From contig LR778114.1 in the NCBI GenBank assembly GCA_902809825.1, positions 992,001-1,056,000 on the forward strand: a stretch of 64,000 nucleotides of DNA. Direction: 5' to 3'. Origin of the DNA: Candidatus Hydrogenisulfobacillus filiaventi. GTDB taxonomy: Bacteria > Bacillota > Sulfobacillia > Sulfobacillales > R501. The position numbers were made by a program, and so were the translations under genes. Shown one piece after another: positions 1 to 64,000 of the stretch. The notes beneath the pieces are model-generated. The model was given only the letters and a program-made list of their open reading frames with translations. It searched no databases and was not told where the DNA came from. Each line of letters opens with the position of its first letter. Position 1 is the stretch's first letter.

Positions 1-2213
1 CCTGTGTAACAGGCAGCCATTTCGGGTCTGACACACTGACGGGAAACTTCAACATTCATGATGAGGTGCAGGCGGACTATGAGAACGCTAAGTATTTTAT
101 AGCGTTTGGCAACAACTCCAGTTTTGCAGGTATATCCACCGGACGCGGCCTGCGGTTCGCGCGAGGCATGCGGGATAACGGTACAAAAGTCGTGATCGTG
201 GATCCGCGGATGTCGGAGGCAGCGGCGCACGCGGACGAGTGGGTGCCGATTCGGCCTGGGACTGACCTAGCGTTGGCGTTGGCAATGGCGAACGTGATAG
301 TTACAAATCGGTATTATGACGCTCCCTATCTTGCTAAATATAGCAACATGCCGTTTTTGGTAGACGCATCTGGTCCTTTTCCCCAGCTGATGATGGACGT
401 TGACCCGAAGACACAAATGCCGACGCGCTTTTACGTTTTTGACGAAACCAGGCAAACGGTCGTGCCGGTTCCAGGCATGTTCGGCCGCAATCAGGTTGAT
501 GTAAATGGAGTTGAAGTAATCCCCGCGCTGACGGTGCCAGCGGGCACGACTGCGCAAGGCAAGAAGGTTCTCACGGTTTTTCAAGTTCTTCAGGAAAGGC
601 TAAAGGCCTACACCCCGGAATGGGCTGCCGATATTACCGCGCTTCCGGCCGCCCAAATCCGTCATATTGCGGAAGAGTTCGGCCAGACCCGCCCTGCGCT
701 TGTGGAGCCGGGATGGCATGATGGAAGGTATCCGAACTCTGTCATGCTTCGGCGGACGTTGGCCCTGCTGCAACTGCTGGTCGGGGGGTATGATGTCCCC
801 GGCGGATGGGTCTTTTCCGGCAGCTATCACGAGGACATGGCAAATATGATGAAGTATCTGGCCGGTGGCGGCGACCTGGCAAAGTATCCCCCCATGGCGA
901 TTCCTGGCATTACTAGTCCTATGGGCGTTATGAACATGTTCTCAGATCCGTCGTTCTGGCCCGAGGGGTTCCCCCAAATAACTACGGCGTGGTCGGAACA
1001 GGAAGTAAAAGCCGGACGGGATCCCGTCGCCTTTCCATTGTTCACCAACGTGGGTTGGGACGCAGCCATTGACGGGCGGCTGCAATGGAAAGGGCAGCCG
1101 TATCGGCTCCGGGCTATTTGGATGTACCAAGCCAATCCGGTCAGAAACGCTATGAGCGCGGCGAAGTGGCAGGAAATGCTGTCCAACCCCAACTTGCCGC
1201 TGGTGGTGGCGATTGACATTGCGCCCAATGACAGTAACATCTACGCCGACGTCATCCTCCCCGACCAGGTCTATCTGGAAAAAGAGGACGAGTTATTCGA
1301 TCTCGGGCATTCGCATCAGGTCGGAGTCCGCATGCGCGTGCCGGCTTTAGAGCCTCCCAAGGACACCCGGCCCGCGCTTGATATCCTTGCCCAGATGGCC
1401 GCGATGCTACATGGCGACTGGGCTGGTACGCTTGCCATGGTGCGCGGTTGGGACGCTAACCAGGTGCGCCATGCAGTGCAAAAAGCGCTGAATACGGGTA
1501 AGTCGGTAACCCTGGCCATTCAGCAGTACCAGATTCGCAGCAAGGCCAAGGAGTGGGGGGTGAACCCGCAGGCCTTGGAGGCCGAACTTAGGAAGAATGG
1601 CCTGGTGGTGCACGAACAGGCCAGTGAGGTACTTGCGAAGTGGGCAATGCCGGAGAAACTGCCGGTTCCCACGATATCGGGGAGATTGGAGGCCTATTCG
1701 CTGGTGTTGGCCGGCTTTGTCCGACAGTACGGTTACAAGCCGGAGTGGGATCCGCTGGTTACGTTCGTGGAGCCGAACTGGAAGCCTGGGGAGGGCCTGC
1801 ATCCTCGGCTGCAGGGGAACGAGTTCTTTTTCGCCTACGGCAAAACACCTTTGCAGTCTCACTGCGCCACGCTGAATAACGACCTGTTAGTGAGCCTTAG
1901 CGAGCTGCGGCGTGACCAAATAACGGGAATCTGGCTTCATTCCAAGGCTGCGCAGCGGCTTGGCATCAAGAACGGAGACAAGATCCTGCTCACTAACCAG
2001 GTGAGCGGACAGCGCACCACTGGAATCGCTTACGTAACCGAAATGGTACGTCCGGACACGGTGTACATGATGTCCGACTTCGGTGCCCAGAATTCCAAAG
2101 TCTATGGCCACGGAGTAGGCACTGCGCTCAGCGCTATTGTGCCGGCACGGCCGGAAATGGTGGTGGGCGCGCCACAATCTGGAGCCTTTACGATCACGGT
2201 CGAGCGAGCCTAA
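1..2213 (+). CDS. molybdopterin oxidoreductase, sulfur/polysulfide/thiosulfate reductase-like catalytic subunit (5' partial)
   Basis: The reading frame is open from base 3, so the true start and the N-terminal Fe-S/catalytic Cys region lie before the window; 736 residues are visible. The sequence shows a DMSO-reductase-family large subunit: a Rossmann-like stretch (FIAFGNN, KVVIVDPRMSEAAAHADEW, IRPGTDLALALAMANVI), then APNDSNIYADVILPDQVYLEKED, and a C-terminal molybdopterin-dinucleotide domain (PLQSHCATLNND, IWLHSKAAQRLGIKNGDKILL). It is followed by a four-cluster ferredoxin subunit and an NrfD-type membrane subunit, the PsrABC/PhsABC/SreABC layout, so it probably reduces a sulfur compound outside the membrane. 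The substrate cannot be read from sequence; tetrathionate or another oxyanion is possible. The stop overlaps a strong AAGGAGGGG site for the next gene. Base composition is lower in G+C than the second half of the window. Confidence 0.88.
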   Translation, partial: CVTGSHFGSDTLTGNFNIHDEVQADYENAKYFIAFGNNSSFAGISTGRGLRFARGMRDNGTKVVIVDPRMSEAAAHADEWVPIRPGTDLALALAMANVIVTNRYYDAPYLAKYSNMPFLVDASGPFPQLMMDVDPKTQMPTRFYVFDETRQTVVPVPGMFGRNQVDVNGVEVIPALTVPAGTTAQGKKVLTVFQVLQERLKAYTPEWAADITALPAAQIRHIAEEFGQTRPALVEPGWHDGRYPNSVMLRRTLALLQLLVGGYDVPGGWVFSGSYHEDMANMMKYLAGGGDLAKYPPMAIPGITSPMGVMNMFSDPSFWPEGFPQITTAWSEQEVKAGRDPVAFPLFTNVGWDAAIDGRLQWKGQPYRLRAIWMYQANPVRNAMSAAKWQEMLSNPNLPLVVAIDIAPNDSNIYADVILPDQVYLEKEDELFDLGHSHQVGVRMRVPALEPPKDTRPALDILAQMAAMLHGDWAGTLAMVRGWDANQVRHAVQKALNTGKSVTLAIQQYQIRSKAKEWGVNPQALEAELRKNGLVVHEQASEVLAKWAMPEKLPVPTISGRLEAYSLVLAGFVRQYGYKPEWDPLVTFVEPNWKPGEGLHPRLQGNEFFFAYGKTPLQSHCATLNNDLLVSLSELRRDQITGIWLHSKAAQRLGIKNGDKILLTNQVSGQRTTGIAYVTEMVRPDTVYMMSDFGAQNSKVYGHGVGTALSAIVPARPEMVVGAPQSGAFTITVERA

Positions 2214-2228
2214 GGAGGGGAACCGGGT

Positions 2229-2843
2229 ATGGCGCGTTACGGGATGGTCCTAAATGTCAACACGTGCTTGGGATGTGATGCTTGCGTTGCCGCGTGTACT
2301 CAGGAACACCAGACGCCTTTTTGGGATTTTAAGTTTCGGACCCATGTTGAGGACGTCCACGCGGGCACCTTCCCTGATGTTCACCGGTATTTTGAGCCGC
2401 GATTATGCATGCAGTGTGAAGACCCGCCATGTGTTCCTGTGTGTCCCACGGGCGCGAGCCACATTATTGATGGCGGGATAGTTGCAGTCGATCAGGATAC
2501 CTGTATTGGATGCAGGGCCTGCATGATCGCATGTCCCTACGATGCCCGTTATGTCTACAGTGCGGCGGATGTGTCGGAGGCTCGAATCCGGTTTGGCGTG
2601 GAGGGGGAGCTTCGCCAAACGGCGGCCCATGTTGACAAGTGCAACTTCTGCTACACGCGGTTGGAGCAGGGCATCGAGCCGGCGTGTGTAGCGACATGCC
2701 CAGGCGAAGCGCGTATCTTCGGTGATTTGGACGACCCGACTAGTCGAGTGGCGCAATTGGTCTCCTCTGGCCAAGCTCGGCCTATTGGACAGGAGTACGG
2801 TACGCGGCCCAAGGTGTTCTACATCGGAAATAACGACAGCTAA
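2229..2843 (+). CDS. 4Fe-4S ferredoxin subunit of molybdopterin oxidoreductase (PsrB/SreB/DmsB-like)
   Basis: This is the electron-transfer subunit between the molybdenum subunit and the membrane anchor. Its 204 residues carry sixteen cysteines in four groups: C13/C16/C19/C23, C60/C63/C68/C72, C92/C95/C98/C102 and C138/C141/C153/C157, which is the classical four [4Fe-4S] pattern of DmsB/PsrB/PhsB proteins. There is no Tat signal; such subunits normally travel bound to the Tat-exported catalytic subunit. The ATG lies 8 bases after AAGGAGGGG, which itself overlaps the stop of the catalytic subunit gene, so the two are co-translated. Family assignment is secure; the physiological substrate is not. 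Confidence 0.93.
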   Translation: MARYGMVLNVNTCLGCDACVAACTQEHQTPFWDFKFRTHVEDVHAGTFPDVHRYFEPRLCMQCEDPPCVPVCPTGASHIIDGGIVAVDQDTCIGCRACMIACPYDARYVYSAADVSEARIRFGVEGELRQTAAHVDKCNFCYTRLEQGIEPACVATCPGEARIFGDLDDPTSRVAQLVSSGQARPIGQEYGTRPKVFYIGNNDS

Positions 2844-2899
2844 AAAACTGGCCGTGTGACGGTAGCGCGGTGGTATCCCAAGACAGGAGGCTGACGAGC

Positions 2900-3853
2900 A
2901 TGACGGAAGTGTTCCAGACAGTGTGGGGTTGGCCCATAGCAATTTACCTATATCTTGGAGGGCTGGGTGGCGGAAGCGCTGTGTTGGCGTATCTTACCGC
3001 AGCGCGTATGGGACGGTCAACCGAAATCGGCAAAAGAATTGAGCAGTTCGGCATGGCGGCCGGGTTTGTGTTGTTAGCCGTCGGCACGGTACTGTTGGTG
3101 TTCGATCTGGATGATCCCTGGCATCTCATGTACATTCTTGGCAATCCCAGGTCCTGGATTTTTTGGGGAGTTATTCTGATTAGTCTATTCCTTATCCTGT
3201 CAGCGCTCTACCTAGCCGGCGTTATTTTACCATCTCGCATTCAGGCAAAGTGGGTTGGAGCTATTTCAGCGCGTCTGGGTACATGGTCTGCGGGTGCGGC
3301 TGTTACGGGCTTACTAGTTGCGCTATATACCGGTTTTCTGGTTTCGATGGCGCCAGCCATCGGCTTCTGGAATACGCCAACTCTTCCGTTGTTGTTTGTG
3401 GTATCGGCGTTATCCACCGGGGCGGCATTGTTGATGCTCGGGTTCTCGCGACCGGGAGAGGGAGCCTTAGCCGCCAGGGCGGTTCAGTTCTGGGAACAAC
3501 TCGATATCGCGCTTATTGGCCTTGAGCTTTTGATTTTGCTGGCGTTCTTTAATTACTTCCGTGATGCCGCTGAGTCTGCACGGACGTCTGCGCGATTCCT
3601 TTTAAAGAGTCCCGGGTTTTTAGTGGGCTTTGTCCTCGCCGGGCTGGTGGTGCCTTGGTTTATGGAGATTCTAGCCTGGCGGAAGCATAATAGTACTAAC
3701 ATTGAGGGCCATAGCAGCGGCGAACTGGTGCAGTCGCAGTCTGTTTCTTGGGGAATCATTCTAGCCTCCGCGTTAGTACTATTAGGGGGGCTTCTGCTCC
3801 GGTATTATGTAATGAAGGCTGGCGTGTTCGGGTATCCGTTTCCGCGGGTATAG
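2900..3853 (+). CDS. NrfD/PsrC-type membrane subunit (quinone-linked anchor)
   Basis: This 317-residue polytopic membrane protein has about eight hydrophobic segments and belongs to the NrfD/PsrC family. The N-terminal stretch WGWPIAIYLYLGGLGGGSAV is typical. The family exchanges electrons with the quinone pool and anchors the molybdenum/Fe-S dimer. I chose ATG 2900 because AGGAGG lies 8 bases upstream; an upstream in-frame GTG at 2870 has no comparable site. In this cluster it probably connects menaquinol, or the neighbouring hydrogenase, with the sulfur reductase. About 380 bases without a gene separate it from the chaperone gene. Confidence 0.9.
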   Translation: MTEVFQTVWGWPIAIYLYLGGLGGGSAVLAYLTAARMGRSTEIGKRIEQFGMAAGFVLLAVGTVLLVFDLDDPWHLMYILGNPRSWIFWGVILISLFLILSALYLAGVILPSRIQAKWVGAISARLGTWSAGAAVTGLLVALYTGFLVSMAPAIGFWNTPTLPLLFVVSALSTGAALLMLGFSRPGEGALAARAVQFWEQLDIALIGLELLILLAFFNYFRDAAESARTSARFLLKSPGFLVGFVLAGLVVPWFMEILAWRKHNSTNIEGHSSGELVQSQSVSWGIILASALVLLGGLLLRYYVMKAGVFGYPFPRV

Positions 3854-4233
3854 GTCTGGTCGGACAGCTTGGTTAAACGGCACTAGGCTGGCACGGCTAG
3901 AGGACGGTTAAGCCTGGGCTAAAGAAGTAGGGGATGACCTAAGCGCCCCTGGTGTGGCGAAGTGTGACAGAGGGGAGGGGAAAGCGCGTGGGCGATGCCC
4001 CGCGTTCCGTGGCGTCGCCTACGCGGCAGAGCGCAAAGACACCGGGTGGGCACTGATTGCGTGATTGGCGAAAGAGGGCAGAGGGTTCTGCCGACCGCAT
4101 AGTTCGCCGCAGGCGCCCTCAGCGCGGGAAGAGGATGGAGGGTGTTGCTGTCGCGGCTTCTGAATCCTGCGGCCAGGCATGGGTTTGGGACAATAACATC
4201 CGGCGGCTGCAAAAAGGGAGCGAGGCTACCACG
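3854..4233. other. gap without a recognised gene
   Basis: I see no convincing gene here. An in-frame extension of the downstream chaperone reading frame reaches back to 4057, but the extra N-terminus is Arg-rich with no family resemblance. No clear terminator hairpin with a T-tract is visible. Confidence 0.5.
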
Positions 4234-4857
4234 GTGGTCAATAATCAGATCGGATATGGGGAAAGCGATGTGCGTGGAGAGTATTCAGTAGATCTCGAAA
4301 CAGTGGCGCTAGCACTCGCTATCCAGCTGATGCGTTATCCAACACCTGAAGAGAGTACCCGGATTAACGCCGCCCTTGATTCGGTGTTGGCTGCTAAAGG
4401 ATTAACGCCTGCCCAGTTCGGTGTTTTAGGGCGAATCCGGGATGCATTTTTGGAACCCAGTTGGGCGGATCCGGAAGAACGGATGGCGGAGTATACGCGG
4501 TTGTTTATATCCGATGCACCCCGAGCGTGTTGCTTGCCCCTTGAGTCCTTTTACACCTCAGACTTAATTCGAGGAGAACCCTTCTACCAGGTCTCCCGGG
4601 AATACGAAGACGCTGGCTTCGAAGTACATGATGTTCCGGCAGACCATATTCTCGCCGAACTCGCATTTGTCGCCCGGCTACGGAGCAGATCTCTGGACGG
4701 CTCCAGTAATCCTGAAGAGGCTGCGGCAATGTTCATTCATAAGCACATGTCCTGGATTAGGCGGTGGAAGGATGACGTTCAGAAGCATGCGCATTGGGCA
4801 TTCTACAGCGAGGTGGCGTCCTTCATTGTTAGTGTAGTGGCGGGTGACTGGAGCTAA
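4234..4857 (+). CDS. TorD/DmsD-family molybdoenzyme chaperone (SreE-like)
   Basis: This is a predicted cytoplasmic chaperone that binds the catalytic molybdoenzyme subunit during cofactor insertion and holds it back from Tat export. It is a helical protein of about 200 residues; the stretch EYTRLFISDAPRACCLPLESFY corresponds to the family's conserved hydrophobic/acidic region, and a C-terminal helix contains ADHILAELAFVARL and HMSWIRRW. The start is uncertain: GTG 4234 has AAAGGGAG 13 bases upstream, GTG 4270 fits the shorter family length, and the frame is open to 4057. The stop TAA overlaps the ATG of the next gene (TAATG), indicating translational coupling. The assignment rests on pattern and context rather than on a diagnostic motif. 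Confidence 0.75.
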   Translation: MVNNQIGYGESDVRGEYSVDLETVALALAIQLMRYPTPEESTRINAALDSVLAAKGLTPAQFGVLGRIRDAFLEPSWADPEERMAEYTRLFISDAPRACCLPLESFYTSDLIRGEPFYQVSREYEDAGFEVHDVPADHILAELAFVARLRSRSLDGSSNPEEAAAMFIHKHMSWIRRWKDDVQKHAHWAFYSEVASFIVSVVAGDWS

Positions 4858-6230
4858 TGGACAACCTGTCGGGTGCTATCCTGGTAGCTGTTGTGGGCGA
4901 GTGTGTGTCTTACGGCGCAGTGGAGATGGTAGCAGCGCACCTGAAGTCGCGATGGCCGGAAATGAAATTTCGAGTAGAGGCCCTGCGCAGCCTTCCCGAA
5001 CTGTCCGGGCGTCCGACGATTGTTATTGGCAGTCTGGGCTTGGATATTCCCCAAAGGCCCTGGCCCGACAGTTTCGGGTGGGTGCTCTGTGAGGGATCCG
5101 TTAGCCAGGATGGGCGACTGCGAGAGATAGTCGCAGCCGAGTTGGATCTGCAGATTGTGCGGGTGCGGCTTCCTCGCGCGGGAAATGCTGTTTTAAGCCG
5201 GATGCAGGAGGGAGCTGCCTTTACCCGCCGCGCCTTGCTTCAGCAGGCGCTCTTCCGAGCGAGCCCTGCCCTGGGCGCTCCGCGTGTCCAAAATGAGCTG
5301 TGCCTAAGTGGGCAGGGATGCCAGCATTGCGTCCTTGCATGCCATGATGGTGCTATATCGTTGGATGAAGCCGGTCCAAAGATTAATCCTGAACAGTGTA
5401 GTCGTTGCGGGGCATGTGTAGCGGATTGTCCCACAGGCGCCCTGGAAAGTTCTGAAATTGATGATCGCGCCTGGCTGGCCATGATTTCAGAGTTGGTCGC
5501 TCATGGGCAAGATTCGATCGGCATCACTTGTTCAAAGGCTAGGGATTTGCATTCCGAAGGCCCCGTGCTGTTAATAGGGTGTATCGGAGAGATTGGATGG
5601 CACCACCTCGTTACTGCCGCTGCGCGCGGAGTTCATGTCGAGGTAAGCTGCCCGGACATGTCCTGCCAGTTGTTTCCTAAAGGCGCACAGGCTAGTGTAA
5701 ACCGGAGCGCTTTTGTGCAACAAGCGCTGGGGTTTAACCCGTCCGAGAACTCCCAAGACGCTGCTGCCACCCGGTGGGAGCGAATAAAGATTGCTATTGG
5801 TACTGCGAGTCTTTCCCAAAGCGGGGTTCCTGTACCTAGTCTGGGCTACGAGGTGGTTTGCAGCGACTCGTGCGATGCTTGCGGAGCTTGCGTTTCGAGC
5901 TGCCCACAAGGGGTTATTAAAATGGAAGAAACTGAAGGTATTATTTCCATTGCTTTTGCGACTAATAGTTGCGCCGGGTGTGGTGCGTGTGTCACGGTGT
6001 GTCCGAAGGACAGCCTTAGCGTAGTTGCCAACACGCACTGGACCGTTACGCCATCGGCGGGACACGTAATCCGCGAGATTTCCGCAGCACGGTGCACTCG
6101 ATGCGGGCGGCTTCTCGATGTCAGCACCCAACAGATTGAAGGCATCCAGAAGACCTTGCGTGAGCATGGATTTCCTGAGCCGCTCGTACAGCGGATGCAG
6201 TTGTGCGAGCGTTGCAAAAACCTACGATAG
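4857..6230 (+). CDS. polyferredoxin-like Fe-S protein (SreD-like), function unknown
   Basis: This 457-residue soluble protein has two ferredoxin modules separated by a linker. Cluster groups are C149/C155/C158/C162, C181/C184/C187/C191, C339/C342/C345/C349 and C372/C375/C378/C382, which predicts four [4Fe-4S] clusters. Two further pairs, C413/C416 and C450/C453, could bind a fifth cluster or zinc. The middle region has additional cysteines (C225, C242, C265, C270) around a GCIGEIGWHH stretch that resembles no module I can name. The first 145 residues lack cluster motifs. Its ATG overlaps the chaperone stop. Acidianus sulfur-reductase loci also contain a polyferredoxin-like SreD together with a chaperone-like SreE, so a role in electron delivery or assembly is inferred. 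Confidence 0.8.
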   Translation: MDNLSGAILVAVVGECVSYGAVEMVAAHLKSRWPEMKFRVEALRSLPELSGRPTIVIGSLGLDIPQRPWPDSFGWVLCEGSVSQDGRLREIVAAELDLQIVRVRLPRAGNAVLSRMQEGAAFTRRALLQQALFRASPALGAPRVQNELCLSGQGCQHCVLACHDGAISLDEAGPKINPEQCSRCGACVADCPTGALESSEIDDRAWLAMISELVAHGQDSIGITCSKARDLHSEGPVLLIGCIGEIGWHHLVTAAARGVHVEVSCPDMSCQLFPKGAQASVNRSAFVQQALGFNPSENSQDAAATRWERIKIAIGTASLSQSGVPVPSLGYEVVCSDSCDACGACVSSCPQGVIKMEETEGIISIAFATNSCAGCGACVTVCPKDSLSVVANTHWTVTPSAGHVIREISAARCTRCGRLLDVSTQQIEGIQKTLREHGFPEPLVQRMQLCERCKNLR

Positions 6231-6972
6231 GGCTGCAAGGTAGGAACGCTAATGACGTAGCGTATCAGGGTCTGGATGGTGGGAATAGGACGCTATGAAG
6301 GCTTGCCCCGCTTCCGACTTTGTCCCGGATTATGTTATGACCCGTTCCTGCAGGTGCAGTGAACTGTCCGCGTCCTGTCAGGCGGACATGGTGCTCAGTG
6401 AGCAGACTGGCAAAAGCAATCCGCCAGGGGGCACTGCCGTTGGTGGGGCCTTGGCGTGTCGTAACAGGCGCAGGGGGGGTTAATCCGCTCAATCTGGTGC
6501 GGGTGGGAGCGGGGAGTCTACCACCCGGGGCGGGACAACCGGTCCGTGGGCTTGCGGAGTGCCTGGTGTGCTTGATATGGGTCACTAAATGACTTCGTGT
6601 TACGCACCTGCCGGGAGGGGAGCGGCTGGTTTCGAAGCTCTTGGGCCGGGAGTCGCCTTGGCTTTGACCCTCCGGGTCCCAGCAACTGGCGGGCCCAGCC
6701 GCTTACGATGGGCTGTGCCGCGGGCCGGTAGGCCTGCCGTGACCGGCAATCCCCGTGCCACGCACCGGATCTTCCCGTGTTTCAGCGAGCGTATTCGTTG
6801 TGCGTTCTTGGGTGCCAACCGGCGCCGGCCGGGCCTCTTCCGGTTGCGCGATTCGCCTGACGACCCGGCTCCGGTCCTTGCCGTTTCACTAGTAGGGGCC
6901 GCTCAGCCGGGTAAGGCCATGCCAGCTCCTGGTGGGGGCCGGTGCCTGTGGCGGATAGAGTCTCATAGCGTG
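6231..6972. other. gap without a recognised gene
   Basis: About 740 bases between the sulfur-reductase operon and the IS256 element. Base composition rises to high G+C from about 6.5 kb. Short open frames occur on both strands but have neither ribosome binding sites nor protein-like composition. This marks the edge of the lower-G+C segment. Confidence 0.5.
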
Positions 6973-8298
6973 GTGGAAATTCCGAGGGTCTGGTTGCCAG
7001 GATGGTCCTGGACAGGTCAGCCACGGTCGCGTTTCCTGGAGGTGTCAACCCAAAACCAGGGAGGAGGGCGACCGTGGCTGACTTTAGTGTGGACCGCGAG
7101 ACGCTCGTGCGCAAGATGGGCGCCGACCTGGAGTTCCTGCGCAGCACCGTGGAGTGGCTGTTACAGCCCTAGATGGAGGCGGAGGTCACGGCGCGGATCG
7201 GGGCCGGCCGGTACGACCGGACGGCGAACCGGACGGCCACCCGCAACGGCAGCCGGCCCCGCGACGGGGCTACCCGCCTCGGCACCCTGCACCGGGCCAT
7301 CCCGAAGCTCCGGCAAGGGGGCGCCTTCCCGGGCTTTTGGGAGCCCCGGAAGCGCAGTGAGCAAGCCCTGGTGTCCGTCATCTAGGAGGCCTATGTCCAG
7401 GGCGTCAGCACCCGCAAGGTGGACCAGCGGGTCCAGGCCCTCGGCCTGGAGGGGGTCCGCAAGCGCGCCGTCTCGCGGGTGGCGCAGGAGCGGGATGCCC
7501 GGGTGGCGGCCTTCCGCCAGCGGCCGCTGGAGGGCCGCTATCCCTCCGGGTGGCTGGATGCCAAATATGTGAAGGTCCGGGAGGGCGACCGGGTGCTCCG
7601 CAGGGCCCTGGTGGTGGCCATCGGGGTGCGGGAGACCGGCGAGCGGGCGGGGCTGGGATTCGACCTCGGGTGGAGCGAGGAGGTCGCGTTCTGGATGGCC
7701 TTCCTGCGCCGGCTCCGGGAGCGGGGCCTCACCGGGGTCCTCCTGGTCATCCGTGATGCCGACCAGGGCCTCCAGCAGGCCATCTGGACGGTGGCCAGCT
7801 GGCCACGGTGCCGGGGGCCTTGCCTGCGCCACCGCCTGAGCCACGTGCCGCGCTCGGCCAGCGCCGGGGGGGGACTGGTGCGGACGATCTGCGCGCAGGT
7901 GAGCCGGCGGGGCGCGCTGAAGCCTCTGCGCGACGTGGTTTCCTCCCGGCCCGAGCGCTTTCCGTCCGCGGCGACGGGCCTGTGGACATGGCGGAGGATG
8001 TGCTCGCCTATAGGGCCTTTCCCTAGGAGCACGGGCGACCGCTCCACTTCCCCTCACCCGTTGGAGCCGTGGTACCGGGAGCTGGTCCGCCGGGGTGGGG
8101 ACCTTCCCGAACGCGGCGGCCGCATTGCGGCTGGCCGGGGCGGTCCTCCTGGAGCAGCAGGACGAGTGGGCAGCGGCTCCGCGGCGGTCCTGCAGCAAGA
8201 CCTCGATGGCCAAGTTACAGCCGCTGTATACCGCCGTGACGGCGCAGGAGGTGGGAGCGTCAGGGAGGGGCAACCTTTCAGGAGACGCGATTTTCCAC
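6973..8298 (+). mobile_element. decayed IS256-family insertion sequence
   Basis: The element encloses a broken IS256-type transposase. Its ends form an imperfect terminal inverted repeat: GTGGAAAT starts at 6973 and the complementary ATTTTCCAC ends at 8298, with a further shared GGTTGCC block about 20-28 bases inside each end. The resulting length of about 1.33 kb is usual for the family. I could not find a convincing 8-9 bp target duplication, so the boundaries are probable, not proven. Confidence 0.65.
7074..8245 (+). pseudogene. IS256-family transposase, broken by stops and frameshifts
   Basis: Translation starts at GTG 7074 behind GAGGAGGGCG. Family landmarks follow in order: MEAEVTARIGAGRYDRT, ATRNGSRPR, EAYVQGVSTRKVDQRV, RPLEGRYPSGWLDAKYVKVR (first catalytic Asp), TGVLLVIRDADQGLQQAI (second Asp), WPRCRGPCLRHRLSHVPRSA, and, in later frames, DMAEDVLAYRAFP and AAALRLAGAVLLEQQDEW. 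In-frame amber codons interrupt it at 7170 and 7383, and another lies at 8024 after a frameshift; a further frame change precedes the C-terminal block. It cannot give a full-length enzyme and is inactive. Confidence 0.9.
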
Positions 8299-8559
8299 GT
8301 ATGTTGAGCGTCAAGCCCCGCCCGCACCGCGGGCGCGCTTCAGGGCGCGGTGGCCCCCGCGAGAGCCCCCGCCGGCACGCCCCACTGGGTGACCGGCTCG
8401 GCGGGGGGATAGGGGGGCGGCGGCGCAGGATCCCCCGAATCGCACTCCGCTGGTTCTGATAGCGCCGACGCTCTCTCCCGGTCCAGGCGGCCCGGTCGCC
8501 AGACCTTCCACGCCGCGATCCGCCGTGTCCGCGCGCCGGCCCGGTGGCCCCCCCCCCGC

Positions 8560-9396
8560 CGCTCACCTGTCCGGCGAGACGCTCGAACCCCGCCCGCAGC
8601 GGACGGCGCGGGTGCCGGATCGCGAACCCGGCCGCCTCGACCAGGGCCCGGCGCCGTTCGGCCGGGCCCGGGCGACGGATGGGGTCCCGCCAGTCGGCCG
8701 CGCCCGATGGGTGCACCGTGGGGTTCAGCCCCGCATTCCGGGTGCGCGGGCGGAGGTGCCGGAACCGCGAGGGTCCCTGATCCCCGTCCAGACGACCGCG
8801 GCGGTCCCGGGCCCCCACCCCGGCAGACTCCCGGGCCAGCCGCGTGCAGGGCGGTCCGCCAGCCGGCGCAGGACCTCCGCCTCTGCGACCGCCGGTTGCG
8901 CCAAGGTCCGGGCGCTGGTCACCAGCAGGGTCCCGGTCCAGTTCCTGCCCGTGGTCGGCGAGCCAGGCCGCCGCCGTTTGCGTCCGGGGCACGGCCCACC
9001 CCGCCGGAGAAGCCGGCGCTGGGCCCGGTGCTTCCTGGCGGTCGCGGTGCTCCCGCAGGCGGCCGCCTGCTGCCGGAGCGCCCGGATGGCCCGGATTGCT
9101 GCCGGCGGCCCCCACACGGCCTCCACGGTCCCCAACGCCAGCATCTGCGCTAGCCGTTCCGCATCCCCCCGGTCGGGGTGCCGTCCAGCCCCCAACCGCT
9201 TCCACGCCACGGGATGGGTCACCGCACCTAGACGGGCCCGGGACACCAGCGCATCCGACACCGTGAACGCCTTGCCGGTGGCCTCGCGCGCGATCCGGGT
9301 GTCGGGTGTAACCGGGCTCGCACAGCACGGAGCCCACGCCGCCGGGGTATGGGGGAACCGGCAGGGCGTCCCCTGTTGCCGCGGGCGGAACACCAA
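8560..9396 (-). pseudogene. IS110-family transposase remnant
   Basis: On the minus strand the central and C-terminal parts of an IS110/IS116/IS902-type transposase are recognisable. The segment DRGDAERLAQMLALGTVEAVW PPAAIRAIRALR matches the linker after the DEDD domain, LPGWGPGTAAVVWTGIRDPR is the helix-hairpin-helix region of the transposase_20 domain, and LNPTVHPSGAADWRDPIRR with RRALVEAAGFAIRH is the conserved serine-containing C-terminal block. The last block lies in a different frame from the rest, so at least one frameshift exists near 8.73 kb. The N-terminal catalytic domain is not recognisable. It belongs to the G+C-rich insertion debris between the sulfur-reductase and hydrogenase operons. 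Confidence 0.75.
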
Positions 9397-10136
9397 GCCA
9401 TGGACCTACGCCTGATGCAGATCCCGTCCCGTAAACCGCTCCACGAGCGCGCCTCCTTCCCGTTCCCGCAGGGGATCCATCCGGCGCGATTGCGCGCACT
9501 CCCGGATGCGAACCACCGGCACAGAGTGCCGGGCGCCTGCGGGCGTTTGCGCAGGCGGGGGGGCCGGCCACCCGCCACAGCGAAGCTAGCGTACGCTGCT
9601 TCAGGAAAATTGCCGGCCGCACCCACCGCCCTGTGGCACACGCCACGCCCGCACGGTGTGGACCCGATTCGCTGCAGGACCCGGAAAATCCTGCGGGGAA
9701 CCGTCGCCACCGCGGGGGTTGACTCTCAACATACCCACACCAAGCACCGGGACTCAATCCTGTGGCGCTCTTCCCCCAGGGTGAGCCGGGGAGGATACCA
9801 CCTCGTCCACTGCCTGCTGGAGGCCCTAGGATTTGGAGCCACTCGCGGGCGTGATAGGAATGATATTTATTGAAGTAGAATTGTGCAGCGTGCTGGCGTT
9901 GTACCGGTCCAGCGCCGGGTGCCGCCGCGCGCCGCACCGGTCGTCCGGGGCTGGTAGTGGGCTTCCCGCCCTCGAGACCGACGGCTTCCACCGGCGCTTC
10001 CCTACCCGTTCAAGGATGACGACTAGCTTCGCTGGTGCTGCGTTCCGGTCTGGTGGCGCCAGGCGTCTAGACAAGCCGGGCTTCGGCCTAGGTCGCATGC
10101 GGTCCGGCCTGCCGGCGTCCGGTCCCATCGCAAAAA
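9397..10136. other. gap without a recognised gene
   Basis: High-G+C sequence without a convincing gene on either strand. It probably contains the unrecognisable 5' part of the IS110 remnant. Confidence 0.45.
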
Positions 10137-10422
10137 GAGAACGCTACAGTCGGTCCGTGGTCGCAAAAAGGACATTGGCCTGGTGCTGCACAGGGGGAAG
10201 CACAGCCGATACCGGGGCGTCAGTACTCCTGACTGGCCGTCATCACCGTCGCCGTCGGCCCGAGGAGCCGGTCGACGGCGACGGTGACGCAGGCCAGTTG
10301 GCGGTCGAGGTGGCCTTGCATGGGGTTCCCTCCTGCCGCGGTAGTCGATAGGGGAAGATTCGCTGGCTGGGGCCGAAACTCCTTTTTGCGGCCGTCGTCA
10401 GGCCGACTTTTTCAGCATTCTC
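10137..10422 (-). mobile_element. short element with ~44-bp inverted ends, probably a deleted insertion sequence
   Basis: The left end (10137 onward) reads GAGAACGCT, then GGTCGCAAAAAGGAC at 10159. The right end, read on the minus strand from 10422, begins GAGAATGCTGAAAAA and continues to GGCCGCAAAAAGGA at about 10380. A third copy of the same roughly 44-base end lies at 35672-35715. On the minus strand about 100 bases inside the right end, a strong GCAGGAGGGA site (10327-10336) precedes ATG 10321, as expected for an IS whose transposase gene has been mostly deleted. Total length is 286 bases. The IS family was not recognised. Confidence 0.55.
10220..10321 (-). CDS. 33-residue small ORF, possible transposase N-terminal remnant
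   Basis: ATG 10321 follows GCAGGAGGGA at ideal spacing and opens a 33-codon frame beginning MQGHLDRQLACVTVAVDRLL and ending at TGA. It lies inside the 286-base element described above, at the position where an insertion sequence would start its transposase. It is most simply the 5' stub of a deleted transposase gene; an independent peptide cannot be excluded. Confidence 0.4.
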   Translation of the reverse strand: MQGHLDRQLACVTVAVDRLLGPTATVMTASQEY

Positions 10423-10519
10423 CAAGTGGATTTTGTAGGGCTGGTCCAATGGAGTGGGGCCGCGGACCATGCTAATGGTGGGAAGCCGCGCTGAATAAAC
10501 TTTCGTTAGGATTATCCAA

Positions 10520-11425
10520 ATGGTGCGGTTGCTAAGCAACGCATGCCCCCCGTGTATAGACTTAAGGTCAGGTAAATTCAAAAAATGCAGGGTAGGAGCA
10601 ACGCCGAGGAGGATAGTAACATGGCTGAGACGCCAGAACTGCTGGTATTTAAGCCTGGCGTCAGGCGGCAATGAGGCGGTTGGCCCTGCGTCCGGGATTA
10701 TCGGTGCTGGATGTCGGGTGTTGCGACCCGGTGGAACCCTGGTGGTCCTCGACCTAGTGCAGCCTGTGACGATGACTGGGGTACTTGCGATGCGAGCGCT
10801 GGAGGGCATTACCCGAACGCTGCCGTTTCCGGAACTGGCGCAGTATCGATGGCTTGGACGTTCGTTATTGCACGCCGCTACCGCTAACGAACTAAGCCAC
10901 GCCATATCAGGTCTTCTGTCACATGAGGTCATAACCAGCTATTGGTTGGGGGATCTGGTATTCTTAGCGACGGCAGAGCGGAAAGGTGCCGCGGCACTTG
11001 CTGAGGAGCGAGGTGAGACCCCTCCACGCCGGACAATTTGGGCATCTGACGGGTCGCCCACTGCCATGGAGGCTGGAAGATGGATAGGGGAACATCTGGC
11101 GCCGGGTACCGAGGTGCATGTCGTGACAATATGCCCTCCGCCTCCACCTGAACGGACAGTAGCCGCTACGGATCGAGCTGCCTGGCTCCGGCACCATGCC
11201 GCGAGCCTGTCTATCATGCCGGCCGGAAAATTCAAGGTGGTCCCCGTACTTCTCGATGGCGAGCCGGGGCCCGAGTTAGTGAAGTATGCACGGAGGATCG
11301 ATTCAGAACTGCTGGTGCTCGGCCGCAAGAACAGAAGCCTAGGAGCTCGGCGTCTCCTGGGTAATATCAGTGGATACGTTAACCGGACAGCTCCGTGTCC
11401 CGTACTTGCAATTGATGGACCATAA
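10520..11425 (+). CDS. truncated SAM-methyltransferase C-terminus fused to a UspA domain
   Basis: The first 60 or so residues look like no protein. From VLRPGGTLVVLDLVQP the sequence matches the late part of a UbiE-like class I methyltransferase, continuing through YRWLGRSLLHAATANELSHAI to about residue 155. The SAM-binding motif I half is absent. From RRTIWASDGSPTAMEAGRWI a complete universal stress protein domain follows, with the terminal nucleotide-loop pattern LGRKNRSLGARRLLGNISGYV and CPVLAIDG. It probably once encoded a methyltransferase-UspA fusion whose 5' end was lost to the rearrangements upstream. The true start, and whether it is expressed, are unclear. Confidence 0.6.
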   Translation: MVRLLSNACPPCIDLRSGKFKKCRVGATPRRIVTWLRRQNCWYLSLASGGNEAVGPASGIIGAGCRVLRPGGTLVVLDLVQPVTMTGVLAMRALEGITRTLPFPELAQYRWLGRSLLHAATANELSHAISGLLSHEVITSYWLGDLVFLATAERKGAAALAEERGETPPRRTIWASDGSPTAMEAGRWIGEHLAPGTEVHVVTICPPPPPERTVAATDRAAWLRHHAASLSIMPAGKFKVVPVLLDGEPGPELVKYARRIDSELLVLGRKNRSLGARRLLGNISGYVNRTAPCPVLAIDGP

Positions 11426-12115
11426 TAGACTGCCAACACAAAGGGCTACCCCGCACCCCTATGGGGTAGTGTTATCCACCCGACCGCAATGCCTAGACCG
11501 AAATAACCCGCAATTTAGGGCCGTTCCCTCGAACGTAGGAATAAGGGGAAAGGGGACTAGTTTAAATCAATTATTACGGACAGTAAACTTAAAATAACGG
11601 CTGTAAAAGGAACGGGTTGAAGGGATAATTGATAAACGCCGCCGGCGACGGGGAACGGTAAAAGAGAACAGGATCCTCCGCAGCATAAAGAATACGTCCC
11701 CCAGAGGTGGGATGGAGGGGCGACCATGATACACTGCAGATAAGAAGGAAGGGGGCGGCGATTCACATTCATCGGTGCTAAGAACGGGCGAGTCGGCTCT
11801 AATTAGGTTCTCAGCAAAAGAGACGCCTGAAGATGATACTATCCAAACGGGGGTATCTGAAGGTATAATGCCAACGCTGAAAAAGGGCGGCCCGAGCAGA
11901 ATCCGAGCCCGCATGGAACTAGAGAACCCGCTTACCACCAGGCTTCTGGGATCTAGTTCCAGGCCGAGTCCGTCGGAAAGCGTCTTTTTCAGCGTTCTCA
12001 TAATGGCAATGGGAGCTAGTTCAGGCTGCGGACGACGCCGCGTGTGCGCTCTGGCACTATCACGGTGAACAGTAGCGCAGCACACCAAAAGCTAAGGGAA
12101 CAAGGGGGACATCGC
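11426..12115. other. AT-richer gap ahead of the hyp operon
   Basis: No gene is convincing here; a 173-codon open frame on the minus strand lacks a binding site and has Ser/Arg-rich non-protein composition. The interval contains a pair of inverted copies of the GCTGAAAAA repeat, listed separately. The promoter of hypC-hypD-hypE-tatA presumably lies in this stretch, but I could not single out a -35/-10 pair. Confidence 0.45.
11873..11999. repeat. inverted pair of dispersed repeat (AACGCTGAAAAAG)
   Basis: AACGCTGAAAAAG occurs at 11873-11885 on the plus strand and its complement CTTTTTCAGCGTTCTC at 11984-11999, giving a 127-base segment with inverted ends. The same core, GAGAA(Y)GCTGAAAAA, ends the element at 10137-10422 and recurs near 35.5-35.7 kb. 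Confidence 0.5.
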
Positions 12116-12391
12116 ATGTGTCTGGCAATTCCCGGCAAGATTGTCGAAATTGTGGATGAGGAGAACGATATCGCCAAATTGGATGTAAGCGGTGTTCGGC
12201 GCAATGTGAATATTGCTCTACTGAGGAATCAGGGTGTAGAGGTCTCACCCGGAAGTTGGGTTTTAGTGCATGTTGGTTTTGCGATGTCGAAGTTGGGAGA
12301 CCAAGAGGCCAAAGAAATGTTGCGGGAACTAAAATCTATTGGCCGAGAAGCTGTAGACGACATTAAGCAATGGGGCGACAGCGTGTTTTGA
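12116..12391 (+). CDS. hypC: hydrogenase maturation chaperone HypC (copy 1)
   Basis: HypC works with HypD to assemble the Fe(CN)2CO group and deliver it to the hydrogenase large-subunit precursor. The 91-residue protein begins MCLAIPGKIVEI, with the essential Cys2 that becomes N-terminal after Met removal, followed by the OB-like core RRNVNIALL and GSWVLVHVGFAM. I chose ATG 12116 because the protein must start MC; AAGGGGGAC lies upstream. It leads the hypC-hypD-hypE-tatA unit. Two other HypC-like genes occur in the window. Confidence 0.95.
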   Translation: MCLAIPGKIVEIVDEENDIAKLDVSGVRRNVNIALLRNQGVEVSPGSWVLVHVGFAMSKLGDQEAKEMLRELKSIGREAVDDIKQWGDSVF

Positions 12392-12448
12392 ATGTGCCGT
12401 GGATAACTGTTGGAGGTCGGGATAACGAGAGGAGGAAGGAGGTCGAGC

Positions 12449-13549
12449 ATGAAGTACGCCGACGAATACCGGGACCAGGAATTAGCAAAGCGCGTGGCGG
12501 ATGAGATCGATCGGGTGGCTGGCGGTCGGTCCATTAATATAATGGAATTCTGCGGTGGTCATACTCACGTCATTTTTAAGTATGGCCTGGAAGAAATGTT
12601 GCCAGCCAATGTGCGAATGTTGCACGGTCCCGGATGTCCGGTGTGCGTGCTTCCTATAGGGCGCCTTGATGATGCGATGCACCTCGCGCGTAGACCAGGG
12701 GTGATTTTTACTACCTTCGCGGACATGATGCGCGTGCCGGGATCGAACGGAAGTTTGCTGGATATAAAAGCGGCAGGGGCGGACGTGCGATTTGTATACT
12801 CCCCTCTTGATGCTCTAAAAATCGCCCAACAGAATCCTGATCGAGAAGTTATATTTTTTGCGATTGGATTTGAAACGACCGCCCCTTCCACAGCAGTTAC
12901 CCTTTTAAAGGCCAAATCTCTCGACGTGCGAAATTTCTCGGTTTTTGCCAACCACGTTCTCGTAATACCACCGATGCGCGCATTGCTGGACTCTCCGGAA
13001 ATTCGTATTGAGGGATTCCTTGGCCCTGGGCATGTAAGTATGGTTATCGGACTTGACCCATATCGGGTGATCGCCCGCGAGTATGGTCGGCCGGTCGTAG
13101 TAACAGGGTTTGAGCCGCTGGATGTTTTGCAGGCAATTCTTATGGTCGTGCGGCAGGTGAGTGAGGGACGGGCCGAGGTTGAAAATCAGTATCTTCGGGC
13201 AGTCCGACCCGAGGGAAACCCCAAGGCCTTAGAAGCGATAAACGCAACTATGGAGGTTCGGCAAGAGTTTAAATGGCGGGGTTTGGGTTCGATTGCCCGG
13301 AGCGGGCTAAGATTGCGGCCTGAATTTCAACCGTGGGATGCGGAGGAGCGATTTGGAGTGCCGGGACGTGAAGTCGCTGACCATCCGTCCTGCCAGTGCG
13401 GGGAGGTGCTAAGAGGCCTTATTAAGCCGTGGGAGTGCCGCGCCTTTGGAACCGCTTGCACCCCGCAGGCGCCCATCGGAACTTGCATGGTGTCGCCCGA
13501 AGGCGCCTGCGCAGCCTATTACAACTATGGGCGGTTTCAATTTCGCTAA
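12449..13549 (+). CDS. hypD: hydrogenase maturation protein HypD
   Basis: HypD is the Fe-S scaffold on which the iron site with its CO and CN ligands is built together with HypC. The 366-residue length is normal. Signature stretches are NIMEFCGGHTHVIFKYG, MLHGPGCPVCVLP, FFAIGFETTAPSTA and the C-terminal cysteine cluster region (HPSCQCGEVLRG, PWECRAFGTACTPQAPIGTCMVS). ATG 12449 follows GGAGGAAGGAGG. It lies 57 bases after hypC and 27 bases before hypE. Confidence 0.96.
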   Translation: MKYADEYRDQELAKRVADEIDRVAGGRSINIMEFCGGHTHVIFKYGLEEMLPANVRMLHGPGCPVCVLPIGRLDDAMHLARRPGVIFTTFADMMRVPGSNGSLLDIKAAGADVRFVYSPLDALKIAQQNPDREVIFFAIGFETTAPSTAVTLLKAKSLDVRNFSVFANHVLVIPPMRALLDSPEIRIEGFLGPGHVSMVIGLDPYRVIAREYGRPVVVTGFEPLDVLQAILMVVRQVSEGRAEVENQYLRAVRPEGNPKALEAINATMEVRQEFKWRGLGSIARSGLRLRPEFQPWDAEERFGVPGREVADHPSCQCGEVLRGLIKPWECRAFGTACTPQAPIGTCMVSPEGACAAYYNYGRFQFR

Positions 13550-13576
13550 GAACTAGCAACAGGGGGTGTTTCGATC

Positions 13577-14668
13577 GTGGGAGAACAGGCGGATCCTGCC
13601 CGGGTGCTCGAAAAGATCCGCATTGCCGAGGAAACTCGCCGCTCGCGGTTCATTGGCCAGGAGGCCATTACGCTGAGCCATGGCGCCGGTGGGAAGGCCT
13701 CGTTCGAGTTAATTGAGGGTCTCATTGGGCCGGCCTTTTCCAATCCGCTGCTAGACTCGCTAGACGATGCTGCCGTGATCGGCCTTCCACAAGGACTCCG
13801 GCTCGCTTTCACCACCGACAGCTATACTGTTAGCCCTCTTTTCTTTCCAGGGGGGAATATTGGGAGCCTCGCAGTTCATGGCACCGTCAATGACCTGGCG
13901 GTTTCCGGAGCTGTTCCCGTGGCCCTGTCCGCCGGATTCATTCTGGAAGAGGGTTTTTCGGTCACGCAGCTTCGGGCGATTGTTGAGGCAATGGCGCTGG
14001 CTGCCCGGAAGATTGGCGTGCCTATTGTCACGGGTGACACTAAGGTCGTGCCCAAAGGAAAGGGCGATGGAATTTACATCAATACTGCTGGGGTTGGCAT
14101 TGTCCGCGCTGTATGGCATATGGGACGCGATGCAGTGCAGCCCGGCGACCGGGTGATTTTGAGTGGCAGCATTGGCGATCACGGGGTCGCGGTAATGATT
14201 GCCCGCCAAGGGCTCGAACTTGAGGCTGAAATTGAGAGCGATACATCTCCTCTTCACGAGTTGGCCGCGCGACTTATCGATGGAGTAGGCAGTGCGCTGC
14301 ATTGCATGAAGGATCCCACGCGTGGAGGTGTAGCGACTACCCTTAACGAGGTAGCCCAGGGGTCGAATTGCGCCATCGCAGTCGACGAAGCCGCCATTCC
14401 GGTGCGTCCCGAGGTAAATGGCGCTTGCGAAATTCTCGGCCTGGACCCCCTGACACTTGCCAATGAAGGGAAATTACTGGCCTTTGTGGCCCCGGAGGCA
14501 GCCGAGAAAGCGCTTCGTATCCTAAGGGAACATCCGTTGGGGGCGGACAGTGTCATTATCGGCGAGGTCGAAGAAGGGCCGGCCCACATGGTCTACCTGC
14601 GTACCATACTTGGTGGACGGCGGGTGCTCGACATGCTGGTAGGCGATCCGCTGCCCAGGATCTGTTGA
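13577..14668 (+). CDS. hypE: hydrogenase maturation protein HypE
   Basis: HypE dehydrates the carbamoyl group received from HypF on its own C-terminal Cys to thiocyanate, the cyanide donor for the NiFe site. The 363-residue protein has the AIR-synthase-like fold signatures LSHGAGGKASFELI, DDAAVIGLP, TDSYTVSPLFFPGGNIG and KDPTRGGVATTLNE, and ends in PRIC with the required terminal cysteine. The start is GTG 13577 behind AGGGGGTG. Next is tatA, 13 bases downstream. Confidence 0.97.
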   Translation: MGEQADPARVLEKIRIAEETRRSRFIGQEAITLSHGAGGKASFELIEGLIGPAFSNPLLDSLDDAAVIGLPQGLRLAFTTDSYTVSPLFFPGGNIGSLAVHGTVNDLAVSGAVPVALSAGFILEEGFSVTQLRAIVEAMALAARKIGVPIVTGDTKVVPKGKGDGIYINTAGVGIVRAVWHMGRDAVQPGDRVILSGSIGDHGVAVMIARQGLELEAEIESDTSPLHELAARLIDGVGSALHCMKDPTRGGVATTLNEVAQGSNCAIAVDEAAIPVRPEVNGACEILGLDPLTLANEGKLLAFVAPEAAEKALRILREHPLGADSVIIGEVEEGPAHMVYLRTILGGRRVLDMLVGDPLPRIC

Positions 14669-14681
14669 GGAGGTATTCAAA

Positions 14682-14879
14682 ATGTGGATGAGACTCCTGG
14701 ACCCGGCGCATTTAGTGCTGTTGTTGGTGGTGGTTGTGCTGATATTCGGCCCCAAGCGGCTACCTGAACTGGGCGCGAGTGTTGGGAAGACGATTCGGAT
14801 GTTTCGGGCACATAGTGAAGGGAAAGGTCTGTCAGAGCCCAGTGAGCCCGACGTTTCCGGGCAGTCGGATCCGAGATAA
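14682..14879 (+). CDS. tatA: Sec-independent translocase TatA/TatE-type protein
   Basis: This 65-residue protein has one N-terminal membrane helix (HLVLLLVVVVLIFGPKRLPE) with the FGPKRLPELG hinge and an amphipathic helix, as in TatA/TatE. TatA oligomers form the pore-like part of the twin-arginine export system. Its place between hypE and the gene of a Tat-dependent hydrogenase small subunit suggests a dedicated export component. TatC is not in the window. ATG 14682 follows GAGGAGG. Confidence 0.92.
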   Translation: MWMRLLDPAHLVLLLVVVVLIFGPKRLPELGASVGKTIRMFRAHSEGKGLSEPSEPDVSGQSDPR

Positions 14880-15201
14880 GGGTTCAGCCGTTCGGTTGGG
14901 CCTAGCGCCTATGTCTGCACCGGCATTGCCCTGCGCGAATGAGTTATGCTAGGAGGTTGTGGCCGGATGCTTTTGAGAATGGGCAAGGGGCCAACGATCC
15001 AGCGGGTGGGACCTCCAGGGTGGGAGTGTGCCCCTGGTACCCGGCTTCGGCGGGCCATTGGGCCTCCGTCCGGCTGTACGGAGGAGCTGGTGGTTGCGCC
15101 GCTGCCCGCACTCCCAGTGCCGGGCGGGATGTTCGGTTGAATGCCTTTTTGGGCGTAGTGTGGCGTCCTGCAAGCGCGTCAAAAGAGGAGGATGGCGGTA
15201 C
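14880..15201. other. gap between hyp and structural hydrogenase genes
   Basis: About 320 bases with no recognised gene. A short frame starting ATGCTTTTGAG at about 14967 behind CTAGGAGG would give a 57-residue, Pro/Gly-rich peptide with no recognisable features; I do not call it. The structural operon may have its own promoter here, but no clear promoter was found. Confidence 0.4.
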
Positions 15202-16518
15202 ATGCCACAGAAGTCGGATAAGCCAGCGGCGTTTTCCGACCTTCCCAAGGTCGACGGACGTCCAATGGAGGGTTCGCCGGACGGCGCGCATGTTGACATT
15301 GACCGGGTCCTGGCTCAAGTAGACCGTCGGTTAGATCTGCTGGCGGATCAAGGACCGGCATCTGAAACGGTCCTGGATAAAATTCTAGCCGCAGGCTATA
15401 CCCGGCGCGACTTTTTAAAATGGACATCGATGTTAACCGCTGCTATGATGCTGCCGCCGGTTTTTGAGCCGAGGGTGGCACGCGCGGCATCGTTAACCCA
15501 CCGAGTGCCGGTTATCTGGATTAACCTCCAAGACTGTGACGGTAATACCGAATCCCTGCTGCGCACCGCTGATCCCGGATTCGCGGAAGTCATTCTGGAT
15601 ACGATTTCGCTCGATTATAACGAAACGGTGATGGCGCCGTCGGGTTCGGCATCCGAAAAAAGCCTTAACGATAGCCTCGCTAAGAACAAGGGCCAATATG
15701 TCGCAGTGTTCGAAGGCTCGCTGCCCACGGGTCTCAATGGCGGGTATTTAACCATCGGGTCGTCGGGGGAGACCGGCCTCAGCCTAGCGAAACGTGTAGC
15801 GGCCGGGGCCAGTCTGGTCATGGCGGCTGGCACCTGTGCGGCATTTGGAGGTATCCCTGCAGCCCATCCCAATCCGACAGGCGCGAAAGGCGTTTCTGAT
15901 GCACTGGGCATACCAGTGGTGAATATCTCTGGCTGTCCCGCTAATGCCACGAACATCGTTGGCACTATTCTTGAGGTTGTGATGTTCGGAAACAAGCCGC
16001 CGCTTGACCGGTACGGGCGGCCAATGTGGGCCTATGGCCATCGGATCCATGACAATTGTGAACGGCGTGGGCATTTTGACGCTGGCGAGTACGTAACACA
16101 GTGGGGCGATACCGCCGCTCAAAACGGGTGGTGCCTGTTCAAGATGGGCTGTAAGGGGCCATACACCTTTAATAACTGTCCCCAAGTTCGCTGGAACCAG
16201 CAGGTATCCTGGCCGATACGTGCTGGCCACGGGTGCATCGGGTGTGCAGAGCCTAACTTCTGGGACACCATGACTCCGTTTGAACAGCCTTTATCCGCCA
16301 ATATTTATGGCAGTGCGCTAGGGATTGCGGCTGACGCGAAGGCGAACACAGTTGGCGGCGTCGTGTTAGGGGTGGCCGCTGCGGGCATCGTGGTACACGC
16401 TGGTGCAACGGCGATTCGGAATCGGGCTAACCCCGATTGGAAGGACGAAAAGGAATCCGAGAAAAAAGGCTTCACCCCGGATGGGAAGAAAACCCCGCCT
16501 ACGGCTCCAGGAGCCTAA
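15202..16518 (+). CDS. group 1 [NiFe]-hydrogenase small subunit, Tat-exported, with altered proximal-cluster motif
   Basis: The small subunit carries three Fe-S clusters from the NiFe site to cytochrome b. The 438 residues include an unusually long 66-residue leader before the Tat motif TRRDFLK (67-73) and a C-terminal membrane helix (about 375-395). Distal-cluster ligands are H283, C286, C311 and C317; medial ligands are C326, C345 and C348, with Pro338 nearby. Proximal ligands C212 (GTCAAFGG) and C245 (SGCPAN) are present, but the first motif reads IWINLQDCDGNTESLLR: C112 is there while the usual second cysteine is Asn115. In E. coli Hya the matching stretch is Q-E-C-T-x-C-T-E-S. ATG 15202 follows AAGAGGAGG. 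Confidence 0.95.
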   Translation: MPQKSDKPAAFSDLPKVDGRPMEGSPDGAHVDIDRVLAQVDRRLDLLADQGPASETVLDKILAAGYTRRDFLKWTSMLTAAMMLPPVFEPRVARAASLTHRVPVIWINLQDCDGNTESLLRTADPGFAEVILDTISLDYNETVMAPSGSASEKSLNDSLAKNKGQYVAVFEGSLPTGLNGGYLTIGSSGETGLSLAKRVAAGASLVMAAGTCAAFGGIPAAHPNPTGAKGVSDALGIPVVNISGCPANATNIVGTILEVVMFGNKPPLDRYGRPMWAYGHRIHDNCERRGHFDAGEYVTQWGDTAAQNGWCLFKMGCKGPYTFNNCPQVRWNQQVSWPIRAGHGCIGCAEPNFWDTMTPFEQPLSANIYGSALGIAADAKANTVGGVVLGVAAAGIVVHAGATAIRNRANPDWKDEKESEKKGFTPDGKKTPPTAPGA

Positions 16519-16553
16519 ACCATCTGTGATCACTGACAAGGGGGACACTGATC

Positions 16554-18242
16554 ATGGCACTTAACCGCGTAACCATTGACCCCATCACGCGAATTGAAGG
16601 GCACCTGCGGATCGAGGTGGACCTGGATGCGAACAATGTTGTACGTGACGCATATAGCTCTTCAACCATGTTTCGGGGCATTGAGCTTATCCTGAAGGGA
16701 CGGGACCCCCGGGACGCGGGGCTCTTTGCACAGCGGATTTGCGGCGTATGTACGTTTAGCCACTACGACCGGGCAACAGAGGCTGTGGAGGCAGCACTTG
16801 GTGTCCAGATTCCTGACACGGCACGGCTAGTTCGGAATCTTTTGAACGCGTCGTTGTTTATTCACGACCACGTCGTTCACTTCTACCAGCTTCATGGAAT
16901 GGACTGGTTCGATCCAGTGTCCGCCCTGCAGGCGTCACCGGCGAAGGCAGCCCAGGTTGCGCAGCAATACGCCGCGACCCCGTTTAACGCGGGCCAGGGA
17001 ACCTACGAAGCTGTTCAAGCCCGTCTCAAGAAATTCGTGGAGTCAGGCCAACTGGGACCTTTCGCAAATGGATACTGGGGACACCCGGCGTATCAACTCA
17101 GTCCTGAGCAGAATCTCATTATGTTGTCCCATTATCTAGATGCTCTTAAGGTGCAGCGTACCCTGGCTCAGGCGATGACGGTCTTCGGTGGGAAGAACCC
17201 CCACCCGCAAAGTCTGGTTGTAGGTGGCGTGACGTCCATAATGGACGTCGTGGACCCTTCCCGGGTGTCTGAGTACCTTTTCAAAATGAAGTCCGGTGCA
17301 GACTTCGTCGAGAACGCATATATGGCCGATATGCGGATGCTCGGGGAGGTATACCGCGGTGAGGCAGCGGCTGGCATTGGGGCCGGCGTCGGAAACTATC
17401 TTGATTATGGAGGGTTCCCACAGGACAATCTCGGGTGGCCCCGGGCAAAAGACTTTTTCCCGGGAGGCGTTATTCTGAACCGCGATTTGAATCACATCGC
17501 GCCTGTGGACGCGAATGCTATCACCGAAGATGTAACCCACGCGTGGTACGCGGGGCCGGACAAGGGAGTTGGCCCCTTTGAGGAGGAGACCATCCTCCAG
17601 TACACCGGCTTGGAGCCGGACGGTGCTCTCAATCGTGCAGGCAAGTATAGCTGGATCAAGGCGCCGCGGTATCATGGAAAGCCCATGGAGGGCGGCCCGT
17701 TGGCTCGGTTCCTGATCGCACGCGGGCTTAAGGCCGAGCCGCAGGCGTCGCTCATGAACGAGTTCGAGCAGCAAGTAGGTTGGAAGCCCAGCTATTGGTT
17801 CTCCACGGTCGGCCGGACGGCTGCTCGAGCGTTGGAGGCGCAAGCCTTGGCCCGGACAGTGCCGGCATGGGTCGATGAACTCGTTAGCAATGTGGCCCAT
17901 GGCAACACCCAAACCTATGCAGAGTGGCAGATGAAGGACGGCGACGGATTTGCGCTTCGTTCCGCCCCGCGCGGGGCTCTTGGCCATTGGGTGAAAATTC
18001 GTAACGGGCAAATTGTTGCCTACCAGGCCGTGGTGCCCAGTACATGGAACGCGAGTCCGCGTGACCATCTAAATCAGCGTGGTCCCTATGAGGAGGCGTT
18101 GATGAACACCAAGGTAGCCATACCGGATCAGCCTGTGGAAGTGCTACGGACGATTCATTCCTTCGATCCGTGCATTGGCTGTGCGGTCCACTTGTTTGAT
18201 GCTGCCGGGCAAGAGATCGGGCAGTTTCAGATCGATGTGTAG
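16554..18242 (+). CDS. group 1 [NiFe]-hydrogenase large subunit
   Basis: This is the catalytic subunit, which splits H2 at the Ni-Fe centre. The 562-residue precursor has nickel ligands C63/C66 in RICGVCTFSH and C540/C543 in DPCIGCAVH. The 16 residues after H546 are the peptide removed by the maturation protease once nickel is inserted. Other landmarks are IDPITRIEGHLRIEVD and MFRGIELILKGRDP. It has no own export signal and would cross the membrane bound to the Tat-exported small subunit. ATG 16554 follows AAGGGGGAC. Mid-sequence similarity (LFIHDHVVHFYQLHGMDWFD) is to Hya/Hup-type membrane-bound uptake enzymes. Confidence 0.97.
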   Translation: MALNRVTIDPITRIEGHLRIEVDLDANNVVRDAYSSSTMFRGIELILKGRDPRDAGLFAQRICGVCTFSHYDRATEAVEAALGVQIPDTARLVRNLLNASLFIHDHVVHFYQLHGMDWFDPVSALQASPAKAAQVAQQYAATPFNAGQGTYEAVQARLKKFVESGQLGPFANGYWGHPAYQLSPEQNLIMLSHYLDALKVQRTLAQAMTVFGGKNPHPQSLVVGGVTSIMDVVDPSRVSEYLFKMKSGADFVENAYMADMRMLGEVYRGEAAAGIGAGVGNYLDYGGFPQDNLGWPRAKDFFPGGVILNRDLNHIAPVDANAITEDVTHAWYAGPDKGVGPFEEETILQYTGLEPDGALNRAGKYSWIKAPRYHGKPMEGGPLARFLIARGLKAEPQASLMNEFEQQVGWKPSYWFSTVGRTAARALEAQALARTVPAWVDELVSNVAHGNTQTYAEWQMKDGDGFALRSAPRGALGHWVKIRNGQIVAYQAVVPSTWNASPRDHLNQRGPYEEALMNTKVAIPDQPVEVLRTIHSFDPCIGCAVHLFDAAGQEIGQFQIDV

Positions 18243-18254
18243 CTTGCGGAGACC

Positions 18255-18281
18255 GGGCCGGGTGGGCATGTCGCCCGGCCC
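18255..18281 (+). other. stem-loop between large subunit and cytochrome b genes
   Basis: GGGCCGGG (18255-18262) pairs perfectly with CCCGGCCC (18274-18281) around an 11-base loop, just after the large-subunit stop. No T-tract follows, and the next gene's AAGGAGGAG starts ten bases on, so it looks like an intra-operon stem-loop for transcript processing or stability, not a full terminator. Confidence 0.5.
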
Positions 18282-18305
18282 ATTTAGCCGAAGGAGGAGC
18301 TGGCC

Positions 18306-19022
18306 ATGAGCAAACAGACGACACCCCGTGAGGAGTTTTCTGTTACGGTGCGGTGGATGCACTGGATCCGTTTTGCGCTCATCATGTGGTTAATCGCCAC
18401 GGGATTCGAAATTGCCAATCCGTACCTGGGTACTAACCCGAACGTGACCGCCTTCCAGAACTTTACCGTCGAACTTGTCCGCGGTAGCCACGAGCTGGCC
18501 GGCCTGGTCCTTATTGCGGCGCTGTTGATTCGGGTATACACTATGATCCTTAATCGCGAATGGCGGGACGGTAAAGTAGCGTTATCCTGGAAAAGATGGC
18601 GCTCGCAACTGGCCTACTATCTGCTACTCGGACCGGCTTACCGGCATGGGGAGTCAAGGTATGGACCGCTGCAGTTCGTGACGTACATGATTTTTTACGT
18701 AATGCTGGTACTCATCAGCGTAACCGGGTTGCTCTTGTTCGGTGCCAATTATAAGGCAGGAGGAATAGGATATTTCTCCTATCACGATCTTGGATTTCTC
18801 TACCCCGTTTTTGGTGGGTTAGCGGGAGCGCGGATCTGGCATCATTGGTTGGCCTGGGGCATCATTGTCTTTGTGGCCGTGCACGTTTACATGGCGTTTT
18901 GGAACTCCATAGAGAACAAGGATGGTACCTTGGAGTCTATGGTGGTTGGATACAAGCGCGAGCAAGGGGATGAAACGGATCTCGGGGCATCTGAGGCCAT
19001 CGAACGAGCAAAAGGAGGGTAG
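18306..19022 (+). CDS. hydrogenase cytochrome b subunit (HyaC/HupC-like)
   Basis: This 238-residue integral membrane di-haem cytochrome b would accept electrons from the distal cluster of the small subunit and pass them to quinone. It has four or more hydrophobic segments with candidate haem histidines in VRWMHWIRFAL, GSHELAGLVL, ARIWHHWLAWG and FVAVHVYMAFWN. The MHW and HVYMAF patterns are typical of HyaC/HupC. It follows the large subunit with a strong AAGGAGGAG site. The C-terminal tail is short and acidic. Confidence 0.92.
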   Translation: MSKQTTPREEFSVTVRWMHWIRFALIMWLIATGFEIANPYLGTNPNVTAFQNFTVELVRGSHELAGLVLIAALLIRVYTMILNREWRDGKVALSWKRWRSQLAYYLLLGPAYRHGESRYGPLQFVTYMIFYVMLVLISVTGLLLFGANYKAGGIGYFSYHDLGFLYPVFGGLAGARIWHHWLAWGIIVFVAVHVYMAFWNSIENKDGTLESMVVGYKREQGDETDLGASEAIERAKGG

Positions 19023-19025
19023 GCC

Positions 19026-19598
19026 GTGCACAGTGAGGAGGCTCTTCCTCGCCGCAATGTGCTTGTCATCGGCTTAGGTAATATTCTCCTGCGGGACGAA
19101 GGGATTGGAGTTCATCTTCTCTATCATTTGCGGCGCAAGTACTCGTTTCAGCCAGCAATTGCCGTTGCCGACGGCGGCACGCTGGGATGGCAATTGATGG
19201 ATGTTCTGGCTGCGTTTGATCACATTGTTATTATCGATGCGATTAACGCGGCAGCGAAGCCTGGTACGATTGTGCGATTCAAGCTCGAGGATCTTCATAA
19301 ATGGGTTGTGAAGGCCAGCGGTTCGTCTCACGAGGTCGAAATTCTGGAGGTTATGGCGGCGCTACAACTTGTCGGTGAGGCCCCGGACGCGGTCGTTATC
19401 GGCATTGTACCCGAAGACGTTAATGGGCTTGGGGTGTATCTGTCCGATACCGTTCTTGCTCGGGTATCTGCGCTGGAGGACGTAGTGTTACATGAGTTGC
19501 GGGGGTTTGGTGTGGTGCCCAGCGTGCAGGAGGACGTGGCGTTTGATGTGGACCCGGATAGGCTCGTTCACGATACCGCGTGGCCGTATCCGGAATGA
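19026..19598 (+). CDS. hydrogenase maturation protease (HyaD/HybD family)
   Basis: This endopeptidase removes the C-terminal peptide of the large subunit after nickel insertion. The 190 residues begin NVLVIGLGNILLRDEGIGVHL. The nickel-sensing ligands of the family are E25 (RDEG), D71 (IIDAIN) and H102 (SSHEVEIL), all present. It starts at GTG 19026 behind AAGGAGGG, three bases after the cytochrome b stop. It presumably acts on the 16-residue tail of the large subunit encoded just upstream. Confidence 0.94.
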   Translation: MHSEEALPRRNVLVIGLGNILLRDEGIGVHLLYHLRRKYSFQPAIAVADGGTLGWQLMDVLAAFDHIVIIDAINAAAKPGTIVRFKLEDLHKWVVKASGSSHEVEILEVMAALQLVGEAPDAVVIGIVPEDVNGLGVYLSDTVLARVSALEDVVLHELRGFGVVPSVQEDVAFDVDPDRLVHDTAWPYPE

Positions 19599-19612
19599 AG
19601 GAGGTTGAGCTA

Positions 19613-19861
19613 ATGTGTCTTGCACTTCCCTACCGGGTGGTTGAGGTCATCGATTCAGAGTCCTGCATTGTCGAGGGTGGGGGAAGGCGACGGCATGTCT
19701 TTTATGATGAAATCCCTGATCTAACTGTGGGTGACTACGTTGTAGTTGAGGCCAATATCGTTCTAGACCGCGTTCCCGAGAGTGAGGCCCAACGGATAAT
19801 CGCTGCTACCGTTGAATACGTATTCGGCGCTCCGGGCGCTGAACGGGAAACAGAGTCATGA
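19613..19861 (+). CDS. HypC/HupF-family chaperone (copy 2)
   Basis: This 82-residue protein starts MCLALPYRVVEVI with the diagnostic Cys2, followed by RHVFYDEIPDLTVGDYVVVEANIVL, the HypC core with a shortened C-terminus. ATG 19613 follows GGAGG and overlaps nothing upstream. Lying inside the structural operon, it resembles HybG or HupF, which are paralogues specialised for one large subunit; that specialisation is inferred. It differs considerably from copy 1 (YRVVEVID against GKIVEIVD). Confidence 0.9.
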   Translation: MCLALPYRVVEVIDSESCIVEGGGRRRHVFYDEIPDLTVGDYVVVEANIVLDRVPESEAQRIIAATVEYVFGAPGAERETES

Positions 19862-19862
19862 C

Positions 19863-20438
19863 ATGAGCGGGGTTCGGATTGATCGGCGCGATTTTCTGCG
19901 CCTGGCATGGCACCGGGGCCGAACGATAATGGCCGGGCTGGGCCGGGTGCCGCCCGTTGGCGCCAGTCCTCCAGTCCGGCCAAGGTTGCGGCCCCCTGGT
20001 GCTGTGCAAGAGGGTGTGTTTGAGAAGCTTTGCACCGGGTGCGGAAGCTGTGTGGAAGCGTGCGGGGTCGGTGCGATTCGGGTCGATCCCGACGGGCGTC
20101 CTATCGTCGAGCCTGCCGTGCAGGCATGTGTATTGTGCGTTGATATTCCCTGTTCGAGGGCTTGCGCGACGGGTGCGCTGAAACCCGTCGTTGAGGCCTG
20201 GCAAGTTAAGATCGGCACCGCTCGCGTGGCCATCGATCGCTGTGTCCACTTACACGCCGAGGATGGATGCGGGCGATGTGTTCAGGCGTGTCCGCTTGGC
20301 GCCCGCGCCATTCGACTGTACCCGGACGCCCCAGCACCTGATATCTCGGCGCTAGTGTGCACGGGGTGCGGGCTTTGTGCGGCCGCGTGCCCTACAGAGC
20401 CACCGGCTATTGACATCAACGGTGACTTCCTTTGGTGA
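19863..20438 (+). CDS. Tat-type multi-cluster ferredoxin (NapG/NapH-neighbour or HybA-like)
   Basis: This 191-residue protein has an N-terminal twin-arginine sequence IDRRDFLRLAW, though the following stretch is less hydrophobic than a standard signal. Cysteine groups are CTGCGSCVEAC, CVLCVDIPCSRAC, CVHLHAEDGCGRCVQAC and CTGCGLCAAAC, predicting four [4Fe-4S] clusters. The pattern resembles periplasmic NapG/MauM-type ferredoxins. The start ATG follows the HypC2 stop by one base. It could be an extra electron relay between the hydrogenase and an acceptor such as the sulfur reductase; this is inference. Confidence 0.8.
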   Translation: MSGVRIDRRDFLRLAWHRGRTIMAGLGRVPPVGASPPVRPRLRPPGAVQEGVFEKLCTGCGSCVEACGVGAIRVDPDGRPIVEPAVQACVLCVDIPCSRACATGALKPVVEAWQVKIGTARVAIDRCVHLHAEDGCGRCVQACPLGARAIRLYPDAPAPDISALVCTGCGLCAAACPTEPPAIDINGDFLW

Positions 20439-20463
20439 AACTAACCGTGGGGGTGGCAGTGAC

Positions 20464-21264
20464 GTGAGCATGGCCATGGAAGAGACCCGGGCTCATTTGG
20501 AGGAGCAGGTGGCGTCTGCGCGCGTGCGCGTGGGGCTTGAAGTGGAATGGCGAGTGCCGGGGTTTGCGTGGACTGCCGACCAGTTGACCCGGTTGTATGA
20601 GGACCGGCACACCTTTGATGAGGAGGTGCGGGAGGCCCTCGAGGTATTGTACAGATATGATGTTCCTTTGCGCCGTTATGAAGAGGAGCTTGTGCAAGGC
20701 GGTTTAGATCCGCTTCAGAACTATCTCGAGTTTCAGGCTGCTCTCACTGCCTTTGAGGACGCATTTTGGAAAGCTCAGGTTCTAGATTTTTCGGACTCCA
20801 ATTCTGGCGGTAATCCCGATGAAACCCTGGCCAATTGGTGGAAAGCGCGAAGGAGTGGTGCTAGAGGTCCTTTGACCCGTACCCTGGTTACTCAACGAAG
20901 CGCCACTGAAGTTGCAGCACATGTTCAGCAAATTGCGCTAGGAAACGATCTTACCTACGAAGGGGTTAAGACGGTCCCCCTTGGTGGGGGTGACGATCAA
21001 AACCCCGCCAAGGCGCTAGTGCTCGCCCTTCAGCCTCGGCGGCATGTGGAGACGTTAATTCCCGTCAACCCCGCAATTATCGGGATGCTTCCCTACCGTA
21101 TAGTATTTCGGCCGGTCGGCAAGCACCGTATAGAGGTCATTGTGCCATCCATTTTGGGTCAGCTGCTGTGGGAGTCCGAATACCCCGTGGAAGTGTTGAA
21201 AGCGTTGGCGTGGTTTGATGTAATTGAGGAAATGTTGCTGACGTGCGTCGATTGGCTCAGGTAG
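20464..21264 (+). CDS. hydrogenase-operon protein of unknown function
   Basis: I do not recognise this protein of about 266 residues. It is soluble, without signal peptide or cysteine motifs, and acidic and helical in its first half (EEVREALEVLYRYDVPLRRYEEELVQ), with a more beta-rich C-terminal half (RHVETLIPVNPAIIGMLPYRIVFRPV). GTG 20464 has a GGGGGTGG site upstream; ATG 20470 and 20476 are alternatives. It lies between the ferredoxin and hypA genes in a tight operon, so a role in assembly of this particular hydrogenase is likely. It is not an obvious HupH, HoxQ or HyaE homologue. Confidence 0.8.
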   Translation: MSMAMEETRAHLEEQVASARVRVGLEVEWRVPGFAWTADQLTRLYEDRHTFDEEVREALEVLYRYDVPLRRYEEELVQGGLDPLQNYLEFQAALTAFEDAFWKAQVLDFSDSNSGGNPDETLANWWKARRSGARGPLTRTLVTQRSATEVAAHVQQIALGNDLTYEGVKTVPLGGGDDQNPAKALVLALQPRRHVETLIPVNPAIIGMLPYRIVFRPVGKHRIEVIVPSILGQLLWESEYPVEVLKALAWFDVIEEMLLTCVDWLR

Positions 21265-21280
21265 AAGAAGGGTCGTTGAC

Positions 21281-21652
21281 ATGCACGAAATGGGTCTAAT
21301 GGCTGGCGTTCTCGAGGTTGTTCACGAATCCGCCGTGGAGAACCATATTAAGGATGTTACCGTGGTGCGGCTGCGCGTCGGAAAACTGAACGGAGCCCTT
21401 CCGGACGCGTTGGAGTTTGCCTTTGAGGCACTCCGGGCCGATTGGCAGGAAATTAAGCAGGCCGAACTGGTCATCGAGTCGGTGCCCGGTCGGATGGTGT
21501 GCCTTGAATGCGGGCTAGACCAGGAAGTCAGTGAATTCGGCGTGGAATGCGTGTCTTGCGGATCCTGGGTGACGGAGGTGAGATCGGGTACCGAGTTTGA
21601 AATCGTAGGCTATGAGGGCTTTCCCAGCGAGGAACGGGGGCAAGCGAGTTGA
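21281..21652 (+). CDS. hypA: hydrogenase nickel insertion protein HypA
   Basis: HypA delivers nickel with HypB to the large subunit. The 123 residues start MHEMGLMAGV with the nickel-binding MHE N-terminus, and the structural zinc site is C74-x2-C77 and C90-x2-C93. An extra 20-residue tail follows the usual end. The stop overlaps the hypB start (AGTTGA), so the two are coupled. Confidence 0.96.
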   Translation: MHEMGLMAGVLEVVHESAVENHIKDVTVVRLRVGKLNGALPDALEFAFEALRADWQEIKQAELVIESVPGRMVCLECGLDQEVSEFGVECVSCGSWVTEVRSGTEFEIVGYEGFPSEERGQAS

Positions 21653-22314
21653 ACGGGCGATCAGCAATAGACGTGCAGCTTCACGTCTCCGCTCTTGGCA
21701 AGAACGATAAAATCGCTGCCGAAAACCGTGAATTATGTGAGCGTGCCGGGGTGCACATGATTAATGTGCTTGGTTCGCCTGGCGCTGGCAAGACGACCTT
21801 ACTTGAGCTTGTATTAGGCGAGCTTGCCCGCGAATTTGCGGTTGGGGTTATTGAGGGCGATCTGGCTACGACGCGTGACGCCGAGCGAATCGCGGGAACC
21901 GGCGTCCCCGTAATACAACTTAATACCGACGGGCTTTGCCACCTCGACGCCAGGATGGTGCAGCGTGCCCTTAAAAGTCTCCCACTCGGGTCGCTCGACT
22001 TTGTTATAGTTGAGAATGTTGGTAATCTCGTGTGCCCCGCCGATTTTAGCCTCGGCGAACACCGTAGGCTGGGCGTGTTAAGTACCACCGAGGGCGGAGA
22101 CAAGATTGTAAAGTACGCCAAATTGTTTCGGATTCTTGACGCCCTGGTGGTTAGTAAAACAGATTTGTTGCCATTCACGGACTTTGACGTGCAGGCAGCG
22201 GCCGAGGACTTTGCGCGTTTGTGTCCCTCCGGCGAGGTGTTCCCGGTGTCCGCCAGGAAAGGCGAGGGCATCGATGCGGTGGTGAAATGGATATCCGCGC
22301 CTGCGTTGGTCTGA
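21649..22314 (+). CDS. hypB: hydrogenase nickel incorporation GTPase HypB
   Basis: This SIMIBI-class GTPase acts with HypA in nickel insertion. The 221 residues have the P-loop GSPGAGKTT (42-50), IEGDLATTRDAERI, C97-H98 of the metal-binding dimer site (GLCHLDARMV), IVENVGNLVCPADF, and the guanine-specificity motif SKTD. It starts at TTG 21649 overlapping the hypA stop. The protein lacks the N-terminal histidine-rich nickel store found in many HypB proteins; the next gene encodes a separate His-rich protein. Confidence 0.95.
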   Translation: MNGRSAIDVQLHVSALGKNDKIAAENRELCERAGVHMINVLGSPGAGKTTLLELVLGELAREFAVGVIEGDLATTRDAERIAGTGVPVIQLNTDGLCHLDARMVQRALKSLPLGSLDFVIVENVGNLVCPADFSLGEHRRLGVLSTTEGGDKIVKYAKLFRILDALVVSKTDLLPFTDFDVQAAAEDFARLCPSGEVFPVSARKGEGIDAVVKWISAPALV

Positions 22315-22365
22315 AGCGACTACCGTCCGGCGACGGTGCAACTTACTAAAAGGGAGTGGATCGGA

Positions 22366-22764
22366 GTGTGTCAGCTAGGTCCCAACTATCAGGACTGGGC
22401 CAGGGCAGTTCGGGGGTGCAGTCATGAACTTATTACCGCGGATCACAACCTAAGTAGCTGGCTTGGCGCCATGGCGCGTGGCGGCGCGTCCGAAGCGGTT
22501 CTCGACCAGATCGAGAGTGTGTCGAGTCAGGTTCGCGCCGCAGCCGCGGCGCTGCAGGTTCTCGCAGCCCAGCTAGAGGGGGAGGAAGAAACCCGGACGC
22601 AGTTCCGGCTGACTACGTTTAACGCGTCTGCTGACGATGGTTCGCACCATTCGCACGCGCCGGTGGTGGAACACTCCCACTCGCACTCGCATGGCGGGAT
22701 GGTGCATAGCCATTCGCATGGGTCTCTCGACGGGCCGGCCGGTGGCGGGAACGGTTCGGTTTAA
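22366..22764 (+). CDS. histidine-rich protein, candidate nickel store or metallochaperone
   Basis: The first 85 residues form an unrecognised, probably helical domain (ELITADHNLSSWLGAMARG, ESVSSQVRAAAAALQVLAAQ). The C-terminus contains ten histidines within about 26 residues, largely as HSH repeats, after residue 95. GTG 22366 follows AAAAGGGAG; GTG 22336 is an alternative start. Placed immediately after a hypB that lacks its own His-rich segment, it probably binds nickel for hydrogenase maturation. The function is inferred from composition and place only. Confidence 0.75.
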   Translation: MCQLGPNYQDWARAVRGCSHELITADHNLSSWLGAMARGGASEAVLDQIESVSSQVRAAAAALQVLAAQLEGEEETRTQFRLTTFNASADDGSHHSHAPVVEHSHSHSHGGMVHSHSHGSLDGPAGGGNGSV

Positions 22765-23110
22765 GTCTAAGGGGGGAGTTGAAATAAAAACGGCCGGGTG
22801 CGACGATGCCAAGGCGGCCCGGGGAGCGCGCATCAGAAACTACGGGGTATTTGCAGGGGAAAACGGGCCGCATGTCGAGAAGGCGCTGTAAGTGGTGTAA
22901 CGCGCTGCCGGGCGGCTGTGGCCGGCGCCGCAGGCGCCCGGACGCAAGCGGGGTATCGGGCTAAGAGCCAGCGGGCTGGTAAGGAGCGATAGACGCCGGC
23001 AACCCGCCAGGGCCCGTACAGCCATAGCGTGGTGGCCGGGTCGGGCACGGCGCATGGACCAAGATAGCTGGCAGCTGGTCGCTGATAGCCGGGATACAAA
23101 GGAGGGTGCG
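22765..23110. other. gap without a recognised gene
   Basis: About 350 bases of moderately high G+C, with no convincing gene and no clear terminator. The next gene starts behind GGAGGG at its downstream edge. Confidence 0.45.
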
Positions 23111-23878
23111 ATGCACATCAGCCAGGAGTTGGCTCAGCAAGGTCTTCTGCGGTTTGGCCGATACGCCTTTCCTCCCAATCGGCTCGGCTACTGCGGCCCG
23201 GACGACCATCGGGGGCTATTCCAGCACGTGGTGGCACAAAAGGCCGACGGTGGCCTATTGGAGTTAGCGAAAAATTTCGAAGGCGCCTATCCGTATTTGC
23301 GTTTTATTGCCGAAAGCAACGGTATTAAAGATCCGTTTGATGAACGTGTTGTCGAGGCGTACTGGGTTGGAAATGCGCTGCTCGATGCGATCCTGCCGGA
23401 GCAGTTTGCTCGGTTTGTTGATGATACCTTCAAGGTGATGCTAGGAAGTGAACGGTTAGCGCAATTGAAAGCGAAGCTTCACAAAGGAGGGCGCCCGCAT
23501 CACAATTTTCACGTTTTTAATATCTTTCTCTTGACCCAAAAGGCTAAAGCGGGCTCGTCTCCTGCCAGCAGCCGAGCGCTCGCGGCTATGGATGGCTGCC
23601 GGATTAGCTGGGGGCAAGTAGTCGGTGTCGTAGGGTCCGAGTTAATCGTCAACAGTCCTCGCGTTAAGGTCGCCGACAACCGGCTCGTGCTGGGCGCGCC
23701 AGAACCGATTCAGGTGCAATGGAAGTGGGAACAAAACGGTTGGCTCCAATCCATTGCCCCTGGCAGTATCGTGTCTTTACACTGGGATTGGGTGTGTGAG
23801 GTGCTGGACCCAAAGAGATTGGAAAGGCTGAAGGCATTTACCAGTCGGTTTTTGGCGCTTGCCAATGACATGATATAG
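23111..23878 (+). CDS. DUF6390-like hydrogenase-associated protein
   Basis: This 255-residue soluble protein begins near LLRFGRYAFPPNRLGYCGPDDHRGLFQHV; the pattern RYAFPPNxLGYCGPxD matches what I remember of the DUF6390 family, which occurs beside [NiFe]-hydrogenase genes. Other stretches are RVVEAYWVGNALLD and RPHHNFHVFNIFLLT, followed by a beta-rich second half. ATG 23111 follows AAAGGAGGGTGCG. No enzymatic motif is evident. It is likely an assembly or regulatory factor of the hydrogenase. Confidence 0.75.
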   Translation: MHISQELAQQGLLRFGRYAFPPNRLGYCGPDDHRGLFQHVVAQKADGGLLELAKNFEGAYPYLRFIAESNGIKDPFDERVVEAYWVGNALLDAILPEQFARFVDDTFKVMLGSERLAQLKAKLHKGGRPHHNFHVFNIFLLTQKAKAGSSPASSRALAAMDGCRISWGQVVGVVGSELIVNSPRVKVADNRLVLGAPEPIQVQWKWEQNGWLQSIAPGSIVSLHWDWVCEVLDPKRLERLKAFTSRFLALANDMI

Positions 23879-24883
23879 GTGACGGGATGGTACGGGGGCG
23901 AAAACGCACCGATGGACGCTAGAGCGCGTGGATTTGGGGAGTCGTTAATTGGTTACCGATATGCCGCGCTGAACGCTATTATCAGTGGTTTCGCCGTTTT
24001 CATAAATAGTTATGGCGTCAAGCTCTTCGCCGATTCTACCCTCTACACGGCTCTTAAGAATAGCATCGTTGGTATCGTTGTTCTGGGTGTCATGTTACTT
24101 TCTCGCCCTGTACGCCAAGAGGTTATCGGGTTGAAACCGCGGCAGGTGGTTTTGCTTGGGCTTATAGCGGTTTTGGGAGGAAGTCTGGCCTTTGCCCTCG
24201 AATTTCGCGGAATGCAGCTCAGCAACCCTGCTACCGCGGCGGTGATTTACCACACCCAATTCGTGATGGTTGGCCTGCTAGCGGCCCTGTTTTTACGGGA
24301 ACGATTCCCGGCTTCCATGTGGCTTGGCGTTGTAGTGCTGTTTGTAGGTCTGTCAATCGGTATTAAACTAAGTGCCATTCAATGGGGACCTGGAGTTCCC
24401 TACCTGGTTGCCGGCACAATATGTACCGCGGTTACCATGGTTTTGGCCAAGGTCGCATTGCGTACTGTCAGCCTTCGTGTTGTGGTTGGGGCAAAAATGA
24501 TTGTGGGAACCCTTCTGCTATTGCTCTATCTGGCCTTTAGCGGAGGAATTGTGGGAGTGGGGCATCTAGACCTTGTCCAAGGTGAATTCGTGGTGGGGAC
24601 CGGTGTTATTCTGCTGGCCTTCACGTTGACGGAAACGGCCGGGTTGCAGCGTGCCTCCGCGACCGGTGTTGCGGCTATTTCGGCCGCCGCTCCCCTTATC
24701 ACGACCTTGCTGGTGGTCGTGGTTCGGCATGCTCCCTTAACCTCCTGGGATATCGCTAGGTGGGGGCTGGTGTTGGGAGCGGCTTATCTAGTTTATGCAG
24801 TTGGGTGGCGGCAAGAGGCCCGCCAGCAACTTCGAGCTCGACCTGGGTCACTTGGCCTTGGGCGCGGCGCCGGGTTGGAATGA
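23879..24883 (+). CDS. EamA/DMT-family permease
   Basis: This membrane protein of about 334 residues has roughly ten hydrophobic segments with the two-repeat EamA/RhaT drug-metabolite transporter architecture (LNAIISGFAVFINSYGVKL and TGVAAISAAAPLITTLL mark the repeats). GTG 23879 directly follows the stop of the preceding gene; ATG 23912 is an alternative start. It ends the lower-G+C hydrogenase operon. Substrate is unknown; uptake or export of a metal ligand or metabolite for the hydrogenase is only a guess from position. Confidence 0.85.
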   Translation: MTGWYGGENAPMDARARGFGESLIGYRYAALNAIISGFAVFINSYGVKLFADSTLYTALKNSIVGIVVLGVMLLSRPVRQEVIGLKPRQVVLLGLIAVLGGSLAFALEFRGMQLSNPATAAVIYHTQFVMVGLLAALFLRERFPASMWLGVVVLFVGLSIGIKLSAIQWGPGVPYLVAGTICTAVTMVLAKVALRTVSLRVVVGAKMIVGTLLLLLYLAFSGGIVGVGHLDLVQGEFVVGTGVILLAFTLTETAGLQRASATGVAAISAAAPLITTLLVVVVRHAPLTSWDIARWGLVLGAAYLVYAVGWRQEARQQLRARPGSLGLGRGAGLE

Positions 24884-25476
24884 AACCGGAGGCAGCCAGA
24901 CCATGGCTGGCCATGAAAGGCCCGGTGCGCGTCCGGTGCGGGCGGTATGGCGCTAAGCAAGACCCCGCCCTGACTAGAAGCAGATGCGTTGGCGTTATTG
25001 CTACGAACCGGCTGACGGGTTGGCGGTTGTGTCCCGTTTCGTGGGCCCGCGTGCCGCGTTGAATAAGGTATGGACATGGGCGACAGTGTCACGGAGAGGG
25101 CTGCGGTGCGGGTGCCGGTGTCCGGTCGCTCAAGGGGGTGCCGCGCGGCGTCGCCATTCCGTCGCCGTCCCGGCGCGTCCTGACCCGTCCCGCGGGTCAC
25201 GAGGTTGTCCGCCACTGGGCGAGTGTCCAAGTCACTTCAAGGCGCGGCGGGGCAACGCTCGGTCAGTGTGACAAACAATTTCCACGCAACCCTCCTGGCC
25301 ATCTTGGTGGCCCTTCACATGCCCATAAGCGTCTTTACGGACCCGCCCGTACGCGATCCACCCTAAAAACCCCCCGGCCTGGTACTTTTTAGGTGCGAAA
25401 AAGGTGTTCATAAGGCGACGCGCTGGCGCTGTCCGGGTCGCCGGATGGTCCCGGCTGGATAGGAAGCTTAGACCCA
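24884..25476. other. gap at the end of the lower-G+C segment
   Basis: No gene is convincing. Base composition turns high in G+C within this gap. The hypF promoter begins at its end. Confidence 0.5.
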
Positions 25477-25505
25477 TTGACAGCGATTTTCATGCAGGAT
25501 AAATT
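25477..25505 (+). promoter_or_regulatory. predicted sigma-70-type promoter of hypF
   Basis: TTGACA (25477-25482) and TAAATT (25500-25505) are separated by 17 bases, a near-consensus vegetative promoter. The predicted transcript start lies about 70 bases before the hypF ATG. Confidence 0.6.
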
Positions 25506-25584
25506 TCAAACGTCGTTGGTGCGTTACTGCGCAATCCCGTGCGGCCCCGAATTGGCCTATGGGGCCGAGAGGAGGCGGTGCCGC

Positions 25585-27903
25585 ATGGCTGAAGGCGGAG
25601 TGCAGGGCGCATTGGCCCGCACGCGGATAGAGGTATGGGGGGTGGTGCAGGGGGTGGGTTTCCGCCCCTTTGTCTACCGCTTGGCGCGCCGTTACGGGCT
25701 AGCCGGATTCGTGCGTAACCACAGCCGTGGCGTGACCGCCGAACTGGAGGGCGATCCGGGAGCCCTGGACGCCTTTCTTGAGGCGCTGGAGCGGGAAGCA
25801 CCGCCGTTGAGCCGCATCGATCGCGTGGAGTCAACCCCGCTGCCGCCCCGGGGCGAGGAAGGGTTCCATGTGGTGGAGAGCGTGCGGGAAACTACACGGG
25901 AGGCGCTGGTGCGTCCCGATGCCGCGGTGTGTGATGCATGCCTGGCTGAGCTATTCGACCCCGAAGACCGCCGTTACCGCTATCCCTTCATTAACTGCAC
26001 CGACTGCGGGCCCCGATTCACTATCATCCGCGATATCCCGTACGATCGGCCCTTTACCACCATGGCTGCCTTCACCATGTGCCCGCAATGCCAGTCGGAG
26101 TATGAAGACCCAGGGGACCGCCGTTTTCACGCCCAGCCCAACGCTTGTCCAAATTGCGGGCCGCAGGCTTGGTACAGTCGCGGAGACGCGACGGTGACTG
26201 GGCAGGACGCCTTTGAAGCAGCCGCACGCGATCTCGCGGCAGGGGCCGTGGTGGCGGTCAAGGGCCTCGGCGGTTATCACCTGGCCGTCGATCCTTTCAA
26301 CGGGGAGGCCGTGATGCGGCTTCGGGAGCGTAAGCGCCGTCCTCACAAGCCGTTGGCAGTGATGGCGGCGGACCTAGCGACGGTCGAGCAGCTGTGTCAG
26401 GTTCCATCCGGAGCGCCGGAGATTCTCCTATCCCCATCGCGTCCAATCCTATTGTTGCCCCGGCGCGAGGAAAGCCCTTTGGCTCCCGAAGTGTACCGGC
26501 CTCACGCTACGGTGGGGGTGATGGTGGCCTATACCCCTTTGCACTACCTGCTGCTGGACGCGCTTAAGCGCCGGGGACATGCTCCGGTACTGGTCATGAC
26601 TAGCGGTAACGTTTCCGGCCAACCCATCCTGGCCGACAACGCCGAGGCCCATGCCCGCCTGGGTGGCGTGGCTGACGCTTTTTTGGACCATAACCGGCCG
26701 ATTCACATCCGCTGCGACGATTCTGTGGCTCAACTGGCGGCTGACGGGGGTCTACAACTGCTTCGGCGGGCGCGGGGATTCGTGCCTGACGTGCTGCCGC
26801 TCGCGCCGGCGGCACCCGTGCCCTTGCTGGCCGTCGGCGGGCAGGAGAAGAGCGCCTTTGCCCTGGGGCAGGGGGAGCGCGCCTTCCTGAGCCAGTACCT
26901 GGGGGATCTCGAGATGGTGGAGACCCTGGAGGCTCTAAAGGCCGGAGTGGAACATTTCTGTCGCGTGTTTGCTATAAGGCCCCAGGTGGTCGTTCATGAT
27001 CTGCACCCGGGTTACCTCTCTACCCGCTATGCCCAGGAAACCGGGGTGCCGGCATTAGCTGTGCAGCATCATCACGCCCATATTGCGTCGGTGCTGGCAG
27101 AGGCCGGCCACAGAGGGCCGGTGGTCGGAGTGGCGGCTGACGGCACCGGATACGGCGACGACGGCACCCTTTGGGGTGGGGAGATCCTGCTGGCAACCCT
27201 TCGCGGATACCAGCGTGTGGGTCATCTGGCCCCTCTCAGTCTTCCGGGGGGGGAGCGTGCCATCCGCGAGCCATGGCGTCTGGCGGTGGCGGCGCTTTAC
27301 CGCCTATGGGGCGAAGACCTCGGAGGGCGGCCGCTTCCCCTGCCGCCGGGGGTGGAGCGCAGGACGGCGCTGGCAGTTGCCCGCCTGCCTGCCGGTCCCT
27401 ATGCCCCCCTCACCACCAGCCTCGGGCGTTACTTCGACTTGGTTGCGGCCCTTTTGGGTATCGGGCAGGTCGTGAGCTTTGAGGGGCAAGCGGCTATGGA
27501 ACTCGAGGCCGTGTGCGCGGCTGGCCCCGCTCAGCCCTATCCCTACCACCTGCGGAAAGAGGCTGATGGCCTGGTCATGGATCTGTGGCCGGCGCTGGAG
27601 ATTCTGGCCGTGACGCAAGAGCCGGTCCCTGTGGTGGCGGCCCGCTTCCACGCCACGGTGGCGGCTATGCTGGAGGAGGCTGTCCGGGAAGTGGTAGATC
27701 AGACCGGAATCCGGGAGGTGGCCCTGTCCGGCGGCGTGTTTCAGAACCGGCGCCTGACCCGCCTGCTCCGGGAACGCCTGACGGCGGCTGGCTTGGATGT
27801 GCTATTGAACCACGCGGTGCCGCCTAACGATGGTGGCCTGGCATACGGGCAGCTGGCGGTGGCGGCCGCACGCCTGACGGAGGGGGAGGAAATCCGGACA
27901 TGA
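25585..27903 (+). CDS. hypF: carbamoyltransferase HypF
   Basis: HypF converts carbamoyl phosphate and ATP into the carbamoyl group passed to HypE for cyanide-ligand synthesis. The 772 residues show an acylphosphatase domain (VVQGVGFRPFVYRLARRYGL), two zinc-finger segments (CDACLAELF, CTDCGPRFT, CPQCQSEYED, CPNCGP), a YrdC-like domain (KGLGGYHLAVD, RERKRRPHKPLAVMA, LVMTSGNVSGQP) and the Kae1-like carbamoyltransferase domain (VQHHHAHIASVLAE, LSGGVFQNRRL). ATG 25585 follows GAGGAGGCGG. It is richer in G+C than the other hyp genes. The stop overlaps a following ATG (ATGA). Confidence 0.97.
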   Translation: MAEGGVQGALARTRIEVWGVVQGVGFRPFVYRLARRYGLAGFVRNHSRGVTAELEGDPGALDAFLEALEREAPPLSRIDRVESTPLPPRGEEGFHVVESVRETTREALVRPDAAVCDACLAELFDPEDRRYRYPFINCTDCGPRFTIIRDIPYDRPFTTMAAFTMCPQCQSEYEDPGDRRFHAQPNACPNCGPQAWYSRGDATVTGQDAFEAAARDLAAGAVVAVKGLGGYHLAVDPFNGEAVMRLRERKRRPHKPLAVMAADLATVEQLCQVPSGAPEILLSPSRPILLLPRREESPLAPEVYRPHATVGVMVAYTPLHYLLLDALKRRGHAPVLVMTSGNVSGQPILADNAEAHARLGGVADAFLDHNRPIHIRCDDSVAQLAADGGLQLLRRARGFVPDVLPLAPAAPVPLLAVGGQEKSAFALGQGERAFLSQYLGDLEMVETLEALKAGVEHFCRVFAIRPQVVVHDLHPGYLSTRYAQETGVPALAVQHHHAHIASVLAEAGHRGPVVGVAADGTGYGDDGTLWGGEILLATLRGYQRVGHLAPLSLPGGERAIREPWRLAVAALYRLWGEDLGGRPLPLPPGVERRTALAVARLPAGPYAPLTTSLGRYFDLVAALLGIGQVVSFEGQAAMELEAVCAAGPAQPYPYHLRKEADGLVMDLWPALEILAVTQEPVPVVAARFHATVAAMLEEAVREVVDQTGIREVALSGGVFQNRRLTRLLRERLTAAGLDVLLNHAVPPNDGGLAYGQLAVAAARLTEGEEIRT

Positions 27904-28495
27904 TTGCGGATGCGGAACTGGATGCGGTGGGGGCGGAGCGTTTTTGGCGAGTCAGGAGCTGCCGGCGGCATTCTTCCGCGAGGAACCCGCTCGTATTGCC
28001 CGCGCCTGGTACGACATGGCGGCCCGTTTCCGCCGCGGGGGTCGGCTTTTGAGTTTCGGGGCCGGTCATTGGGTCACGGACGCGCAACATGTGGCGGTGG
28101 AGTTCGTGCACCCCGTGATCGTGGGCAACCGGGCCCTGCCGGGGTTGTGCCTGGCTAACGATAATGTGCTCCTGGCCGAGGCGCCGGCGGTGGCGCGGGA
28201 CCGCTTCCGGGACGGGCTGGCTCTGTTGGCTTGGCCGGACGATGTGGTGGGGGCCTTTTCCGACGACGGGGCCGACGAGGATGTGGCCCGCGGCCTCACC
28301 TGGGCCCGCGAACATGGGCTCCTGACCCTGGCCTTCTGCGGATTGCCCGGGAAGGGGATGGCCGAGTGTCGGCCGGATTACCTCTTTCTGGTGTCCTCTT
28401 GCGATCCGCTGTTGGTGCTGGAGGTGTTGGAAACGTTGGTGCATGTCCTCTATGAGCTGGTGCATGTTTTCCCGGAGGAGGGGAGGCTGCCATGA
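27900..28495 (+). CDS. SIS-domain protein, phosphoheptose isomerase-like, with apparent frameshift near its start
   Basis: From 27944 an open frame encodes a sugar-isomerase-like protein (RGGRLLSFGAGHWVTDAQHVAVEFVHPVI, CGLPGKGMAECRPDYLFLV). The likely start is the ATG at 27900 overlapping the hypF stop, but that frame (MIADAELDAVGAERF) joins the main one only if the run of five T at 27941-27945 had six, giving RFLASQELPAAFF. So the gene is either frameshifted, mis-sequenced at the T run, or read by slippage. SIS proteins annotated as phosphoheptose isomerases occur in hyp operons of other bacteria; their role there is not established. It overlaps the next gene's ATG. Confidence 0.75.
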
Positions 28496-28749
28496 ACTGG
28501 CGGTTTTTGGAACTTGGATCTGGAAAGTCCAATGCGCCTGAGCCGGTCTGCATCACGTGTGCCGATGCCGCCGAACGGCTGACGGTGGAAACGGTGGACG
28601 TGGGCCGCGGATGGGCCAGGGCTCTTGGTCCTCAAGGTCCCGTGGAGGTGGATGTCACCCTGGTGGGTCCGCTGGCCCCGGGCGCGGTTATCCTGGCCCA
28701 CGGCGGGGTGGCACTGGCGGTGGTGGAGGAGGGGCAGGATCATGCCTGA
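28492..28749 (+). CDS. HypC/HupF-like protein (copy 3, divergent)
   Basis: This 85-residue protein has a HypC-like core after an unusual 19-residue leader: CITCADAAERLTVETVDV, then VEVDVTLVGPLAPGAVILAHGGVALAVVEE. The CxTC motif starting the core is seen in HypC-like proteins of hypF operons, in place of the MC N-terminus. ATG 28492 follows GGAGGAGGGGAGG and overlaps the previous stop. It may bind HypF or HypD differently from the two canonical HypC proteins. Confidence 0.8.
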   Translation: MNWRFLELGSGKSNAPEPVCITCADAAERLTVETVDVGRGWARALGPQGPVEVDVTLVGPLAPGAVILAHGGVALAVVEEGQDHA

Positions 28750-28766
28750 GCAGCCCCTGCCGCCCG

Positions 28767-29477
28767 GTGGCGGCGACGAATCACCAAGCGGCCTTGGAGT
28801 ATGACCGCCTGTTTTATCCCGAACTGTTTCAGGGCTGGCAGGAGGACCTGGACGCGCTCCTGGAGAGCGTGCACCGCTCCCCCATCGTGAAGGCCGAGGA
28901 GACCATCGAACTCCGGCTCCGGATCTGGCAGCGCGACCACGCTCTTTTGGTGGAAACGGCCAAGGCCATGGCCGACACCTTCGCGCGCGGGGCGGTGCTG
29001 CTGGCCTTCGGTAATGGCGGCAGCAGCACCGACGCCCAGGACCTGGCCGCGGAACTGTGCCATCCCTCCTTCCCGGGCTGGCGTCCCCCGCCGGTTCTGG
29101 TGCTGACCCACGATGTGGTCGCGGTGACCGCAATCGCCAACGACATGGGATTCGACAATATCTTCGTGCGCCAGGTCATCGCCTTCGGGCGGCCGGGGGA
29201 CATCGCCTTCGGCATCTCCACCAGCGGCAATTCCGCCAACGTGCTAGCCGGTCTGGTCCAGGCCAAGCGCCAGGGCCTTTTGACCATCGGCCTCTCCGGA
29301 TACGACGGCGGGCAGATGAGCGGGTCTTCCACCCTCGACTACTGGATCACCGTCGACAACGAGCACATCCCCCGCATCCAGGAGGGCCAGGCGACCGTCT
29401 ACCACATTCTCATCGCGCTGGTGCAGCGGGTGCTGGCGGAAGCGGCGGTCGCCCACTCCGTCAGCGCCGGGATCTGA
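28767..29477 (+). CDS. SIS-domain phosphoheptose isomerase-like protein (GmhA-like)
   Basis: The protein, about 236 residues, matches the GmhA/SIS fold: AFGNGGSSTDAQDLAAELCHP, FGISTSGNSANVLAGLVQAKR and GLLTIGLSGYDGGQMSG are the phosphosugar-binding loops. GTG 28767 or TTG 28794 could be the start; an ATG at 28742 overlapping the previous stop is in another frame and closes after 20 codons (MPEQPLPPGGGDESPSGLGV), so a small indel near the start is possible here too. It ends the hypF operon. A true heptose pathway is not visible nearby; a hydrogenase-linked role is inferred. Confidence 0.82.
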   Translation: MAATNHQAALEYDRLFYPELFQGWQEDLDALLESVHRSPIVKAEETIELRLRIWQRDHALLVETAKAMADTFARGAVLLAFGNGGSSTDAQDLAAELCHPSFPGWRPPPVLVLTHDVVAVTAIANDMGFDNIFVRQVIAFGRPGDIAFGISTSGNSANVLAGLVQAKRQGLLTIGLSGYDGGQMSGSSTLDYWITVDNEHIPRIQEGQATVYHILIALVQRVLAEAAVAHSVSAGI

Positions 29478-29525
29478 GGCCGCAGCCGGGGCTCTGCTAT
29501 TGTCGGGACGGCGGTGTCGGGGATG

Positions 29526-29559
29526 AAGGGGCGGGCCCGGGGCCCGCCCCTTTTCCTTT
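29526..29559 (+). terminator. rho-independent terminator of the hypF operon
   Basis: AAGGGGCGGGCCC (29526-29538) pairs perfectly with GGGCCCGCCCCTT (29540-29552), and TTCCTTT follows. It lies about 50 bases after the SIS gene stop. Confidence 0.85.
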
Positions 29560-30355
29560 ATTGGGATGCCGGCCTGGAGGGCCGGGACCCCAGGGGCGGA
29601 GGGGGCACATCCCGACAGGCAATTCCCGTCTCGGTTCCGTTCCCCCGACGCCCCGGCCTATTGTTGTGACGTTCTTCGACAACCGGGCGCGGCGCGGGTG
29701 CGGGCCCCGGCCGCCTCCGGCGCCTCCGGGCCGCATCCCGATGTCGATGCCACTCGAATTTTCATCCGCACGCGGCGCCGTTTCCGGGCGACAATGGCTA
29801 CGGTACGAAATCCGGGAACGGAAAAGGTGATAAGCAATGAGTACTTCTGTTCCTCGCCTCCGGTTGTTCCGCTGCACAGCGGTGCTGACGGGACTAGCCT
29901 GAAGCGCCCTTATGATCACGCCGGCTCTAGTCGCCTCTGCCGGGCCGGGGACCGGCCCCCTGGCGGCTGCCATTGCATCCTGGCAGCCGGGATGGAACCC
30001 GGTTCTTAACGGCCCGGGCGCCTGCGGACCGGCAGCCGTGGCATCCGGGTCGATGGCCGGGGTGGGAGCGGTTGCGGCCGCCATCCCGCCGCTGCCGGGA
30101 ACGCAGCCGCTCCTGGGCCTAAGCGTGGGGCTTTCGGCCGGCGTCGGGCGGCAGGGCGCGGACCTTGGCCTGGAAGCCGGTTGCGCACCTGCCCGGTACA
30201 CGTCTACCTCCTCACCCGGCCGGCCGGTGCCCCCAGCCTCTTCCTCCGGGGCAGCGTTGGAGGCCCGGCCGATCCAGCCCGCCCCCGGTGCCTCCGGGGA
30301 AGCGCCCGCGGACGGGGCCGGCTTCGGGGCCACGAGCAGCTCCGCGCCGGACCGG
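29560..30355. other. gap without a recognised gene
   Basis: About 800 bases of very G+C-rich sequence; open frames on both strands are long only because stop codons are rare, and their Pro/Ala/Arg-rich translations look like no protein. Confidence 0.5.
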
Positions 30356-32402
30356 TTAAGAAGGAGCCGGTTTCGCGTAGGGGAACCGTGGCGGGCTAGC
30401 CGGTCTCCTACCAGGTCCGGCCGCCGTCGGTGGTTTGAGCAGCCGGCCGGTCAGGCTCAGGAGATACAGGTGTCGGCGTCCGGCCACATCCACCTCTATC
30501 AGCTCCGTGCTGGAGGGGAGGCGGATCCGCCCCCATTGCCGGCCGTTGTCGGTGGTCAGCCACAGGGCGTTTCCGGCGGCAAAGGCGGCCCCCCTGGCCC
30601 GGACGCTGAGACCGACGGGGAAGACGGCGATGACGGTTCCTACAGTGCTCCATTTCAATCCCCCCGTTGGCCGTGAACTCGAGCCGGAATACCGCCAGAG
30701 GCGGGCCAGGCCGCCGGTGGCCGGGACGGCTCTTCCTGACTCCCGGCTTTGGGGCGTGGCCGGTCAGGATCCAGCGGCCGGCGGGGCTGGCGGGGGCCAG
30801 GGCGTAGGGGCCGGGCTCCAGTACCGCCACCCGGCGCTAGGAGCGGCCGCCGTCGGTGGTGACGTAGAGGGTCGGCGCATAGCTGGGACGGGGACCGGCC
30901 GTGAAGCGGGGCACCAGATCCCAACCGTAGCGGCTGGAGGCCATGACCACGACCGGGGAGGGGACGAAAGGCTTTAGGGAGGGAAAGCGGGCCGGCACCC
31001 GGTGCCAGGAGCGGCCGCCGTCGGCGGTGATGAGGAGCGCCCCCCGGCATAGACCCAGCCTCCCTCTCCCGCCAGCCGATCCATGGCCATGATGGGGGAG
31101 GAAAAGCGGTAGCGAGGCGTCCAGTCCCGCCCGCCGTCGTGGGTGGTCCAGAGCTCGGTGGGCAGATTGCCGGGCACCGCGAACCTGCGGCCGTCGGCGC
31201 GGAGGCTGACCGTCGCCAGCGGCCCCGGGTTCCGGGGCCAGAGGCGCTGCCAGGCGGCGCCGTCGTTCTGAGTCCCGTAGATGCCGGCCACCGTGGCCAG
31301 ATAGCCCTGGCGGGCGTTGACGAAGTCGGCGTCCAGCACCGCCGCCTGGGTGGCCTCCCCGAAGGGCAGGGGCGTGCTGCTGAAGCTCCGGCCGCCGTCG
31401 GCTGAGCGTTGGATGGCCTGCCCGGCATCCCGCCAGACATCGGATGCGCCCACGAAAACGACCGCCTGGAGCGCGCCGCCGGCGGCATTGCAGCCCATGG
31501 CGCAGCCGTAATTGGCCCCAGGCGTACCCCCAGGTGCGTCCCTCGTTGGCGGTACGGGCATAGAGGGTGCTGAGGTACGACCCGTCAAAGAGCCGGATCC
31601 AGCCGGTGTCCGGCCCGGTGAAGGTCACCATCTGCCCCTCCCAGAACGCGGGCGGGTGCGCAGCCGGGACCGGATAGGGGCTTTGGGCCAGATCGGCCTG
31701 GCATGCGCTCTGGAGGGCGGGGGAGGAGACGGACGTGAACAGGGGGGACCAGGAAGTGCCGCCGTCGGAGGAGCGGTAGAGCACCGGCCCGGCCGGGCCG
31801 GAACCGATGACGAAGAACTCCCTGGCGGTAGGGGCGCTCATCCCCTGAAAGCGGACGCCGGCCGCGGCCAGCACGGGGGTCCAGGTGCGCCCGCCGTTCC
31901 CGGTCCTCACCACCTTGCCGTCCGCCACGGCCACCCCGGTCGAGGGGGTGACAAAGCAGTGCGCGTCCACGGGCCACGGGGAGCGGGCACTCCAGCGGCG
32001 GCCGCCGTCGGTGGTGACGTAAAGCGGTCCCGCGGTGGCTGCAAAGCCGTCCCGGGGGTTCAGGAATTGGAACCCCTCTGGCCGCACGGGCAGGCGGCCG
32101 GCAACGGTCCATTTGCGTCCATCGTCCACCGTCTTCAGCACCGTTACGGGTCCCGGCCCGCCGGGGACGGAAACGGCTACCCACCCGGTGGCGGGGTTGA
32201 TGAAGGACAGGGCCACAGCCGTCGAGGGCTTTGCCGGCTGCAAGGTGACGCGGGCGGTCAGGCGGCGGGCGGCGGCGATGGGGGCCTGGGAGGCCGCCGG
32301 CAGGCCGGCGGCACCGGTCCTGCAGCCCGTGAGGGCGATAAGAGCCGCCGGGATGAGGGCCCACCGCCCGCGTCCGGTGCTTTGTGCCGCGGCCCGCTTC
32401 AT
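30356..32402 (-). pseudogene. BNR/Ycf48-like repeat lipoprotein, frameshifted
   Basis: ATG 32402 (AAAAGGGGTGG upstream) opens a lipoprotein: MKRAAAQS, hydrophobic core and lipobox LIALTGC. Many BNR-type repeats with Asp-box ends follow, for example LYVTTDGGRRWS, VVRTGNGGRTW, LYRSSDGGTSWS and IQRSADGGRSFS, consistent with a beta-propeller like those in Ycf48 or sialidase-like proteins. After about residue 330 the repeats continue in a second frame, then return to a third (LLITADGGRSWHRV, LYVTTDGGRS then stop), and the last repeat (LWLTTDNGRQWGRI) lies in yet another frame. It would be about 650-680 residues intact. Several frameshifts make it a pseudogene unless the assembly is faulty. Confidence 0.8.
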
Positions 32403-32663
32403 GCCGGCCACCCCTTTTCGGAGAGGAACCGTCGGGCGCTGTACAGCGGATCCCGCCTCTACCAGGGGTAACGCCCTTGGCCGGGGGAGGGTGGCGGGCG
32501 GCCGTTCAATGTACCAGCGGCAGGAGGGCGAGGACCAGGGGAATGGTGGTGACGGCGCCGAGGGTGGTGACCCTATTCGCATCCGCTTCCTCCCTTCCGG
32601 ACCGCTCCGGGGCCGCGGTTAGTCGCCGGTTAAGGGGGAGCCGCCAGCTCGGCCCCCCGGGTC

Positions 32664-33492
32664 TCACCCGTCCCGGCCGTTCACGACCAGCTGCGCCAGG
32701 GGTTCCCCGCTCACCGGCTGGATGACACTGATCGCCCCCGCACCGGACGTCCGGTTCTGCCGGTCCCACTGGGTGACCAGCCCGAAATACGTGCCCGGGG
32801 AACCCAGGACGGGAGCCCACACGATCAGGAGGACCGTCGGGTGGCCCGTCGCACTGTCGGCGGCCGCCTCCGTTCTCAGGGTCCAGGCCGCCGGCTCGCC
32901 CACCCGGCCGGTGGCGTAGGACCAGGGAATCTGCCCGAGCCCGTGCGGTCCCGGCATGCCCTCATGCAGATCAAACGCCCATTGGAGGGCATCCCGGAAG
33001 GGGGTGGGGAGTCCGGTTGGGGTGGCCCCCGGCAGGATGGTGGGCCACCAGCGCCAATGCCCCGGCGGGTCTCGACCCCCGCCCACAAGGTAGGGGCGGA
33101 GAGGCCCGGCGTCCGCACCTCCTCCGGCACCATCGCCCAGGGTTGGCCGGTAACGCCGACAACGGTCTGGACCGCTGCCGGTGGGGGCCCCTGCCGGGCC
33201 ACCGCCTGCCAGCTGGCGACGACGGACCCGACGCGGCACCGGCCCGCGGTAGCGAAGGAACCGTGCCGGAAGCGGGCGGCCGGCGGGAGCCGGTCCCCGT
33301 AGGGGGCCGGGAAGAAGGGACGGCGGGGCGGGCGGGGTGGGCCGGTCCTCCCTGGACGGGCCGGGACGCGAACCGGCTGGGCGCCCGGGCGAGGGCGTGG
33401 ACCCACCGCCGGGCCCGGACGAAACTCGAGAGGGTGCCATCGTCGCGGTCCCGAACGAGGGCCTGCAGCAGGATGCGGGGACTGCAGGGCAT
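32664..33492 (-). pseudogene. unknown protein, frameshifted
   Basis: ATG 33492 follows an excellent AAGGAGGAG site. The N-terminus (LLQALVRDRDDGTLSSFVRARRWVHALAR) is in one frame, a middle part (SFATAGRCRVGSVVASWQAV, VGVTGQPWAMVPEEVRTPG) in a second and the C-terminus (DALQWAFDLHEGMPGPHGLG, VLLIVWAPVLGSPGTYFGLVTQWD, ending NGRDG) in a third. Protein-like composition in each piece and the good start argue for a real gene with at least two frameshifts. I do not recognise the family. Confidence 0.55.
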
Positions 33493-33799
33493 GGGGGCAC
33501 TCCTCCTTGTGGGGGTGCAACGACCGACGCGTGGAGCCGTCGGCCGGGCGGCCGTCGTGAATTGCCGCAGAGATGGCCCGCCCCTGGGGAGGCGGCCGCA
33601 GGCAATGACGGGGGGCTACCGAGTGGAGTGTTGGTTCAGGATCTGCCCGGCTGACCGCATCCAGGGCGGGCCCGGAACGAGGCCGGAAGTGGCCTGGGCG
33701 GAGGCGGTGGGGGCCGCCAACGTAGGAGGTCACAATCCGGCCGGCCCCGTCCCCCTCTGCTTCCGGCCTGAGAGCCGGCACCGATCGGCCTCGGAACCG

Positions 33800-34990
33800 G
33801 GCCGCCCAGCCGCGGGCGTCGTCCACCAAGCTGTAAACCACCGGTACCACCACCAGGGTGAGGAGGGTGGAGGTGGTGAGCCCGCCGATGAGGGTCACCG
33901 CAATCGGGATGCGCTCGGAGGCGCCCGCTCCCCGGCTCAGCGCCAGCGGCAGCATGGACCCCACCATGGTGGCGGTGGTCATGAGGATGGGGCGAAGAAG
34001 GGTGGCCCCTACCTGGGGGTGGGGGTGTAGGAGACCAGGAGCGAGAAGAGGGTGGCGGCGACGATGGTGAGGCCGAATTCCCGGAAGAGCTGGCCGACGT
34101 TGCCGCCCACGAACGTCACCGGGGCGTAGACCACCCCGTCCGTGAGGGTGATGGCCACCGCGGCCGCCCCGATCTCCATGCGGCCGTCATAGGCGGCGGT
34201 GGCGGGGTCCTTGCCCAGGGAACGGTGGCGGTGGATGTTCTCCAGTACCACGATGGAGTCGTCCACCAGGATACCGATGACCAGCGACAGGGCCAGCAGG
34301 GAGATGAGGTCGAGGCTGAAGCCCAGGAAATACATGACGGCGAATGTGCTGAGGAGCGAGACCGGAATCGCCAGCAGCACGATGGTGGTGTTCACCACAG
34401 CGGTGCAGGAACACCAGGAGCACCAGGCCCGCCATCAGCACCCCCAGCGCCAGGTCGAACTCGACGTTATGGAGTGCGGTGCGGGTGTACTGGGTGATGT
34501 CGCCGGTGACGGTGGTGTGGACCCCCGGCGGTAGCTGGCGCGCCAGTTTCGCCAGAGCGGAGTGGATGGCGTTGTCGGTGGCCAGGGTGTTGGCGTCGGA
34601 GGCGGCCGTCACCACGAGACCCACGGCCGGATGCCCGTTCAAGGTCGCATAGCTGCTGGCCTGGGCCAGCCCGGGGGGTGATGGTGGCCACCTGGCCCAG
34701 GAGCACCGCCTGCGGTGGGCGGGAAACGACCGGCAGCGACGCCAGGGCCCGGGCGGTGGGGTAGCCGCCTTCAGTCACCGTGCCCAGGGACTGATGGCCG
34801 ACGGTGACGGCGCCCCCGGCGCCCGAGGTGTTCTCCGCCCGCAGGGCCGTCAGCACCTGGCTTAAGGTGAGGTGATAGGCGGCCAGGGCCGACTGGTGCA
34901 CGGTGACGTTGACCACCGGGGCCCGCCCGCCGACGACGGTGACAGCGGCCACACCCGGGATTTCCTGCAGCACGGGGGCAACGATCTTCT
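33800..34990 (-). pseudogene. RND (AcrB/HAE1-type) efflux pump with large internal deletion
   Basis: On the minus strand, pieces of one RND permease appear in order: periplasmic porter segment (VAAVTVVGGRAPVVNVTVHQSALAAYHLTLSQV), PPGVHTTVTGDITQYTRTA, transmembrane 2-4 (LAIPVSLLSTFAVMYFLGF, ILVDDSIVVLENIHRH with the essential Asp pair, GAAAVAITLTDGVVYAPV) and TM5-6 ending VSYTPTP. The sequence then jumps directly to the last part of the family, LLRP then MTTATMVGSMLPLALSRG and LTLVVVPVVYSLVDD. The second periplasmic domain and TM7-10 are missing, the 5' end is absent, and at least three frame changes occur. It is nonfunctional. Confidence 0.85.
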
Positions 34991-35518
34991 GTATGGATGT
35001 CCTACTTTCATTAATGTGGACCTACCCTGATGGCCCCGGATTCCAACAAAATCGTTTTCCGTGCGGTGTCGGCTTTCTTGTGACCGCACCGGCCAGGGCC
35101 GAAACACCGGGCGCACCTCGGAGGAGGGGGTTGTGGCGACAGCTCGGGCGCTGGCGCGCAGCTGCGGGAGGGCGTTGGTTGCCCCCGCTGGCCCGTTGCA
35201 GGCACTTTTCCAGCTAACACGAGCGGCAGGGACCCGGGCGGTAAACGTTCTCCTGAACGTCGTATTCCCGCGGATGCGGTCGTCACCGGTGGCATTGGTA
35301 ACTGCCTCGGTGTCCGTCAGCTGTCCTTGACACGGGCCTATGTGCTTTCTAGGTCCGTTGGTGAACTTTCGGAGATATCGTGGCTTATCTGGCTAACGGT
35401 CGGGTATCTGAAGTCCGTGCATCAATCAGGTAATAAAGTGCCAAGATACTACGAATTCAATATCCGGCTATTCCAAGGAAAAACAGCTGGGGTGCATTAA
35501 TCCGCCCGAGTCGATAGT
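34991..35518. other. gap with rearrangement breakpoint
   Basis: The RND remnant breaks off near 34.99 kb. The following sequence becomes AT-richer from about 35.3 kb, like the hydrogenase segment. No gene is convincing on either strand. Confidence 0.45.
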
Positions 35519-35642
35519 GAGAAGGCTGAAAAAATCCCTTCCCATCATTGCTGACGCTAAGGGAGGCCATTAAAGCCCCGCGTGGCGCGGGCTTTCAGGT
35601 GGGGGCTCGCCTCTGTTCGCAAGCAAGTTTTTCAGCATTCTC
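35519..35642. repeat. 124-bp segment with inverted GAGAA-GCTGAAAAA ends
   Basis: GAGAAGGCTGAAAAA at 35519-35533 faces its inverse GTTTTTCAGCATTCTC at 35627-35642. Inside lies a hairpin (AAAGCCCCGCG / CGCGGGCTTT, 35572-35595). The ends match those of the elements at 10.1-10.4 and 11.9-12.0 kb, so this is another miniature element of the same kind. Confidence 0.5.
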
Positions 35643-35671
35643 TTGAAGGAATCCGTTTTCAACCGTTATAT

Positions 35672-35715
35672 GAGAACGCTGAAAACATTCGGCCTTACGG
35701 GGTCGCAAAAAGGAC
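35672..35715 (+). repeat. solitary copy of the ~44-bp element end
   Basis: GAGAACGCTGAAAAC, then TTCGGCC and GGTCGCAAAAAGGAC at 35701-35715. This is the most complete match to the right end of the 286-base element at 10137-10422. No opposing end was found within the next few hundred bases. Confidence 0.5.
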
Positions 35716-36283
35716 TTTTGCCCGCTGAGGTCGAAGTCCCCCGCCCCTATTGATAGGGCGGACGGTGCATCATGCTGCCCCGGCGGGAGGTGGGGTCGCA
35801 CCGGCGGGCCGGGTTGCCTGTGACAGGGCGTAGGGGACGCCGAGATCCTCTCCGGCACCGTACCCGAACCGGCGGACGGGAGCCCGGCCCTGGTGGAGGC
35901 GGTTGCTATCCCGAAACGGTAGATGCCGCCGGCCAGCCTCCGGACCCGGCGGCGACCCCGCTGGAAGTGCTGGGCCTCACAACTTGCGGACAGATGCCGT
36001 GGCATGGGTTCCGGAAGGCGTGGTACGGCGGACGGGGAACGGGCAGAAGAACAGCCCAGGCTACTTGTCGACAGCGGGGCCCAGCTGCCGCGGTTGGGCT
36101 ATATTGCGGCGCCCGGGCCAACCAGTGCCAGGACTGGCGGCCGGCACGGCTGGTCCGTGCGGCTCTTTGGTGCCCGGTTCCCTGCCCGGCAGCCGCAGGC
36201 CCGTGGCCACCGCCAAGGGATGACGCTGGTGCCCCGGGAATCCCACCGGCCCGGGTTCCCGGGGCACATTTCAGGGTGTTCCG
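35716..36283. other. gap without a recognised gene
   Basis: About 570 bases of G+C-rich sequence downstream of the convergent methyltransferase gene; nothing recognisable. Confidence 0.45.
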
Positions 36284-37789
36284 TTACTTGGCCCGATGCC
36301 CGTACACCATTTCCAGGTAGTAGCCGTGACTAAGGTCCTCAGGACGGCTGCGGGCAGCATACTCCCGCCCCGTGCGTTCCAGCTCCCGGATGATACGCCA
36401 GCGTTCCTGAAACGGGATGCGGGAAAGAAGGCCCTGAAAAAACGCCCCGCCGCGCAGCACGAAATCCAGAAACGCCTGCGGATCCGCGGCGGTGCTGCGG
36501 ACCGGAACCCGTTTCACCTGGATGTCGGTGATCCCGGCCGCCTCCCAGCTGGCCTTCACCATCTCCCCGCTTAACCCCCGGTTCTCGAACAGGCGGATGT
36601 CAAGCCGCTGGGCCAGCTCCTGCAAGGGGGAGAACCACGCTGCTACCATAGGGATGTCCAGCGAGGACCCGTAGCTGGTGAGGGTGGCAATTAGGCCGCC
36701 GGGCCGGGTCACCCGGACCATCTCGCGGGCGGCGCGCTGGAAATCGGTGAAGTGGAGGACAAAGGCGCTAACGGTGACGTCAAACCAGCGCTCAGGAAAG
36801 GGCAGCGCCTCGACCACCCCCTGGACTACCGTCAGGAACCCCGCCTCGTGGGCACGTTGTTTCTGCCGCAGGATGCGCAGGAAGTTCTCGGACGGGTCCA
36901 GGGCCACCATGGTTCCGCCTACCGCCGCTACCCGTTCCGCCAGACCCAGATCGAAGGTCATCCGCCCGGTCCCGGCCCCTATCTCCAACACCCGGGCCCC
37001 CGCGGGCAGCGCCAGGCTCTCCACGTAGGCCCGGGTAACCCGGTTGGCATCCGGGAATACGGCCTCAAACACGTCGTCATAGTTAATCTCGCCAAAAATG
37101 ACCGAGCGTTGGGCGTTGGTCCGCCACGCGAACTCGCCCGCTGTCTCCAGGAGGGTACGCAGGCGCGCCAACACCGCTTCCCCGCGCGGAGTCAGGGACA
37201 GCCATCCTTCACCGGCATCCTCCCGGATCCGGACCAGGTCCCACTCCCGGTACACATTGAGCTGTTCGGACAGAATCATGGTCGACCAGGGCCGGTGCAG
37301 GGTCCCGAAGAGAAAGTCCTGCAGCGGCATGCGGCCGTAATAACCGATGGCGTTGAGGTCCTCGTGGGTATTGATGACCGTGCAGTAACGGCTGGCCGCC
37401 GCCACCCCGCCTTCAACAGCGATAAACCGCATCACCCGGGCTACCGCATCCTCCGCCACCCGTGCCGTCACCAGGCGGGTACCGGTGTCGCGGTGAGCGC
37501 GGTACAGGGCGGTGCCGGTTAACAATTCGGAAAACAATGAGCGCACGAAGCCCTCCGGCATGGGGGAGCTGGGATAGACCGCCCGCGCCGCCAGGGCCCG
37601 TCGGGTCAGGATTTCGGCCGCCTGGCTCAGGATAGCCTCGGCCGGTGGAGCGATATGCTCCTCCTGCTCGTCGTTCATCCAGGTGTCGAGTACCACCTCC
37701 TGTTCCAGTCCGTGCCGGATCAGGGCCGTTAGACCAGGACTCTCCAATAGTTGTAATAGGGTCCGGAACCGATCGTCGGTGCCGCTCAT
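36284..37789 (-). CDS. winged-helix/SAM-dependent methyltransferase fusion
   Basis: This intact 501-residue protein starts at ATG 37789, ten bases after GGAGGGA. The first 270 residues are helical and contain a winged-helix-like segment (LNVYREWDLVRIREDAGEGWLSLTPRGEAVLARL). From about residue 275 a class I SAM methyltransferase follows: VLEIGAGTGRMTFDLGLAE (motif I), MVALDPSENFLRIL, GVVEALPFPERWFDVTVSAF and MVRVTRPGGLIATL. The substrate is unknown. This layout resembles small-molecule O/C-methyltransferases that carry an N-terminal dimerisation domain, but the N-terminal part is longer. It stands alone between gene-poor stretches. Confidence 0.85.
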   Translation of the reverse strand: MSGTDDRFRTLLQLLESPGLTALIRHGLEQEVVLDTWMNDEQEEHIAPPAEAILSQAAEILTRRALAARAVYPSSPMPEGFVRSLFSELLTGTALYRAHRDTGTRLVTARVAEDAVARVMRFIAVEGGVAAASRYCTVINTHEDLNAIGYYGRMPLQDFLFGTLHRPWSTMILSEQLNVYREWDLVRIREDAGEGWLSLTPRGEAVLARLRTLLETAGEFAWRTNAQRSVIFGEINYDDVFEAVFPDANRVTRAYVESLALPAGARVLEIGAGTGRMTFDLGLAERVAAVGGTMVALDPSENFLRILRQKQRAHEAGFLTVVQGVVEALPFPERWFDVTVSAFVLHFTDFQRAAREMVRVTRPGGLIATLTSYGSSLDIPMVAAWFSPLQELAQRLDIRLFENRGLSGEMVKASWEAAGITDIQVKRVPVRSTAADPQAFLDFVLRGGAFFQGLLSRIPFQERWRIIRELERTGREYAARSRPEDLSHGYYLEMVYGHRAK

Positions 37790-38641
37790 AAGAAGTCTTG
37801 TCCCTCCGGTTCCGACCGCATGGGAACCCACCCGACTTTTCGGGCCTGATACCATTGTACCGGTTCATCCCGTCATGCCGGGATGCTGCCGCAAGATCCG
37901 TCTGGCTGGCCCCGGGGCCGCGGGACCCGGCCGATGGCCTCCCCGCCGGGGATTGCCCCCAAATCCGCCTTCGCACATTCCGCGGTCAGCCGGGAAAAAG
38001 CCGGCCGCGGCTTCCTCCCGGTGTCTTACCTCCTAGGTCTGCCACATAGCGCGGGCCTACCCGGCTGGCCGGAGGATGTGATGGTAGGGCCGGGCCCCGA
38101 GGATCCTGGAGCTTGGGGGGCAGCCGGCCCTTTGCCCAAGGAGGCCTGAGCCCTCAACCCGGCAGGATCAGGCTGGTGGGGGGGCAGGCGGATCCGGGCC
38201 GCGCCTCTGCGGTCTCCTGCGGTCACCGTGGCTACCATTCCCTGCGGTTGCCCAGGATAGAGTCGGAAAGCGTGGGATGGATTCCGGAAGGCTAGGTATC
38301 GGGATGTGCCCGGTCCAGCGCGGGCCACCGCCGCATGTCCTGGAGGTCTAACTAACCGCCAGTCCGGCCGGCAAGCAACCGCGGCTGCGTTGCGTGGGGT
38401 CTCGAACCCGGCCCGCAAGCTAGGCGCCGACCCGGAATTGCTGCACTGCGGCGTGGACGGTCGCGGCAAGCAGCTAGGGTTGGAGCCCGAGGTCAGGAGG
38501 CGGCGAGGATGGCCGTCAGCTTGCCCCGGGGTCGGCCCACCCGCTTGGGCATCCCACCCGCAATTGCCGCCACGGCGGCTACTTGCCGGGCTACGCGGGC
38601 TAGCCCTGCCAGCACAGGACACGCCCCGGGCCGGAGCCCGA
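37790..38641. other. gap without a recognised gene
   Basis: About 850 bases of G+C-rich sequence with no convincing gene. A block around 38265-38300 (GGATTCCGGAAGGC) weakly resembles one at 36006-36030, perhaps old repeats. Confidence 0.4.
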
Positions 38642-39523
38642 TCAGCGCCCCGCCACCAAGCCGCTCAAACGGTCGAAAAACCGGCAGCGGGCCTCCGGTT
38701 GGACGGGGACTGCTACCCCAGGCGGCAGCCGTGGCCGGCGATGGGTATGGGTGCACCTGGCAGGCCAAGCGGGCAGCCGCCCCCGGCGGTATGTCAGCGG
38801 GACTGTAAACGATAGGCGGGAGCTGCTGGATGCCACGGCCAGGGGTCCAGGGCACCAGCAGGTCTCATGCGCGGAGAGGGCCGTCCTTTCAAACTCCTCC
38901 GGAGCCAGATGTTGCGGTGTGTAGGCAGCCCTCAGCCTCTGCTTCCAGCGGTAGAAGGTGCGCAGATGGTTGCGCGACCCGTGTTCGAGTTCGGCATAGA
39001 CGGCCCGGATCCAGGGCTTGCTGGTCCGGCCGTCCGGCCCTTTCAGACCCTTAATGTCCAGCTCCTCAATCAGTAGTCCGACCCGGACCGCTTCTACCGG
39101 ACTCTCCGAGGCCCTGCTGCACCAGCTGATCATACAGCTGCTGCAGTTCCGCCCGCTGAAAGCGGCCACACCAAGCCCCTCTACCGGATCCGGCAGCGCA
39201 TGGAGCGTCAGTAGGGCCAGCACCGCATCCATGTGCATCTTCTCGGCACCGCTAATGTGGTCAAATGGCCGCAGGCCCCACTGTTCGTAAAGGCGGATGT
39301 AAACATCGCGCGCCAGCTTCTCCTCTTCCCGCATCAGCAGGAGATCCTCCTGCTCCTCGCCCGTCAGGGCTTCGTGCTCACTCCCCTCCACCGCGGTGCG
39401 CAGCTTGGCGCGCTGTTGCAACCGCATGGCGTCCTGGGTGATATACCGGCTCCCGGTCTCCTCTATCGCGGGGCCGGCCGCGCGCCAACGCCTGCCATCG
39501 CTGCCTATTGCCGTCTTCTGCAT
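38642..39523 (-). pseudogene. DUF2202-domain protein with a compensated double frameshift
   Basis: The ferritin-like DUF2202 domain is clear: ALTGEEQEDLLLMREEEKLARDVYIRLYEQWG, KMHMDAVLALLTLHALPDPVEGLGV, SPVEAVRVGLLIEELDIKGLKG and AVYAELEHGSRNHLRTFYRW. Between FSG and ESPVEAV, bases 39110-39151 read RNCSSCMISWCSRA in the open frame, while the neighbouring frame reads AELQQLYDQLVQQG, the expected family sequence. So a frameshift and its reversal surround 14 codons and the frame stays open. After EEFER the tail is also uncharacteristic. ATG 39523 or 39427 may be the start; neither has a strong site. Probably decaying; function of the family is unknown. Confidence 0.65.
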
Positions 39524-40019
39524 TCCAGCACTGGCCTCAACCCTCTTTCCTGATTCCTTGTCCGGCCCGGAGTACGGCCGGCAGGCGTTGTGTCTGGAAC
39601 AAACTATATAGTACCTGTTCCAGTCTTCCAGGATCCGCCGGCAGCTGTTTTCGTCGCTCGAAGGGGCTAGCCCCCTGGAAGGGCCGCGGCGGGACCAGGG
39701 GGACATCCAGACGTCGCCCCGTTCGGATACCGTGCTATCCCGCCCCCGTATCGCGGCCCTGTACCGGGTGAGGACCATCGCCCTGCACCATGAGGGCCGG
39801 GCGGTCTCCCTCCTTCCCGACAGGGCGCTTGCCCGTAAGCCCGGCGCCTCCACCCGGCAACGGGTGGATGTTGGGCACAGATTTCTATGTGCCTGGCAAC
39901 AGTTACCAGGATCATCAACGCCGGCAACACCCAGGCGGTAGCCGGATTAAATGCCCGCCGCTGCCACTGGCGCAGCACGATCCGCCGACCAGCATGAGGC
40001 CGATGATGCCCTCAGTCCG
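39524..40019. other. gap without a recognised gene
   Basis: About 500 bases. A short AT-richer stretch near 39.59-39.62 kb could hold a promoter, but I found no defined pair of boxes. Confidence 0.4.
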
Positions 40020-40225
40020 CAAGGGACCAGTCTCCGCAACCACTTGAAAGGAACCGTGCTCAACATCGTCCAGGGGCAGGCAGTATCGGGGTCGAAATCG
40101 AACCCGCTGCCGGTACCATTGCGTCGGTGATTACGACCCGGAGTCTCGAGCGCCTGGGTCTTCAGCCCGGGGATGAGGTCGACGCGGTGATCAAGGCCAG
40201 CGACGTGGGGATCGAGAAGCCCTAA
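40020..40225 (+). pseudogene. Mop/TOBE molybdate-binding protein (molbindin), frameshifted
   Basis: A small molybdate-binding Mop domain of about 68 residues is readable in two frames: LRNHLKGTVLNIVQGQAVS up to about 40090, then VEIEPAAGTIASVITTRSLE and LQPGDEVDAVIKASDVGIEKP with TAA at 40223. This matches the molbindin fold (SARNxLKGxV at the start, GDEVxAxIKASxV near the end). One frameshift separates the halves and there is no start codon with a binding site. In a genome with a molybdenum-dependent sulfur reductase, a molybdate store would fit, but this copy is dead. Confidence 0.7.
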
Positions 40226-40848
40226 GGGAAGCGGCGGCTGGGGTGGCAACCGTAGGGAATTGCCCCGGTGCTTCGTCCGGATCCCCTTCCGCCAAGGGCC
40301 TAGAGGGGGCGGAATGCAGCCGGTCCCGGGCTGTCGGCGGAAGCGGGCCGGGCACGGGCCCCGTTACGTCCGCCAGACTGGCGGCCGGTGCTCCCGCAGA
40401 GGGCTGACGGGCGATACGGGTGGGCACCGTCCCCTCCGGACTGTGGCCGCCCTCGGTTCATCCTGGCGGGCGGCGCGCAAACGGCGGAAGGTGACCGCAC
40501 GGTACCCCGGGAAATGCTCCCGGAACCGGAAGGCATGGCCAGCCATCCCGCCCCCGGCTCCGATATCCGATAGCCTGGGCCGCTTGACGGCGGGGGCTTC
40601 CAACTGCTCCGGCGGGCGGTTCCCGGGCTTTCTTCCTGCCGGAACCACCCCCTTCCGAACCCGGCCCGGAAGCCGCATCCGGCAGACCCGGCTGCCGGGG
40701 AGGCCAGTGGGCGCGGCCTGCGACCGGCGCCCGCCCGCAGGCTGTAGGATTCAGGGGGCAGGGTGCCGGGGCGTACCACCGGGACCCCTGTGGCCCGCCA
40801 TCCGGTGAGGGCTGGGTTGCCACAGGGGACAGCAGGAGGGAGCAGGAA
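40226..40848. other. gap without a recognised gene
   Basis: About 620 bases of G+C-rich sequence; no convincing gene. Ends with the AGGAGGGAG site of the next gene. Confidence 0.4.
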
Positions 40849-41313
40849 ATGCGGGGAACCAGCCGGTGGTGGGTGCTGATGGCGGGATTGGGGCTGGGAC
40901 TGGGAATAGTCCGGGCCGCGCTAGGGCCCTTGCACAGCAACGTGGTGGTGTCCGTGATCGCGGCCCTGCTGGCGGCGGTGATTGTCGTCCTGGCCGGCCG
41001 GGAGCTCCGGCGTCATGCCGGACACTTCGCCCTAGCGGGCGGAGGACTGGGGGTGGTGTATGCGGCCTTAGCCAGCTGGCCGATCTGGCTGGTGCACCTT
41101 AACCGCGCCCAGGTACGGGCCTTGTTGATCAGCCGGGTGCATGCGACGCCGTCGGATGTCCTGGTCACCCGGACGATGCATTTGTTGAACGCCCCTGCAG
41201 CCCATGGGTTGAGCTATGTAGGGACACTCCTGGTCGGGTTCCTGATCGGTCTCATTCTGGGGGCTGTCGGCGGCTGGACCACCCGGCCCGGCGAGCCGTC
41301 GCGCGCAGTGTAG
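40849..41313 (+). CDS. small polytopic membrane protein, unknown
   Basis: This 154-residue protein has four predicted membrane helices (WWVLMAGLGLGLGIVRAAL, VVVSVIAALLAAVIVVLAG, ALAGGGLGVVYAALASWPI, SYVGTLLVGFLIGLILGAVG) and a loop containing RVHATPSDVLVTRTMHLLN between helices 3 and 4. ATG 40849 follows AGGAGGGAGCAGG. I recognise no family. It may pair with the next membrane protein. Confidence 0.75.
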   Translation: MRGTSRWWVLMAGLGLGLGIVRAALGPLHSNVVVSVIAALLAAVIVVLAGRELRRHAGHFALAGGGLGVVYAALASWPIWLVHLNRAQVRALLISRVHATPSDVLVTRTMHLLNAPAAHGLSYVGTLLVGFLIGLILGAVGGWTTRPGEPSRAV

Positions 41314-41511
41314 GCCGGCCCCGGGGCGGGGCGCCCGGACCCCGGGCTGGAGGACGGGGTCCCGCCGGCCGGTGCGGCCGGGCCGCAGGGCGGCGGGCAC
41401 CGCTTTCCGGGGGCACCCGGCAATCGCACCCTGTCCCGGTGCCAACGGCGGGACCGGGCGGAACGGCGGGCTTTCAAGCCCGGCCGCCGGCCGGTTCGGG
41501 AAGGAGGGCGC

Positions 41512-41931
41512 ATGGCCGCCGGACTATCCGGCCGGTATGCCTGGCCGGCGCAGGCGCTCTTCGGGGTGACCGTTCTGCTGTTTCTGCTGGTGGCGGGATA
41601 TGCCTTCGCCACCGCCGGAGGATGGGGCTGGATCGCCTACGGGACGGGCGGCGCGCTGTTCTTTGCCGGGATGCTGGTGCTCTATGCCCGGCCGGTTCCC
41701 GTGCTGATTACGCCTCAGGGAGTGTTTATCCGGTACCGGCGGGTGGATGTCACCCGCCGCATCCGTTTCGTCCGGTGGCGGTCTCCGGAGCTCCTGGTGA
41801 TTGACTTCAACCCGCTTTACCAGCTGCGGGTCACCGGTGAGGCCGCGCAGGTCCGGGCGGCCTGGGCCATCCTGGCAGCCCGCTTTCCGGCGCAGGGTCC
41901 CGGTGCCCCGGGTGGCCCCACCGGACCCTGA
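41512..41931 (+). CDS. small membrane protein with PH-like domain, unknown
   Basis: This 139-residue protein has two N-terminal membrane helices (LFGVTVLLFLLVAGYAFATA, YGTGGALFFAGMLVLYA) followed by a beta-rich soluble part (VLITPQGVFIRYRRVDVTRRIRFVRWR, LLVIDFNPLYQLRV), the layout of bacterial PH-domain membrane proteins. The domain call is by pattern and tentative. ATG 41512 follows GGAAGGAGGG. Confidence 0.75.
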   Translation: MAAGLSGRYAWPAQALFGVTVLLFLLVAGYAFATAGGWGWIAYGTGGALFFAGMLVLYARPVPVLITPQGVFIRYRRVDVTRRIRFVRWRSPELLVIDFNPLYQLRVTGEAAQVRAAWAILAARFPAQGPGAPGGPTGP

Positions 41932-42156
41932 TCAAAAAACCACCGCCATCGCAGGCCCGGGCCCAGGACGGGATGTGACCGGGCCCGGGCGGGCCACGTT
42001 CTGCGGGCGGGCCCGGAAAGGACCGCTTCCAACGGGGAGGCCGTCACGCCCGGCGGTTGGCCCCGGCAGGTCTTGCTGGCCCCGGTGGTTGCCTTCGGGT
42101 TGACCGTGGCGGGGCAGGCCGGGTCCGCGGTACACCGGCGCCGGGGGGTGACGGCC

Positions 42157-42408
42157 ATGGCGTCCGGGGAGCGGATGCGGCCGCAAGGGCCGGCCCCGGG
42201 TCCGGCGGCGGCGTTAGCCGCGCTAGGGGAGGCTTTTGCGGCCTGGGAGGCGGGGCTGGATGCCGGGGTGGCCGATGGCACGCGGTACCGGCGGCGGAAG
42301 TGGTGGTGGAGATGGTCCCAGTTGCGGGCCCACCCCGACCTCCAGGAGCTGGCGGCACTGGGGAGGCCTTTCAGCGCCTGCAGGCGGCTGTGCGTTCCGG
42401 CTGGTAGT
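42157..42408 (+). pseudogene. small helical protein with internal repeat, one-base frameshift
   Basis: From ATG 42157 the frame reads MASGERMRPQG, then AALGEAFAAWEAGLDAG and RRRKWWWRWSQLRAHPDLQEL. At the run of four G near 42360 the natural continuation LGEAFQRLQAAVRSGW with stop TAG at 42408 lies in the next frame. LGEAF occurs twice, so the protein seems to be an internal helical repeat of about 84 residues. No strong binding site is visible. Unknown function. Confidence 0.4.
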
Positions 42409-42577
42409 GGGCCCAGCGCTCCCGTCCCGGGAGGAAGCAGGGCCTGCCGGCGTGCGGCAGCCCGGACGGGGGGCAGCCGCCGCACCCGCCTGTGCCCGCT
42501 GATCCCTTTGCGGTCCGTCTTGTTCCTTGCCGGGATGCCGGGCGAAGGAGTGGGGCATCCTGTGCGCCCGCGGGAGG

Positions 42578-44437
42578 TTACAAGCTCCACATCCCCACCT
42601 CGTTGGAAGCGGAGTCGATGTCCATTCCCGCCAGTCCGCAGAGGGTGACCTGGACGACGTATTGCCAGACGCTGGCGAAGGGCAGTTCGCGGGCCGGACA
42701 GGGCGGGGGGAAGACCGCACCGGTGGCCCCTGCCTGGGGACGAGCGACCCAGTACAGCAGGGTCGGGCCAGCCCAGCCCTGCCGGTAAACGGTGGTCAGC
42801 TGATCCGGGGAGGAGTAGATACCCGGTTTGTAACCATGGGCGGCCAGGGCTGTCACCCAACCCTGCACATAGCTGAGCCAGCTCGCGGCGGGGCTGGTCT
42901 GGGCCGGCTCCAGGTCCAGATAGATGACGGTATCCGCCGGTTGTCCTACTGCGACGGCCAGGGCAGCGGCCTCCGCCCCGTCGACCTGCCCCTGGGACAG
43001 AGTCTGGGTGCCGCAGGTGAACGCCGCGGTCGCATTGGCTCCAGCATACAGGCTGACCAGGCGCAATCCGGCCTGGCTGAGGGCGGCGGCTTCGCGGCCG
43101 CTCAAGGACACCCCCTGGTAGCAGGGTCCGCCGAGATAGCGGGCCGCGAAGGTGAAGCCGGCAGCCCGGAGGCAGGGCGCGGCCGCGCTCAGGTCGAGGC
43201 TGTTGTCCACGCCATTCAGGCAGCCGGTCGCAGCCGGGGTGCACGTCGGGCCGCTGACGACGGTAGGCCCCACCGGTCCCGTGGCGGAGGCTGCATTGAC
43301 GACCACCGTGCCCCCGTTCAGGTCGGCCAGGACGGCGCCGTCCACGTGGCCGGCCCAGCTGCCGCTGCCGGTGGGGATCTCTGCCATCGGGCTGCCGTAG
43401 AGGACGGTACCGGCCGGGCTGGTGACCAGGAAGGCGTAGCCGGTATACGGAGGGCCCAGGTCCTGCGGAGGCGGCAGGCGGTTAGCGGTGACGTCCAGGC
43501 TGAAGGCGCCGGCAGCGCTGATCACGCCCACCAGACCGTAGGCCAGGGGGGCGGCCACGGTGGGGCTCAACAGGGTGGCACAGCGGGTGAGCGGCGGGAG
43601 CGGCGGCGAAGGTGGCGGGGGCACCACCACCGGCCAGGCCACTGCCAGCGGAACCGGTGCCGGATGGGGATTGTTGAGACCCAACTGGTAGAAGGTCTCC
43701 GGCCCCGTCACCCCGTCGACGGTGATGCCGGTGGCGGCCTGAAAGGCCTCGACCGCCGCCCGGGTGCCGATCCCGTAGTAGCCGTCGACGAGGCCGGCAT
43801 AGAACCCCAGATCCGTCAGGAGCACCTGCAAGAACACCACATCGAAGCCGTTACGGCCGGGGAAGAGGTCGCGCCCGCCGGCGAAGGTATAGATCCAGCT
43901 GGCGTCGTAGAATCCGAATCCCGCGATGCTGTTGGAGGGAAAGCCTGTGTCCCCGTTGGCCGCGGCGTCGACCTTGAATGCCAGCACGGCGGCGGCGGTG
44001 GCGCCGTCAAAGACCCCGTCGGCCGGCCGGCCGAGGATGCCGGCATACCGGAAACAATTGAGGCGGTTCTGCAGGACCCGCACGTCGCCCCCGGCGGCAC
44101 CGGCCTGGAGGGTACGGCTGCCGTAGGCCGGTCCCCCATAGGGGGTGTCAGGCCCCACTCCCTGCCCGAACAGGAAGTAGGTGGCAGCGTCGACCACTCC
44201 GGTGGCCGGCAGGCCGAAATAGGACTGGATGTTGCGGACCGCCTGCCCGGTTGCGGCGTCGAAGGTCCCGGTGATAGGAACCGGCGACCCCATGGGCCCC
44301 TCCGGCGGGTGCATGGTAGCCAGCATAAGGTCGTAGACCGCCTGCAGCGCCGCGACATCGGTGCCGGTATCCCCCGCCGACAGGGTGCGGCTGCCGAAGG
44401 GGACATAGGGCGCAAACGTGCTATCGAACAATGCCAT
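42578..44437 (-). CDS. triple peptidoglycan-binding / DUF1906 glycoside-hydrolase-like protein
   Basis: The intact 619-residue protein has three N-terminal peptidoglycan-binding-1 type repeats (LSAGDTGTDVAALQAVYDLML with GTFDAATGQAVRNIQSYFGL; LQAGAAGGDVRVLQNRLNC with GVFDGATAAAVLAFK; FDVVFLQVLLTDLGFYAG with YYGIGTRAAVEAFQAATGI). A Pro-rich linker and a beta-sandwich-like region follow, then a C-terminal DUF1906 (Rv2525c-like, TIM-barrel) domain from GVDNSLDLSAA through GFTFAARYLGGP, LRLVSLYAGAN, DTVIYLDLEPA and GYKPGIYSSPDQL. No classical signal peptide is visible at the N-terminus. Likely acts on or binds the cell wall or spore envelope; enzymatic activity is unproven. Confidence 0.85.
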   Translation of the reverse strand: MALFDSTFAPYVPFGSRTLSAGDTGTDVAALQAVYDLMLATMHPPEGPMGSPVPITGTFDAATGQAVRNIQSYFGLPATGVVDAATYFLFGQGVGPDTPYGGPAYGSRTLQAGAAGGDVRVLQNRLNCFRYAGILGRPADGVFDGATAAAVLAFKVDAAANGDTGFPSNSIAGFGFYDASWIYTFAGGRDLFPGRNGFDVVFLQVLLTDLGFYAGLVDGYYGIGTRAAVEAFQAATGITVDGVTGPETFYQLGLNNPHPAPVPLAVAWPVVVPPPPSPPLPPLTRCATLLSPTVAAPLAYGLVGVISAAGAFSLDVTANRLPPPQDLGPPYTGYAFLVTSPAGTVLYGSPMAEIPTGSGSWAGHVDGAVLADLNGGTVVVNAASATGPVGPTVVSGPTCTPAATGCLNGVDNSLDLSAAAPCLRAAGFTFAARYLGGPCYQGVSLSGREAAALSQAGLRLVSLYAGANATAAFTCGTQTLSQGQVDGAEAAALAVAVGQPADTVIYLDLEPAQTSPAASWLSYVQGWVTALAAHGYKPGIYSSPDQLTTVYRQGWAGPTLLYWVARPQAGATGAVFPPPCPARELPFASVWQYVVQVTLCGLAGMDIDSASNEVGMWSL

Positions 44438-44562
44438 GGGCGGGCCCCTCCTCCCATCTGCCTGGTATCCATCGTATGGCAGACGGGCAGACCGGGTTCC
44501 ACGCCCGGCGGCCGGGCGCCGGGGGGCAGCGGGGGCTGCCGCCCGGCGGGGTCAAACTGGGC

Positions 44563-44916
44563 TCAGAGGCCCATTACGCGTCCGATGGGCGCCTGCACCG
44601 ATTCCGGCAAGGTGCGAAAGGCCTCCATCAGGAGCCGCTGGTCCCGCTCCTGCCAGGCTGCGGGCAGCGCCGCCACCGCCTGGCGGCGCAGGTCGAGGAA
44701 GCCCTGCAGGACCGGTTCCGGCAACTGAGCCGCCAGGGTCATGTTGGTGCGGCACAAGGCCAGGTACTCAGCATCCGTAGCCTGTTCCGCCATCTGTCCG
44801 ATCAGCGCCTGCATCTGTTCCCGCTGTTGTTCAGGGGGCAAACCCAGCAGGGTTTGAAAGAGCTGGCCCATTTGTTCCGCGCGGGCCTCATCGGCCAGGC
44901 GCGCAATCGCGATCAC
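44563..44916 (-). CDS. small helical protein, unknown
   Basis: This 117-residue, entirely helical, soluble protein (LFQTLLGLPPEQQREQMQALIGQMAEQ, LALCRTNMTLAAQLPEP, GFLDLRRQAVAALPAAW, LPESVQAPIGRVMGL) is not recognised. It starts with GTG 44916, with AAAGGGG about 16 bases upstream. It lies upstream of the DUF1906 gene on the same strand. Composition supports a real gene. Confidence 0.6.
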   Translation of the reverse strand: MIAIARLADEARAEQMGQLFQTLLGLPPEQQREQMQALIGQMAEQATDAEYLALCRTNMTLAAQLPEPVLQGFLDLRRQAVAALPAAWQERDQRLLMEAFRTLPESVQAPIGRVMGL

Positions 44917-45029
44917 GTCCGTCCCGGATCATCCCCTTTCAGGCCTCCCATGGGCCAAGGTGAGTATAGATCAGTAATCGTGCCGACAGAATGTGGAGGT
45001 TTTTCCGGCGACCGGAAAACAACCCGCCC

Positions 45030-46175
45030 TACGCACCGTCTGCCGGACGCCATAGCCTCTGCCCGTTTCCGGATTTCTCATCCCTGCTGGAGCGGACGCC
45101 TGATTCGTGCAGGCCCCGTACCAACGGATGCAGGAGCCGCGGCATCACGCGGAGGACGGGCATGACCACCGCGCCCACGTACCAGGCGGCCAGCGTCCAC
45201 CTCAGCAGGGCCGGGCAGGGACCCGTGCACGGCCAGGCCAAGGGTGGCGGTGGCCGCCAGCAGCAGCCACAGGCCCCATGCCCGCCAGGGATACTGGCGC
45301 CGGCGCCCGCGCCATTCCGCCTCCGTCAGGACCCACGCCCCCCGGAACCGGAAAGGGCGGGAGACCGCTGCGGGCCTGGACCTGCCGGGGAGGGGGAACC
45401 CCGCGCCCGCCCGCGGACGGCCGCGCGCTACCGGGCGGCCGAGGGGCAGGTCCAGGGCCGGCATCGGCACCGCCAGGAGGAGCGTCAGCCCCACCAGGCC
45501 CGCCAACAGCACAGCCATGGCAGCCAGCGCCGCCAGGCGGCCGGCAAAGGCGGGCGCCGGCCAGAAGGGCGCTAGGCGCGCCGGTAGGCGCAGGGCCAGT
45601 AGGGCCGGGAGCGCGGGATGCAACAAAGCCGGTACGGCCGCCATCAGGGCCAAGCGGGCCAACCACGGGACCGGCAGCTTCCGCTGGGCCAGGACGTCAG
45701 CCAGGTGACTCCGGGTGACGAGCATGGCCACCGTGCGCACGATGGCGGGGGCCGCCCGGGCTAGCCAAGGATTCTGCACCAGATAGGGTACGGAGGCCAA
45801 CGTGCCGCCCGCGCCCCGGCTGAGGCCGCGCCGGGCCGCTCGTTCCAGGGCGAGGCCCCCAGGGGTCCGGACGGGGATGTCCGCCGTCCCCAGGAGGTAA
45901 ACATCCGCCGGGTCCTGAAACAAGGGTACCGGCCTGGGCCAGGCCAGGGCCGTGAGCCCGGCCAGGAGGGCTGCCCGGGCCAGCAGGGCGGCCTCCACCT
46001 GCTGTTCCCGCAGGGGTGCCCGCGGCACCGGCACCGGATGCAGGAGGTTGACCACCAGGACCAGCAGCATCATCGCAGCGCCTCCGCCCCACAGCAGGGT
46101 CCGCAGGCGGTCGCTGCGCAGCCGGCGCACGCCGTCCCGGGAACGCATCCATTCCAACCAGAATAGGGTTTGCAT
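45030..46175 (-). pseudogene. multi-span membrane protein with C-terminal frameshift
   Basis: From ATG 46175 (MQTLFWLEWMRSRDGVRRL) a polytopic membrane protein of about 350 residues runs with helices such as LLWGGGAAMMLLVLVVNLLH, LARLALMAAVPALLHPALPA and LAALAAMAVLLAGLVGLTLLLA, resembling ABC-2 type exporter permeases. Near 45.19-45.24 kb the natural membrane continuation (LLRWTLAAWYVGAVVMPVLRVM) is in another frame from the main one, so the C-terminus is shifted. The frame can also start at 46247. No ATP-binding partner is adjacent. It is possibly a pseudogene. Confidence 0.5.
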
Positions 46176-46391
46176 GCCTGATAAACGGCTCTTTCTTTTG
46201 CGGGTCGCTGCTCCCGGGCTGGGCCGGGTCCAGGGTTCCGGGTTCATCTTAGCCGCCCGGTGGCAACCGGCCTGTCGAACGGTGCGGCTGGGCAGCGGAC
46301 CCGCGGGCCGGAATGTACCCGGAATGACTCGACAGTGATTCTCATTAGTGAAGCCGGTTGAGAACCATGAGTAGGCGAGATTTACTCCCTC

Positions 46392-46419
46392 TTGCCTTTA
46401 ACCCATATTCGGGTAAAAT
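46392..46419 (+). promoter_or_regulatory. predicted promoter of the DsrE-like gene
   Basis: TTGCCT (46392-46397) and TAAAAT (46414-46419) are 16 bases apart in a locally AT-rich stretch. ACCC-N6-GGGT lies across the spacer. The start codon is about 85 bases downstream. Confidence 0.45.
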
Positions 46420-46507
46420 CTAAACCGTACGATCTTTGTTACCAACTCCAATTCAATAGTCCGCTCCTCCTAGTGGGGGTGTGCGACGCGGAAGGAGACA
46501 GGTTTCC

Positions 46508-46900
46508 ATGGCCATGATGCCCGACATCGAGCAGCAGCCCGCCGACCTGGTCATCATCCTCATCACCGGCCCTGAGAACCCCAAGCGTCTGCCGTCGGCC
46601 TTCTTTCTGGCCGCAGCCGCGGCGGTACAGGAACAGAATGTCGTGATGTATTTCACCGGTCCGGCTACCGAGCTCCTGCGCAAGGGAGTCGCCGAGAACC
46701 TCTATCCCATGCCGGGGGGCAAGAGTGTGAAGGACTTTATGAAACTGGCACGGGACAATGGCGTGCAAATCATGGGCTGCGTCCAGTCCCTGGACTTGAA
46801 CGGCATGACCAAGGAGGACCTGGCCGAGGAACTGCCCCTGTTCACCCCCACCCAGGCGCTGCCGGCCCTGGCCACTGCCGGCCGCATCCTGACCTGGTAG
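46508..46900 (+). CDS. DsrE/DsrF-family (peroxiredoxin-like) protein
   Basis: This 130-residue protein has the DsrE-like fold pattern: LVIILITGPENPKRLPSAFFLAAAAAVQEQNVVMYFTGPATELLR, then DFMKLARDNGVQIMGCVQSLDLNGM. The single cysteine C93 (IMGCVQSL) sits where DsrE-family proteins carry the sulfur-handling Cys. ATG 46508 follows GAAGGAGA and MAMMP. Family members relay sulfur atoms or act with heterodisulfide-reductase-like systems in sulfur oxidisers; here it is a single gene, so the partner is unknown. Confidence 0.8.
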   Translation: MAMMPDIEQQPADLVIILITGPENPKRLPSAFFLAAAAAVQEQNVVMYFTGPATELLRKGVAENLYPMPGGKSVKDFMKLARDNGVQIMGCVQSLDLNGMTKEDLAEELPLFTPTQALPALATAGRILTW

Positions 46901-46994
46901 GCCACCGTTTCCTTCCCGTCAGCCTCCCGCCTGGCCGCGGGAGGCTGTTGTGTTCCGTTGCCAAGAACATATAAATCATATAAATCTGTTCCCG

Positions 46995-47020
46995 GCCTTC
47001 GCCCGTTGCCGGGCGAAGGC
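46995..47020 (-). other. strong hairpin beyond the tnpB 3' end
   Basis: GCCTTCGCCCG (46995-47005) pairs perfectly with CGGGCGAAGGC (47010-47020) around TTGC. It begins just past the tnpB stop, where TnpB-associated omega RNAs have their terminal structures. It may be such an RNA element or a terminator; a T-tract is lacking. Confidence 0.4.
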
Positions 47021-47027
47021 GCCGGGC

Positions 47028-48292
47028 TTATGGGCGAGCGCCCTGCCGGCTTCCCGCTCCCTCCGGGATCGCCCGCCTGACGGCGGGGCTTCGATTCCGT
47101 CCACGAGCGTTTCGCGTCTCCGGGCCACTCCCGGCGACGGCGGCCGCCAAGGCCGCAAGATTGCGGGCCGCGTTCGCGTCCCGGTCGAGGACGAGACCGC
47201 AGGCGTCGCACCGGCACGTCCGCTCCCCGAGCGGCAGGGTGTCTTTTACGGCGCCGCAGTCGGAACACCGCTTGCTGCTCGGGTAGAACGGATCCGCCTC
47301 CACGAGGCGAGAGCCGTACCAGGTCGTCTTGTAGGCCAGTAGCCGTCGCAGTTCTGCCATCGCCGAATCAGCCATCGCCCGACTCAAGCGCCGGTTCCGA
47401 AGCATCTCCGCCACGTTTAAACGCTCAACCACGATGGTTCCGTACGTGCGCGTCAGCCGGGTCGTCAGCTTGTGCCAGGCGTCCCAACGAATATGGGCCA
47501 TGTGCGCATGCAGCCGCGCAAGCTTTTGTCGCGCCTCCTCCCGACTCCGACTGCCCGGCTTTCGCCGCGCCAGCTCCCGGTTCAGGCGGGAGAGCTTGCG
47601 GAGCACCTGCTTGAGCGGCCGCGGGTTTGGCACCTTCTCTCCCGTCGAAAGCACCGCCAGATGCCGAAGCCCGGCATCCACCCCCACCACCGCCTCCGGG
47701 CGCCGAGGCGCCCCGGGCTCGCGGTCCACCATACACGTGAAGCTCACGAACCACCGCCCGCCCTCCCGGGACACTGTGGCACGCAGGATGCGGGCCGTCC
47801 CCGCCTCGATCTGCTTCAGGAGTGCGGTGGGTCGGCTCGTGGGTCCGCCCCCGGCCGATCCGGGACAGGACGACGTGGCTTTGGTCGTCCAGCCGGATCG
47901 CGCCGGTGGTGAAGCCTACCGACTCCCGGCCTCGCCCTTTCTTCCGGAAGCGGGGGAAGCCCATCCGGCGGCCCTTGCGCCGGCCCTTTCGGCTGTCGGA
48001 CCACGCTTGCAGCGCGCGCCATCTCCTCCAGCCCCGAGGCGTACACCTCCTTGGAGTGCTCCCGCCACCAGGGAGCCACAGCGGCCTTGGCTTGGTTCTA
48101 CTCGCGTCGCAGGGCGGGCAGCGTCCAGGGCACCGCCACGGTCTCGCCCCGGGCGCGGGCGTTGAGGCGGGCCTTCACGAGGGCCAGTCCCCAATTGAAG
48201 GCGAACCGCCGCGCCCCCACGTGGGAGGCCAGCGCCCGCTCGACGCGGGGGGAGGGATCCAGGGCAAACCGGAAGGCCTGGAGCGTCTTCAC
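47028..48292 (-). pseudogene. TnpB (RNA-guided nuclease-like) broken by stop and frameshifts
   Basis: GTG 48292 overlaps the tnpA stop. The N-terminus KTLQAFRFALDPSPRVERAL and RRFAFNWGLALVKARLNAR matches TnpB, but TAG at 48098-48100 replaces the Trp expected in RREWNQAKA. The sequence continues in other frames (APWWREHSKEVYASGLEEMAR; GFPRFRKKGRGRESVGFTTG; TARILRATVSREGGRWFVSF). From 47774 a long frame holds the RuvC-like core VGVDAGLRHLAVLS, VERLNVAEMLRNRRLSRAM, the zinc finger CSDCG/CDACG and DRDANAARNLA. All catalytic residues are recognisable, but the gene cannot be translated whole. Confidence 0.85.
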
Positions 48293-48861
48293 GCGGGGTC
48301 CTCCTCCGTCGCGCACGCCAGCGCTCGTTGCGACCGGCGCCGGGCCGAGCGGCGGCCGTAGAGCCGGGCGCAGAAGCTGGTCAGCACGTCGATCCTGTCC
48401 TGCACGAGATCGTCCCGCACCTCGTCCGGTTCCATGACCAGCAGTCGCCGGCCCGACGTAGCCAGCGCCGCCTCGATGTACTCTGAGCCAAACCGCGCAA
48501 GCCGCTCCTGATGGTCCCCGATGATGACCCCGTATGCGGGAGAACGCAGCACCGCCATCAGCGCCTTCCGATGGCCGTTCAGCCCACTGCCCACCTCGGC
48601 GATCACCTTCGCGACCCGGAGCCCCCGCTCCGCCGCGAAGGCCGCCAGCCGCGCCACCTGCCGATCCAGGTCGGCCCGCTGGTCACCCGAGGACACCCGG
48701 GCATACAGCACTGCCCCGGCTTCCTCCCGCTCGGGCGCCTCGACCAGGATCGTGCCCGTCGGCGTCTGGTGGGCGGGCACGGGGAGCTTGCCCTGCTTCC
48801 ACCCCAGCCAGGCGGTCTTATAGGAGACGCCGTTGGCGCGAGCCCAATCTGAAAGTTTCAT
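48289..48861 (-). CDS. tnpA: IS607-family serine recombinase TnpA
   Basis: The 190-residue protein has a MerR-like helix-turn-helix (MKLSDWARANGVSYKTAWLGW) followed by a serine-resolvase domain (VLYARVSSGDQRADLDRQVARL with the nucleophile Ser in ARVSS, and YGVIIGDHQERLARFGSEYIE). Length and order are those of IS607 TnpA, and no stops interrupt it. ATG 48861 is preferred over ATG 48867 by family alignment. Unlike its TnpB partner it appears functional. Confidence 0.9.
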   Translation of the reverse strand: MKLSDWARANGVSYKTAWLGWKQGKLPVPAHQTPTGTILVEAPEREEAGAVLYARVSSGDQRADLDRQVARLAAFAAERGLRVAKVIAEVGSGLNGHRKALMAVLRSPAYGVIIGDHQERLARFGSEYIEAALATSGRRLLVMEPDEVRDDLVQDRIDVLTSFCARLYGRRSARRRSQRALACATEEDPA

Positions 48862-48870
48862 GGGCACAGA

Positions 48871-48885
48871 TTACCATATTGGTAA
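48871..48885. promoter_or_regulatory. palindrome TTACC-N5-GGTAA upstream of tnpA
   Basis: TTACC and GGTAA are separated by ATATT, ten bases before the tnpA start. A MerR-like protein or the recombinase itself could bind it; this is a suggestion from position only. Confidence 0.35.
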
Positions 48886-49021
48886 GCAACAACCTACAAA
48901 ACCCCAAACGGTTGCGAATCCCCCCAGCCGGCGGCTGCGGGGGGCGGTCCGCGGCAGCCTTGATCCCACCTGTCCCAGGCCGGGAGCGGGGCCGGATATC
49001 CCCCGGCTCGGGGGACGTATC

Positions 49022-50945
49022 TCAGGGGGCCGCAGGCGGGCCGTTGGGCGGGGGATAGAGCATCCAGCGGCGCCGGCGGTCCTGTTTGTATTCCTTCAGG
49101 TAGTACAGTGCCTGGTCCGCGTGGCGGAGGAGGCTATCGGGCGGCCCTGGATCGCGGGGGGCCAGGGTCACCCCCAGGCTGAAGGCCACCGGGACGCTCC
49201 CGCCGTGGCTCAGCGGCACGGGGATGGCCAGCGCCCGGTTGAGCCCGTCCAGGACCGCAGTCAGGTCCGCCGTCCCGGCCAGGTCCTCCCACACGCAGAC
49301 AAATTCATCCCCGCCCCGGCGGGCGACAAAGTCCGTCCGCCGCATGCCGGCCCGCAGCCTGGCGGCGACCGCCTGCAGCAGGCGGTCGCCTTCGGTATGG
49401 CCGTAGACGTCCTTGACCTGCTTGAAGTCGTCCAGGTCGAGCAGGGCGACCGCTACCCGGGGGCCATGCCGCCGGGCCCGATCCAGCGCCTATTCCAGGT
49501 GCTCGTTGAGCGCGGTGCGGTTGGGCAGGCCGGTCAGGGGATCGTGGCGTGCCAGCCAGGCCTGCCGGGCCTGCTCCTGCTCCAGGCGGGTGCGCAGGTC
49601 CAGCCCGTCGAGGGCAGGAAGTATGGCCGACGCGGGCCACCAGAGCCAGCAGGTCGGCGTCGAAGATACCGGGCCGGTTGGCAATCAGGCTGACAACTCC
49701 CCAGGGCCTGCCGCCGCGCCGCACCGGCACGGCCGCGCCCGCCCGCCACTCCCACCGGTGGAGGAACACCTGCCAGGCCCCCATCTCCCGGGCCTGCCAG
49801 AGGTCATTGTCCAACTGAAGGCGACCTGACCGCCAGGCACGGGCGGCGAGGCTGGACCCGGCCGGGCCGCCGGAGAGGGCCAGGGGCAGCTGCTGCAAGG
49901 GTTGGGCACCCGGCCCGGCGGCGGCCAGGAAGCGGAACCGGTCGGCGGCGGGATCGGACAGCCCGGCCAGACGGCGGTGAACAGCGCCCGGCCCGAGAGC
50001 CGCTGGCAGGTTTCGTGCAGGAGGGCGGCTTCGCTGCGGACCTGCAGCAGGACGTCGCCGGTGGCTATCGGGGTGGCATCCAGCCGTTCGCGGCGTTCCA
50101 CCAGCTGGCGGGCCTCGCGGGAGGCGCCCTCGCCCGCCAGGCGGGCCTGGGCCAGGCCGGCCACGTCCGCGGCCTCCCGGACTAGGCGCTGACGGGTGGT
50201 GGGGGCGTAGGCGCCCTCCCGCCGGCTCAACGCGATCAGGACGCCAGCCTGGCCCAGGGGACCACGGAGCGCCAGCCGCCGGGTGCATCGGCGCGGGTGG
50301 TCAGGGGCTGCCCGGTGAAGGCGGCGCCGGGGGTCGGCAGCGGTCACCCAGGCTGGCAGTGCCCCCCGCTCCCCGGTTTCCGCCAGGCGTCCGTCCATGA
50401 CCCGTCCCAGCTGTAGCCGGCCGGCCGCCGCGCCCAGGCTGGCGGCCAGCAGTTCCAGTAGGCCGGACGCGCCCGGCGCAGCTAGGACGGCCGGTACCTG
50501 GGGCGCGCAGGCGCTCGCGCGCGGCCGCTGCCGCCGCCCGGTAGCCGCGGGCCAGCCGCTCCCCGATGCGGCGGAGCAGTTCCAGCTGCAGTCCAGGGTC
50601 GGGCGGCAGGGCCCGGATGCGGGCGGCTAGCCGGTGCCACAGGCGTCGGTAGATGCGCGCCACACAGGTAAGGGAAAGCCCGGGACCGAAGAGGAGGGCT
50701 CTCAGCCGGCGGGCGGCGGAGGGCCGGAGGAATGCGCCGGTAAGCAGGCGGCGGAGGTGGGCCAGCTGGACCTGCTGGATAGGCCGGCGTTGGGCAGGGG
50801 GCAGGTGGGCGCAGCCGCCGTCGGGGCAGGCTGCAGCTCAGCGGTTCGAGCCTTCCGGGGCGGCAGGCAGCGGGCCCAGGCGGACCAGCAGGTCGGCGGC
50901 AGGCGGAGCCGGGAGCTGGAGGGCGCCGCGGGTCGGCATGGGCAT
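49022..50945 (-). pseudogene. GAF-GGDEF diguanylate cyclase, broken
   Basis: A start at ATG 50945 (GGAGGGC upstream) opens an N-terminal helical part ending RLWHRLAARIRALPPD and LELLRRIGERLARGYRA. A GAF domain follows in shifted frames (DVLLQVRSEAALLHETCQRL; WQVFLHRWEWRAGAAVPVRRG; RPWGVVSLIANRPGIFDADLL). The cyclase domain begins DPLTGLPNRTALNEHLE, meets TAG at 49490-49492, and resumes as VAVALLDLDDFKQVKDVYGH, then RRTDFVARRGGDEFVCVWEDL with both the RxxD inhibitory site and an intact GGDEF. A stop near the N-terminus and several frameshifts make it a pseudogene. Confidence 0.8.
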
Positions 50946-51028
50946 GCCCTCCTTTGGTGCAGAGGCGGGCCTGCCGGCGTGTGAGGGCCATTTTACCACA
51001 AGGAGGAGCGGGACCGCCGGCCTGGCCC

Positions 51029-51058
51029 TTGACGAAACTATGCATAAGATAATAAGAT
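51029..51058 (+). promoter_or_regulatory. predicted promoter of the NicO-like permease gene
   Basis: TTGACG (51029-51034) and TAAGAT (51053-51058) are 18 bases apart; an earlier TAAGAT lies at 51045-51050. A direct repeat TATTGC (51061 and 51072) follows at the expected transcript start and could be an operator. The ATG is at 51095. Confidence 0.55.
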
Positions 51059-51094
51059 GCTATTGCAAATTTATTGCGAAAGGGGCGGTTCCGG

Positions 51095-51985
51095 ATGCTG
51101 AACCTGTGGGATCCCCACGCCGGACTGGCGGTGGGGGCGGCGCTGGCCACGGCCTTCCTGCTGGGGATGGTGCATGGGATCACCCCCGACGAACACACCT
51201 GGCCCATTACTTTTAGTTACGCCATCGGCAGCTACTCCACCCGGAAGGGGCTCCTGGCCGGGCTCATCTTTTCCCTGGCTTTCACCCTGCAGCGGGCCCT
51301 GGCCAGCGAGCTGGCCTATCTGGCGCTGGACCGCTGGTTCACCATGGGCCCCACCATCGACTACGTGGTCTACCTGCTGGTCGGGGCGGCCATGGCGGTG
51401 GCCGGGTTCCAGATCATGCGGGGCCGGCATTGGCACCTCTTCGGCTCCCACCGCGCCGGGCCGGAGACGGCACCAGACCTGCAGGACCCCCGCCCCTGGA
51501 TGCCGGCGGTGCACGGCTTTATCGCCGGGTGGGGCTTCGGGGCCTTTGCCATCCTGATCTACACCGTGCTGGCACCGGCTATGCCGGATGCCGCCCTAGG
51601 CTGGCTGCCGGGCGCCCTGTTCGGGTTGGGTACCATGACCATCCAGGCCAGTGCCGGCGCCCTCTTCGGCTGGGTCAGCCGCCGGTTGGGCCTTGACCCC
51701 GCGGCGGTGCGCCGGGTGGCCCTCATCACCGCCGGCCGTACCCTGGGCTGGGGCGGTCTGGTGTTCGTGGCCGGCGGTGTGTTCGGGCTCCTGTTCCCGG
51801 GCCTGGCCGGCTTCAGCCTGGCGACTGGGCTGCACATTCATAACCTGGATCACCTTGGCATCGCCCTAGTGCTGGTGATGGTGACGGTGCTGGGCATCGG
51901 CCTCGGGACCCTCATTAGTCAAACCCGTTATTGGGCGCGGCAGGCCCGGACGGCGGGCACAGCCGGGGCCGGGACCGCCGGCTAA
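51095..51985 (+). CDS. NicO/RcnA-like metal permease
   Basis: This 296-residue integral membrane protein has six to eight helices. Its first helix ends in LLGMVHGITPDEHTWPITFSYAIGSYS, a variant of the His/Asp metal-selecting motif of nickel/cobalt permeases (HxxxxDH type), with DEH replacing DH. A later helix pair (LHIHNLDHLGIALVL) adds histidines and an Asp. ATG 51095 follows GAAAGGGG. Nickel or cobalt transport is likely from family pattern; direction is unknown. Given the hydrogenase, nickel supply would fit. Confidence 0.7.
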   Translation: MLNLWDPHAGLAVGAALATAFLLGMVHGITPDEHTWPITFSYAIGSYSTRKGLLAGLIFSLAFTLQRALASELAYLALDRWFTMGPTIDYVVYLLVGAAMAVAGFQIMRGRHWHLFGSHRAGPETAPDLQDPRPWMPAVHGFIAGWGFGAFAILIYTVLAPAMPDAALGWLPGALFGLGTMTIQASAGALFGWVSRRLGLDPAAVRRVALITAGRTLGWGGLVFVAGGVFGLLFPGLAGFSLATGLHIHNLDHLGIALVLVMVTVLGIGLGTLISQTRYWARQARTAGTAGAGTAG

Positions 51986-52059
51986 GAACGATTCCCGCCC
52001 CCATTAAGGTGCGGGCGCCGGTTGTCCGCCCCTATAATGCGGGGCGGGGAGGTGGGGCG

Positions 52060-52782
52060 ATGACCGTGAACAGCCGGGCGGGCGGCGTGCCCGCCCGCAT
52101 CCCGCCGGCGGTGGCCCGCTCTGTGCGTGAGGTGGTGCTGGGGGTCAACGACGGGCTGGTGTCTATCACCGGCATCCTGGTGGGGGTGACGGCCTCCCGC
52201 ATGGCCCTGCACCAGGTGCTGATTGCGGGCTGGGCGGCGGTGGTGGCGGCCACCCTGTCGATGGCCCTGGGGACCTACCTCTCCGTATCGGCGCAGAACG
52301 AGTTCTTCCGGGCCCAGAAGGCGCGCGAGGTGTACGAGGTCCACACGGTACCCCACGAGGAACGGCAGGAGGTGGCGGGAATCTACCGTGCCCAGGGCTT
52401 CACCCCGGAGCAGGTGGATTGGCTGACCGCGCACACCACCGCCGACCCCGAACGCTGGGTGGACTTCATGATGCGGCACGAGATCGGCATCGTTCTGGAC
52501 AGCCTGGATTCCCCCTGGCATGCTGCCCTGGTAATGGCTGCGGCCGTGCTGGGCGGGGCCCTGCCGCCGCTGCTGCCCTTCCTGCTGGCGCCGTCGACCG
52601 GAGCCGCCCTGCCTTGGGCCATCGCTCTGGCGGTGCTGACCGCTTTCGGCCTGGGGGCGGTCAAGGCGGTGGTGGCGGGTTCTGGCCCTTGGCGCAGCGG
52701 GGTGCAGTTTGTCCTGGCGATCGCGGCCGCAGTGCTGGGTGGGGCCGCGGGCGGCCACCTGCTGGGGCAGTGGCTGGGCTAG
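52060..52782 (+). CDS. VIT/CCC1-family iron/manganese transporter
   Basis: The 240-residue protein has the family start SVREVVLGVNDGLVSITGILVGV, followed by LSMALGTYLSVSAQNEFFRAQKAREVYEV, an amphipathic cytoplasmic segment rich in Glu (VYEVHTVPHEERQEVAGIYRAQ) that in VIT proteins binds metal, and two to three C-terminal membrane helices. ATG 52060 follows GGGGAGGTGGGG; TATAAT at 52033-52038 is close upstream. Probable Fe2+/Mn2+ exporter or sequestration transporter. Confidence 0.92.
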   Translation: MTVNSRAGGVPARIPPAVARSVREVVLGVNDGLVSITGILVGVTASRMALHQVLIAGWAAVVAATLSMALGTYLSVSAQNEFFRAQKAREVYEVHTVPHEERQEVAGIYRAQGFTPEQVDWLTAHTTADPERWVDFMMRHEIGIVLDSLDSPWHAALVMAAAVLGGALPPLLPFLLAPSTGAALPWAIALAVLTAFGLGAVKAVVAGSGPWRSGVQFVLAIAAAVLGGAAGGHLLGQWLG

Positions 52783-52846
52783 GGCGGGGGCCGGGGCAGG
52801 AATCCCCGGCTGCGGCGCCGAAGTAGCGCGGCGGGAGGGATCGCGC

Positions 52847-53710
52847 GTGGAGTCCCAGGACCACCGTTACCGGTTGCTCATTGCCTGCCCGGACCGGCCG
52901 GGCATCATCGCTGCCGTCTCCGACCTCCTCTACGGGCGGGGGGCCAACATCACCTCGTTCGACCAGTATTCGGAAGGACCGGAGGGCGGCTATTTCTTTA
53001 TGCGGGCGGAATTTGAAGTGCCGGCCGGGGTGGAGGAGGAGGAGCTGGCGGCGGCGTTAGGGGCCCTGGCCCCTGCTTATGGCATGCGCTGGAGCCTCCA
53101 CGCCGCGGCCCGCCGCCAGCGGTTGGCCGTGTTCGTGTCCCGGGAGGATCACTGCCTGAACGAGCTCCTATGGCAGACCCGGCGCGGGGAGATTGCGGCC
53201 GATGTAGCGCTGGTCATCAGCAACCACCCCGACGCTGAGGAGGCGGTGCGGGCCTTCGGAATCCCCTTCTACCACATCCCCGTGCCCCCGGGCGGCAAGG
53301 CCCGCGCCGAGGCCCAGGCGCTCGAGCTTCTCGAGGGCCGGGTGGACACCATCGTGCTTGCCCGCTACATGCAAATCCTGTCCCCGGACTTTGTGGCCCG
53401 CTTCCCGGCCCGCATCATCAATATCCACCATTCCTTCCTGCCCGCCTTTGTGGGCCCGCGTCCTTATCAGCAGGCCTACGAGCGGGGGGTGAAGCTGATT
53501 GGGGCCACCGCCCATTATGTGACCGCCGACCTCGATGCCGGACCCATCATTGAGCAGGACGTGCAGCGGGTCGACCATCGGCACCGCCTGGCCGACTTCC
53601 GCCGCATTGGCCGGCACATCGAGCGCATGGTGCTGGCCCGGGCGGTGGCCTGGCATGTAGAAGACCGGGTGTTGGTGCATGACAACCGCACGGTGGTGTT
53701 CCCCCGCTAA
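52847..53710 (+). CDS. purU: formyltetrahydrofolate deformylase
   Basis: PurU hydrolyses 10-formyl-tetrahydrofolate to formate and tetrahydrofolate, balancing one-carbon pools or feeding formate to PurT. The 287 residues have an N-terminal ACT domain (LLIACPDRPGIIAAVSDLLYGRGANITSFDQ) and a formyltransferase-like catalytic domain with VLARYMQILSP, the Asn-His motif in INIHHSFLPAF, and the catalytic Asp in TADLDAGPIIEQD. GTG 52847 follows GGGAGGG. It converges on, and overlaps by four bases, the MFS gene. Confidence 0.95.
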   Translation: MESQDHRYRLLIACPDRPGIIAAVSDLLYGRGANITSFDQYSEGPEGGYFFMRAEFEVPAGVEEEELAAALGALAPAYGMRWSLHAAARRQRLAVFVSREDHCLNELLWQTRRGEIAADVALVISNHPDAEEAVRAFGIPFYHIPVPPGGKARAEAQALELLEGRVDTIVLARYMQILSPDFVARFPARIINIHHSFLPAFVGPRPYQQAYERGVKLIGATAHYVTADLDAGPIIEQDVQRVDHRHRLADFRRIGRHIERMVLARAVAWHVEDRVLVHDNRTVVFPR

Positions 53711-55206
53711 GCGTCGGGGCCAGCGGGTGCGGCAGGCAGGAGCAGGGTCAGGATCAGGGCCAGGGCCGCCAGCCCCAGCCCGGCATGGAAGATGCCGGCC
53801 AGGGTGCGGGCCAGCAGCTGGCGTAGGGCATCGTCCACCGCGGCCGGCAGGGCCGGCGCGCCGGTCGGGGCGGTCAGCGCCCCCACTAGGGTGCTGACCC
53901 GGGTATGGGGCGGCAGCGGCAGGCCGGCGGCGCCCCGGGCCAGACCCCGGTTGAGGAGCGCGCCGGCGACGGCCACTCCCACCGCCCCGCCGATGGTGCG
54001 GAAGAAGGACATCGCGCCTGTGACCGTGCCCCGCCGGTCCCAGGGAACCGCGCTTTGTGCCACTACCAGCAGGGTGGTCATGGTGAAGCCCAGGCCTGTG
54101 CCGAGCAGGAACATGCCCGCATAGAGGCCGGACCCTGCGAGACGGCTGACGGCCAGGGCGTAGCCGCCCGCGATCAGCACCCCGCCCAGGACCGTCACCG
54201 GGCGGTAGCCAACGCGCAGCAGCAAGGGGGCCGCCACCGTGGCCGCCAGCGGCCAGCCCACCATCATAGGGGTGATGGCCTGCCCCGCTGCCATGGGCGG
54301 CAGCCCGCGGGCCCCCTGCACGTACAGGGGCAGGTAGGAAATGAGGGCAAACATGACCATCCCCGCCGCCAGGTTGAGGGCGTTGGTCAGGCCCAGAAAG
54401 CGTTCCCCCAGCAGGTAGAGGGGCAGGACCGGCTCGGCGGCCCGGCGTTCCCACCAGCCGAAGCCGGCCAGCAGCACCAGGGCGGCGACTATGGCGGTAA
54501 CGGCGCCAGGACCGGACTCCACCAGCCCCAGCAGGAGCAGGCTGACGGCAAAGGTCAGCCAGACGGTGCCCGTCCAGTCGATGCGGTGGGGCCGCGGAGC
54601 CAGCCGTTCGTGGAAGCTCCTGCTGACGATCGCCAGCACCAGCAGGCCTACCGGCAGGTTGATGCCGAACACCCAGCGCCAGCTGGTGTGCTCCACGATG
54701 ACGGCGCCCAGGAGCGGGCCCAGCACCGCTGACAGCCCCCACACAGCTGAGAACAGCCCCTGGATACGCGCACGCTGTTCGAGGCTGAAGAGGTCGCCCA
54801 CGATGGTGAGGGCCACCGGCAGCACGCCGGCCGCGCCTACCCCTTGCAAAGCCCGGAAGGCAATGAGTTCCGGCATGTTGCGGCTGGTGGCCGACAGCCC
54901 CGACCCCAGCAGGAACACCCCCACCCCGATCAGGAACAGCCGCTTGCGGCCGTACATGTCAGCCAGGCGGGCGTAGATAGGGATGGGGGTGGTGGAGGTG
55001 AGCAGATAGGCGGAAAAGACCCAACTGTAAATGGAAAGTCCCTTCAAGTCCGCCACGATGCTGGGCATGGCGGTGCCGACGATGGTCATGTCCAGCGAAG
55101 CCAGGAGCATGGCCAGCATGACCGCCCCCACCACCCAGCCCCGCCGGGTGCGGGCGGCCGTAGCCGGCGCCGCCGCCGGCGGGGTTTCCGGCATCCGTCC
55201 GGCCAT
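53707..55206 (-). CDS. MFS drug exporter, EmrB/QacA (DHA2, 14-helix) family
   Basis: The 499-residue protein has 14 hydrophobic segments with motif A as YARLADMYGRKRLFLIGV, motif D1-like LASLDMTIVGTAMPSIV in helix 1 and motif C-like AVLGPLLGAVIVEHTSWRWVFGINLP in helix 5. Such proteins expel toxic organic molecules with proton antiport. ATG 55206 follows ACAGGGGGG at six bases; ATG 55212 is the alternative. No adjacent regulator gene was found. Confidence 0.93.
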   Translation of the reverse strand: MAGRMPETPPAAAPATAARTRRGWVVGAVMLAMLLASLDMTIVGTAMPSIVADLKGLSIYSWVFSAYLLTSTTPIPIYARLADMYGRKRLFLIGVGVFLLGSGLSATSRNMPELIAFRALQGVGAAGVLPVALTIVGDLFSLEQRARIQGLFSAVWGLSAVLGPLLGAVIVEHTSWRWVFGINLPVGLLVLAIVSRSFHERLAPRPHRIDWTGTVWLTFAVSLLLLGLVESGPGAVTAIVAALVLLAGFGWWERRAAEPVLPLYLLGERFLGLTNALNLAAGMVMFALISYLPLYVQGARGLPPMAAGQAITPMMVGWPLAATVAAPLLLRVGYRPVTVLGGVLIAGGYALAVSRLAGSGLYAGMFLLGTGLGFTMTTLLVVAQSAVPWDRRGTVTGAMSFFRTIGGAVGVAVAGALLNRGLARGAAGLPLPPHTRVSTLVGALTAPTGAPALPAAVDDALRQLLARTLAGIFHAGLGLAALALILTLLLPAAPAGPDA

Positions 55207-55275
55207 GCGCATCCCCCCTGTGGCCGCCTGGGCGGCGTGCTGACGCGCCTCATTCTACCACAGGGCGCGGGGGAC

Positions 55276-55998
55276 TCAGGGGGTCAGCAGGCGGGCGGCT
55301 TCGCGATCGAGAAACCAGATCACCTCCCCCGCCCGTACCCCGCGGGCGGGCACCTGCCGGGGCGGGGCGTCACCCTGCAGTACCTCCGCCACAATCGGGG
55401 CCTTGGTGGCCCCGGTGACCAGGAAGGCTACCCGCCGGGCCGCGTTGAGCACCGGTAGCGTGAGGGTGTAGCGCACCGGAGGCTGGGCCGGCACCGGCAG
55501 GTGCATCACCCATTCCTCGGTGTCCAGCGCGGGCGAGTCCGGGAAAATGGAGGCTACATGCCCCTCCGGTCCCACCCCCAGCAGGATGGTGTCCAGCACC
55601 GGCCAAGGACCGGTACGGGCCCAGGGCGCCAGCGCGCGGCGGTAATCCTCCAGGGCCTGGGCCGGGGTCGCCTCCGTCCGCCAGCGGTGCAGGTGCGGCC
55701 CGCCCCCGGGCAGGTCCCCCAGCCCGGCCAGCAGGCTCTGCTGGATCATGCGGAAGTTGCTGCCCTCAACCTCCGGGGGCAGGTCCCGCTCGTCCCCCAG
55801 AAACAGGTCCAGCCGTTCCCAGGGCACCCGGCGCCGCCAGGGGTCGCGGGCCAGCAGACGGTAGAGGGTTTCCGGGGTATGACCGCCGGAAAGGGCCAGG
55901 CTGTACCGCTCCCCGCCGCTCCAGGTCCCCGCCAGCCAGCGGGCCACGCCTTCGGCCAGGGCGGCCGGGTCGGGGAAGACCTCGATGTGCACGCTCAC
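55276..55998 (-). CDS. pgl: 6-phosphogluconolactonase
   Basis: This hydrolyses 6-phosphogluconolactone, the second step of the oxidative pentose phosphate pathway. The 240 residues carry the family motifs YSLALSGGHTPETLYRLLA, RLDLFLGDERDLPPE, NFRMIQQSLL and DTILLGVGPEGHVASIFPD. It is the last gene of the tal-pgi/gnd/zwf/opcA/pgl operon, overlapping opcA by four bases. Confidence 0.96.
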   Translation of the reverse strand: MSVHIEVFPDPAALAEGVARWLAGTWSGGERYSLALSGGHTPETLYRLLARDPWRRRVPWERLDLFLGDERDLPPEVEGSNFRMIQQSLLAGLGDLPGGGPHLHRWRTEATPAQALEDYRRALAPWARTGPWPVLDTILLGVGPEGHVASIFPDSPALDTEEWVMHLPVPAQPPVRYTLTLPVLNAARRVAFLVTGATKAPIVAEVLQGDAPPRQVPARGVRAGEVIWFLDREAARLLTP

Positions 55999-57131
55999 AC
56001 GATCTCCTCCTCGGTGTGCACCCCTAACAGGCGGGCAAAAACCTCCCAGGCCTGGGTGAAGATGGGATCATGCCAGACGTTGAGCATGCGCACGATGCGG
56101 CCGGCGGTATCATCCTCAGGCAGGTCGTGCCGGCGGACGAGGGGAACGGACAGGCCCGGCCATTCGGCCGCTGCCCGTACCGTGTGCCCTTCCAGGGTGA
56201 CGGTCAGCAGGCTTTCCCGGCGCGCATCCCGGATGGTCAGCAGGGGCGCCTCCGCCTGGCGGCTGAATTCGACCGCCCGCTCCTCCTCGGTGTGCTCCCC
56301 GGCCGGACAGGTGAACCACAGGCGGGGGGCCGGCTCCGGGTCCAGGGTGAGGCACTCCCGCGCCCGCCAGCCCAGGCGGCTGGCCAGCCAGGCGACCAGC
56401 CAAAGGGTGGGGGTGTATCCCAACAGGCGGGGGTTGACGGTGATGGTAGCCCCCGGTGAGGCCAGCAGCACCCGCACCGGGTCATGGTCGGCCAGCTCCG
56501 CAACCGCCAGGCGTACGGGAGTGAGGGCAGGCCAGCCGAGGTCATCCACCTCCATGCGGTGCTGCCGGGCAGCGCTCACCATCCGCACCCAGCTGCCGGG
56601 GTTATCCCGGTCGGCCTCGGTGATGAGGTGGTCCACGACTGTCGCCAGCAGATCCCACCGGAAATCCGGGCCGGGGGGGACCGTCAGCCAGCATAGGGAG
56701 CTGGGCAGGTCCGCCATGACCAGCGGCTGCAGGAGGTCAATCCAGCGCAGGGCCAGGTCGCCCCGGGGCTTGAGGTCGATGACCTCCGAGTACAGCACCG
56801 GGGGCGCACTGCCCGGACCCAGGCCGCGGAAGGTGGCGGTGATATGGGCATCGAGGCGGGGGGGAGCACCATGCTCATCGCCGGGGGCGGCCCGCAGCAC
56901 AATCACCCGGGCCGGATGGACGGCCGCGATGCGGGCGGCCACCCGGGCCCAGTCGGGGCCGGTGCCGCCATCGCGGGGGACATACAGGATGAGGTTCAGC
57001 ACCGTGGCCTGCATGGGGATGCGGCCCTCGGCGGCCGGGGCCCGCTCCGCCTGCCGTAGGGCATGCAGCACCGCGGGCCCGTCGCAGTCGCGCCCGTCCC
57101 ATTCCACGCTGCTGGTATGGACGTTGGTCAT
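55995..57131 (-). CDS. opcA: glucose-6-phosphate dehydrogenase assembly protein OpcA
   Basis: OpcA activates or assembles glucose-6-phosphate dehydrogenase and is known best in cyanobacteria and actinobacteria. The 378-residue length, the segment VLNLILYVPRDGGTG, SEVIDLKPRGDLALRWIDLLQPLVMADLPSSLCWL and LAVAELADHDPVRVLLASPGATITVNPRLLGY fit the family. It lies 21 bases after zwf, as in those groups. ATG 57131 is behind a purine-rich AAAGGAGG site. Confidence 0.93.
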   Translation of the reverse strand: MTNVHTSSVEWDGRDCDGPAVLHALRQAERAPAAEGRIPMQATVLNLILYVPRDGGTGPDWARVAARIAAVHPARVIVLRAAPGDEHGAPPRLDAHITATFRGLGPGSAPPVLYSEVIDLKPRGDLALRWIDLLQPLVMADLPSSLCWLTVPPGPDFRWDLLATVVDHLITEADRDNPGSWVRMVSAARQHRMEVDDLGWPALTPVRLAVAELADHDPVRVLLASPGATITVNPRLLGYTPTLWLVAWLASRLGWRARECLTLDPEPAPRLWFTCPAGEHTEEERAVEFSRQAEAPLLTIRDARRESLLTVTLEGHTVRAAAEWPGLSVPLVRRHDLPEDDTAGRIVRMLNVWHDPIFTQAWEVFARLLGVHTEEEIV

Positions 57132-57152
57132 GCTGCCGACCTCCTTTGCCGC

Positions 57153-58697
57153 CTAGAGCCGCCGCCAGGTGAAGCCGTCGCGCTCAATGAGGCGGTCGGC
57201 CTCCTCCGGACCCCACGACCCGGCCTCATAGGTGGCCAAGGGTCCCTTGGCCCGCTGCCAGCCGTTGAGGATGGAGGTGACCAGCGCCCAGGCGGTCTCC
57301 ACCTCGTCACGGCGGGTGAAGAGGGTGGAGTCCCCGATCATGGCGTCCAGCAGCAGCCGCTCGTAGGCTTCAGGGGGGTCGACCGCGAAGGAGGTGCCGT
57401 AGAGGAAATTCATGTTGACGGTGCGCACCCGCACCGTGGGACCGGGCACCTTGGCCCCGAAGCGGAGGGCGATGCCTTCGTCGGGCTGGATCTTCAGGGT
57501 CAGCAGGTTGGGGTCGAGGTCCTGGGACTCGGTCTGGCCGAAAAACCGGTGGGGCACCTTCTTGAATTGGATGGCAATCTCCGTCACCCGCTTGGCCAGG
57601 CGCTTGCCGGTGCGCAGGTAGAAGGGCACCCCGGCCCAGCGCCAGTTGTCGATTAGCAGGCGCAGGGCGGTGAAGGTTTCGGTGCGGCTGTCGGAGGCCA
57701 CATTGGGCTCATCCAGGTACCCCGGCACGGGCACCCCGTCGATGAGCCCGGCCTCGTATTGGGCCCGCACGGTATACTCCATGACGTCACGGGTGGAGAA
57801 GGGGCGGATGGCCTTTAAGACCTTGACCTTCTCGTTGCGGACCGAATCCGCCTCGAAGGTCACCGGCGGTTCCATGGCAATGAGGGTGAGCAGCTGCAGC
57901 ATATGGTTCTGCACGATGTCGCGCAGGGCCCCGGCCCCTTCGTAGTAGCTGCCGCGGCCCTCCACCCCCAGGGTCTCCGCCACCGTGATCTGCACATGGT
58001 CGATGTACTGCCGGTTCCACAGCGGCTCAAAGATGCCGTTGGCAAACCGGAAGACCAGGATGTTCTGCACCGTCTCCTTGCCGAGGTAGTGGTCGATGCG
58101 GAACACCTGCGATTCGTGAAACACCTCCAGCAGCTGCCGGTTGAGCTCCTGGGCGGAGGCCAGGTCCCGCCCGAAGGGCTTTTCCACGATGATGCGCACC
58201 CAGCTGTTCTCGCGAGCCCCGCGGTTCAGCCCCTGTGCTCCCAGCCCCGCCGCCACCACCGGGTAGAAGGCCGGCGGGGTGGCCAGATAGAACAGGCGGT
58301 TGCCGTCGGTTTCCCGTTCCTGATCCACCGTCTGCAGGGTGTCGGCCAGGCGCCGGTAGGCGTCGGGATCGGTGAAGTCGCCGGCGATGTAGTACATCGA
58401 TTCCGCGAACCGGTTCCAGATGCCCTCGTCCAGGGGGCGACGAGAATAGCGGGCGACAGACTCCTTCCATTCCCGTTGGAAGGCCTCGCGCGACAGCCCG
58501 GCCCGCGCCAGGCCGACCACCGCAAAGTTGTGCGGCAGCCAACCGTCCACAAACAGGTTGTACAGGGCGGGCGCCAGCTTGCGGTGGGAGAGGTCGCCCG
58601 CGGCCCCGAAGATCACCATCACGAAGGGTTCCGGCCGCCGCTCGGTGTGGAGCCCTACGCGCAGGGGGTTGACCGTTGCCGTCGCCACCGTGGACAC
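57153..58697 (-). CDS. zwf: glucose-6-phosphate 1-dehydrogenase
   Basis: This oxidises glucose 6-phosphate with NAD(P)+ in the first oxidative pentose phosphate step. The 514 residues contain the dinucleotide-binding [18 protein letters not shown], the substrate-site motif [21 protein letters not shown] and [15 protein letters not shown], all at usual spacing. The start follows the gnd stop by one base and the binding site lies inside the end of gnd. Confidence 0.97.
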
Positions 58698-58698
58698 C

Positions 58699-59595
58699 TC
58701 ACTCGCCTTTGATGGCGTGTCCGCCGAACTCGTGCCGCAGGGCGGCGATCACCTTGGCGCTGTAGGACTCCGGTTGGCGCGAGGCCAGGCGGGCGAGCAG
58801 GGACAAGGTGATCACCGGTGCGGGCACGTTCTCCTCCAGCGCCTCGGCCACCGTCCACCGCCCTTCGCCGGAGTCCTCCACGTAGCCGGCGATGCCCTGC
58901 AGGTCGGGGTTGCTCTCGTAGACATCGCTCAGCAGTTCCAGCAGCCAGGAACGCACCACGCTCCCGTGCAGCCATAAGCGCGCGATGGCGCCGAGGTCCA
59001 GGTTGAACCGGCTCTCCTTCAGGATCTCGAAGCCTTCGCCGTAGGCCTGCAGCAGCCCGTATTCGATGCCGTTGTGCACCATCTTCACGAAATGCCCCGC
59101 GCCGGTGGGGCCGACATGCAGGTAGCCGCCCTCCGGGGCCAGGTCTCGGAAGACCGGCTCCAGGCGGGCCACCGCCTCCTGCGGTCCCCCCACCATCAGG
59201 CAGTAGCCTTCCTGGAGACCCCAGATGCCGCCGCTGGTCCCGGCGTCCACGAAATGCAGCTGCCGTTCCGCCAGGGCCGCCGCTCGGCGCAGGCTGTCGC
59301 GGTAATTGGAGTTGCCGCCGTCCACGATGGTATCCCCCGGCGTCAGCAGCCCGGCCAGGGTGTTGATGACCTCCTCGGTGGCTGCACCGGCCGGGACCAT
59401 GACCCAGACCGCCCGCGGGGGGTGCAGGGCCGCCACCAGATCCTCGAGGCTGGCGGCCGCCTCCCCGCCCAGGTCGCTGAGATGCTTGCGGTTGGCAGCA
59501 CTGCGGGCATAGCCTACGATGCGGTGTCCCCGTTCCAGCAGGCGTTCCGCCATGTTGCCGCCCATACGGCCAAGACCGACCAGACCCAGTTCCAT
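58699..59595 (-). CDS. gnd: 6-phosphogluconate dehydrogenase, short (decarboxylating, YqeC/GndA type)
   Basis: This oxidatively decarboxylates 6-phosphogluconate to ribulose 5-phosphate. The 298-residue length marks the short homotetrameric form, often NAD-dependent. Motifs are [19 protein letters not shown] (dinucleotide loop), [32 protein letters not shown] and [13 protein letters not shown] with the catalytic Lys. ATG 59595 follows AAAGGAGGCGG. It sits 34 bases after tal-pgi and one base before zwf. Confidence 0.96.
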
Positions 59596-59629
59596 ACTGC
59601 CGCCTCCTTTGTCCGTTTCGTGGCCGGGA

Positions 59630-62443
59630 TCAGCTGAGCGGTAACGCTGCCACCGTTCGGGCCAGTTCCGCCAATCCGACTGTGGGGTCCCCGGTCAGGG
59701 TCAGGCGCAACACCCGGCGGTGATGGTGGGTGAGGGCCTCGAAGTCCCCCAGCCCCTGGGCGGTGATAAGGCTGGCAAAGTCGTAGGGCTGGCCGGGAAC
59801 CGCCGGCGCCTCCGGGGCCGGGGGGGTAACCAGTTGCAGGAAGACCCCGTGGTCGCTGCCGCCCTTGTGCAGCTGGCCGGTGCTGTGCAGGAAGCGGGGC
59901 CCGAAGCCCACGGTGGTGGCCACCCGCCAGCGGCGGAGGATGACCTCCCGCAGCTGCTCGAGGGCGGACCAATGCTCCGCGGTGGGGGCCAGGTAGGCCA
60001 TGAGGGCCACGTAATCGCCCGGCTGTACCAGGCGCAGAAGGTGCGCCAGGGCGTCGGTGACCGTGAGCCGGGTGCCGCTGGGCACCGGGGGATAGCCCAC
60101 CGTGGCGGTCATGAGGGCATCGGACGCGTGCGGATGGGGGACCGGCAGCTGCCCCTCTTCGGCCAGGGCCGCCAGCATGCGGGCGGTGTTGTCCTTGCTC
60201 TCCTGCACGTTAGGCTGGTCGAAGGCGTTGATGCCCAGGATGCGGCCACCCAGGGCGGTTGCCACCTCCCAGCGGTAGAACTCGGCCCCCAGCCCGTAGC
60301 GGTCGGCGATGGTCAAGCGGATGACGGGATGACCCAGGGCCTCCAGCGCCGCCAGGTGGGACTCCAGGTCCGGGTCGGGATGGCCCAGCCAGCGGTAGGT
60401 CACAAACAGGCGATCATCCCCGTAGTCAGCGGGGTCGGCCAGCGGCTCGTGGGCCACCGGCACGAACCCGGTCCCGTTCTTGCCGGTGGATTCGGCCAGG
60501 AGCTGCTCGATCCAATCCGCCATGATACCCATACGGCTGGGAAAGGCGAGGGTGACCTTGTCCCGCCCGGCGCGGGCGAGCACCCCCATTGCCACCCCCA
60601 GCAGGACGCCAGGGTTGGTGGCCGGATCCGGCAGCCGGCAACGCTCCCGCATCTCCTCCGCCCGCCCCAGCAGGCCTTCCATATCCACGCCCATCAGGGT
60701 GCCGGGCACCACTCCGAACAGCGAGAGGGCGGAATAACGGCCCCCGATGTCGACCGGGTTGAGGAACACCCGGCGGAAGTTCTGCCGGCCGGCCTCTGCC
60801 TCGAGCGGGGTACCCGGGTCGGTGATGGCTACGAAATGCGGTCCCGGGTCCAGCCCCGCATCGCGGACCCGCTGCCAGAAGTAGCGGTAGAAGGCCAGCG
60901 CTTCAGTGGTGGTGCCCGACTTGCTGGCCACGATAAAGAGGGTCCGGGCCGGATCCAACCGCGCCGCCAGCGCCCGGATCCAGCCGGGGTCCGTGGAATC
61001 GAGCACCGTCAGGCGCAAGGCGCCATCCGGGAAGGAATGCGCCAGCACGTCGGAGACCAGGGAGGAGCCGCCCATGCCCATGAGCACGACGTCGGTGTAG
61101 CCCTCCCGCTGCAGGTCCCGGGCCAGGGCGCGGATAGCGGGAAGGTGTTGGCGGGACCAGGCCGGCACGTCCAACCAGCCCAGGGCTCCCGCGACCTGGG
61201 CCTGCACGGCCGGATCCGCCGACCAGAGCGCGGGATCCTTCCGGTACAGGCGGCTCACCACCTCCTCCTCCGCGAACCGTCGCAGGGTTTCGCGGAAGGC
61301 CGGCTCGTAGCTGCCCAGGTTGTACCGGTCGGCTTGCAGCCGGTGGGCCACGCGGGACCGCTGCAGGCCCAGGGCCCGGATGAGGGCGTGATAGGAGGCC
61401 GCGAACTGGTCCACCCCTTCGTCCAGCAGCTGGGCAGCGACGGCCTCCAGGTCGATGCCGGCGGCCTCCAGCCGGTCCAGTGTGCGGGCGGCCTCGTCCA
61501 GGTCCGCATCGAGGGTCCGGGCGGGATGGCCGTGGTCCAGCAAGGCCTCCAGGGTGGGCAGGGGCAGGGTGTTGATGGTGTCGGGGCCGATCAGGTTGTC
61601 CACATAGAGCAGGTCCGAGTAGGCGGGGTTTTTGGTGCCGGTGGAGGCCCACAGAGGCCGCTGAATCATGGCCCCCGCCGCTGCCAGAGCCTGAAACCGG
61701 GGCGAGGCAAAGACCGCCCGGAAGTCCCGGTAGGCCAGCTTGGCGTTGGCGACGGCCGCTCGTCCGGCCAGGTCCTGGCTGGCGCCCCGTTCAGCCAGCA
61801 GGCGGTCGACCAGGGTGTCCACCCGGCTCACGAAGAAACTGGCTACCGAAGCCACCCGGTCGATGGCCTGTCCCTGGCTGCGCCGCCGTTCGAGGCCCTC
61901 CAGGTAGGCCTCCATCACTGCACGGTACGTGTGGCGGGAAAAGATGAGGGTGACGTTGACGTTGATGCCGTCAGCGATGAGGTCCCGGATGGCGGGGATG
62001 CCTGCCGCGGTGGCCGGTACCTTGATCATGACGTTGGGCCGGCCCAGGCTGTAGAAGAGGCGCCGCGCCTCCTGAATGGTGCCGGCGGTGTCATAGGCTA
62101 AAAGCGGAGAAACCTCCAGGCTGGCGTACCCGTCCCGGCCGTCGCTGCGGTCATAGACCGGCCGTAACAGGTCGGCGGCCCGGCGTACGTCCTCCAGGGT
62201 CAGGGCATCGTAGATTTCCTGGACGCCTTTGCCTTCCTCCACCAGGGCTGCGATATCGGCGTCGTAATCGTGACCCTGGGCGATAGCCTTTTCAAAAATG
62301 GTGGGATTGGAGGTCACGCCGGTGACCCCGAGGGCGATCAGGCGGGCCAGTTCGCCGCCTTCCAGCAACCCGCGGCTCAACGTGTCCAGCCACACGCTCT
62401 GGCCCAGGTCCGCCAGGGCCAGCACGGTGTTGGTGCTCGGCAT
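59630..62443 (-). CDS. bifunctional transaldolase / glucose-6-phosphate isomerase
   Basis: The intact protein of about 937 residues joins two enzymes. Transaldolase occupies about residues 1-370 (SVWLDTLSRGLL, GVTSNPTIFEKAIAQGHDYD, MIKVPATAAGIPAIRDLIADG with the Schiff-base Lys, VASVASFFVSRVDTLVDRLL). Glucose-6-phosphate isomerase fills the rest (LMGMGGSSLVSDVLAHSF, FIVASKSGTTTEALAFYRYF, GINAFDQPNVQESKDN, KGGSDHGVFLQL). The fusion lets one polypeptide recycle pentose phosphates and return fructose 6-phosphate to zwf. ATG 62443 is preferred over 62449 by spacing from AGGGGGAGGGG. It heads the operon on the minus strand. Confidence 0.95.
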   Translation of the reverse strand: MPSTNTVLALADLGQSVWLDTLSRGLLEGGELARLIALGVTGVTSNPTIFEKAIAQGHDYDADIAALVEEGKGVQEIYDALTLEDVRRAADLLRPVYDRSDGRDGYASLEVSPLLAYDTAGTIQEARRLFYSLGRPNVMIKVPATAAGIPAIRDLIADGINVNVTLIFSRHTYRAVMEAYLEGLERRRSQGQAIDRVASVASFFVSRVDTLVDRLLAERGASQDLAGRAAVANAKLAYRDFRAVFASPRFQALAAAGAMIQRPLWASTGTKNPAYSDLLYVDNLIGPDTINTLPLPTLEALLDHGHPARTLDADLDEAARTLDRLEAAGIDLEAVAAQLLDEGVDQFAASYHALIRALGLQRSRVAHRLQADRYNLGSYEPAFRETLRRFAEEEVVSRLYRKDPALWSADPAVQAQVAGALGWLDVPAWSRQHLPAIRALARDLQREGYTDVVLMGMGGSSLVSDVLAHSFPDGALRLTVLDSTDPGWIRALAARLDPARTLFIVASKSGTTTEALAFYRYFWQRVRDAGLDPGPHFVAITDPGTPLEAEAGRQNFRRVFLNPVDIGGRYSALSLFGVVPGTLMGVDMEGLLGRAEEMRERCRLPDPATNPGVLLGVAMGVLARAGRDKVTLAFPSRMGIMADWIEQLLAESTGKNGTGFVPVAHEPLADPADYGDDRLFVTYRWLGHPDPDLESHLAALEALGHPVIRLTIADRYGLGAEFYRWEVATALGGRILGINAFDQPNVQESKDNTARMLAALAEEGQLPVPHPHASDALMTATVGYPPVPSGTRLTVTDALAHLLRLVQPGDYVALMAYLAPTAEHWSALEQLREVILRRWRVATTVGFGPRFLHSTGQLHKGGSDHGVFLQLVTPPAPEAPAVPGQPYDFASLITAQGLGDFEALTHHHRRVLRLTLTGDPTVGLAELARTVAALPLS

Positions 62444-62587
62444 CGTCATCCCCTCCCCCTTGACCGGGGACCCGGCTCCGGATCGGCCGGCGGGGGTCCC
62501 CGCCCTGTGGTCCGGCCCCGGCCGGGCGTTCCAGTCCGACTCCTACCGCTCAGCCTGCCGGGGCTGATAGCCGGTTATGCCCGGTCC

Positions 62588-62603
62588 GTGTCCTTGCGGA
62601 CAC
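62588..62603. promoter_or_regulatory. palindrome GTGTCC-TTGC-GGACAC in the divergent control region
   Basis: Perfect six-base arms lie between the divergently transcribed tal-pgi operon and the ROK kinase gene, followed by AAAAA. This 300-base interval contains no gene. The palindrome could be an operator or a leader hairpin; weak promoter-like boxes (TTGGCA with GATACA or TACACT on the minus strand near 62.64-62.67 kb) lie beside it. Confidence 0.4.
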
Positions 62604-62750
62604 AAAAACCGGACGTCGCCGGGCAGCCCTAGTGTATCGCAAGCCCGGAAAGAGATGCCAAGCGGCCGCGACTTTTCCCTTGCTGCTGGTCTGCCGGCCC
62701 CGGCACGCTTAGAATAGCGGGGACGAGACCGGGCAGGGGCGGGAGGCACC

Positions 62751-63692
62751 ATGCAGGCAGCGGTGGTGGGTATCGACATCGGCGGGACCAAGGTGGCGGT
62801 CGGCGTGGCGCCGTGGGAGGGCGGGGAACCCTGGCGCACGGCCCGGCTGGAAACCGCTGCCCTTCCTCCCGGGGAGGAGGCTTTGGACCGCATTGCCGCG
62901 GCGGCCCGGGAGCTGGTGGCCGCGGCCGGTCTGCCCTGGCAGGCGGTGCGGGGGGCGGGCGTGGGCAGCCCGGGCCCCTTCCGGGGCGGGCGCCGCCTGT
63001 ACCGGCCAGCCAACCTGCCCGGCTGGGACGGGCTCGACCTCGAGGCCGGGTTTCAGGCCCGGCTGGGGTGCCCGGTGCGGGTGGAGAACGATGCTAACGC
63101 CGCCGCCTGGGCGGAGTGGCGGCAGGGGGCAGGCCAGGGCAGCCGCAGCCTGGTGTTTGTGACCGTCTCCACCGGCATCGGGGCCGGCATGGTCCTGGAT
63201 GGCCGGCTTTATGAAGGCGCCGAGGGCAACGCCGGGGAGATCGGGCACTGGGTGCTCGACCCGAAGGGCCCGCTTTGTCATTGCGGCCGGAGGGGGTGCC
63301 TGGAGACCCTGGCTTCCGGCACCGCCCTAGCCCGCATGGCCGCGGACCGGCGCGCTGGGAGTCCTTACCTGCAGGCGGTGGAGCGGCCCACCGCGCGGGA
63401 GGTACTGGCCGGCTGGAAGGCGGGCGACCCCGTTTGCACGGGCATCGTGGAGGAGGCCACCTATCATCTCGGATGGGGCCTAGCCCTGGCCATCAACGCC
63501 TTCAACCCCGACCGCATCGTCCTGGGCGGCGGGGTCATGCTAGGCTCGGAACGCCTGCTGGAGCCGGTGCGGGCGGCGGCGCAGCGGTTCAGCCTGCCGT
63601 CCCTGTACGCGGCGGTCAGCTTCCGCCTGGCCGGTCTGGGCCCGGAGTCCGGACTGGCGGGTGCTCTGGCGGTGGGGAGACTGTTAGAGTAG
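62751..63692 (+). CDS. ROK-family sugar kinase, probable glucokinase
   Basis: The 313 residues carry the ROK pattern: phosphate-1 loop VVGIDIGGTKVAVGV, VENDANAAAWAEW (catalytic Asp), FVTVSTGIGAGMVLDG (phosphate-2) and the ROK zinc motif GEIGHWVLDPKGPLCHCGRRGCLETLAS. It likely phosphorylates glucose to feed the divergent pentose phosphate operon. It has no DNA-binding domain, so it is a kinase, not a repressor. ATG 62751 follows GGGAGGC. Confidence 0.93.
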   Translation: MQAAVVGIDIGGTKVAVGVAPWEGGEPWRTARLETAALPPGEEALDRIAAAARELVAAAGLPWQAVRGAGVGSPGPFRGGRRLYRPANLPGWDGLDLEAGFQARLGCPVRVENDANAAAWAEWRQGAGQGSRSLVFVTVSTGIGAGMVLDGRLYEGAEGNAGEIGHWVLDPKGPLCHCGRRGCLETLASGTALARMAADRRAGSPYLQAVERPTAREVLAGWKAGDPVCTGIVEEATYHLGWGLALAINAFNPDRIVLGGGVMLGSERLLEPVRAAAQRFSLPSLYAAVSFRLAGLGPESGLAGALAVGRLLE

Positions 63693-63705
63693 TGTTAGCG
63701 GGCGG

Positions 63706-63750
63706 GTTTTCGATTGACGCTCTTACAATCGCATCGATATAATCGAAAAC
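63706..63750 (+). promoter_or_regulatory. glnA promoter inside a perfect 10-bp inverted repeat
   Basis: TTGACG (63714-63719) and TATAAT (63738-63743), 18 bases apart, form a strong promoter. GTTTTCGATT (63706-63715) and its exact complement AATCGAAAAC (63741-63750) overlap the -35 and -10 boxes, which suggests an operator. Two TGTTAG copies (63682 and 63693) lie just upstream. The repeat does not match the usual GlnR/TnrA box TGTNAN7TNACA. Confidence 0.7.
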
Positions 63751-63813
63751 GTATTGACGGGGTGGTAGGGGGACCTCACATCCCCGTGCGCAAAAAGGGG
63801 GAGTAGACCAGCG

Positions 63814-64000
63814 ATGACGCCTGCCGATGTGCTGAAAATGATTCGTGAACGCCAAGTAGAAATGGTAGACCTGCATGTCATCGACGTGCCCGGCACCTGG
63901 CAGCACGTAACGGTGCCTGTCTCCGAGATCTCGGAGGAGACCTTTGAGCAGGGCGTGCCCTTTGACGGGTCTTCGTTACGGGGGTTCCGCGGCATTGAGG
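63814..64000 (+). CDS. glnA: glutamine synthetase type I (3' partial)
   Basis: The first 62 codons are visible before the window ends. MTPADVLKMIRERQVEMVDLHVIDVPGTWQHVTVPVSEI and FDGSSLRGFRGIE match the N-terminal beta-grasp domain of type I glutamine synthetase, where FDGSS(I/L)RGF is highly conserved. ATG 63814 follows AAAAAGGGGGAG. It would assimilate ammonia into glutamine; the strong promoter described above drives it. Confidence 0.93.
   Translation, partial: MTPADVLKMIRERQVEMVDLHVIDVPGTWQHVTVPVSEISEETFEQGVPFDGSSLRGFRGIE

Follow-up and report, generated by a model that had tools for sequence, protein, structure and literature searches.

"Ca. Hydrogenisulfobacillus filiaventi" R50, whose genome is a single contig of 2,570,337 bases, is described in the accessible text of a published account as a thermoacidophilic H2 oxidizer from volcanic soil with an optimum at pH 3 and 55 °C, and the enzyme considered here is named HynAB and placed in group 1b in that text (PMC10080006). 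Its genes lie within the window, that is, the whole stretch of 64,000 nucleotides that was analysed, and are arranged together with maturation genes as follows.

12116-14668, plus strand: hypC, hypD, and hypE, upstream of the structural genes
15202-16518, plus strand: small subunit HynA (name from PMC10080006; TIGR00391 hydA), 438 aa, with a Tat signal and a C-terminal membrane helix
15400-15489, plus strand: twin-arginine signal T-R-R-D-F-L-K-W (aa 67-74), hydrophobic stretch, and A-R-A, together aa 67-96 (from the sequence)
15535-15546, plus strand: codons of C112-D113-G114-N115, with Asn in the place of the fourth Cys of the proximal-cluster motif (from sequence and alignment)
15835-15837, plus strand: C212, a remaining proximal ligand, equivalent to C115 of Hyd-1 (from alignment)
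15934-15936, plus strand: C245, a remaining proximal ligand, equivalent to C149 of Hyd-1 (from alignment)
16213-16215, plus strand: P338 at the medial-cluster position, as is usual where the medial cluster is [3Fe-4S] (from alignment)
16554-18242, plus strand: large subunit HynB, with the L1 (RICGVC) and L2 (DPCIGCAVH) motifs intact
18306-19022, plus strand: b-type cytochrome subunit (TIGR02125, Ni_hydr_CYTB)
19026-19598, plus strand: HupD/HyaD-type maturation endopeptidase
19604-19861, plus strand: HypC/HupF family protein
19812-20438, plus strand: NapG/NapF-like ferredoxin, kept in Sulfobacillus operons; its start is uncertain and it overlaps hypC
20467-21264, plus strand: conserved protein of unknown function, syntenic in Sulfobacillus relatives; its start is assumed
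21281-22314, plus strand: hypA and hypB (from the sequence)

Of the conserved proteins encoded close to the operon at 20467-21264 and 23054-23875, one has no Pfam match and one is a DUF6390 protein; in Sulfobacillus genomes, relatives of both lie at the hydrogenase operon.

HynA starts at the ATG at 15202, with its 438 residues encoded by 15202-16515, and scores 440 bits against TIGR00391 (cut-off, 179.5). The Tat motif is preceded by an N-terminal extension of 66 residues, and R68, R69, D70, F71, and W74 are invariant among the aligned relatives. The signal at 15400-15489 is clear and contradicts the accessible text of PMC10080006, in which the small subunit is said to lack a Tat signal and the enzyme is inferred to be cytoplasmic; the 66-residue extension may have hidden the signal from signal predictors. 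In HynB, the His of the NPHPQ motif, which faces the proximal cluster, is intact. A confident AlphaFold2 (AF2) model of the small subunit, made without the cluster, fits solved small subunits in a fold-level structure search (pLDDT of 84.8 with a 62-sequence input).

The codons at 15535-15546, TGT GAC GGT AAT, encode Cys112-Asp113-Gly114-Asn115 of this [NiFe]-hydrogenase small subunit, with C112 specified by TGT at 15535-15537 and N115 by AAT at 15544-15546. Residue equivalence was fixed by HMMER alignments to the solved small subunits of DvMF (1h2a) and E. coli Hyd-1, in which W-I-N-L-Q-D-C-D-G-N-T-E-S of HynA pairs without a gap with E-C-T-G-C-S-E-S and E-C-T-C-C-T-E-S, respectively, and N115 takes the exact place of Cys20 (Hyd-1 numbering), the fourth proximal cysteine. 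The distal ligands (H283, C286, C311, and C317) and the medial ligands (C326, C345, and C348) are all present and, together with C112, C212, and C245, make up ten Cys/His ligands that show no variation across 62 aligned, diverse small subunits; position 115 is thus the sole cluster ligand that varies. The C-D-G-N substitution is therefore confirmed. The preliminary description, in which Asn was read in place of the second cysteine of the motif in an exact alignment with all other cluster ligands intact, is borne out in each of these respects. An inserted residue that could supply a cysteine ligand from elsewhere was looked for near the motif, and none was found in the gap-free alignment; further C-D-G-N sequences, which that description had proposed to seek, occur in relatives of the same class at 67-70% identity.

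Among relatives with more than 44% identity, 53 distinct small subunits carry Asn at this position, 82 carry C-T-G-C, and one carries C-T-C-C, with no intermediates. The 53 Asn-type subunits span Sulfobacillus relatives, Deinococcota, and Campylobacterota, and Asn is encoded in such relatives by AAC at 39 and AAT at 16 of the counted sites, with TGT or TGC in the Cys-type. In Deinococcota, a match was found in 14 of 111 genomes, the fetched group 1 copies reading C-T-G-N or C-S-G-N, and in Campylobacterota the strongly matching type was found in 27 of 150 sampled genomes, with C-A-G-N in every fetched copy. The Tat-type members of the Asn form share the operon order small subunit-large subunit-cytochrome b-hupD-hyp. 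As judged from these sequences, Asn characterizes a large set of related enzymes spread over three phyla and is no isolated oddity.

Variants were also observed around this set. A further form in Sulfurovum and Sulfuricurvum has C-S-G-N without a Tat motif, and here a pyridine-nucleotide oxidoreductase and a BFD-like [2Fe-2S] domain precede the small subunit in one fused protein. Such fused subunits were seen in Campylobacterota at five loci (L064:10-2307, L093, L068, L037, and L215; checked with Pfam in L064), and in the loci examined they lie near a 1b operon and have no adjacent cytochrome b. In the Arcobacter group (L063 and L207), Asn-type and Cys-type hynAB-cytb operons adjoin each other, forming a natural matched pair. 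The fourth proximal position is occupied by His in one small subunit (C-D-G-H; L012:1441-2307, minus strand), and a 1h-like subunit of a Meiothermus genome (L141; genome G355) has C-D-G-C, with Cys where 1h enzymes normally have Asp. In another subunit (L199:1513-2298, minus strand), both the first and the fourth proximal Cys are replaced, giving N-D-S-G-D against A-C-S-G-D in relatives; this genome is of metagenome quality, and the reading may need checking.

In small-subunit trees, the Asn-type relatives of the 1b enzymes form one group, supported at 90/93 and at 88/92 (the latter not strong), beside canonical sequences from Campylobacterota, Desulfurella, and Tharpella. The large-subunit tree unites the Sulfobacillus and Deinococcota forms (97/97) and places the canonical Campylobacterota group, with weak support, among the other Asn forms, which corresponds to two changes. 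One origin of Asn followed by a reversal and two separate origins are thus both possible readings of these trees for the 1b relatives. Elsewhere in the tree, Asn also occupies this site in HucS of group 2a and in a 1f-like sequence (L195), and because these branch apart from the 1b-like set, Asn was gained more than once.

Membership of [NiFe]-hydrogenase group 1 follows from the TIGR00391 match, the RICGVC and DPCIGCAVH motifs, and TRRDFLKW. HynA was found with the Campylobacterota and Desulfurella 1b enzymes and apart from the CTCC (1d) and Desulfovibrio types. It has C-D-G-N instead of the canonical Cys4 site C-x-G-C of group 1b; this site is no strict mark of the group, however, since 1b is listed among the groups with three-cysteine enzymes in PMC5364354. 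Assignment to group 1d, the O2-tolerant enzymes with a Cys6 [4Fe-3S] cluster, is ruled out by G114 and G217, which stand where the supernumerary Cys are expected, and assignment to group 1h by Asn115, the Tat signal, and the identity of 31% shared with the 1h subunit encoded in the R50 genome. Nor is HynA a member of group 2a (Huc), since HucS lies on a distant branch along with other CNGN sequences. In kind, though not as a clade, HynA belongs with the enzymes having a three-Cys proximal cluster, the fourth position being non-Cys and the other three intact. The Hya type, with which the motif was aligned in the preliminary description, is not the one to which HynA belongs, as HynA stands beside group 1b in the trees and in its published naming. 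A separate C-D-G-D enzyme of the 1h type is present as a second hydrogenase in the R50 genome. The closest structural precedent for C-x-G-N is HucS of group 2a and not group 1h, which that description had cited.

Several characterized systems resemble HynAB. The group 1b enzymes of Campylobacterota (HydABC/HynABC of Helicobacter, Campylobacter, and Wolinella) share ~46-55% small-subunit identity, the long extension before the Tat motif, the cytochrome b partner, and the hupD/hyp operon, but have E-C-T-G-C where HynA has D-C-D-G-N together with further changes at the proximal site. HucSL of M. smegmatis (group 2a; PDB 7utd/7uur) is alike in C-x-G-N, in the equivalents of P219 and A247, and in its three proximal Cys, but is distant, lacks both Tat signal and cytochrome b, has [3Fe-4S] medial and distal clusters as well, and binds menaquinone directly. 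HofK/HofG of C. necator (1h; PDB 5aa5) and the second R50 hydrogenase likewise lack the fourth proximal Cys in a C-D-G-x motif, but with Asp instead of Asn, a cytosolic location, and ~31% identity. In HupS of Methylacidimicrobium and in group 1f enzymes, one of the four proximal cysteines is replaced by Asn or Asp (PMC5364354); HupS is discussed there beside 1d, and 1f is another branch, the 1f-like L195 being apart from the 1b-like set. Finally, in Aliarcobacter butzleri a second, respiratory hynAB set lies close to the first, with both at higher levels on H2 (PMC12286921). To judge from the tandem pair in Aliarcobacter vitoriensis (L063), this second set is probably a C-A-G-N form, with Ala at 113 and beside a canonical Cys copy, whereas R50 carries the Asn form only.

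The three-cysteine kind as such was already known, since Asn in place of one proximal Cys was reported in 2017 for HupS of mesophilic Methylacidimicrobium, with Asn or Asp in group 1f, Asn coordination in group 2a, and three-cysteine members in groups 1b, 1f, and 1g (PMC5364354). The missing proximal cysteine is not mentioned in the accessible text on HynAB (PMC10080006), the proximal cluster is not discussed in the HydDB paper, and among the matches listed in a literature search the CxGN pattern led to unrelated papers only. New here are the breadth of the 1b-like Asn set and the way it branches, the strict conservation of the remaining ligands, and the comparison with HucS.

Besides position 115, eleven small-subunit positions separate the Asn-type from the Cys-type 1b relatives. 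Six of the eleven (108, 111, 209, 219, 247, and 250) are no more than 7 residues away from a proximal ligand, compared with 47 of the 277 positions overall (p ~0.004 by a hypergeometric test with a threshold of our choosing and with relatedness ignored). Pro247 is absent from all non-Cys rows, although some Cys-type rows also have A/V247 and P219, so that the covariation is not strict. In HucS, where Asn arose independently, positions 219 and 247 are likewise Pro and Ala. Together, the covarying positions are suggestive of a remodelled proximal pocket.

We propose, with a probability of roughly 0.55, that HynAB functions as a cytochrome-b-linked uptake hydrogenase, exported through the Tat pathway and related to group 1b, and that three of its Cys hold a proximal [3Fe-4S] cluster, with Asn115 lining the vacant corner without ligating iron. 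The proposal of a [3Fe-4S] cluster is built on HucS, which has C-S-G-N (aligned site in 7uur, G-A-C-S-G-N-T), is the only solved C-x-G-N relative found, and has a published proximal [3Fe-4S] cluster; high-resolution maps, the identity of the fourth residue, and EPR underlie the assignment of all three of its clusters as [3Fe-4S] (PMC10017518). As [3Fe-4S] couples lie ~250 mV above [4Fe-4S] couples (PMC10017518), the proximal potential of HynA would be ~0.25 V above that of a [4Fe-4S] cluster. Electrons would pass from NiFe through the proximal [3Fe-4S], the medial [3Fe-4S], and the distal [4Fe-4S] cluster to the cytochrome, and two consecutive high-potential [3Fe-4S] clusters would favor H2 uptake over H2 production. 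A gain in O2 tolerance is possible, but would not be automatic, since a C. necator MBH variant speaks against this (PMC10583674). Against the three-Cys [3Fe-4S] reading stand the cytosolic, flavin-fused Asn-type forms with a pyridine-nucleotide oxidoreductase domain, in which a high-potential relay would be odd.

A doubtful but possible alternative is that the proximal [4Fe-4S] cluster is kept, with its fourth iron bound by the side chain of Asn115 or by a water or hydroxide held there. An amide oxygen is a weaker ligand than a carboxylate, which counts against an Asn-ligated [4Fe-4S] cluster, as does the assignment of [3Fe-4S] rather than [4Fe-4S] to HucS. On the other hand, the C-D-G-D enzymes of group 1h keep a [4Fe-4S] cluster with Asp as the fourth ligand, and the Asn case is treated as 4Fe4S coordination by Mohammadi et al. 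(both PMC5364354).

As for why Cys was exchanged for Asn, adaptation to an external pH of 3 is an unlikely reason. R50 grows optimally at pH 3 and 55 °C, an enzyme with a Tat signal would be exposed to the surroundings, and acidophilic Methylacidimicrobium also has Asn (PMC5364354); moreover, the H+/H2 couple is computed to be ~ -0.195 V at pH 3 and 55 °C against -0.456 V at pH 7, a difference of nearly the same size as the 0.25 V gap between [4Fe-4S] and [3Fe-4S]. The Asn type is, however, also found in lineages of Campylobacterota and Deinococcota not known as acidophiles, which rules out acidity as the general cause.

That Asp113 supplies the fourth ligand of a [4Fe-4S] cluster in place of Cys115, as the preliminary description had allowed, is improbable. 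The seven distinct Sulfobacillus-type sequences all have Asp113, as do the 1h C-D-G-D enzymes, but in the latter the second Asp sits at the Cys position, so that the first is not needed as a replacement. Of the 53 Asn-type subunits, 27 have Ala at position 113, 11 have Thr, 8 have Ser, and just 7 have Asp; Asp113 is thus a feature of the Sulfobacillus branch rather than a partner of Asn, and Ala, Thr, or Ser in 46 of the 53 rules it out as a ligand conserved across the group.

A sequencing error (with GAT or TGT as the true codon) or a nonfunctional pseudogene can be dismissed, for although AAT is one base from GAT (Asp) and the assembly was nanopore-first, if polished with Illumina reads, Asn is conserved in the 53 relatives from independent assemblies with both AAT and AAC and without intermediates, which in practice excludes a miscalled base, and the frame is intact and the operon transcribed (assembly and transcription according to the accessible text of PMC10080006).

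We suggest, tentatively, that the Asn-type 1b relatives as a whole make up an unrecognized subgroup of exported, cytochrome-b-linked enzymes that have a proximal [3Fe-4S] cluster, and thus two high-potential [3Fe-4S] clusters in succession, are biased toward uptake, and are fit for oxic or acidic settings. If this is true, the label of "O2-sensitive group 1b" would be wrong for them, and expression in R50 at every tested O2 level would be explained: according to the accessible text of PMC10080006, the operon was transcribed at 0.2-7.5% air saturation with no sign of O2 sensitivity. The physiology of R50 does not isolate HynAB, however, because the organism also has the 1h enzyme.

HynA-type enzymes thus give reason to doubt such labels. 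Metagenome surveys read O2 sensitivity and role from the hydrogenase subgroup, and should the fourth Cys be absent from a sizeable share of "group 1b", these predictions may mislead for Sulfobacillus relatives, Meiothermus and other Deinococcota, and the Arcobacter group. Where Asn and Cys copies stand side by side in one genome, they offer matched pairs for the effect of the proximal cluster on catalytic bias and on the response to O2.
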